Below, piece after piece: positions 1 through 29,618 of a DNA stretch of 29,618 nt; positions within the stretch are counted from its first letter, which is position 1; every line of letters begins with the position of its first letter. The notes under the pieces were generated by a model. It was given only the letters and a program-made list of their open reading frames with translations, was not told the origin of the DNA and searched no databases. The position numbers and the translations under genes were made by a program. Source of the DNA: a virus. The stretch is taken from positions 1-29,618 of IMG/VR virus record IMGVR_UViG_3300036045_000051. The stretch is one strand, 5' to 3'.

Positions 1-261
1 GAACATCCGCAGACGGTTCTCGACGCCCCGGTTCTGCCACTTGCCGGTGGTGGTCAACGGGTCGTTGCCCTGGTTGCCCGCCAGCATGGAGCGCCAGATG
101 ATGCGCGTGGCAGGGTCCATGATCTCCGCGTTCAATGCGTAGCTCGTGGCAGGCACATATGGCCCCAGCGTGCTCGCAGGGACGTTGGTGGTCATGTTGG
201 CCGTGGTGATGGCCATCGGGGGCAAGAAGCCCATGCCGTAGGTGAAATCGTCTGCGCTCAT
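1..261 (-). CDS. Phage virion/tail protein, N-terminal part (cut by window edge)
   Basis: The first 87 codons of a minus-strand gene are visible; the rest lies beyond position 1. The ATG at 261-259 overlaps the tape-measure stop in an ATGA, so the two genes are translationally coupled. The visible protein starts MSADDFTYGMGFLPPM and is rich in T, N, P and A, with no signal peptide or membrane segment. I do not recognise the family. Its place directly after the tape measure in a siphovirus-type tail operon suggests a distal tail or tail-tip component. That role is inferred from position only. Confidence 0.75.
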   Translation of the reverse strand, partial: MSADDFTYGMGFLPPMAITTANMTTNVPASTLGPYVPATSYALNAEIMDPATRIIWRSMLAGNQGNDPLTTTGKWQNRGVENRLRMF

Positions 262-3200
262 GCTGCAACTGGCTGTCTTTGAAGCACGCCGATGGCGTCT
301 TGTTTGCGGGCCAGGTTCTCCATGCTCTGCATGAGCACAATCAGCGTGCGGCCGATGTCGTAGCCCTGGCGTTGAAGTTCCCGAATGGCGGCAACCACCT
401 CGGCATTGCCGCTGCCCTGCAGGCCCGCGAGGAGCTGCTGGGTTTGGCTGGCGTTGTAGATACGCGAAGGGCCGGTCACTTCCAGCTCCGGGCCGTCCTC
501 GCCCACCAGGCGCACGCCGCCCAGGTGGCTACCGCCCATGGCAAAGCGGGCGATACCTGCCCTGTCCAGGGCCGCGTTGACGTCGTTCTCGTAGAAGCCG
601 TACAGGGCGGCCAGGTCTTTGGCGGTACCGCCAGCGGCCTTGATGTCGCGGGCCAAGCCCTCCAGATCGCCCGTTCCACGGTACTTGTCGAACGTGGGGG
701 CGAGCTTGTCGAGGTGGGCGATCTGATCCGGGTCGGTGATTGCCTGGTAGCCCACACCGGCCGTTCCCAGGTACACAGGCGTCTTGTACTTGGCGTCCAC
801 GGCCTTGCCCGTGCTGCCGCCCGGCCCGAACGTGGCGCTGCCGCCGCTGCTGCCTGCAGAGCCGCCAGTGCCCGCGCTGCCCGAGGTGCCTTCCTTTTCC
901 TTGAACAGCCGGTCGTAGAACACCTTGACGGCAGTTTCCACGTCGCGCACCGCGAGAGTATTGCCCCGGGCCTCATCCAGCGCGGCCTGGCCTGCCTTGA
1001 TGAGCATGTCGAGGCGGTCCACCTCATTCTTGGCTTGTTCCAGCAGGAGCTGGTTCACGTCCACCTGGGCCTGGCCCGAGTCGCCGATGGCGTCGAGCTT
1101 GTTGGCCAGGATGAGCTGGGCGGCTTCGTAGTCGAGGCGATTGGCATATGCGCTGGTGCTCATGCCCGCACGGGCGGCAGAGATCGCTTCCTGCAGGCCC
1201 TTCTGCTCGGGCAACTGGCCGCTGCGCGCAGCCAACACGGCGGCGTCGATGGTGGCATTGGCCTGGGCAGCCGTGATGGCCACGGTGCTGGCCACCAGGC
1301 CGCGCAGCTCGCGTGCCTGGCTGCGCGTCAGATCAACGATGGCCTGGGCCGTGGCCAGGCGCTGCTGGCGCAGGTCGATCTCAGCCTGCGCGGCTTCGCG
1401 GGCGGCTGCGATACTCTTTTGCATCGCCGCCCAGGCGGCGTCGGTGGCGGCTTTGCGGGCATCGGCTTCGGCCTTGGCGACGTCTTCTGCAGACTGGTTG
1501 AGCTCCGCAAAAACGCCAGACAGGCCCAGCAGCGCAGCGGCGGTCTTGGAGGCGTCCTTTCCAATGCCCAGCACCTCGGCGTTGACATCAATCAGCCCGG
1601 CCAGCCCTTCCTGGAATGCAGCAGGGTCGAGGCCCTTTTCTGCCAGGTCACTGATGCCCGACAGGAATCCGTTGAGCTTGCCCGCCAGGGCCGGGTCCGC
1701 CTGGGCATTGCCCAGCAGCGCCGGGTTGATGCCCGACACGATGCTGCGTGCACCAGCATCGGCCAGCGTGAAGCCGTCCTTGCCAGCGCCTGCGATCGCG
1801 TCATTGATCTGCTTGGACAGGGATGCGCGGGCCTTTTCCTGCACATCGACCTGCTCCAGCGTGTCCTCCACCAGGCGGCGGAATTCGTCGCGGTTCTTGG
1901 GCACGTCGATGCCCAGCTCGGCGAACTGCTTGTCCAACTGCTTTTGCAGGTTGGCCTTGCGCTCCTCTTCGCTGTAAAAGTTGTCGTAGAAGGTGTTGAG
2001 GTTGCCCAGCAGCTTGTCGAAGCCACCTGCAGCAGCGGCCAGCCCAGCGGCGGCGTCAAACCCCATGCTGGCCAGCTTGTCCAGGCCCATGGCCTGGAAC
2101 GCGCTGGTGAGTTGGCCCACCCCGACGATCTGGGCGTTGATCGCCTCAAGCAGCGCATTCACGGCTTCTTCGCTCAAGCCCTCGGCATCCACCCCCTGCA
2201 GCATGGTTTGCACCGTCCGGGGAATGTCGGTGACGGTTTGCAGAACCTGGATGGTGGACTGCTTGAGGTCCAGAGTGAAGTCGGCCAGCGCCTGCTTGAA
2301 GTCCGGCGAGTTCGTGCTGAACTTCTCGTACAACGTACCGGCATAGTTGTCGCCTTTGCCCGACTCGCCGAAGGTTTTTCCATCGGAGGTCGAGCCGCCT
2401 GCGAACACACCACCACGGCCTTTGCTGGAGGTCTCCAGACCCGCCCAGAAGCCTGTCAGGGTGGTCTTGCTGCCTAGGGCCTTCAGGAACGCATTGATGC
2501 CCGTCGCCGTGCCCGCTACAGCGTCGCGGATGGCCGATTCCTGTGCAACTGGGTCGCCCTCCAGTCGGTAGGCCTGGCCGTTGATCAGCGCATTGCGCTC
2601 GCCGCCACTGAAGTCGCGGTCGTACTGCTGCCCCTGGTACGTGTAGGTCTGGCCACGGCGCTGGTTGGTGACGGAGCCATCGAAAGCAACACCGAACTGG
2701 CCGCCTGTGCGTGTTTCACCCTTGGTGGCCTTCAGGATGGAGTTCAGGACCAGGAGCCCACCGCCCACCAGTGCCAACGGCCCAGCCAGTGTGCCCAGGC
2801 CGCCAGCAATGTTGCCTGCGCCTATTGCGGTTGTGCCGGCACTGATCGTTCCAGCCAGGCCCGCTTCACCAAAGATGCCGGAAAGACCAGCGCGCAGGCC
2901 CATGCCGAAAGTGCTGGTCAAGACGGACAGACCACTGGCGGCGTTGCCAACGGCGCCGAGTGCAGATGAGCCTGATGTAGTAATGCCCAGGGAACTCAGC
3001 CCCTGCTGCACGATGCCGTTGATGACCAGCGACACCGGCTGCATGATGGCGCTGATCGTCGGCCGCAGCACCATGGTCTTGAACAGGTTGACCGTGGTGT
3101 CGGCCAGGTTCTGCGCAAAGCCCTTGCCCGACTCAAAGCCACGCATGAGGGCGTCGGTCAGGCTGCGGTTGATCTCCTCGCTGGCACGCGCCTGGGCCTG

Positions 3201-5843
3201 CTGCTCGGCCTTGCCCACGGCGGCGGCGGACTCGATGCGCTTGGCTTCCAGCGTCTTGTCGCGCAGCGCCTGCTTTTCTGCATCGGACAGCGCCTTGGCG
3301 TCAATGGCTGCCAGTTCCTTGGCATACCGCAGTTCCACCTGGCGCTGGGCGGTGATCTTCTCGCGCTCGAGCGCGGTCAGGCCCGATAGCTGCTGCTCGT
3401 CCTCGTAGGCGCGGCCTAGTTCCTGGGCATTGCGCAGCAGCTCGTTCGCGTGCTCCTCGGCCGACTTGTAGTCGGCCTGGCCAAGGGCGTTCACGTAGCG
3501 CTGCTGCGCGGCGATCTTGAGTTCCAGGCCCGCGATGTACTTGGGGTCGAAACTGTCGGTGGCCTGGGCCTCGGCCATCTGCTTTTGCAGCTCGGCCAGG
3601 GTGAGCTGCTCGACGGCCGTCTTGGACTTGCCCAGGGTGGCGTTGGCGGCCTCCTGCGCGGCCGCGCGCTGGGTGATCGCGTCCGCATCCTTGAACGCTG
3701 CATCAATGCTGGCCTGGTGCGCCTTGAGGGATTTCTCCAGGCCATCGTTGCTGCGCAACTGCACACCCAGGGCGTCGGCGATGGCCTGCTTCTCGCGCAG
3801 GCGGGCCGTGGTCTTGGCGTCCGTGACGCGGGCGAGCTGCTCGCCGATCTTGAGGGATTCGCGCTCACCCGCATTCAGCTCAGAGGCGCCGGAACCCAGC
3901 GTGACAAGCTGCTCGTGGTACAGCTTGGCGGCCTGCAACTGGCCCTGCAGGGTGGCGAGTTCGTTGTCGGAAACCGTGATTTTTCCGGTACCGCCCGCCT
4001 TCTTATCCTTGTATTTCTCGTTGATTCCCGCAAGCAGCTTGTTGTAAGCATCGGTCGATAGGCGCAGGGTCTCGCGGTCCCGGTTGAGCTGGTCGATCTC
4101 TTGTCTGCGGATTTCGGCCTGGCTGCGCACGGACTTGCTGAGCGCATCCACACGCTGGCGCGCCGCAAGCTCGATGGCATCCGTTGCCTGCTTTTGCGCA
4201 CGGATCTGTGCCTGGGCGTCCTCGGCCTCCAGCGGTGCGGCCTGTGCCTGCAGCTCGCCCAGCTGCCGCTTAAGCCGCTCGATCTGCGCTGCGCGCCCGC
4301 GCCCCCCATTGCCGGTGGCAGCGCCGCCGCCCGTGCTGCCAAAGCCGTCACCAGCGATCAGGTCGTTGAGCTGACGGTTGGTGTCCTCGATCTTGGCGCG
4401 CACGTCCGACAGCGTGGCGGCGCGGCCGATGTTGAGCATGGCGTCCCACGCGCGACGGGCCGTACTACCCAGGCCCTCCCACGTGCGCTCCAGCGTGCCC
4501 AGGTTGGAGCGCAGCTCGGCAGTGCGTTCGGCCATCGCACCGGCATAAGTACGCTGCGCCAGGCTGGCGGCTTCCTCCTGCTTGCCCTGATCCTGCAGCG
4601 CCTTGATCTGCCTGTATACGGCTTCGGTGAGGTAGTGATACTGCTCATTGAGCTTGAGGCTGGCCTGCAGCGGCGCCTTGGCCAGCTCTTCCAGGTGCTG
4701 GGCCGTGGTCTTGATGGGTTGGCCGACGCGGCGCTCCAGGTCGATCGCCACCGTGGCGAACTGCTGGAGGTTTTCTGAAGCGATGGCGCCTGTACCAGCC
4801 AGCGCAGTGAGCGACTCAGCCGCTGCGCCCTGTGTGCCAGAGATCGCGCTCATGGCCCGCGCCATGTCCGTGAGCTGGTTCACGCTGGTGCCAGCGGCGT
4901 TGCCTGTCATCACGACAGCCTGGCGGTAGCCGTCCACCTCTTTGCTGCCCTGGTAGTACGCCACCGTAGCCAGACCCGCCGCCCCCGCTAGCAGACCGAT
5001 GCCCGCAACGGTCGGCGAGATGGCGCCCAGAATCGCACGCAGGGCGTTGCCCACGCCATGGAAGCTGTCCTTGATCTGCCCGCCTTGCTGGATTGCAACC
5101 ATCCAGATTGGCATGCCACCCGCCAAGCTGGTGACCACGTCCGTCATCTGCATAGGCAGCATGCGCATGGCATTGGCGTGCTCTTTCGCCGACAGCGTGC
5201 CCACGCGGTGGACGCTATTACCCTGTTCCAGCGCCCGGATGTACTGCTCTGCGCCCTCGGTCACGCCGAGCTGGGCGGCGCGGTAGCGCATGACCTCGGC
5301 CTGCGACTTCCCCTGCAGGGCCGCTTGGTCACGCAGGCCCGCGAGAAAGCTCTCCTGCGCTGCGACGGACTGTTGCTTGGCAGCGGCGTTGGCGCGCTGC
5401 GCGGCCTCCTCGGCCCGTGCGGACTCAGCGGCAAGCTGCTGCGCGGCTCGCTGGTTTTGGAGCTGCAAGATCAGCGGCGCGGCTTCGGCCGCCACACCAG
5501 ACCGAGCGGCACGGTAGCGCAGCAGCTCGTCAGTGGATTTGCCGGAAACTGTTATCTGCTCACGCAGACTTGCCAGCAGCGCGACGCCTGCGGACTGGGC
5601 GCCCCGCGCCGCCGTCGTCGTGGCGTTCAGTCCCTCGGCGCCCTGCGCGCCCGCCACGCGAAGGCCGCTGCCCATGGCTTGCGCAGCGGTAGCTGTGGAC
5701 TGTAGTGCGGAGGAGACCTGTGTACTGCCAGTCTGCACCTGCTGGGTGTAGATGGCCGTCGTCTGCCCTGCGCGCGTGAGCTCGCTTGTGTACTGCGATG
5801 CGTCCGCAGTGACCTTGGTGCTGACGACGAATTGAGCGCTCAT
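258..5843 (-). CDS. Tail length tape measure protein
   Basis: At 1861 aa this is by far the largest gene. It sets tail length and is probably the internal scaffold around which the tail tube polymerises. Residues about 215-480 resemble the prophage tail-length family of lambda gpH (TMP_2): a motif MRMLPMQMTDVVTSLAGG is followed by a hydrophobic stretch at about 265-297 and a conserved helical block. Long Ala/Gln/Glu/Lys-rich coiled-coil segments follow. A second Gly/Ala-rich hydrophobic zone near residues 940-1060 is typical of a segment inserted into the host membrane during DNA entry. The start ATG (5843-5841) lies 22 bp beyond the stop of the frameshifted chaperone, as expected for chaperone-tape measure pairs. 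At about 0.15 nm per residue the length predicts a tail near 280 nm (family rule, not measured). Confidence 0.95.
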   Translation of the reverse strand: MSAQFVVSTKVTADASQYTSELTRAGQTTAIYTQQVQTGSTQVSSALQSTATAAQAMGSGLRVAGAQGAEGLNATTTAARGAQSAGVALLASLREQITVSGKSTDELLRYRAARSGVAAEAAPLILQLQNQRAAQQLAAESARAEEAAQRANAAAKQQSVAAQESFLAGLRDQAALQGKSQAEVMRYRAAQLGVTEGAEQYIRALEQGNSVHRVGTLSAKEHANAMRMLPMQMTDVVTSLAGGMPIWMVAIQQGGQIKDSFHGVGNALRAILGAISPTVAGIGLLAGAAGLATVAYYQGSKEVDGYRQAVVMTGNAAGTSVNQLTDMARAMSAISGTQGAAAESLTALAGTGAIASENLQQFATVAIDLERRVGQPIKTTAQHLEELAKAPLQASLKLNEQYHYLTEAVYRQIKALQDQGKQEEAASLAQRTYAGAMAERTAELRSNLGTLERTWEGLGSTARRAWDAMLNIGRAATLSDVRAKIEDTNRQLNDLIAGDGFGSTGGGAATGNGGRGRAAQIERLKRQLGELQAQAAPLEAEDAQAQIRAQKQATDAIELAARQRVDALSKSVRSQAEIRRQEIDQLNRDRETLRLSTDAYNKLLAGINEKYKDKKAGGTGKITVSDNELATLQGQLQAAKLYHEQLVTLGSGASELNAGERESLKIGEQLARVTDAKTTARLREKQAIADALGVQLRSNDGLEKSLKAHQASIDAAFKDADAITQRAAAQEAANATLGKSKTAVEQLTLAELQKQMAEAQATDSFDPKYIAGLELKIAAQQRYVNALGQADYKSAEEHANELLRNAQELGRAYEDEQQLSGLTALEREKITAQRQVELRYAKELAAIDAKALSDAEKQALRDKTLEAKRIESAAAVGKAEQQAQARASEEINRSLTDALMRGFESGKGFAQNLADTTVNLFKTMVLRPTISAIMQPVSLVINGIVQQGLSSLGITTSGSSALGAVGNAASGLSVLTSTFGMGLRAGLSGIFGEAGLAGTISAGTTAIGAGNIAGGLGTLAGPLALVGGGLLVLNSILKATKGETRTGGQFGVAFDGSVTNQRRGQTYTYQGQQYDRDFSGGERNALINGQAYRLEGDPVAQESAIRDAVAGTATGINAFLKALGSKTTLTGFWAGLETSSKGRGGVFAGGSTSDGKTFGESGKGDNYAGTLYEKFSTNSPDFKQALADFTLDLKQSTIQVLQTVTDIPRTVQTMLQGVDAEGLSEEAVNALLEAINAQIVGVGQLTSAFQAMGLDKLASMGFDAAAGLAAAAGGFDKLLGNLNTFYDNFYSEEERKANLQKQLDKQFAELGIDVPKNRDEFRRLVEDTLEQVDVQEKARASLSKQINDAIAGAGKDGFTLADAGARSIVSGINPALLGNAQADPALAGKLNGFLSGISDLAEKGLDPAAFQEGLAGLIDVNAEVLGIGKDASKTAAALLGLSGVFAELNQSAEDVAKAEADARKAATDAAWAAMQKSIAAAREAAQAEIDLRQQRLATAQAIVDLTRSQARELRGLVASTVAITAAQANATIDAAVLAARSGQLPEQKGLQEAISAARAGMSTSAYANRLDYEAAQLILANKLDAIGDSGQAQVDVNQLLLEQAKNEVDRLDMLIKAGQAALDEARGNTLAVRDVETAVKVFYDRLFKEKEGTSGSAGTGGSAGSSGGSATFGPGGSTGKAVDAKYKTPVYLGTAGVGYQAITDPDQIAHLDKLAPTFDKYRGTGDLEGLARDIKAAGGTAKDLAALYGFYENDVNAALDRAGIARFAMGGSHLGGVRLVGEDGPELEVTGPSRIYNASQTQQLLAGLQGSGNAEVVAAIRELQRQGYDIGRTLIVLMQSMENLARKQDAIGVLQRQPVAA

Positions 5844-5865
5844 GCGGTGCCGGTAGGTGGTTGGG

Positions 5866-6261
5866 TCAATCGCGCTGGTTGCGCAGGGGTTTGGCTTCGG
5901 ACTCCAGGACGCGCACGTGCATGAACACGTCGCGCCGCTTGGACTTCTTCACGCCCAGCATGTCCATCGTGGATACAAGGGCCGTGTGGTCGATGCCGTC
6001 GTAGTGCATGGCGGCCAGGCCCACGATCACGCGCCACTGGTTCCAGGTGCTGACAAAACACTCCCAGGCAGGCCACAGCTCGGGGGGCAGCTCGTATTCC
6101 TCGGGCTCCTGCTCCGGGGCCTCCTCGGCGCTGCTTGCGCGGGCCTGGTCAACGTCCACCCCCAGGCGCGCCCACTGAGCGCGCAGATCGGCGTCTTCTG
6201 CATCCGCCGCCTGCTGCGCCCATTGGGAATTCAGGAGCCAGTGGCGGACGGCCCCTCGGAG
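5866..6261 (-). CDS. DUF1799-like tail assembly chaperone extension, made by -1 frameshift (gpT-like part)
   Basis: This 131-residue reading frame has no convincing start of its own: the first in-frame Met is deep inside, at the motif AAMHYDG. It overlaps the preceding chaperone gene in the -1 frame. The segment PPELWPAWECFVSTWNQWRV followed by a D-G-I-D-[HY] motif is characteristic of the DUF1799 phage family. It is best read as the T-like domain of a G/GT pair, fused to the first 154 residues of the upstream protein by slippage at A AAA AAC (6267-6261), giving a product of about 285 aa. GT-type chaperones bridge tail tube subunits and the tape measure during tail assembly. The frame ends just before the tape-measure start. 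Confidence 0.8.
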   Translation of the reverse strand, partial: LRGAVRHWLLNSQWAQQAADAEDADLRAQWARLGVDVDQARASSAEEAPEQEPEEYELPPELWPAWECFVSTWNQWRVIVGLAAMHYDGIDHTALVSTMDMLGVKKSKRRDVFMHVRVLESEAKPLRNQRD

Positions 6262-6722
6262 TTTTTTTCCTGTTCCTGCGGCTTGAGCAGGGCCTGCTGC
6301 GCGTCGGTGTAGCCGCGCACCAGCGCCGCCTCGAAGCCGTCCCAGTCCTCGCACAGCTCGCGCACTGCGGCGGGTGCGTACATGATTGCCTGGCCGGTCT
6401 TGTCCTTGAAGTCCCAGTCCACCAGGGTGGCTTCCAGGAACTGCTCATCGGTGATCGGCTCGGCGGCCAGGTCGGCCTCGATCTCGGTGCGCTCGCGGGC
6501 GGTGAAGGCGCTGTCCTTATCGTCGAGCTGCTTGCGGATGACCACGCGCAGATCAGGCGTGAGGCGGTTGGCGCGCAGGCGCCGATCCAGCGCGCGGCGC
6601 TCGGAAGTCTTGAGGCGCTTGTAGCGGGCGCGGCCCTTGATTTCTTCGGGCTGGCCATCGTCGCCGAGCAGGCGGTACGTGACGGGCGCCCAGAAGGCGA
6701 CGGATGCGAGGACAACGGTCAT
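6231..6722 (-). CDS. Tail assembly chaperone (gpG-like, 0-frame product)
   Basis: The product is 163 aa, charged and soluble, with no membrane segment, lying between the tail tube gene and the tape measure. That is the canonical position of the lambda G-type chaperone. The ATG at 6722-6720 follows an AGGAG Shine-Dalgarno with 7-nt spacing. The 0-frame ends with a short tail after a run of seven A residues; the ribosome can slip back there to give the longer fusion. Function is inferred from position, from the frameshift arrangement and from the DUF1799 partner; sequence similarity alone would be a weak guide. It is unlikely to be incorporated in virions. Confidence 0.8.
   Translation of the reverse strand: MTVVLASVAFWAPVTYRLLGDDGQPEEIKGRARYKRLKTSERRALDRRLRANRLTPDLRVVIRKQLDDKDSAFTARERTEIEADLAAEPITDEQFLEATLVDWDFKDKTGQAIMYAPAAVRELCEDWDGFEAALVRGYTDAQQALLKPQEQEKNSEGPSATGS
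6261..6267 (-). promoter_or_regulatory. Slippery heptamer A AAA AAC for programmed -1 frameshift
   Basis: Read on the minus strand, the 0-frame codons are GAA AAA AAC, which contain the canonical X XXY YYZ heptamer. Slipping back one base leads directly into the DUF1799 frame; the 0-frame stop lies about 27 nt downstream. An AGGA just upstream could act as an internal stimulator. The geometry matches lambda G/GT, which uses a different heptamer. Confidence 0.8.
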
Positions 6723-6788
6723 GGAATAGCTCCTGAAATAAAAAGCGGAATAAAAACGTGTGGCGGCTGTAGAGCAGCAGTCAGGCCG

Positions 6789-7751
6789 TCAGGCCGTGAT
6801 GGCCCATTCGTCGTTCCCCGCGTTGCTGGGGATGTAACGCAGGGGCACGGTGATCATCTGGATGCCTTCCTGCTCACTGAACGTAGGCTTGCCGATCTGC
6901 GCGAGCGGCGCGCTGATCACCACGGTGTTGCTGGTGTTGGCCGGATTGGAGACAGCCCTGCCGTGGGTGAGCAGCAGCGGCACCTTCACGCCCTCGCGCG
7001 CCATTTCGATCCAGTTCTTGGTGGCCACGCTGGTGTTGCGGAACGTGACACTGCCGGTGCTGGCGCGGCCCGTGATTTCGGTGGTGTCCACGTTCATCAA
7101 GTCCTGCTTGACAACCTGGTTCCCGAAGTCGAAGGCGAAGCTGTTGCAGGCGGCCGCAAAGCCGTCCAGTACCAGCGAGGTGTTGAGCTTGTTGACACCC
7201 AGCGGGCGCAGGAACTTGCTGTAGTTGACGGCGGGCATCGCACCCACGTCCACCACTGGCAGGAAGCTGCCCGTGAATTCGTACTGCCACTTCGGGATTT
7301 GCTTGGCGTCCACCTGGGCCTTCACGTTGGCCCGGGCGCCCGCCATCTTGTAGAGCATGCCGTCCACCGTGGCGTAGATGCTCACGCTCTCGATGCCGTC
7401 CGTCACAGGGGCAAACACGGTGCCAGCACCGGGGCCAGGTGCGGGCGTGTTGGTCACGCTGGCGGCGCAGGCCCGCATCAAGGTGGACCAGCCAGGCAGA
7501 TCGCCAGGCGCTGCCACACCGGCAAAGCCCACGCTGAAAGCGATCTTGCGGTACAGCGTGACCAGGGCGGTTTCGCTGGCACCGAAGTACGGGCGGATCA
7601 CGCCCTGATCGACTTCGTCGCCCTCGATGGGCGTGAGGGTCACGTCGGACACTTCGATGGCGTCGGCGGCCACCGGCACGACGATGGTGCCCACAGTGGC
7701 TTCGATGGCCACCAGGACGGCGAGCTTCTTGATGAACTTGGGAGTGCTCAT
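6789..7751 (-). CDS. Major tail tube protein
   Basis: This 320-aa protein lies directly upstream of the tail chaperones and is the main candidate for the subunit forming the non-contractile tail tube. It has alternating beta-type segments, a conserved N-terminus (MSTPKFIKKLAVLVAIEATV), an acidic ADAIEVSDVTLTP segment, and a C-terminal half rich in T, V, N and S, typical of tube proteins of the B3/D3112-like siphoviruses. The start has a good AAAGGA Shine-Dalgarno 5 nt upstream. No sheath gene neighbours it, which fits a siphovirus rather than a Mu-type contractile tail. An 8-bp tandem duplication (TCAGGCCG twice, 6781-6796) overlaps and follows its stop. Confidence 0.85.
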   Translation of the reverse strand: MSTPKFIKKLAVLVAIEATVGTIVVPVAADAIEVSDVTLTPIEGDEVDQGVIRPYFGASETALVTLYRKIAFSVGFAGVAAPGDLPGWSTLMRACAASVTNTPAPGPGAGTVFAPVTDGIESVSIYATVDGMLYKMAGARANVKAQVDAKQIPKWQYEFTGSFLPVVDVGAMPAVNYSKFLRPLGVNKLNTSLVLDGFAAACNSFAFDFGNQVVKQDLMNVDTTEITGRASTGSVTFRNTSVATKNWIEMAREGVKVPLLLTHGRAVSNPANTSNTVVISAPLAQIGKPTFSEQEGIQMITVPLRYIPSNAGNDEWAITA

Positions 7752-7760
7752 GGTGTTCCT

Positions 7761-7967
7761 TTACGCAGCTTTGGCGGCATTCGCTTCTGCCGCCTGGGTT
7801 TGGTGAACCAGGACGCGGTTGCCGTCCTTCATGGTGTAGAGGCCGCCCTGGCCGGTCTGCGGGGGCAGAACCACGGCATCGGCCACGTCGGCGGCGGGGG
7901 CGGCGGCTTCTTGCGCGGTGGTTTGGGCTTGCGCCTCGGTCTGGGGTTTGGCATTGCCTTTGCTCAT
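7761..7967 (-). CDS. Small Ala/Gln-rich phage protein, unknown function
   Basis: A 68-aa product with a low-complexity Ala/Gln/Thr N-terminal half and a short ordered C-terminal part (GGLYTMKDGNRVLVHQTQ). The ATG overlaps the stop of the tail terminator-like gene in an ATGA, so it is translated in step with it, and its stop lies 9 nt before the tail tube start. Small proteins at this position are common in Mu-like phages, but I do not recognise a family. A minor virion or tail-assembly role is inferred from position only. Confidence 0.75.
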   Translation of the reverse strand: MSKGNAKPQTEAQAQTTAQEAAAPAADVADAVVLPPQTGQGGLYTMKDGNRVLVHQTQAAEANAAKAA

Positions 7968-8398
7968 GGGTTGCTCCTGTCGTAGTAGCCGGTAAATCCA
8001 AATTCATCGCTCCACCAGAGGCGGCCGTCGCCCTCGAACTGGACGAGCTCGCCGCCCACGAACAGCACGGGGTCGCCCATGGAGGTGTCGGGCACGAAGC
8101 CAATGAGGGCTTGCTTGACGCGGCGGCGCAGGGTGGTGAGATCAACCACGCCAGGCGTGCCATCGGGGGCCATCACGTCCACCACCTGCAGCACGGCGAA
8201 CAGGCGGTGCTCCAGCTGGTCAACATCGCCGGTGTGATCCAGGCCTCGGCCCTTCTCGGACAGGGGCAGCAGGTACACAGCGGGCGTGGTGCGGCTGGTG
8301 CGCAGTGCAGCGTCCAGGCCGGGCGCGGGTTCGATCTCGCGCAGCGCCAGATCGGCGAGCTGACCGCGCAGGTGCTGCAGGATGGGCTGCAATTCCAT
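7964..8398 (-). CDS. Tail terminator / Mu gp37-like connector protein
   Basis: This 144-aa protein begins MELQPILQHLRGQLADL and contains a strand-rich core ending WWSDEFGFTGYYDR. Size, position (after the DUF1320 connector, before the tail tube) and overall pattern match the tail terminator or Mu gp37-like (DUF1834-type) proteins that cap the tail tube and join it to the head. I chose the ATG at 8398, 5 nt after the upstream stop; the frame stays open further upstream, but that would overlap the gp36-like gene deeply. The stop overlaps the next gene in an ATGA. Confidence 0.75.
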   Translation of the reverse strand: MELQPILQHLRGQLADLALREIEPAPGLDAALRTSRTTPAVYLLPLSEKGRGLDHTGDVDQLEHRLFAVLQVVDVMAPDGTPGVVDLTTLRRRVKQALIGFVPDTSMGDPVLFVGGELVQFEGDGRLWWSDEFGFTGYYDRSNP

Positions 8399-8403
8399 GG
8401 CGG

Positions 8404-8940
8404 TCAGCGGAAAGCACGCAGCTGCGTGCGGTTGAACACCGTGGGCGCGCTGTCGAAGCGAACATCGGTGCTGCCCGTGGCGGCCGGGGCTGCAGGGTCG
8501 TCGGCGCCCAGGCTGAACTTGCCTGCTGCCAACTGGCCCAACAGCTTGAGCGCGTCGCGGTAGTCGCGCGCCACGGGGTCTTTGCTCTCGTCCGTCATGC
8601 GGTCTTTGTTGAGCAGGTAGCGTGTGATGGAGCGCGCCCACACCGTGACCATGCTGCGGCCTGCACTGCCAGGCGGCAGCGCCAGCGGCAGCGTGTAGCC
8701 GCGCTGCACCAGGTGCCCGTCGATCAGCGCCCCAGCCTCGGCCACGGCGTCCTGCACGCGGGCCAGGGCCGCATCGGCGGCAGCGATCTGCTCGGGCGTC
8801 CAGGCGCTGCGGTCGGTGCCGCGCAGCGTGGCGTCCATGAGCGCATCGTCGCGCACCATCTGGTGCGGCAGGCTCGCCTGCTGGGCGATCTCGCGTGCAC
8901 CTGGGCGCTCGGCCAGTTCGGCAGTTGTGATGTAGGACAT
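8404..8940 (-). CDS. DUF1320 / Mu gp36-like head-tail connector
   Basis: A 178-aa helical protein with the typical start MSYITTAELAERPGAREIAQ and a middle AGALIDGHLVQRGYTLPL segment. This is the pattern of the DUF1320 family (Mu gp36), helical adaptor proteins binding under the portal at the head-tail joint. It follows the gp35-like gene and precedes the tail terminator, the same order as in Mu. The C-terminal 40 residues are Ala/Asp/Pro-rich and probably flexible. Confidence 0.9.
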   Translation of the reverse strand: MSYITTAELAERPGAREIAQQASLPHQMVRDDALMDATLRGTDRSAWTPEQIAAADAALARVQDAVAEAGALIDGHLVQRGYTLPLALPPGSAGRSMVTVWARSITRYLLNKDRMTDESKDPVARDYRDALKLLGQLAAGKFSLGADDPAAPAATGSTDVRFDSAPTVFNRTQLRAFR

Positions 8941-9088
8941 GGTGGTGGGGGGGGAATCAAATTGCCGGGGCTAAGCCAAAACCCTTCCCGTTATCCAGCC
9001 CCGGCTTGAGGTTGGCGGTGGAGTTCTCCCTGGGCTCCCCGCGCGCCGGGAGAACGAAGCGCGCGGATCAAAGCCCTTCGCGGGGGTG
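8941..9088. other. 148-bp gap with two inverted repeats
   Basis: This is the largest non-coding gap inside the head-tail block. It holds a 9-bp inverted repeat (GCCGGGGCT 8964-8972 with AGCCCCGGC 8997-9005) and a 7-bp one (TTCTCCC 9024-9030 with GGGAGAA 9048-9054). Neither is followed by a T-run in the direction of transcription, so they are not clear intrinsic terminators. They could be RNA structures that stabilise the upstream capsid mRNA or reduce read-through. Confidence 0.45.
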
Positions 9089-9400
9089 TTATGCGGTCCC
9101 GGTTCCTTCGCCGCTGCCCGGGTCGGTCAGCTCGGCGACCTGTTCTTCGGGCACCTCCATGAGCTGGGCGACCAGCATGGGCTCGCTGATGATCTGCTCG
9201 TACTTCTCGCGGTTCAGCTCGTCCAGCGGCACGAGGGTGGTGCCGTGCCATTCGCGGCCTGCACGGCGGAAACCGTCGCGCTTGCTGATGACCTGCAGCA
9301 CCTGGCGCATGCCGGGGGCTGGGTCGCCTGGCGAAGTTGCGAGGGCGGTTTTGGCTACAGCAGCGGCTGCAGCGGTCTTGTTCTTGTTGGCGGTTGCCAT
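9089..9400 (-). CDS. Mu gp35-like / HI1506-related protein
   Basis: The product is 103 aa starting at MATANKNKTA. After an Ala/Lys-rich leader comes a compact domain, GMRQVLQVISKRDGFRRAG with REWHGTTLVPLDEL, matching the N-terminal FluMu domain of Mu-like gp35/HI1506 proteins. It sits between the major capsid gene and the DUF1320 connector, as in Mu. The ATG at 9400 was preferred over an upstream Met in the same frame because the longer form would run back into the capsid gene and read as nonsense there. Exact function is unknown; it is probably a minor head or connector protein. Confidence 0.85.
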   Translation of the reverse strand: MATANKNKTAAAAAVAKTALATSPGDPAPGMRQVLQVISKRDGFRRAGREWHGTTLVPLDELNREKYEQIISEPMLVAQLMEVPEEQVAELTDPGSGEGTGTA

Positions 9401-9435
9401 GGGCGTTGCTCCTACGGGGTTGTGCCGGTGGGTGA

Positions 9436-10329
9436 TCAGGCGGTGAGCCAGGGGCAGACAACAACCTTGGACAGGTTGCGCATCACGTTGCTGGCGCCGT
9501 TGGCCAGACGCTCGGCCTGGACGACTTCCAGCGCCGCCTGCTCCAGCGCTGGGGGCACCCACAGCTCAGCGCTGCGGATAACCAGGGGCTTGCCGTTGTC
9601 GCCATTGAAGGACTGGTGGGCAGCGCGCGCATCGGCGAAGCTGTTCACGTCCAGCGTTTGCTTGCTGGCGTAGGCGAGCTGCCAAAGGCCCAGGCCTGCA
9701 TTGCCACGCCCATCCGCACCCCACACGAATTCGTTGCGGGAAAAGACGTTGTCGTCGGTCAGGCTCGTCTTGGCCTGGAAGCCGTAGTCGCGGCGCTTCT
9801 GGTAGATGATGGGTTTGATGACCTTGGTGTTGTCCACCAGGAACCAGGCCGCGCCGCTGCCGCCCTGGAAGTTGCTCACGCTGGTCTGGTTGCCCGGCGC
9901 GCCCACCGGGTGGTCGGTGTCGAAGAAGTACTGGCCGTCGTAGCAGGGCGTGGTGAAGCCCGCGTTGAGCATGGCGAACACCAGCTCGTCGGGGTGCATG
10001 GCTGCGTCTTGCCCCAACTGCTCGATGACGGGCTTGTAGACGCCGTATTGGTCGTCTTCGATCTCGTCGCGGCCCACCGATACGGTGTTCTCGAACGTCT
10101 TGTTCTTGATGGCGTAGTCGTGCGCGACCAGGTTCTGGTACTGGCGCTCACCGATCCATTCGCGGAACTTGGTGATCTTGCCCAGCCAGCCGTACTTCTG
10201 CTCGCTGGTGGTGCTGGGCACCAAGGTCGCGATCTGCGACCACATGGGTGCGGCGCTGGCCAGGCCTCCTGCGAAGGCGGCGCTGAACGACTGGTTGAGG
10301 ATGGCGAGGTTGCCGTGGTTGATGATCAT
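9436..10329 (-). CDS. T: Major capsid protein, Mu gpT-like
   Basis: A 297-aa protein with the classic Mu gpT family start, INHGNLAILNQSFSAAFAGG. It also has the conserved KYGWLGKITKFREWIGER, FENTVSVGRDEIEDDQYGVY and YDGQYFFDTDHPVG segments of the Mu-like major head subunit. It forms the icosahedral shell after processing by the I-type protease encoded two genes upstream. It lies between the decoration-type protein and the gp35-like gene, as expected. Confidence 0.96.
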   Translation of the reverse strand: MIINHGNLAILNQSFSAAFAGGLASAAPMWSQIATLVPSTTSEQKYGWLGKITKFREWIGERQYQNLVAHDYAIKNKTFENTVSVGRDEIEDDQYGVYKPVIEQLGQDAAMHPDELVFAMLNAGFTTPCYDGQYFFDTDHPVGAPGNQTSVSNFQGGSGAAWFLVDNTKVIKPIIYQKRRDYGFQAKTSLTDDNVFSRNEFVWGADGRGNAGLGLWQLAYASKQTLDVNSFADARAAHQSFNGDNGKPLVIRSAELWVPPALEQAALEVVQAERLANGASNVMRNLSKVVVCPWLTA

Positions 10330-10358
10330 GATGGGTTGAAACTCCGTTGCAAAAGGGT

Positions 10359-10769
10359 TCAGCGGAAATCGACCCAGACGCCATCGGCATCCACGTCGAA
10401 CACCTTGCCCGCAACGCTACGGGTGTTGGTGCCGTTGGTTTTGGCGACCGTCTGGTCGTCCACGATGAAGCAGTCGCTGCCCACGTCGCTGAGCGCGATG
10501 GCGTCGGCCGCTGCCGAGTTGGCAAAGCGGTGCGGCCCCTTGCGGCATCGCACGCGGATGGCGCCAGCGATGCCGCCCGAGTTGTCGGCGCGTTGTTCCG
10601 ACACGCCGATGGCCTTGAGGGTGGTGGCCGTGGCGCCTGGCACGGCAAAGCCGCCTGCATTGATGCAGACGATGGCGCCGCAAAAGATGCGGGTGGCGGC
10701 AGCTACTGGCGGTTCGACCTGGTTGCCATCGCGGCGGCTGGTGTTGCGGTCCTGGGTGAGTGCGGGCAC
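10359..10769 (-). CDS. Putative capsid decoration/cement protein
   Basis: A 136-aa product starting at GTG (10769-10767) with a GGAG Shine-Dalgarno 6 nt upstream. The start is M-PALTQDRNTSRRDG, followed by a beta-rich domain with many G, A, V and D residues and the ending VFDVDADGVWVDFR. Size, strand-rich composition and position between protease/scaffold and major capsid fit DUF2190-type capsid cement proteins that stabilise the shell. There is no ATG in a suitable place, so the GTG start is likely. Family assignment is moderate; virion role is strongly suggested by context. Confidence 0.75.
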   Translation of the reverse strand: MPALTQDRNTSRRDGNQVEPPVAAATRIFCGAIVCINAGGFAVPGATATTLKAIGVSEQRADNSGGIAGAIRVRCRKGPHRFANSAAADAIALSDVGSDCFIVDDQTVAKTNGTNTRSVAGKVFDVDADGVWVDFR

Positions 10770-10803
10770 GTTGATCTCCGGGAGTTGAAGGGGATGGAGG
10801 CGA

Positions 10804-11412
10804 TCAGGCGGCGGCGCCTGTGGCCATGGCCGTGCCCGCCTTGCGGTACGCATCGGGGGTAATGCCCATGCGCGAGCAAATCGCCAGCTCGTCGGCGCTG
10901 AGCTGCTGGTCGCCGCTGGCGGTGCCTGTGGGCGGCTTGCCTCCCGTTTGGGTGCCAGCCAGCGCGGGAATGGGCTTTGCCGCGCCCAGGAAGGAGGTGA
11001 GCGCTGCAATGTCCGTCTTGCCGAGGCCGCGTGCCCAGGTCTCCATCGCAGGCAGCAAGCGTCCGTCGGCCAACGCGGGCTTGATGAGTGCGTCCACGTC
11101 GGCTTCCGCCTGGCGGGCCGTGAGTGCTGCGACCTGGCCCTGCAGGGCCGTAACAGATTCGATGGGCACGTACTTGGCCGGGTCAGGCGTGCCGGGCTGG
11201 GCGCTGCGCAGACTGGCGCATGCTGCAGTGGCGGCTTCGGGCGTTGCGTCGGCCGGGAGCTGCAGCGCGGTGCAGACAGCGGTGGCCACGTTGGCGCGGG
11301 CCTGCAGCGGCTGCAGCGGGCCAAGGGCCGTGAGCGCGGCAACGGCTGCGGGCTCGGTGGTGGTTTCGGGCAGACCGAGGGCGGCCAGCAAGGCTTTGAG
11401 CAAGGGATTCAC
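10804..11412 (-). CDS. Internal in-frame scaffold protein (Mu Z-like)
   Basis: Within the protease gene, an in-frame GTG at 11412-11410 is preceded by AGGAG (11423-11419) at exactly 6-nt spacing. It would start a 202-aa protein, M-NPLLKALLAALGLPE, covering the helical Ala-rich half. In Mu the scaffold Z is made from the 3' part of gene I from an internal start in the same frame, so this site is the likely equivalent. The ribosome binding site is better than that of the full-length gene, as needed for an abundant scaffold. Confidence 0.7.
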   Translation of the reverse strand: MNPLLKALLAALGLPETTTEPAAVAALTALGPLQPLQARANVATAVCTALQLPADATPEAATAACASLRSAQPGTPDPAKYVPIESVTALQGQVAALTARQAEADVDALIKPALADGRLLPAMETWARGLGKTDIAALTSFLGAAKPIPALAGTQTGGKPPTGTASGDQQLSADELAICSRMGITPDAYRKAGTAMATGAAA

Positions 11413-12015
11413 GGAGGGCTCCTGTTGTGGAGGGTTGGCGGGAAGGAAAGCGGCGGTGGCGGCGGCGACGAGGGAGAGCGGCTCCATGCCGCTGATGCCG
11501 GGGTCGTTGGTAAGCGCGCCCATGTGGATGGCGAGCACCGTGCCGGTGACCTCGTCGTACTCGAAGACGGGGGAGAAATAGAGGTACTCGCCCGCCGTGA
11601 TGTAGTCGCGGGCGCGGGCGGTCAGCTCGGCCACGGCGTACAGGCCCTGGCCGTCGATCCAGCGCAGATCACGAATCCAGCCCGCTGCCGGTGCGGGCTG
11701 GCCGTTCTGTTCTTTCTTGAGGGTCTGGTGCTCGTAGTCGATGACCGGGACCTTGCCCCGCGTCTTGAATCGCTCGATGACGTGTTGAGCGCTGGCGGCG
11801 TCGATGCGCCAGGCGCCGGGCTTCAGCTCGCGCCCGTCGTTGGGGCGGAAGGTACCCGCAGGGGTGAGCTGCAGCATGACCGTGCTGCCCGATGTTTGCG
11901 CGGTCTTGGCGGGCACGCCGAACGTGCAGGCGGCAATGGCCAGGGCTGCAGCGGCGGTTGCGCCTGCGTTGCAGACGGCTATGCGGGTGTTACGGGAGGC
12001 GGTGCGGGAAGGCAT
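10804..12015 (-). CDS. I: Mu I-like head maturation protease (with C-terminal scaffold)
   Basis: A 403-aa protein of the Mu-like protease family. Diagnostic is the block around residues 93-158: VIDYEHQTLKKEQNGQPAP, AAGWIRDLRW, then ITAGEYLYFSPVFEYDEVTG and HMGALTNDPGI. It cleaves the scaffold and capsid components during prohead maturation. The N-terminal 45 residues are Ala-rich (TRIAVCNAGATAAAALAIAA), as is usual in this family and not a true signal peptide. After about residue 200 the protein becomes helical and low in complexity, like Mu Z scaffold. The ATG at 12015 has a poor ribosome binding site but lies only 34 bp from the 22-bp repeat proposed as a late promoter element. Confidence 0.92.
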   Translation of the reverse strand: MPSRTASRNTRIAVCNAGATAAAALAIAACTFGVPAKTAQTSGSTVMLQLTPAGTFRPNDGRELKPGAWRIDAASAQHVIERFKTRGKVPVIDYEHQTLKKEQNGQPAPAAGWIRDLRWIDGQGLYAVAELTARARDYITAGEYLYFSPVFEYDEVTGTVLAIHMGALTNDPGISGMEPLSLVAAATAAFLPANPPQQEPSVNPLLKALLAALGLPETTTEPAAVAALTALGPLQPLQARANVATAVCTALQLPADATPEAATAACASLRSAQPGTPDPAKYVPIESVTALQGQVAALTARQAEADVDALIKPALADGRLLPAMETWARGLGKTDIAALTSFLGAAKPIPALAGTQTGGKPPTGTASGDQQLSADELAICSRMGITPDAYRKAGTAMATGAAA

Positions 12016-12048
12016 GCCGCCATGGTCGGCATCTGGCCCCGCGAAGTA

Positions 12049-12070
12049 TTGGGAACTAGGACACTATTTG
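12049..12070 (-). promoter_or_regulatory. 22-bp repeat, copy 1: candidate late promoter element upstream of protease gene
   Basis: A perfect 22-bp sequence with core GGGAACTAGGACACTATT on the plus strand; the only other copy is at 20588-20609. Here it covers the stop of the gpG-like gene and ends 33 bp before the protease ATG. Read with the genes (minus strand) it runs from CAAATAGTGT to TTCCCAA. Mu has a late promoter (PI) at the equivalent site, so a binding site for a late activator or a promoter is proposed. Confidence 0.6.
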
Positions 12071-12624
12071 CCGCCGCTCGCAAGCCAGTCGCGGATGATG
12101 CGCGAGATCTCGCGGTCGTCTTCGGCACTGAGCCCCAGGAACGGGCGCGCCGGGATCTTCACGAAGTGGACAGGAACGGTGACCGCCCTCTCTGTCGCTC
12201 TCTTGTGCTTCTTGCCCGCAAACAGCACCTTGCCCGCAACGCTACGGTACCGCACTGTGGCCTGGCGCTCGGGCATGTCGATCTCGCCACCGAACTGATG
12301 GATGGCGGCGTACTTCTGGTTACTGCCGACCTCGACCGAGTCCCCGCCTGTGACCTGGTAGTGGATGTACGAGCGCAGATAGCCGCGCAGCGTGAGCACC
12401 TTGTCCTTGTTGTACCGCTTACGCCTGGCGTAACGCTTTTGCAATGGAGCCCACTGCGTGCCATCGGGGGCGGTCTGGGTCTTGAAGCGCTTCTGGGTGC
12501 TGCCCTGCAGATACTCGCCCAAGCGCGGCATCAGGCCGCGGGGGTCGCGGGCGGCCTGGTCCGCCATGAAGGCGTTCTGGCGGTCCAGCTCGGCCTGGTC
12601 GATGATGAGGCGGGTTCCGGCCAT
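12064..12624 (-). CDS. G: Phage virion morphogenesis / tail completion protein, Mu gpG-like
   Basis: A 186-aa basic protein of the phage virion morphogenesis family (Mu gpG, P2 gpS-like). Diagnostic segments are LMPRLGEYLQGSTQKRFKTQ, APDGTQWAPLQKRYARRK, GYLRSYIHYQV, YAAIHQFGG and IPARPFLGLSAEDDREI. It is needed for head completion or head-tail joining. The ATG follows AGGAG with 9-nt spacing. It lies between MuF and the protease gene, exactly as in Mu. Its stop codon lies inside the 22-bp repeat. Confidence 0.93.
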   Translation of the reverse strand: MAGTRLIIDQAELDRQNAFMADQAARDPRGLMPRLGEYLQGSTQKRFKTQTAPDGTQWAPLQKRYARRKRYNKDKVLTLRGYLRSYIHYQVTGGDSVEVGSNQKYAAIHQFGGEIDMPERQATVRYRSVAGKVLFAGKKHKRATERAVTVPVHFVKIPARPFLGLSAEDDREISRIIRDWLASGGK

Positions 12625-12628
12625 GCGG

Positions 12629-12733
12629 TCAATCTCCTACAATGGGCCATCCATCGGACGGGCAGCGGCTGCAACCGCCTCCAATCCCACGTCCGGGCGG
12701 GCCAGCGTGTTGCAGTGCGCTGGCCTTTTTCAT
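12629..12733 (-). CDS. Possible 34-aa small protein between MuF and gpG
   Basis: A 34-codon frame starts with an ATG that overlaps the MuF stop in an ATGA and ends 5 nt before the gpG ATG. The product starts MKKASALQHAGPPG and has one C-x2-C pair (CSRC) before PSDGWPIVGD. The coupling on both sides favours translation, but the length is at the limit of what can be judged, and the same DNA encodes a strong hairpin. It could be a leader peptide coupling MuF and gpG translation. No family is recognised. Confidence 0.35.
   Translation of the reverse strand: MKKASALQHAGPPGRGIGGGCSRCPSDGWPIVGD
12700..12731 (+). terminator. Intrinsic terminator-like hairpin on the plus strand
   Basis: On the plus strand an 8-bp stem (GGCCAGCG 12700-12707, CGCTGGCC 12718-12725) with a 10-nt loop is followed by TTTTT (12726-12730). 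This is a textbook rho-independent terminator, but it points against the late genes. It could stop antisense transcription or end a short plus-strand RNA; a TACAAT box lies at 12638-12643. Confidence 0.6.
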
Positions 12734-13974
12734 GGCTCGCGCCGATACAGGCGCACGCCGACGCGCAAGTCCTCGACGTAAGCGCCTGGCGCGGGTGGGA
12801 ATGCCGTCACTCCGGCCCACCCATCGGCCCCCAGCTCGAACACGACCAGGCCGGGTGTCTCCCGGCCCTCCACGGCAAAGCGCGCTACATAGCGGCGGCG
12901 CACCACGGCGCGGCCCTGGGCATGCAGCCATTCGACACGCGCCCAGATTTCGTCGGGCTCCTGCAGCGCCTGGGCCAGCAGCGGCAGGTAGCGCTCGCGC
13001 CCGCGCTTGAGCACCTTCCATTCGCCCTGCGCGTCCTGGAACAACTGCGCGCCCACCACCAGGCGCTCGCCGATCACGTCGCGCACGATGGCGGGCTCGG
13101 CCAGCGTGGCGCCGAAGCGATCGAGGAACGCGCCGACGTAGTCCTGGGGCGCCATGCCAGCGGGCAGCACCACCGAAGCGGGCAGCGGCCGGGGTGGCGG
13201 CAGCGGGTCGGAGGGGCGGCGGTTGGGCAGGCCCACGCTGCCCGAGCTGCTCGGCCCACCACCGATGGGATCGGGGCGCTCAGGCGGAATGGCGCTGCGC
13301 AGCCGGGCGCTGCCTGGCGCGTACTCGAAACCAGGGTCGATGCCTTCAGGCACGCGCACGGTGCGCGGCCCCAGTGCGCTGCGCTGGCCGATGGTGCGCT
13401 CCACATAGTTGAACTGGGGCGCCTGGTCGGGCCTGGACTTGCCCATGCGGACCAGGTCGCTCAGCCACCGGCCGCGCACCTTGCAGTTGCAGCCCCAGCC
13501 GTTGGGCGGGAACATGATCTGCCAGGCCGGGTTGTCTTTCTCCAGCGTGATGCCGTTCCAGCTCACGTGCACAGGGCGCGGGTGCTCTACCCAGTCCTGG
13601 TGCTCGTATTCCCAGTACGGCGCCTCCTGGAGCTGCTGCCAGCGCCCGGCCGCGTAGCTGGTGGACAGGTTGGTGTCGTAGATGACGCGGCTGCGCCAAT
13701 TGCGCCCGCCGTTGTAGTCCCAGCCATGCGTGGCCACGATGCGGTCGAAGTCCTTGCGGAAGTCTTCCAAGGTGCTGCCACCCGAGATGGCCTGCTCCAC
13801 GGCGGCGCGAAAGTCCGTGACGATGGCATCGCGGTTGGCGCCCGCCACCACGAAAGCCCAGTCGTGCTCCCGCGTGTAGATGTCGGTCCAGCCATCGGTG
13901 GGCAGGTTGAGCTTGCGGCGGAAAAATTCCGCCTGTTCGGTGAATGGCAGGGAACCGTAGGCGGCGGTGGGCAT
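12730..13974 (-). CDS. F: MuF head morphogenesis protein with C-terminal PBECR-like nuclease domain
   Basis: A 414-aa two-domain protein. Residues about 1-200 are the MuF domain (Phage_Mu_F): FTEQAEFFRRKLNLPTDGWT, GWDYNGGRNWRSRVIYDTNL and the signature FPPNGWGCNCKVRGRW at 155-170. MuF proteins are minor capsid components linked to the portal. A Pro/Ser-rich linker (about 225-268) leads to a separate domain (about 275-412) containing LFQDAQGEWKVLKRGRERYL, DEIWARVEWL, RRRYVARFAVEG and VVFELGADGWAGVTAF. This matches the PBECR family (phage Barnase/EndoU/ColicinE5/RelE-like nucleases), found at the ends of phage MuF proteins and proposed to enter the cell with the DNA. Nuclease activity is inferred. 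Confidence 0.92.
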   Translation of the reverse strand: MPTAAYGSLPFTEQAEFFRRKLNLPTDGWTDIYTREHDWAFVVAGANRDAIVTDFRAAVEQAISGGSTLEDFRKDFDRIVATHGWDYNGGRNWRSRVIYDTNLSTSYAAGRWQQLQEAPYWEYEHQDWVEHPRPVHVSWNGITLEKDNPAWQIMFPPNGWGCNCKVRGRWLSDLVRMGKSRPDQAPQFNYVERTIGQRSALGPRTVRVPEGIDPGFEYAPGSARLRSAIPPERPDPIGGGPSSSGSVGLPNRRPSDPLPPPRPLPASVVLPAGMAPQDYVGAFLDRFGATLAEPAIVRDVIGERLVVGAQLFQDAQGEWKVLKRGRERYLPLLAQALQEPDEIWARVEWLHAQGRAVVRRRYVARFAVEGRETPGLVVFELGADGWAGVTAFPPAPGAYVEDLRVGVRLYRREP

Positions 13975-13993
13975 GTGGCGGGGCCGTGGAGGG

Positions 13994-14008
13994 TTTTATA
14001 AACGTTTA
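13994..14008 (-). promoter_or_regulatory. AT-rich palindrome with -10-like TATAAA upstream of MuF
   Basis: In the 91-bp gap between portal and MuF, a 10-bp perfect palindrome TAAACGTTTA (13999-14008) overlaps TATAAA on the minus strand. It is the only AT-rich island in a very GC-rich stretch. No convincing -35 box is present, so it may be a weak or activator-dependent promoter or a protein site. Confidence 0.3.
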
Positions 14009-14065
14009 CGGGCGCGTGACGCGGGCATGGGCGTGCAACGGGGGCGGCAAGGGGCTGCAGCGGCC

Positions 14066-15655
14066 CTATGCGCCCGCGCCGCCAGCGGCCTCCTGCATGA
14101 CCTCGTAGCGGCCAGCCGCTTGCGCGACGCGCAGCGCCTCGGCCATGGCGGCGGCGTACTGGTCGAGCGTCATGCCGGGCAGCAGCGCGTCCAGGCCGTC
14201 ACGGATTTCTGTGAGCGACTGGGCGCGCATCACGAGCTCGCGCACCTGGCCGATCCAGCCGTCCACGGCCGGGGCGAGATTGCCTGCCAGGCTCGGCTGC
14301 ATCTGCACGGGTGGCGGCAGCACGCCAGGGGCGGTGAACTGTGCGGTGGCGGCGGCCAAGGCCGCAGGCAACGAGGACGGCCTGGCCTGCAGGGGCATGA
14401 GCACGGGCTCATTGCCCTGAGCCTGGGGGATGCCCAGGCGCTCATGCACCCAGGCCACGGGCGGGCGCACGCCCATATCGACCAGGCCGGGCAAGCCCTG
14501 GCTAAAAGACGTCAGGTCTTCGCGCTCTTGCGTCTTCAGGCGGAACTGCGGCAGGCGGCGCAGGCCACCGGGCGCCAGGCCGTTGAGCGAAGCCACGGCG
14601 AGCACCAGGTCGCGGGTGAGCGTGGTGTTGGTCTGCCGGATATCGCCGTCGCGCAAGTCCTTGCGCACTTCGTTGTGCACATTGCCCAGCGCATTGGTGC
14701 TGGCCGCGCCGTCGGCGCCGCTGGTGAGGGTACCGCCCAAGATGACCTTCGACTGGTTGCGCTCGCACCAGCTCATCATCAGCTCGAACGCCTTGGGATC
14801 GCCTGTGGCTGCTTCGTGGAACTCCAACAGCATGCCGTCTGGCACGATGCCTGCGGCGTTGTGGCCGATGGCGGCCAGCGCCCGCAGCAGTGTGGCCTTT
14901 TCCTTCTCGCTGGCGCTGGCAGGATACTTGCCAACGCGCAGCGGAATGCCGTAAATCTCCAGGAACTCGGCCAGGTCGCCCACGCTGTAGTTCTTGAACA
15001 GGTATGTCCACACGAGCTGGCGGAACAGCGCGGCTCGCTCCAGGTAGCCGCTCTTTGCCTTGTGGACGTGGGTGATCCAGCCGAAGGGAGCGAGCGGGTC
15101 GCCCATGACGCCGTCCACCGTGTTGTTGCTGCGCAGGCGCAGCTCTTGTCGGTAGCCGCGATGCAGGGTGAACCAGGACTGAGGGCGGTGCGTGATGGTC
15201 TTGGGCACCCAGTAGCCCTCCACGCGGTGCCATTCGATCTCCAGGCACGCGAAGCCTTTGCCGATGGCGTCTGTGAGGTCGAAGACCATGTCCTCGAAAT
15301 CGGGCACCTCCATGAGCAGCTCGCCGAGCTGGGCGGCGATCTTCTTCTCGGCCGCGTCGGCGCCCTCGGGTGGCACCACGTCCCAGTCGAGCACGCAGGC
15401 ACGGCGGCGCTTGCCCATCTCGGCGGCGATGTGGCCGTCCTTTTCCTCCATGTCCTCGAACAGCTCGAACTGGGCGACCAAGTCGCCGTTCTCTGCGGCG
15501 TCCAGGATTTTGGCGAGGCGCGAGGGCGTGAGGCCGCGCGTGGGGTGGGTCTGCAGCTCGCGCTGCAAGTGCAGAAGCCGCGATGTTTGCGGCTCCTGCA
15601 GGTCGGGCATGGTGATGGGCTGGCCGTCCGGGCCGAGGATGCGAGAGGTTGCCAT
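14066..15655 (-). CDS. Portal protein, Mu gp29-like (DUF935)
   Basis: A 529-aa protein of the Mu gp29/DUF935 portal family. It forms the dodecameric ring at the head vertex through which DNA is packaged and ejected. Visible family blocks are RILGPDGQPI near the N-terminus, DGHIAAEMGKRRRACVLDWDV, DLTDAIGKGFACLEIEW, FLEIYGIPLRVGKYP, GIVPDGMLLEFHEA and GGTLTSGADG. The C-terminal 100 residues are Ala/Pro/Gln-rich helical. The ATG lies 5 nt after the terminase stop, and MuF follows, as in Mu. Confidence 0.95.
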   Translation of the reverse strand: MATSRILGPDGQPITMPDLQEPQTSRLLHLQRELQTHPTRGLTPSRLAKILDAAENGDLVAQFELFEDMEEKDGHIAAEMGKRRRACVLDWDVVPPEGADAAEKKIAAQLGELLMEVPDFEDMVFDLTDAIGKGFACLEIEWHRVEGYWVPKTITHRPQSWFTLHRGYRQELRLRSNNTVDGVMGDPLAPFGWITHVHKAKSGYLERAALFRQLVWTYLFKNYSVGDLAEFLEIYGIPLRVGKYPASASEKEKATLLRALAAIGHNAAGIVPDGMLLEFHEAATGDPKAFELMMSWCERNQSKVILGGTLTSGADGAASTNALGNVHNEVRKDLRDGDIRQTNTTLTRDLVLAVASLNGLAPGGLRRLPQFRLKTQEREDLTSFSQGLPGLVDMGVRPPVAWVHERLGIPQAQGNEPVLMPLQARPSSLPAALAAATAQFTAPGVLPPPVQMQPSLAGNLAPAVDGWIGQVRELVMRAQSLTEIRDGLDALLPGMTLDQYAAAMAEALRVAQAAGRYEVMQEAAGGAGA

Positions 15656-15660
15656 GGTGC

Positions 15661-17325
15661 CTACCAGGTAGCGCGCGGTTCGACCAGGCTGAGGTAGTCC
15701 TCGCCTTCGTCTTCGGCCGCGCCGAGGTTGTCGTAGCCGCGCGGGAGCGTGGGCACGGGGATGAAGTCGATGGGGGCGCTCAGGTTGAGCGTGGCGAACC
15801 AGCCCAGGGCGAGCATGGAGGCGCCGTCGCCGTGGCGGTACAGGTCGGGGTCTTTGATGTCCTTGCGGCGGGCCTTCGCCACCATGGGGATGCCGTCCAC
15901 CTCTTCGATGGCGCGCAGGTCTTGCGCGATGTTGGGGTCGGCGGCGATGTCGATCATGCCGTCCTCGAAGCCCTGCACCAGCTTGGGCATCCAGGTGCCG
16001 TACCAGGCGCGGTTGAACTTGACCTGGTGCACGTGGGTATGGCCGAACTTGTCGGCGGTCTCTTCGGCCAGCGGCTCGCCGTTGCCGCCCGCGTCCATGG
16101 CGCCGCCGCAGCGGCGCGGCAGGCGCGCGATGGCGTACCAGGTGATCTGCTTTTGCTGGGCGTAGGGCACCTTGTGCATTTCGATGACAAGAGGCACCTG
16201 GCGGCGCATGCCCGTGGTCAGGGCTGTTGCGCCCCAGATGGAGAAGTCACGGTGACGGGCGTAGTCGTGGCTGAAAACGTGGCGCGCCGTCTTGTCGAGG
16301 CGCTCCAGGGCCGGGGCGAGATACCGCTCGATCCAGTCGGCCACCCAGGCTTCGCGCTCGGCCGGGCTCTTGATAGTGAAGTCCTCGTCCAGCGCGAGGC
16401 GCAACACGCAGGATTCGGGCAGCACCATGGCCTGCTCGATCCAGACACCGGGCAGGCAAACGCCGTTGCCGTCGCGCGGGATGGCGTCCAGCTCTTCGCG
16501 CATGGCGGCCTTGCGCACGCCGTAGCCATTGCGGATCTTGCTGTACCAGGCTTGCTTGCCTTCGAGTGTGGGCGGGGTGCCCTTCATGAAACAGACGCGC
16601 TCGTACAGGCCGTTGGCTACGGCGTCGTCAAAGGTGACGGTGACCACACGGGCATCGGCACCATAGCGGCCCGCCTCGATGTCACGGCAGAACTGGGCGA
16701 AGGGGTTGTTCTTGCCGTTGTGCGAGCTGATGACGGTGATCTGGCCGCCCCAGATCAGCAGAGCGGTGGCGGCGTCGAGCACGCCTTGCACGTCGGGGTG
16801 GAACGCGGCTTCGTCGATGACGACGTGGCCCTGTAGGCCCCGGATGTTGGCGGGGCGGCTGGAGAGCGCGCATACCTGGAAGCCCGACGCAAAGCGGATG
16901 CGGTAGGCCGTGATGTGGCGGGTTTTGCCGTTGTCGTCCTGGTCTTCAAACAGGAACTCCTCGACCCCGGATATGCCCTGGCCCTGGGCCTGGGCGATCA
17001 CACGGGCGAACTTGGCGCAGTAGCCTATGGCTTCGAGGCCCTTCTCCTTGGTGTCGCCGATGTAGTAGACGTTGTCGCCACCAGCGCTCTTGCGGGCGGC
17101 GGCCACCAGTGTCTTGTTGAGCATCGTGCCGAAGGTGATGCCGGTGCGGCGCCCCTTGGGGACGGCGATGATGGCCGCATGGATGGATGCCACCTCGCGC
17201 TGGTGCTTCATCAGCACGCCATCGGCGAGCGGGTCGAAGCCCTCCGGAATAGACCGCACGCTGGGCGGGAGATCGTCCCATTCCAGCGTGCGCAGGGTTG
17301 TTGCCAGCGGCTTGATGGCGTGCAT
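15661..17325 (-). CDS. Terminase large subunit, Mu gp28-like
   Basis: A 554-aa packaging motor. A Walker A-like motif AVPKGRRTG lies at residues 54-62 and a Walker B HVVIDEAAF at 167-175, with D171 and E172 as metal and catalytic residues. The coupling segment VISSHNGKNNPFAQF follows at 198-212. The C-terminal RNase H-like nuclease begins near HVFSHDYARHRDFSIWG (349-365), where Asp residues would bind metal. Mu-type terminases cut host-flanked DNA headful by headful from integrated copies. The gene follows the small terminase and a small membrane protein and precedes the portal by 5 nt. Confidence 0.95.
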   Translation of the reverse strand: MHAIKPLATTLRTLEWDDLPPSVRSIPEGFDPLADGVLMKHQREVASIHAAIIAVPKGRRTGITFGTMLNKTLVAAARKSAGGDNVYYIGDTKEKGLEAIGYCAKFARVIAQAQGQGISGVEEFLFEDQDDNGKTRHITAYRIRFASGFQVCALSSRPANIRGLQGHVVIDEAAFHPDVQGVLDAATALLIWGGQITVISSHNGKNNPFAQFCRDIEAGRYGADARVVTVTFDDAVANGLYERVCFMKGTPPTLEGKQAWYSKIRNGYGVRKAAMREELDAIPRDGNGVCLPGVWIEQAMVLPESCVLRLALDEDFTIKSPAEREAWVADWIERYLAPALERLDKTARHVFSHDYARHRDFSIWGATALTTGMRRQVPLVIEMHKVPYAQQKQITWYAIARLPRRCGGAMDAGGNGEPLAEETADKFGHTHVHQVKFNRAWYGTWMPKLVQGFEDGMIDIAADPNIAQDLRAIEEVDGIPMVAKARRKDIKDPDLYRHGDGASMLALGWFATLNLSAPIDFIPVPTLPRGYDNLGAAEDEGEDYLSLVEPRATW

Positions 17326-17334
17326 TTCAGTCCG

Positions 17335-17523
17335 TCATTTCAGGAAGGCCGCCACCGCCCATGCGATGGCGGAAATGATCGACACGGGCACAAGCGCGAG
17401 CAGATTGTTCAAGCCCGCACCAATGCCATCGCCGTGATCTACCAGGAACAGCGCCCAGACAATCCCGGCGAGCGTGACGGCGGCGGGAATCCACCACCAT
17501 GCGAGAGTGAGTGTGAAAACCAT
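17335..17523 (-). CDS. Small two-helix membrane protein
   Basis: A 62-aa protein with two hydrophobic segments (about 8-29, WWWIPAAVTLAGIVWALFLV, and 39-60, NLLALVPVSIISAIAWAVAA) joined by a short polar turn. It lies tightly between the small and large terminase genes (12-nt and 9-nt gaps), so it is almost certainly translated. No family is recognised. An auxiliary holin or a superinfection-related membrane peptide are both possible; the sequence does not decide. Confidence 0.75.
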   Translation of the reverse strand: MVFTLTLAWWWIPAAVTLAGIVWALFLVDHGDGIGAGLNNLLALVPVSIISAIAWAVAAFLK

Positions 17524-17535
17524 GGGTGCCCCGAT

Positions 17536-18129
17536 CTATTGCCCGATGCCCAGGAACTTGCGGCGCCAGAAGTCCACCTGGGCTTCGTCCATGCCCTGTG
17601 CCTTGGCGACTTCCTGCAGGTTGGCCTCTTGCTCTGCCAGCAGCTTCTTGCGGGTGGCTTCCTCGACCTTGGCCTGGAACTCCTTGAGGTTGATGCTGCT
17701 GCGGGTGAGCGTGGCGATGTTCTTGGCGGCCTTGCTGAGCAGGGCCACACGCTCGCCAGGGTCGGCCTTCTCTCCGTCCTCGCCCACTTCGTCGGCCTCC
17801 TGCAGCGCCAGGATGGCTTCGAACAGCTCGGTCTGCACCATGGCCGTGAGGGCCTCGCTGCGGGCGTCTTTGTCGTCACCTGCGTGGGCCTGGATCATCT
17901 TGGCGGCTTCGGTGCTGGCGCGGATGGCAGATAGGCGGCGCTCCAGCTTCTGGCCGTAGCGACCCACGGCCGAGCGGCTGGGCAAGCTGCCCGCCGTCGC
18001 TGCGGCGGGGTAGCGCGCCTGCAGGTCGGCGATCAGCTCGTCCAGCGTCATGCTGCCCGAGGCGAGCATGGCCTGGATGTATGCCTTGATCTCCGGGTCG
18101 AGCCGGTCGATGCTGCTTTTGCGGCCCAT
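17536..18129 (-). CDS. Small terminase subunit, Mu gp27-like (DUF3486)
   Basis: A 197-aa helical protein of the DUF3486 family, taken as the small terminase of Mu-like phages. The start MGRKSSIDRLDPEIKAYIQA, the MTLDELIADLQARYP segment and SRSAVGRYGQKLERRLSAIR form a DNA-binding N-terminal domain of winged-helix type. The C-terminal half is coiled coil with INLKEFQAKVEEATRKKL. It recognises phage DNA near the packaging end and loads the gp28-like motor. It starts 3 nt after the gp26-like stop. Confidence 0.93.
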   Translation of the reverse strand: MGRKSSIDRLDPEIKAYIQAMLASGSMTLDELIADLQARYPAAATAGSLPSRSAVGRYGQKLERRLSAIRASTEAAKMIQAHAGDDKDARSEALTAMVQTELFEAILALQEADEVGEDGEKADPGERVALLSKAAKNIATLTRSSINLKEFQAKVEEATRKKLLAEQEANLQEVAKAQGMDEAQVDFWRRKFLGIGQ

Positions 18130-18132
18130 GGG

Positions 18133-18447
18133 TTACCAGTACTTCTCGGGCCGGGCAATACCGGGCTCGCAGGGGATGGTGTATTCGGCCAGGTCCACGC
18201 CAATGCGCGTCAGGTCTGCAAACCAGCGCCCTGTGGGCTGTTTGTCCAGCTTCACCAGTTGGCGGTCGTGGAGGTAGTCCAGCTCGCGGCGCAACTCCAG
18301 CGGCGTGGCGTCGGGGTACTCGGACTGGGCCACGCTGAGGATTGGCCCTTCAAACGCGCCGATGGGGCGGGCGTTGTTGAGCGTGAGGACGATCAGCCAG
18401 CGAAGGTTCTCGCGGCGAATGCGGGCGGTGTCGATGGCGGTGCTCAT
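18133..18447 (-). CDS. Mu gp26-like winged-helix protein
   Basis: A 104-aa protein with a winged-helix pattern: RRENLRWLIVLTLNNARPIG, YPDATPLELRRELDYLHDRQ and LVKLDKQPTGRWFADLTRIG, ending LAEYTIPCEPGIARPEKYW. This is the family annotated as Mu gp26-like or VpaChn25_0724-like, conserved just before the small terminase. Its ATG overlaps the stop of the gp25-like gene in an ATGA. A packaging-related DNA-binding role is inferred. Confidence 0.88.
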   Translation of the reverse strand: MSTAIDTARIRRENLRWLIVLTLNNARPIGAFEGPILSVAQSEYPDATPLELRRELDYLHDRQLVKLDKQPTGRWFADLTRIGVDLAEYTIPCEPGIARPEKYW

Positions 18448-18794
18448 TGGCTCCCTCGGTCTTTCATGGATGCGCGCAGTTGCGCGTTGCTGACCATGGC
18501 GGCCAAGCCATCGAGCTTGGCTTCCACGATGGATTGGCCGCGCACGTAGTCTTCGCGGCGGACGTAATGGAGCGGCAGATCGGCCTGAAAGCGCAGGAAT
18601 TCACGCTCAAGGTTGCTGATGCCCTGGGCCTCGGCTTCGCGAGCCTTCTGCAGCACGTCGAAGCGTTCGTTGATGCGAGCTTCGAACTGCGCGGCAATGA
18701 GGCGGCCTGCGCCAAAGATGATTGCGGCGAAGCCTGACAACAGGGCGCCGCCGAAGCCCACCAGTTGCCAAAAGTCGATCTGCAAAGGGTTCAC
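18444..18794 (-). CDS. Mu gp25-like membrane-anchored coiled-coil protein (DUF2730-like)
   Basis: A 116-aa protein starting at GTG (18794-18792) with AGGA 5 nt upstream, giving M-NPLQIDFWQLVGFGGALL. An ATG-start version reaching 18836 would overlap the zinc-finger gene and has no ribosome binding site. One membrane segment (about 9-31, QLVGFGGALLSGFAAIIFGA) is followed by a long coiled coil. That is the layout of DUF2730/Mu gp25 proteins, which always sit in this place before gp26 and gp27. Function in the family is unknown. Confidence 0.85.
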   Translation of the reverse strand: MNPLQIDFWQLVGFGGALLSGFAAIIFGAGRLIAAQFEARINERFDVLQKAREAEAQGISNLEREFLRFQADLPLHYVRREDYVRGQSIVEAKLDGLAAMVSNAQLRASMKDRGSQ

Positions 18795-19024
18795 CGGTTT
18801 CCTCTCTTTTCCCGGCGCGCCTGGCACGCCACACAAAACTGAACGCCTGGCACCTTCTGGCGCCGGGCGTCGGGGATTTCTTCGCCGCAGCCGCGCGCCT
18901 GGCAGAACTCAGCAGAGTCGGCAGGCGTTTTGCCTGACAGGCCTGCGCGACGTGCTTGGTTGCGCAGGGCATCGCTCAGCATCTCGGCCTCACGCGCCTG
19001 GGCGCGGTCGATGTCATCGGTCAA
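18791..19024 (-). CDS. DksA/TraR-type C4 zinc-finger protein
   Basis: A 77-aa protein with a C-x4-C ... C-x2-C zinc finger (FCQARGCGEEI, then VPGVQFCVACQ) preceded by an acidic helix DRAQAREAEMLSDALRNQ. This is the arrangement of the phage TraR/DksA zinc-finger family, which can bind the RNA polymerase secondary channel. I chose a TTG start at 19024 because it overlaps the Rz1 stop (TTGA) and has a GGAGG Shine-Dalgarno 7 nt upstream; an ATG in frame at 19078 would give 95 aa. The RNA polymerase role is known for the family and only inferred here. Confidence 0.85.
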   Translation of the reverse strand: MTDDIDRAQAREAEMLSDALRNQARRAGLSGKTPADSAEFCQARGCGEEIPDARRQKVPGVQFCVACQARREKRGNR

Positions 19025-19287
19025 CGCAGGCCCTCCGTGTCTAACCAGTTCAAAAGGTCCGTCATACGGCCCGCGCACAGGCCGTACAGGTCGTACATGG
19101 ACTTGAGTTCAAGGGCTACCGGGTCCACTTGCAGCCCGCGCGGGGCTGGCGGGGGCGCCGGGCAGCGCACCGCGTATTCCGCTGGCGGCTGCTTCTGCAG
19201 CCCGGTCACGGGCGCCTTGGAGGCCGCGCACGACGTCAGGAGGGAACACGCAATCAGCGCGCTCAGGAGCAGTAGTGGTGAGCGCAT
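19021..19287 (-). CDS. Rz1: Rz1-like outer-membrane spanin lipoprotein
   Basis: An 88-aa lipoprotein with signal peptide MRSPLLLLSALIACSLLTSC; the Cys at 20 closes a lipobox (LLTSC). It is followed by a Pro-rich segment CPAPPPAPR typical of o-spanins. It starts inside the Rz-like gene in another frame and runs past its end, the overlapping Rz/Rz1 arrangement. Together with Rz it fuses the inner and outer membranes at the last step of lysis. Confidence 0.88.
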   Translation of the reverse strand: MRSPLLLLSALIACSLLTSCAASKAPVTGLQKQPPAEYAVRCPAPPPAPRGLQVDPVALELKSMYDLYGLCAGRMTDLLNWLDTEGLR

Positions 19288-19546
19288 CGGCGATCTCCGT
19301 GGTGGTTTGGGTGTTGGCCTTTTCGAGCTGGGCCAGGGCGGTGCGCATGCCCTTGTTGGCAGCGCCTGAGCGCTTGACCAGGTCGGCGTGGGCGGCGATC
19401 TGCTCGGTGATCTTTTCCAGGGCCTTGCCGTCCTGGCGGCCCTTTTCCAGAGCCTTGCCCTGGTCGAGGCCGTAGCCATAGCCGCCGATGCCTGCGGCAG
19501 CAGCGAGCAGCAGGCCCCCAACCAATGCGGTGGCGGTGTTGCTCAT
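19109..19546 (-). CDS. Rz: Rz-like inner-membrane spanin
   Basis: A 145-aa protein with an N-terminal membrane anchor (TATALVGGLLLAAAAGIGGY, residues 4-23) and a periplasmic coiled coil (KALEKGRQDGKALEKITEQ ... GMRTALAQLEKANTQTTT). This is the i-spanin layout. The ATG overlaps the endolysin stop in an ATGA. The C-terminal part is encoded by the same DNA as the start of Rz1 in a different frame, which explains its low-complexity Ala/Pro/Gly tail. Confidence 0.88.
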   Translation of the reverse strand: MSNTATALVGGLLLAAAAGIGGYGYGLDQGKALEKGRQDGKALEKITEQIAAHADLVKRSGAANKGMRTALAQLEKANTQTTTEIADALTTTAPERADCVFPPDVVRGLQGARDRAAEAAASGIRGALPGAPASPARAASGPGSP

Positions 19547-20160
19547 AGGCCCGGCCCCCATGCTGCATAGCGCGGCTGGATGATGACCAGGATGCGGTGG
19601 GGGTAGCCCAGGTTCTCGCGGCAATGCACGGCAGCGCGGCGGGCTTTGCCGCATGCCGCATCGACCTGGGCAAGCGTCGGCTGCGCGGCCCCGGTAGCCG
19701 CCGCCTCTGCCTGCCAGTGGCCGAGCCCGCCGTTGTAGGCGCGCAGCGCGACGTGCATGCGCTCGCGTGATGTGTAGCGCGCCGGGGCGCGGTCGTAGAG
19801 CCAGCGGTCGTAGGTGACCAGGGCGCGCAGTGCCCAGGCCACGTTGAACGGTTGCTGCGCCGCCAGGTCTGGGTTCAGGCTGCCGATCCAGCGCGTGGTG
19901 GTGGGCATGAATTGGGCCAGGCCCTGCGCACCGACGTGCGAGACGGCATCGGTGCGCCAGGCGCTCTCCTGATGCACCTGGGCCGCGAACACGGCCACGG
20001 GCGCATCCAGGCCCCAGGCAGCGTGCGCAGTGCGCACCAGCAGCGCGCGGTGCTGCTGGGCCGCCTGCGGTACCTGGGCACTTGCAGGCAGGGCGAAGGC
20101 CAGCAGAGCGCAGGCCGCCACCAGCAGGACAGCCCGCGCCAGGTCTTTGCGCGCCAGCAT
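19543..20160 (-). CDS. Endolysin: exported lytic transglycosylase (SLT family)
   Basis: A 205-aa muralytic enzyme. An N-terminal hydrophobic stretch (about 9-25) ends at ALPASAQ, so it is either a cleaved signal peptide or a signal-arrest-release anchor. The SLT fold follows: catalytic Glu in HQESAW (E65), GAQGLAQFMPTT (77-88) and the YNGG motif (142-145). It cleaves peptidoglycan glycan strands with formation of anhydro-muramic acid. The ATG at 20160 overlaps the holin stop (TGATG). Export through Sec would make the holin a trigger rather than the only exit route. Confidence 0.92.
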   Translation of the reverse strand: MLARKDLARAVLLVAACALLAFALPASAQVPQAAQQHRALLVRTAHAAWGLDAPVAVFAAQVHQESAWRTDAVSHVGAQGLAQFMPTTTRWIGSLNPDLAAQQPFNVAWALRALVTYDRWLYDRAPARYTSRERMHVALRAYNGGLGHWQAEAAATGAAQPTLAQVDAACGKARRAAVHCRENLGYPHRILVIIQPRYAAWGPGL

Positions 20161-20519
20161 CACAGGCCCGCCGCAACGCCCAGCACCACGGCGCCGACGA
20201 CCAGGGCGCGGCGGATCATGGCGGCGGTAAAGACGCGGATGTAGCCCTGGACGACGGGATAGTCCACGTCGCCCACGGGCTCGTCGGTGCCGTGGCGCCA
20301 GTCGCGCACCAGGTAGCCGTCAGGCCGGGCGTAGGGGAACAGGGCGCGGTCCAGCCAGTAGCCGACGACGGCGGCCAGCGCGATCAGCGTGAGCTTGTAC
20401 AGCGCCACGGGCAACTGCACGGGGGATACCACGGCCAGGGCGGCCAGCAGCACCACGGACAGCAGCAGGAACAGACTGCTGCGCGGGGCGCGCAGCCACA
20501 GGGGGATGAAGTCTTTCAC
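20160..20519 (-). CDS. Putative holin
   Basis: A 119-aa membrane protein with three hydrophobic segments (about 15-33, SLFLLLSVVLLAALAVVS; 40-60, KLTLIALAAVVGYWLDRALF; and the C-terminal VVGAVVLGVAAGL). A polar loop GYLVRDWRHGTDEPVGDVDY lies between the second and third. This resembles the putative holin family common in proteobacterial prophages. It is the first gene of the lysis cassette. The GTG at 20519-20517 is preferred because AGGAG ends 5 nt before it; another GTG two codons earlier touches the Shine-Dalgarno. Confidence 0.82.
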   Translation of the reverse strand: MKDFIPLWLRAPRSSLFLLLSVVLLAALAVVSPVQLPVALYKLTLIALAAVVGYWLDRALFPYARPDGYLVRDWRHGTDEPVGDVDYPVVQGYIRVFTAAMIRRALVVGAVVLGVAAGL

Positions 20520-20587
20520 GGGCACTCCTAGCGGGATGACTACGACTGTTGAAAGCCGTCAGTCTTCCCGCGCAGGCGTGCCGCGTC

Positions 20588-20609
20588 TTGGGAACTAGGA
20601 CACTATTTG
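20588..20609 (-). promoter_or_regulatory. 22-bp repeat, copy 2: candidate late promoter element upstream of lysis cassette
   Basis: Identical over 22 bp to 12049-12070, with different flanks on both sides. It ends 68 bp before the holin start and is the only marked signal in the gap from which the whole minus-strand late region begins. The position matches Plys of Mu. It does not resemble the published Mu C box (TTAT-N6-ATAA type), so any activator would have its own specificity. Confidence 0.6.
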
Positions 20610-20626
20610 ACTACCACGCAAAGCCC

Positions 20627-20716
20627 ATGAAAAAAGAGTCCTGGTTCTCAATATCGGTAGGGCAATGCGGCAGACACTGCGTGCCGTCCAAAGGAGATGG
20701 TCAATGGCTAACGTGA
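20627..20716 (+). CDS. Possible 29-aa leader peptide
   Basis: A short frame starts MKKESWFSISVG, contains C-x3-C and ends QWLT. It overlaps the ribosome binding site and the first codons of the next gene in another frame, an arrangement seen in translational coupling. It is weakly reminiscent of the 34-aa frame at 12733-12629 (MKK start, Cys pair, PS-x-G near the end). It may be chance. Confidence 0.25.
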   Translation: MKKESWFSISVGQCGRHCVPSKGDGQWLT

Positions 20717-20991
20717 AAGATCAACCCGAAATGGAAGCGCCAAATGCCCCAAAACGCATTGTCTGGTCACAGTGCCCGGCTTGGGTGCTGGCTACGCATC
20801 AGCCTTTCAATGTCGTCGCAGCGACGATTCCGGCAGAGCACCTGCGGGCAGGTCAAAACCTGATCGGTCGGCTGCTGGCATCGGGAGCTTCATTCCATGA
20901 AGCACGTCCGCAATTGCAACAGTGGATTGATGGGCTACCGTCAGCTCCGCAGGGACCCGCGTCATCGGCTGACCCGAGCGCTCCAGCATGA
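20704..20991 (+). CDS. Hypothetical protein, convergent with the repressor-linked genes
   Basis: A 95-aa product starting MANVKDQPEMEAPNAPKR with an excellent AAGGAG Shine-Dalgarno 7 nt before the ATG. The middle part (PFNVVAATIPAEHLRAGQNL, GRLLASGASFHEARPQLQQW) is a plausible small helical domain and the end is Ala/Ser/Pro-rich. No family is recognised. Codon use is less GC-biased than in the phage structural genes, as in imported cargo. Its last 185 bp are antisense to the gene ending at 20807, so one of the two could be spurious; both have good start signals. Confidence 0.6.
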   Translation: MANVKDQPEMEAPNAPKRIVWSQCPAWVLATHQPFNVVAATIPAEHLRAGQNLIGRLLASGASFHEARPQLQQWIDGLPSAPQGPASSADPSAPA

Positions 20992-21289
20992 GAGCCACCG
21001 TCAGCAATTGCTGCTGACGCTCCAGAAGCACGCGCCAAGCGCGTGGCGAGATGGATGCCCAGTCATCACCTCGCAGCACCAGCGCCTCTACGGCTAGGTC
21101 GGCCTCGGGCTCGAACATGCGGTCGTAGGTGATGGTACGAATCTGCTGCAGGTTTGCGCGAAAGCGTTCGTTGAGCGGCCACAGCGCCTCGACGACCTGC
21201 CAGCCTGAAAACGGCGCAGGCCGGAAAGAATCCAGCGGTTTTCCGGTGGTTTGCTGCACATACGCGCGAATCAGTTCAAGCCGGTTCAT
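20807..21289 (-). CDS. Hypothetical protein in the repressor operon
   Basis: A 160-aa protein, MNRLELIRAYVQQTTG..., with a GGAGG Shine-Dalgarno just upstream of the ATG at 21289. It is predicted mostly helical (WPLNERFRANLQQIRTITYD, AWRVLLERQQQLLTVALMLE) without signal peptide, membrane segment or recognisable catalytic motif. It begins 17 nt after the 275-aa gene and therefore probably shares a transcript with it and the repressor. That points to expression in the lysogen. Function is unknown. Confidence 0.7.
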   Translation of the reverse strand: MNRLELIRAYVQQTTGKPLDSFRPAPFSGWQVVEALWPLNERFRANLQQIRTITYDRMFEPEADLAVEALVLRGDDWASISPRAWRVLLERQQQLLTVALMLERSGQPMTRVPAELTVAHQSTVAIADVLHGMKLPMPAADRSGFDLPAGALPESSLRRH

Positions 21290-21306
21290 CTGCCCTCCAA
21301 TCGTTT

Positions 21307-22134
21307 TCATTCGCCGCCGGGGACTGCCTGCGGTTGCGACAAGCCACCCTGTCGCTCGATCTCGGACATCAAAGTGGCGTACCTTGTTGAGTTTTCCCAG
21401 GATGCGAGCTTTTTTCGGAACTGGTCTCGCTTGTGGGCGGCCCAACATGCACTGTCGCCGGAGTACTGCCCCTTGGGCAGACGACCGGCAATCTTGGCCT
21501 CCAGCAGCTCAGCGACGCGGCACAGCAGCCGTGCAGCTTCTGAGTAGTCTTTGTGCTTGAGCAGCAGCTTGACCCATTCATCAACCCGGCCCGAATGCAC
21601 CAAAGAGTCAATCGAATTGGCGAAATAGTCCAACTCCTGGGCTGGCGCACTCACGTCCCCGTTGGCAACCCGTAGCCCATAGAGCTTTTCAGCGTAACGG
21701 ACTTCGCCGGGCTCACCCGTTAGCGCCAGTTGAAAGAGTTCAATGGCTGCGCCAGCCTCTCCGCGCTCTTGTGCCAGGGCCCCAAGGCAAAAATCACGGT
21801 AGTGCTGAGGATGCGAAACGAAGTCATCGAATGGCACTCCAGCGCGCACATAGTCAAGCATTGGCAGGACGCTAGTGACATACCGCTTCCCCGAGGTGAT
21901 GGCCTCTTGCTTTTTTTCATCGAGCGTCCAAAGCCTATGAAACCGGTACATGGCGAGTCCAGTGCGCTGTGATACGCCGCCATGCTTGCTGCGACCGATC
22001 TTGAACCCAGCGTTCACCCACTCTTCAAACGTGCGAATCCGCCCGTAGTGCGCCAGGAATGGGGCGTGCTTCGCCCCATTCAAAGGGTGCACAAACCCCT
22101 CTGGGCAAAGCTCCACGTACTCTGGCTGGCTCAT
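21307..22134 (-). CDS. Hypothetical protein downstream of the repressor (candidate lysogenic cargo)
   Basis: A 275-aa soluble protein, with AAAGG 8 nt before its ATG. The N-terminal third (HPLNGAKHAPFLAHYGRIRT, FEEWVNAGFKIGRSKHGG) is compact. Residues about 110-215 have a helix-turn-helix-repeat look (DFCLGALAQERGEAGAAIEL, LLLKHKDYSEAARLLCRVAE), similar in spacing to TPR-like repeats. The end (AHKRDQFRKKLASWENSTRY) is basic. No known family is recognised. Codon use is less GC-rich than in the late genes. It lies 15 nt after the repressor stop and is probably made in the prophage state; host-benefit or phage-exclusion roles are speculative. Confidence 0.72.
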   Translation of the reverse strand: MSQPEYVELCPEGFVHPLNGAKHAPFLAHYGRIRTFEEWVNAGFKIGRSKHGGVSQRTGLAMYRFHRLWTLDEKKQEAITSGKRYVTSVLPMLDYVRAGVPFDDFVSHPQHYRDFCLGALAQERGEAGAAIELFQLALTGEPGEVRYAEKLYGLRVANGDVSAPAQELDYFANSIDSLVHSGRVDEWVKLLLKHKDYSEAARLLCRVAELLEAKIAGRLPKGQYSGDSACWAAHKRDQFRKKLASWENSTRYATLMSEIERQGGLSQPQAVPGGE

Positions 22135-22149
22135 TCATCGTACCTTTCA

Positions 22150-22530
22150 TCATTCGCCGCCACGCGCGATTTGTTTACGGCCTGTGGCCGCTGATTTCGC
22201 TTCGAGATCGGCTGCGCGCTCTATATGGCGCCTGCCTTCCTCGTCCGTGGCTTCGTAATTTCTCACCAGAGCCCGTACACGCGGTGACAGATCTGCCATT
22301 GGAGGAGTCGGACGACTGCGCTGGCCGGTCAGGATGTAGACAACATCTGCGCCTTGCCTGACGAACGCTGCCAGCACCTCGCCTCCCGGCACCGCCTGTC
22401 CCCGCTCGCACCTACCCCAGTGCTCCCTGGTGACACCAACCAAATGCGCTACTTGGTCTTGCTTCAACCCTAGAGCTTTTCGCTCTTCGCGCAAGCGAGC
22501 GCCAAAAAGAGATTGAAAAGTCTCATTCAT
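22150..22530 (-). CDS. XRE/Cro-C1-type prophage repressor
   Basis: A 126-aa protein with an N-terminal helix-turn-helix domain: GARLREERKALGLKQDQVAH, LVGVTREHWGRCERGQAVPG and FVRQGADVVYILTGQR. The last motif is typical of short C1-like repressors of BcepMu-type and related prophages. The C-terminal half is a helical oligomerisation-type segment. I chose the ATG at 22530 because the domain starts 8 residues later; the ATG at 22566 would add 12 residues encoded by operator DNA, and neither has a strong Shine-Dalgarno. It faces the early operon and should repress the promoter at 22534-22562. Confidence 0.85.
   Translation of the reverse strand: MNETFQSLFGARLREERKALGLKQDQVAHLVGVTREHWGRCERGQAVPGGEVLAAFVRQGADVVYILTGQRSRPTPPMADLSPRVRALVRNYEATDEEGRRHIERAADLEAKSAATGRKQIARGGE
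22509..22524. promoter_or_regulatory. Operator site 1 (16-bp dyad)
   Basis: GAGATTGAAAAGTCTC, an imperfect palindrome inside the first codons of the repressor gene. It matches site 2 (read on the other strand) at 13 of 16 positions. The two centres are 33 bp apart, close to three helix turns, which would let two repressor dimers cooperate. Autoregulation by blocking elongation is possible. Confidence 0.6.
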
Positions 22531-22533
22531 CAC

Positions 22534-22562
22534 TTGAAAAAGAGATGTTTTAATCTCATAAT
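22534..22562 (+). promoter_or_regulatory. Early promoter (sigma70-type)
   Basis: TTGAAA (22534-22539), a 17-bp spacer and CATAAT (22557-22562): 5 of 6 matches to consensus in each box. Transcription would start near 22569, about 60 nt before the first early gene. It is the best sigma70 match seen in the window. Confidence 0.75.
22542..22557. promoter_or_regulatory. Operator site 2 (16-bp dyad) within the early promoter
   Basis: Minus-strand GAGATTAAAACATCTC. It fills the spacer between the -35 and -10 boxes of the plus-strand early promoter, so a bound repressor would exclude RNA polymerase. It lies just upstream of the chosen repressor start. Confidence 0.65.
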
Positions 22563-22588
22563 TCATCCCAACACGTTTCAACAACCCA

Positions 22589-22608
22589 TCACCAGCGCCA
22601 ACTGGTGA
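22589..22608 (+). promoter_or_regulatory. 7-bp inverted repeat in the early leader
   Basis: TCACCAG (22589-22595) and CTGGTGA (22602-22608) flank a 6-nt loop, between the early promoter and the first early gene. It could be a second operator, for instance for the gp16-like regulator acting as a Ner-type repressor, or a leader RNA hairpin. Confidence 0.4.
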
Positions 22609-22630
22609 CAACAAAACAGGACGCACCGCC

Positions 22631-22876
22631 ATGCCCCTAAAAACCCGCCAGCAGGTCCGCGACGAGTTCGCCAGCCGTGGCTGGTCGTACTCTGACTGGG
22701 CTCGCCAGCGCGGCTATTCGGCCGCGCTGGTTTGCATGATCGTCAACGACGACGACCGCACTCCGCAGCGCAAATGCCTGCGCGGCGAGAGCCACAACAT
22801 CGCCGTAGAACTGGGCCTGAAATCTGGCATGGTTTCCCGCGCCTCGGCCCCTCGCATGCAGTTGGCGGCGGCATGA
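22631..22876 (+). CDS. BcepMu gp16-like DNA-binding regulator
   Basis: An 81-aa first gene of the early operon. The pattern RQQVRDEFASRGWSYSDWAR, RGYSAALVCMIVNDD and CLRGESHNIAVELGLKSG is that of the BcepMu gp16 family of phage-associated helix-turn-helix proteins. These sit opposite the repressor and probably play the Ner/Cro-like role of turning down early and repressor transcription. The Shine-Dalgarno is weak (AGGA about 10 nt upstream). Confidence 0.85.
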   Translation: MPLKTRQQVRDEFASRGWSYSDWARQRGYSAALVCMIVNDDDRTPQRKCLRGESHNIAVELGLKSGMVSRASAPRMQLAAA

Positions 22877-22942
22877 GCGGTATGTCCAGCGTGCATCTTA
22901 CTGGCCCCCAGCTTGCGGCGCGCGCACTGCGCAGCAGCCCCT

Positions 22943-23236
22943 TTACCGGCTCTCTGAGCCTGGCACCCCTGGGCGATACAGCTCCTGCACAGCGCGCAGC
23001 TCATTCCAGCCCGGCAGTGCAGCGTCAATCGACCTTGCAATCTGGCGCAGGCCTTGCGAACTCAGCGGCCGATCAGGTTCTTCCTGCTCCATCTTGCCCG
23101 CCAGCAGGCGCATCTCAGAAGTCAGCTCGGAGGCCTCAATGACCCGGGCACGGTGCAACTGCGCGACCAGGACGCCGAAGGCCCGGTACAGGGCGTCGTC
23201 GCTGTCGCTGAGTCGGATGAAGTCTTCGTTGTCCAT
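22943..23236 (-). CDS. Hypothetical protein, antisense within the early region
   Basis: A 97-aa acidic protein starting MDNEDFIRLSDSDDALYRAF, with a GGAGG Shine-Dalgarno 6 nt before the ATG. Helical segments such as SELTSEMRLLAGKMEQEEPD and LSSQGLRQIARSIDAALPGW look like a genuine fold. The competing plus-strand frame is low in complexity, so this one is preferred. It is the only minus-strand gene in the early block and would need its own promoter, possibly in the 111 bp before 23348. No family is recognised. Confidence 0.65.
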   Translation of the reverse strand: MDNEDFIRLSDSDDALYRAFGVLVAQLHRARVIEASELTSEMRLLAGKMEQEEPDRPLSSQGLRQIARSIDAALPGWNELRAVQELYRPGVPGSESR

Positions 23237-23347
23237 GAGTGGCCTCCCGGTGTGTGGTGTCTTGGCCGCACTGTACGGCCCGCAAATCCTTGCGGCGCAG
23301 GCCAACCCGGCTATTTGTTTGGACAGCGTCCTGGCGGGGTGGCTCCA

Positions 23348-23821
23348 ATGACGCGCCGCAATTGGAAGACCCTGCAGCCCACCAGCCTGCGCCATGCCTT
23401 CGAGCTGTGCAAAGACCACGCCCGCGACCGCCTGAACAAGGGCGTGGAGCGCATTGCCGACGACATGGGCCTGGCTGACCACTGGGTGCTCTACAAGTAC
23501 CTGCAGAAGGGCAGCATGCCCGCGAACCTGATTCGCCCCTACGAGTTGGCGTGCGGCATCGACTACGTGACCCGCTGGCTCGCGGGCAGTGGCGGGCGGC
23601 TGCTGGTGGACATCGCCACGGGCCGCAAGCTGAGTCACGCCGACATCGTGGAGCTGCACAAGCACTTCGCTACCGCACTGGAACTGCTGACCCAGTTCTA
23701 CGCCAAGCCCACCGACCCCTCGGCCACCCTGGCCGCCCTGACCACCCACATGGAACACGTGGCCTGGCACCGCCAGAACGTGGCCCAGCACATCAACCCC
23801 CAACTGGATTTGCAGCCATGA
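23348..23821 (+). CDS. Putative phage CII-like DNA-binding protein
   Basis: A 157-aa basic helical protein, MTRRNWKTLQPTSLRHAFEL. The part KGVERIADDMGLADHWVLYK, YLQKGSMPANLIRPYELACG looks like a helix-turn-helix that reads a tandem site, similar in layout to the phage CII/CP76 regulatory family. The C-terminal half is helical and may oligomerise. The frame stays open upstream, but the ATG at 23348 is the first one clear of the antisense gene. Regulatory function is inferred. Confidence 0.7.
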   Translation: MTRRNWKTLQPTSLRHAFELCKDHARDRLNKGVERIADDMGLADHWVLYKYLQKGSMPANLIRPYELACGIDYVTRWLAGSGGRLLVDIATGRKLSHADIVELHKHFATALELLTQFYAKPTDPSATLAALTTHMEHVAWHRQNVAQHINPQLDLQP

Positions 23822-24096
23822 CACCAGCCCTGCATGCCCTGCGCCGCCGCTTGAATGCGAAGGCCTATGACCTGGTCAACGAAGAACTGGCGCGCGTGGA
23901 TGCCGAGAACGAGGCCCTGCGCGCCGAGAACGAGCTGCTGCGCACCCGCTTGTCCTGGGCCGAGGACTGCGCCGAGAGCTGGCGCGAGGATGCCATCACG
24001 GCGCTGAATGATGCAGCCGCCAAGGTAGGCGGCGTGCCCGGCCTGACCATGGACGGCAGGTTGGTGGTGTGCCCGCCGCAAGGGATGCACGCATGA
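23818..24096 (+). CDS. Small coiled-coil early protein
   Basis: A 92-aa protein whose ATG overlaps the preceding stop in an ATGA. Residues about 20-48 form a leucine-zipper-like coiled coil (NEELARVDAENEALRAENEL), followed by WAEDCAESWREDAITALNDA. No family is recognised. Tight coupling on both sides makes it a real gene of the early operon. Confidence 0.75.
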   Translation: MTPALHALRRRLNAKAYDLVNEELARVDAENEALRAENELLRTRLSWAEDCAESWREDAITALNDAAAKVGGVPGLTMDGRLVVCPPQGMHA

Positions 24097-24401
24097 GCAA
24101 CCCCCAACACCACCAGCCCGCCCGCCGCGCCCTGCGCCTGCTGTGGGTGCTGCAAGGCCATGCGTTCGACGGCTTGCGCCTCAAGCAGGTTGCCGAGGCC
24201 CTGCAGATTTCCCCGCCCATGGCTTTCCGCGATCTGGAGCTGCTGGCCGCCGAGGGTGTGGCCGAACGCATCCCCGGCAACGAGGAGTGCTGGCGCCTGA
24301 CCCCGAAGCTGATTCAGCTTGCACGTGCCCATGACGACGAGCTGCGCCGCGTGCGCCAGCGCGTTGACGACATCGACCAGCGCTACACGCGCGCCATCTG
24401 A
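24093..24401 (+). CDS. Winged-helix (IclR-type HTH) early regulator
   Basis: A 102-aa protein starting with an ATGA overlap. The segment ALRLLWVLQGHAFDGLRLKQ, VAEALQISPPMAFRDLELLA, AEGVAERIPGNEECWRLTPK is a clear winged helix of the IclR N-terminal type, without an effector domain. The end is a short coiled coil (DDELRRVRQRVDDIDQRYTR). A phage early regulator is likely; its target is unknown. Confidence 0.8.
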   Translation: MSNPQHHQPARRALRLLWVLQGHAFDGLRLKQVAEALQISPPMAFRDLELLAAEGVAERIPGNEECWRLTPKLIQLARAHDDELRRVRQRVDDIDQRYTRAI

Positions 24402-24426
24402 CCACAACTCAAGGAGGAGCCTCTAC

Positions 24427-25428
24427 ATGGCACGACCACAACTTTCCGACGCGCAGCTCGAGGAGCGCTTTTTCAAGAAGGGCCGCAAGGCCCTGCCACC
24501 CGCCGAACAGGTAGGCCCGGACTTCGTGGGCGCCACCCCCGCTGACATGGCAGCACAGGAAGCCAGCGCGCGCAATGCCCTGGCCGTGGTCGAGGCCAAC
24601 GCTGCTGCCTTGGCGCAGCAGCTCGGCTACGAGGGGGCGCTGACCGTGGGCACGTTGGAAGACGAAATCCGGTTCTACCAGCGCCGCACGGTGGAGGCCA
24701 TCTTGGAGACAGGCAAACGCCTGCTGCTGCTCAAAGAGGTCACGCCACACGGCGAGTTCCAGCAGCGCGTGGAACTGCTGGGTTTTAGCGGCCCGACCGC
24801 AAGGCGCTTTATGCAAGCGGCCGCCAAGACTTCCAAATCGCTCAAATTGAGCGATTTGAGCACCCAGGTCAAGAACGCCAGCGCCTTCCTGGAACTCGTC
24901 ACCCACGATGACGATGTGCTGGAAAACCTCCAGGAAATGGACGACATCGACCGTCTGAGCGCCAGCCAGTTGCGTGAGCGGCTGCGCCAGTCCGAGCAGG
25001 ACGTGAAGTTCGCCCAGGAGAAGCGCCAGAAGGCCGAGGAACGCGCCGACAAGGCCGAAAAGAAGCTGGCGGGCAAGCGCCCAGTGGTGGTGCCGCTTGA
25101 CGAGCGCATCACTCCATTCCAACTGGAGATCGCGGAGCGCCAGTCGCTCATCGAGAAGGGCATCACAGCGCATCGCGAAGCGACGGTAGCTCTGGAGCAG
25201 TGGTGGACGGAGGAGGTGACCCAAGCCCCGGACTATGACCCCGAGGCCGCCGCGCCGCTGCCCCGCAGCGTGGCCCTGGTTGCCCTGAGTCTGCAAGACA
25301 GTCTGAACCGCCTCGCGGAAATGGTAGGCAGTGCCCAGCACGTTTTCGCGGAACTGTTCGGCGACGAGCTGGCCGACGCCCGCCAGTACCTCATGCAGAC
25401 CCCCGGGGCCGCTGATGCAGCCGCATGA
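24427..25428 (+). CDS. DUF3102-like phage protein
   Basis: A 333-aa protein with a strong AAGGAGGAG ribosome binding site 7 nt before the ATG. Residues about 80-125 (FYQRRTVEAILETGKRLLLL, KEVTPHGEFQQRVELLGFSG, PTARRFMQAAAKT) match the DUF3102 domain, found in phage and plasmid proteins and resembling a ParB-like DNA-binding unit. A long coiled coil follows (LRERLRQSEQDVKFAQEKRQ ...), then a helical C-terminal domain. It sits directly upstream of the transposase. A perfect 12-bp-arm palindrome lies inside the gene at 24834-24858. A role in phage replication or transposition control is inferred. Confidence 0.82.
   Translation: MARPQLSDAQLEERFFKKGRKALPPAEQVGPDFVGATPADMAAQEASARNALAVVEANAAALAQQLGYEGALTVGTLEDEIRFYQRRTVEAILETGKRLLLLKEVTPHGEFQQRVELLGFSGPTARRFMQAAAKTSKSLKLSDLSTQVKNASAFLELVTHDDDVLENLQEMDDIDRLSASQLRERLRQSEQDVKFAQEKRQKAEERADKAEKKLAGKRPVVVPLDERITPFQLEIAERQSLIEKGITAHREATVALEQWWTEEVTQAPDYDPEAAAPLPRSVALVALSLQDSLNRLAEMVGSAQHVFAELFGDELADARQYLMQTPGAADAAA
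24834..24858. repeat. 25-bp palindrome in the DUF3102-like gene
   Basis: CAAATCGCTCAA, one central A, then its exact reverse complement. It encodes SKSLKLSDL in a helical region. Perfect 12-bp arms are unlikely by chance in a GC-rich gene, so a protein binding site is possible. Confidence 0.55.
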
Positions 25429-25441
25429 GGTGAGCGACGAC

Positions 25442-27235
25442 ATGGCCGCACTCTCCCCCGAAGCCTGCGACTACGTGCGCCAGCTCGCCCGGCGCCTGGA
25501 CGATGCCCAGCACGGCACGGGCACGGACTTGGTGCGCGAGGCGGGCCAGTTCCTGGGCTTGTCGATGGCGACGGTGTACCGGCATCTGAAGGCGGTCGCG
25601 GGCTGGTCTTCGGGCCGCAAGGCTCGTAGCGACAAGGGCACCACCTGCGTGTCGGCCGAAGCCCTGGTGACCCTGGGCGCGGCGCAGCGCGAAGCTATCC
25701 GCGCCAACGGCAAGCAGACTTTGTTCACCACCACCGCGCGGGGCATCCTGGAGCAAAACGGGCACAGCTTTGGCGTCAGCAACGGCCAACTGAACAAGCT
25801 GCTGCGCGACCGCAAGCTCAACGTCGCGGCGCAGCTCATGGCTGACCCGGTGCAGGCCCTGCGCGCACCGCACCCCAATCACACGCACGAAATCGACCCG
25901 TCTCTGTGCCTTGTGTACTACCTCAAGGGGCGCCAGTACATCATCCGCGACGACGAGTTCTACAAGAACAAGCTGGACAGGCTGGCAAAGGTCAAGTTCA
26001 AGTGCTACCGCTATGTGGCCTACGACCGGGCCAGCGCCACCGTGGTGCCCTGGTATACCGAGGCGGCAGGCGAGGATCAATACAACCTGTTCAAGTTTTT
26101 GATGTTCGCCTGGGGCCTGCAGTCTGGCCGCCCCGTGCATGGCGTGCCGCTGCATCTGCTGTGGGACAAGGGCAGCGCCAACACTTCGGCGGCTGTACGT
26201 TCGCTGTTGGATGCGCTGGGTGTGAATCACATCACCCACGAAGCGGGCAACGCCCGCGCGAAGGGTGGCGGGGAGAACGGCAACAACCTGGTGGAGACGC
26301 AGTTTGAAAGCCGCCTGCGTTTCCAGCCTGTAGAGGACGTTGAGCAGCTCAACGCCGCCGCATTCGCCTGGGCCAATGCCTACAACGCCAATCTGATCCC
26401 GGGCCAGGACACGCGCCTGCGCCGGCCCGGGCTCGCCGCGCCTGTGGCGCGCTACGACCTGTGGCAGCTCATCACGGCCGAGCAATTGCGCGTGCTGCCG
26501 CCCGTGGAGGTGTGCCAGGCGTTCATGCGCAGCAAGGAGGAGGAGCGCCAGGTCAAACCCGATCTGTCCATCACATTCCGCCATCCTGCGGCTGAGCGCA
26601 CGCTGCCCTACAGCCTGCGGGGCTTCGACGGGGTCAACGTGGGCGACACGGTGCTGGTGCGCGGCCTGATCTACGGTGATTGCGCCATCCAGGTACAGGT
26701 GGACCGCTACGACGGCGAGCCGCTGCTGTACCGGGTCGAACCCAATATCGAGTTCGATACCTTCGGCCAGCGCGTTGACGCTGCGGAGATCGGCGCGGAG
26801 TACAAGCGCACCGCCAAGACGCAGGCGGAACACGCCGCGACGGCCATGGATGAAGCGGCCTATCCCGGCCTGTCGGTGGACGAGGTGAAGGCCGCCCGCT
26901 CTAAGCGCGCCACGCCCTTCGAGGGCAAGCTCAACGCTCACAGCTATCTGCAAGACGTCGAGCTGCCTGCGTACCTGCCGCGCCAGGGCCAAGCGATCGA
27001 CACACCCGCGCATGCCGCCCCCGCTGGCCCCGAGATGCTGGCGCCCGAGATGGCGATGCTTCGGATCGCACCGGCCATCGGCCGCAACCTGACGCCGGAG
27101 GAGTACGCCTTCTTCATGCGGCGCTATGCAGACGGCGTGCCCGAAGACCAGGTCGCGGCGCTGATCGCGCAGTACCAGGCCCCGGCCGAGGTGGATCAAC
27201 CCATGCGGGCCGCTGGCGGCCTGCGCGCGGTGTGA
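25442..27235 (+). CDS. A: Mu A-type DDE transposase
   Basis: A 597-aa transposase that cuts the phage ends and joins them to target DNA for integration and replicative transposition. The N-terminal part (about 1-80) has helix-turn-helix-like segments (GQFLGLSMATVYRHLKAVAG). The RNase H-like core has catalytic D195 (VAYDRAS), D242 (LLWDKGSAN) and E278 (AKGGGENGN), with 35 residues between the second D and E. A C-terminal beta-barrel (VGDTVLVRGLIYGDCAIQVQ) and a helical tail for contact with B follow. The ATG at 25442 has GAGG upstream and lies 13 nt after the previous stop; an ATG at 25415 would overlap it. Confidence 0.94.
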   Translation: MAALSPEACDYVRQLARRLDDAQHGTGTDLVREAGQFLGLSMATVYRHLKAVAGWSSGRKARSDKGTTCVSAEALVTLGAAQREAIRANGKQTLFTTTARGILEQNGHSFGVSNGQLNKLLRDRKLNVAAQLMADPVQALRAPHPNHTHEIDPSLCLVYYLKGRQYIIRDDEFYKNKLDRLAKVKFKCYRYVAYDRASATVVPWYTEAAGEDQYNLFKFLMFAWGLQSGRPVHGVPLHLLWDKGSANTSAAVRSLLDALGVNHITHEAGNARAKGGGENGNNLVETQFESRLRFQPVEDVEQLNAAAFAWANAYNANLIPGQDTRLRRPGLAAPVARYDLWQLITAEQLRVLPPVEVCQAFMRSKEEERQVKPDLSITFRHPAAERTLPYSLRGFDGVNVGDTVLVRGLIYGDCAIQVQVDRYDGEPLLYRVEPNIEFDTFGQRVDAAEIGAEYKRTAKTQAEHAATAMDEAAYPGLSVDEVKAARSKRATPFEGKLNAHSYLQDVELPAYLPRQGQAIDTPAHAAPAGPEMLAPEMAMLRIAPAIGRNLTPEEYAFFMRRYADGVPEDQVAALIAQYQAPAEVDQPMRAAGGLRAV

Positions 27236-27242
27236 GGTGCAC

Positions 27243-28478
27243 ATGCTGAACCTGCGCGCTGATCTTGCATCCGTGGGCCGCTCTGCAGCCGACTGCGCAC
27301 GCCACACGGGCGTGAGCACCGCCACGATTTCCCTGGCGATCAACTTCAACCGCTGGCCCAAGGCCCGCGTCAGTGGCGATGAGCTCCGGGAGCGCATTCG
27401 CCAGTACCTCACGGCGTGCGGCGCCGCACCGGAAACGGTGGCGGCGACGTTCGACGAAGCACCCGCAGGACCGCGCGCCAACGCGGTCCTGCGGGAGATG
27501 GCACAAGCCACGACCTCCGGCCCCCAGCCCGGTTCCACCCAAGGAGAGGACCCCTTCATGCTACTACGGCACCATTCCCTATCATCCGCCGCACGGCAGC
27601 ACTTCCGCGTGCCGCGCGACCCGTTCATCAACGAGCTGAACGAAGACGCGGACGTGTTCATCACGGACGACATTCGCTATGTCCGCTCGGCCATGCGGCA
27701 GACGGCCAAGCACGGCGGCATGCTGGCGGTGGTGGCCGAGTCGGGCGGCGGCAAGTCCACGCTGCGCCAAGACCTCATCGACTGGATCAACCAGGGCGAG
27801 CCCATCACGGTGGTCGAGCCCTACGTGATCGGCATGGAGGACAGCGAGCGCAAGGGCAAGGCTCTCAAGGCGGCCGACATCACGGGCGCGGTGATTCGCA
27901 CCGTGTCGCCCGGTACAACACTGCGCCAGGTGCTGCAGGACCGCGCCGCGCAGATGCACTCCATCCTGCGGGCCAGCGCCCAGGTGGGCCGCCGCCACGT
28001 GCTGATCATCGAAGAGGCCCATGCCCTGGCGGTGCCCACCCTCAAGCACCTCAAGCGGTTCTACGAGCTGCAGGATGGCTTCAAGAAGCTGCTGTCCATC
28101 ATCCTGATCGGACAGACCGAGCTGGAGCACAAACTCAGCGAGCACAACCCCGAGGTGCGCGAAGTGGTGCAGCGCTGCGAGATGGTGAAGCTGCCTCCGC
28201 TGGACAACCACGTGGAAGGCTATCTGCGCCACAAGCTCGGCCGGGCGGGCCTAGAGTTCGACGCCGTGTTCGCCCCTGATGCTGCAGAGGCCATCCGCGC
28301 CACGCTGCGCCAGTCGATCACCGAGACGGTGCGAGGGCAGCGGCAAGCCCGCGAGCAGTCGCTGTGCTACCCGCTGGCCATCAACAACCTGGTCACGCGG
28401 GCCATGAACGAGGCCGTCAAGATTGGCGCGCCCAAGGTGAATGCGGCTCTCATCCAGGCCGCACTGCGGGGAGCTTGA
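27243..28478 (+). CDS. B: Mu B-type transposition ATPase
   Basis: A 411-aa AAA+ ATPase that binds target DNA and activates transposase A. An N-terminal helix-turn-helix (CARHTGVSTATISLAINFNR, about 20-39) is linked by a Pro/Gly-rich hinge to the AAA+ domain. This has Walker A AESGGGKST (K171), Walker B VLIIEEAHAL (E257, E258) and sensor LSIILIGQTELEHKL. The C-terminal helical domain (INNLVTRAMNEAVKIGA) is the Mu B/IstB-like end. The ATG has GAGG 5 nt upstream and follows the transposase stop by 7 nt. Confidence 0.94.
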   Translation: MLNLRADLASVGRSAADCARHTGVSTATISLAINFNRWPKARVSGDELRERIRQYLTACGAAPETVAATFDEAPAGPRANAVLREMAQATTSGPQPGSTQGEDPFMLLRHHSLSSAARQHFRVPRDPFINELNEDADVFITDDIRYVRSAMRQTAKHGGMLAVVAESGGGKSTLRQDLIDWINQGEPITVVEPYVIGMEDSERKGKALKAADITGAVIRTVSPGTTLRQVLQDRAAQMHSILRASAQVGRRHVLIIEEAHALAVPTLKHLKRFYELQDGFKKLLSIILIGQTELEHKLSEHNPEVREVVQRCEMVKLPPLDNHVEGYLRHKLGRAGLEFDAVFAPDAAEAIRATLRQSITETVRGQRQAREQSLCYPLAINNLVTRAMNEAVKIGAPKVNAALIQAALRGA

Positions 28479-28480
28479 CC

Positions 28481-28633
28481 ATGCGCCGCTACCTCGTAGA
28501 AGTCCGCTTCTCGGACGGCACGGTGCGAGAACTCCACGGCATCTTCCCCTCGGACGGCGCCGCCATCCTCGCTGGGCTGGACCTGCCCGGCGACGTGTGC
28601 CGCGCGGTGGTGCCGCATCGGGAGGCCGCATGA
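28481..28633 (+). CDS. Small early protein, unknown
   Basis: A 50-aa protein MRRYLVEVRFSDGTVRELHG with a beta-strand pattern and the ending CRAVVPHREAA. It starts 2 nt after the B stop and its own stop overlaps the next start in an ATGA. No family is recognised; the tight packing supports translation. Confidence 0.7.
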   Translation: MRRYLVEVRFSDGTVRELHGIFPSDGAAILAGLDLPGDVCRAVVPHREAA

Positions 28634-28884
28634 GCCGCCGCCGCTTTCACCCCCTGGCCGCGCTGGTGTGCTGGATGGCCGTTGGCATCCTGGTCTTGCT
28701 GTTCGCCCTGGTATGGGTGGTCTCGCAGCGCGACGTGGCCGAGGTGCAACTCGACCGCGCACATTGGGCTGGCATGGAGCTGGGGCAGACGATGTGCCTG
28801 GGCTTTCGCAGCGAGATGGAGCGCGGCCAGGCCGTTCAACCTGCGGCTGTGCCCCAGCCCCGCCGTGGTGGAGGGCTGCTCTGA
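28630..28884 (+). CDS. Small single-pass membrane protein
   Basis: An 84-aa protein with a basic start MSRRRFHPL, one membrane helix (about 9-31, LVCWMAVGILVLLFALVWVV), and a polar C-terminal part with one Cys and Arg/Pro-rich end. It is coupled to both neighbours by overlapping stop/start codons. Function is unknown. A membrane protein in the semi-early region of a transposable phage could act in superinfection control, but there is no direct sign of this. Confidence 0.7.
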   Translation: MSRRRFHPLAALVCWMAVGILVLLFALVWVVSQRDVAEVQLDRAHWAGMELGQTMCLGFRSEMERGQAVQPAAVPQPRRGGGLL

Positions 28885-29387
28885 TGCGGGTGCGTTGCCG
28901 CGCATGCGGGGCCGTGGCCAGCCTGGATACGCTGGTGGACGACGAGGCCGCCGCCGAGGCCCTGAAGATGGCGTTCGGCCTCTCACCCATCGGCCCGCTG
29001 CTCACGCGCTACCTGGGCCTGTTCCGCCCTGGCAAGAGCGTGCTGACCTGGCCGCGCGTGGCCTCGCTGCTGGGCGAGTTGCTGCCTGCCATCCAGTCGG
29101 GCCGTGTGGAGCGCGACGGCAAGGTGATCGACGCCCCGCAAGAGGCGTGGGCCACGGCGCTGGAGAAGGTGCTGGCGGCGCGCGATGCCGGGGCGCTCAA
29201 GGTGCCGCTGCGCTCGCACGGCTACCTTCTGGAGGTGGTTATCACCGAAGCGGCCCGCCACCAGGTGCGCGGCGCCGTGGTGGTGGCCGATGGCGACACG
29301 CGCCGCCCCGCCTCGCCCATGTCGCTGTCCGCTCAAGGGATGGCAGCGCTGGCCGCACGCCGGAGCACGGCCCATGCAGGGGAGTGA
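28884..29387 (+). CDS. Hypothetical early protein with N-terminal C-x2-C knuckle
   Basis: A 167-aa protein starting MRVRCRACGAVASLDTLVDD. The start overlaps the preceding stop by one base (TGATG). The single C-x2-C pair could bind zinc only as half-site in a dimer. The middle has helical segments (LTWPRVASLLGELLPAIQSG, WATALEKVLAARDAGALKVP), a pattern common to semi-early proteins of Mu-like phages. No precise family is recognised. Confidence 0.78.
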   Translation: MRVRCRACGAVASLDTLVDDEAAAEALKMAFGLSPIGPLLTRYLGLFRPGKSVLTWPRVASLLGELLPAIQSGRVERDGKVIDAPQEAWATALEKVLAARDAGALKVPLRSHGYLLEVVITEAARHQVRGAVVVADGDTRRPASPMSLSAQGMAALAARRSTAHAGE

Positions 29388-29618
29388 CGAATGGCTCCAA
29401 GACGTTCTGATCGACGGCCTGCAGATGCTGCTGGCCTTGCGCCTGCGCGATGCGCCGCCCGCCGACACCATCACCGTGACGCTGGACGCCTGGCTGCTGG
29501 TGTTCCGCTCTCGGCCCATGCGCTGGGACAGTGCCACAAGCCCGCAACGGCTGCGCCAGGCTTTCCTCAACGTGGCCGCCAAGGCGGAACGCTGGCCCAC
29601 ACCTGCACAGGTGTTGGC
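29374..29618 (+). CDS. Hypothetical early protein, N-terminal part (cut by window edge)
   Basis: The first 81 codons of a gene that overlaps the previous one by 14 bp and continues past the window. It begins MQGSDEWLQDVLIDGLQMLL and contains LRQAFLNVAAKAERWPTPAQ, a motif I associate with short proteins of transposable phages downstream of B. Function is unknown. Confidence 0.75.
   Translation, partial: MQGSDEWLQDVLIDGLQMLLALRLRDAPPADTITVTLDAWLLVFRSRPMRWDSATSPQRLRQAFLNVAAKAERWPTPAQVL

Follow-up and report, generated by a model that had tools for sequence, protein, structure and literature searches.

A perfect 22-bp repeat ahead of the two late operons of a Mu-like phage is best explained as the binding site of the phage's own Mor/C-family activator at two late promoters, those of the lysis operon and of the protease/head operon, a reading to which we assign a probability of about 0.92. 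The phage is represented by a viral contig of 29.6 kb (29,618 nt in full, hereafter the window), in which early genes occupy the plus strand and late genes the minus strand. The initial annotation had proposed a protein-binding or promoter element where Mu has Plys and PI; this is supported by the recurrence of a paired dyad at the same two places in related phages and by its fixed spacing to a −10 element.

Genomic Context of the 22-bp Repeat

The functional sense of the repeat is that of the late genes, on the minus strand, where it reads CAAATAGTGTCCTAGTTCCCAA with perfect copies at 12070–12049 and 20609–20588; the plus strand reads TTGGGAACTAGGACACTATTTG at 12049–12070 and 20588–20609. Both copies have the same orientation, as first described, and they precede gene I and the lysis operon, respectively, of a Mu-like late region. 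Aligned with the sites of relatives, the I-side copy contains a predicted 18-bp activator dyad, TAGTGTCCTAGTTCCCAA, at 12066–12049, and the lysis-side copy contains its counterpart at 20605–20588. The I-side copy lies 33 bp from the start codon (ATG at 12015) of gene I (10804–12015, minus strand), which encodes a Mu-like protease/scaffold protein (PF10123, E = 1.6e-109), and the TAG stop codon (12066–12064) of the G-like gene (12064–12624, minus strand; PF05069) sits inside it. The lysis-side copy precedes the holin gene (20160–20519, minus strand; PF13272, E = 1.7e-41), the first gene of the lysis/packaging operon, by 68 bp when counted to GTG 20519 and by 62 bp when counted to the mechanical ORF start, GTG 20525; GTG 20519 is the likelier start, with an AGGAG ribosome site ahead of it at 20529–20525. 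The originally reported distances of 33 and 68 bp are therefore correct, the latter from GTG 20519, as is the enclosed stop codon.

Flanks were said to differ on both sides, which they mostly do, except that the match runs three letters further on the late-gene 3′ side (AATAC/AAGAC; 24 of 25 positions identical). The sequence was also said to occur nowhere else. This holds for near-exact copies, in that the 18-mer core had no third match with three or fewer mismatches on either strand of the whole window and none in 100 dinucleotide-preserving shuffles of it, but not for a diverged opposite-strand copy at 20634–20654 (described below). Frequent occurrence in the host chromosome, raised as a possible objection, was not observed: the 16-bp core is missing from 301 genomes sampled from the family of Paenacidovorax caeni (the host genome) and is thus not a common host-chromosome word.

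Other genes of the window include, among the early plus-strand genes, a transposase (weak rve match) and a MuB-like ATPase, and a repressor-like HTH protein is encoded at 22150–22632, near the lysis operon. Between this regulator and the lysis operon lie two minus-strand genes (20807–22134) with no Pfam or PHROG match; the pair resembles accessory cargo, and homologs of the second gene occur in L055, L121/L014, L210, and L231. The F-like gene (12730–13974, minus strand) carries a C-terminal PBECR2 nuclease-fold domain.

A Paired Dyad Across Mu-Like Phages

Scanning viral contigs for the exact 16-bp core returned ten stretches. In nine of these an I-type or holin gene start follows on the late-gene strand, often behind entirely different upstream flanks, and the remaining match (L008), which has neither context, is probably due to chance. 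One contig (G003) has an unrelated head module, yet the window's exact dyad is found 51 nt ahead of the start of a different, non-homologous head protease, and in L003 and L006 the site remains intact despite gene insertions in the G–I interval. The region upstream of the holin gene gave no blastn match in phage records.

A wider collection was assembled on the basis of the portal gene and comprised 80 viral loci plus 60 loci from bacterial genomes, many of the latter in Comamonadaceae (Acidovorax, Comamonas, Ottowia, Variovorax) and Pseudomonas. In 42 distinct Mu-like phages, an 18-bp dyad is shared between the position before protease gene I and the position before the lysis operon. Its letters vary from phage to phage and agree within a phage: identity over the 18-bp core averaged 15.2/18 between the two sites of the same phage vs. 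7.6/18 across these phages, and none of 20,000 permutations of the within-phage agreement reached 15.2 (highest, 9.8). Examples of the paired element are TTTTGACACCTGTCAAAAGAC in L061 and TAGGGTCCTGGTTCCCAATAC in L021 (each with one change in the other copy), GTGCCCTCGGCCAAAAGAC in L046, CCTGAAATATTTCAGG in L232, GCGGAAGCnCTTCCGC in L209, TTTTCGCnCCTTCCAAAA in the B3 type, and GTTGAACCCCTTCC in D3112. The common site of one phage's promoters is dyad-symmetric, clearly so in relatives and weakly in the window (5 of 9 pairs).

Promoter Geometry and a Predicted Leaderless Transcript

For counting −10 elements, sites were re-picked by within-phage identity and symmetry only, with the −10 term removed to avoid bias. 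An AnnnT with its T at +35 or +36 from the dyad centre was present at 49 of the 64 sites chosen in this way, and at any other offset (outside the motif itself and the −10) AnnnT was present in at most 5. The dyad centre is located 35.5–36.5 bp upstream of the −10 T, so that taking this T as −7 places the centre at −42.5 or −43.5. In Mu, the dyad bound by Mor at Pm spans −51 to −36 with its centre at −43.5, and this promoter has a −10 and no −35 (PMC4287176). To the right of the dyad, column conservation identifies AA[G/T]AC, 17 bp from the −10, in which at best GAC matches a −35; we infer that it acts as a degenerate −35.

On the I side of the window, the −35-like AATACT (12045–12050, minus strand; role inferred) is 17 bp from the predicted −10 of the PI-equivalent promoter, GACCAT (12022–12027, minus strand), an AnnnT at the fixed distance, and, from the spacing of the start codon to the −10 T, transcription of I is predicted to begin (+1) at the A of its start codon (12015, minus strand). 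On the lysis side, the corresponding elements are AAGACG (20584–20589, minus strand; likewise a putative −35, 17 bp from the −10) and the predicted −10 of the Plys-equivalent promoter, AAGACT (20561–20566, minus strand), with a predicted +1 at 20554 and thus a predicted holin leader of about 35 nt that includes the ribosome site. Measured by spacing to these −10-like hexamers and their predicted +1 positions, the window's dyads are centred near −43, with a −10 present and a poor −35. An alternative extended −10 candidate, TGRCGGCWT, was set aside because of its overlap with the I start codon; the multi-phage alignment puts nAnnnT a few bases further upstream.

The open I frame has its first in-frame start codon 7 or 8 nt past the −10 T at 43 of the 50 distinct I sites, which predicts a leaderless I mRNA; the transcript most likely starts at or within 1–2 nt of the I start codon. 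When sites were picked without −10 information, the distance from the centre to the ATG was 42 or 43 in 19 of 32, and several of the rest, the window's included, stem from mis-centred sites. A Shine-Dalgarno-like motif precedes I at only 4 of the 50 sites; since several other late genes also have none, its absence is weak evidence, and it is the position of the ATG that counts. Late-operon sites mostly have a leader and a ribosome site instead. The annotated I start of JBD25 (21792) is an ATG at the predicted position. In D3112 (L119, 19742–19918), the annotated start of orf33 (19918) is possibly too late, since the conserved site is found further upstream, near 19793, together with an ATG at T+7; the I homology of this phage is split in two pieces, which suggests a frameshift in the record.

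A Probable Mor Activator and Its Covariation With the Dyad

Of 32 related viral contigs, 25 carry a detected Mor gene (PF08765), among them G002, the nearest full contig; 24 have it in a single copy, and in window-type phages it is located at the distal end of the early operon. The seven contigs in which Mor was undetected are probably truncated. The window's record as a whole contains no Mor match and ends ahead of the expected place, Pfam and PHROG scans of the tested genes between repressor and holin found no Mor, and a search for a contig extending the right end of the window found none. Window position 28825 aligns with position 31240 of G002, whose Mor is at 33835, and from this synteny the window phage's own Mor gene is expected about 1.8 kb beyond 29618; the helix motif of its product should resemble MTPRGM. 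The suggestion that an activator gene should be sought past that position is thus borne out in the syntenic relative, the record itself ending before it. A relative's Mor matched the Mu Mor structure 1rr7 (E = 1.9e-4); the match to Mu C was weak.

Across 27 distinct phages, distances between dyads and distances between Mor proteins are correlated (rank correlation 0.63). With portal distance held constant the partial rank correlation is 0.38, a value reached in 0 of 2,000 permutations, and the dyad–portal partial correlation given Mor is 0.20. Some phylogeny is left in the dyad–Mor correlation by a partial Mantel test, which is why natural swaps matter. Phages L021 and L180 have terminase, portal, and holin in common (86, 78, and 71%, respectively), but identity between their Mor proteins is 28% across the aligned part; the holin-side dyad is TAAAACGCTTTA in L180 vs. 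GGTCCTGGTTCCC in L021. The Mor proteins of L021 and L192 are 49% identical, and these two phages have the MTPRGM helix motif and the dyad in common. These natural swaps, together with that of the G003 head module, agree with the correlations, and dyad sequence appears to track Mor beyond phylogeny. For an L274 Mor-like protein (81% like that of G002), no matching dyad was found within the 20 kb examined.

Proposed Mechanism and Alternative Explanations

In the mechanism we propose from these patterns, the activator would be produced from the far end of the early operon and act late in the lytic cycle. Its dimer would bind the 18-bp dyad centred near −43, adjoining the degenerate −35 (AA[G/T]AC), and would recruit the host sigma70 RNA polymerase to a weak nAnnnT −10 placed 17 bp from the −35. 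The Plys equivalent would drive the holin/lysis–packaging operon, giving a holin transcript with a leader and a ribosome site, and the PI equivalent would drive the protease–scaffold/head operon, with an I transcript starting at or 1–2 nt from the I start codon. Mor binding, activation, transcript starts, and leaderless translation are all deduced here from sequence comparison. A broader generalization is, in our view, probable, with appreciable room for doubt: that many Mu-like phages of Comamonadaceae, Pseudomonas, and other hosts have a Mor-activated I promoter with its +1 on the I start codon, so that the protease–scaffold protein comes from a conserved leaderless mRNA and hardly at all from transcripts reading through from the late operon upstream, and that the dyad–Mor covariation represents a natural recognition code for the Mor/C family.

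The window's record does contain an HTH gene (22150–22632) near the lysis operon, whereas its Mor gene would lie outside it, and an unrelated host or phage regulator such as this HTH protein could bind the sites and repress or activate the late genes. We consider this unlikely, as the geometry is that of Mu Mor and the site letters follow Mor, and a host regulator with many sites is improbable given 0 of 301 host-family genomes with the 16-mer core. A role at the RNA level, in termination, processing, or antitermination, is suggested by true hairpins in some relatives and by a T-run after the dyad in the Methylophaga prophages L211 and L212. The window's sequence, however, folds at 0 kcal/mol, that is, not at all, and has no T-run, and hairpin or terminator function was rejected there; the fixed-spacing −10 with the I start codon just behind it fits a promoter, and an RNA role is very improbable.

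The copies also sit at module borders, survive insertions between G and I (L003, L006), and have an extra representative at 17593 in G006, as might be expected of a recombination linker, a short common sequence kept for exchange between phages. Such a linker predicts neither dyad symmetry, nor a fixed −10, nor covariation with Mor, nor letters that differ between phages at the same borders, and we give this explanation the least credence, although a linker role may arise as a side effect of the promoter element.

Comparison With Known Phage Promoters

The activator-site reading places the repeat beside the C-activated promoters of Mu (Plys, PI, PP, and Pmom), which share with it the same two genomic places, a dyad upstream of a weak −10, and, as predicted for the window phage, an activator of a related family. 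In Mu itself, CATAAYCCC stands at equal distance from AnnnT in both Plys and PI, for which a 10-bp match has been published (PMC4461284), so that what was first noticed in the window is the equivalent of a known Mu feature. The site sequence is different, and, as the initial annotation held on this point, the 22-mer contains none of CATAAYCCC when compared with the Mu promoter sequences; such unlikeness follows if, in this family, dyads are free to change along with Mor. Further differences from the Mu C promoters are a single Mor-type gene in these phages vs. Mor plus C in Mu, and the Mu I gene having an annotated ribosome site and leader where window-type I is predicted to be leaderless. Likeness to the Mor-activated Pm extends to the dyad centre at −43.5, the −10, and the lack of a proper −35, but window-type sites are predicted to act straight on late structural genes, with no middle activator in between. 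The further suggestion of a new late activator system is not supported: with the geometry of Mu Mor at Pm, and Mor/C-family proteins the only activator of this type found, the system is by these indications a diverged variant of the known Mor/C type.

The Pseudomonas phages B3/JBD25 and D3112 are each annotated with a single activator gene (Mor-type or late activator), and paired sites occur at the two places in them as well. The JBD25 (TTTTCG..CTTCCAAAA) and D3112 sites show the same −10 spacing, with the I-region ATG at T+7, and differ from the window in their dyad letters and, for JBD25, in a third site ahead of the tape measure gene. A description of the B3, JBD25, or D3112 sites was not found in the open-access literature searched, a body that leaves the original B3, D3112, and BcepMu genome papers outside, so that an earlier mention is possible. 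Mu C and Mor already exemplify this type of system. To judge by the open-access literature searched, the new elements would be the site family in these phages, the covariation with Mor, the single-activator layout as read from the sites, and the leaderless prediction.

One repeat leads to a rule, general and testable, for how late genes are controlled in a large group of transposable phages: sequence alone suffices to locate both late promoters of a phage, these point to its activator, and dyad–Mor pairs from dozens of phages could be used to read DNA recognition by the Mor/C family. A conserved leaderless capsid-protease mRNA in Gram-negative phages, if true, would come as a surprise and tie promoter choice to the translation of one head gene.

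Number of Sites and Variant Arrangements

Near-whole scans of window-type relatives gave two sites each. B3-type phages and several others carry a third site with the same spacing, located downstream of I at a distance of about 5.5 kb; that of JBD25 precedes the tape measure gene by 75 bp. A fourth site occurs in a few phages, and L180-type phages have a single site in the stretch examined. A tentative, diverged third site in divergent orientation, AAGAGTCCTGGTTCTCAATAT, was identified in the window at 20634–20654 (plus strand), with 4 of 21 mismatches to the group consensus and a −10-like GACACT at the correct spacing (20673–20678). It is followed, within 20634–20991 (plus strand), by a ribosome site and a 95-aa ORF without a family match; the ORF overlaps a minus-strand gene, and the arrangement may be a remnant or an antisense promoter.

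Before the lysis operon of L180, L184, L194, L195, and L204 there is a different dyad, of the TAAARCGCTTTA type, together with a divergent Mor (LTEMRVRQIV helix type). In L211 and L212, both the I-side and the late-operon dyad form a strong hairpin followed by the T-run, and this sequence may double as a terminator of the upstream operon and an activator site. Contig G006 carries two copies of its dyad (16236 and 17593, minus strand) flanking an inserted gene in the G–I interval, as though the cargo had come in together with a site.
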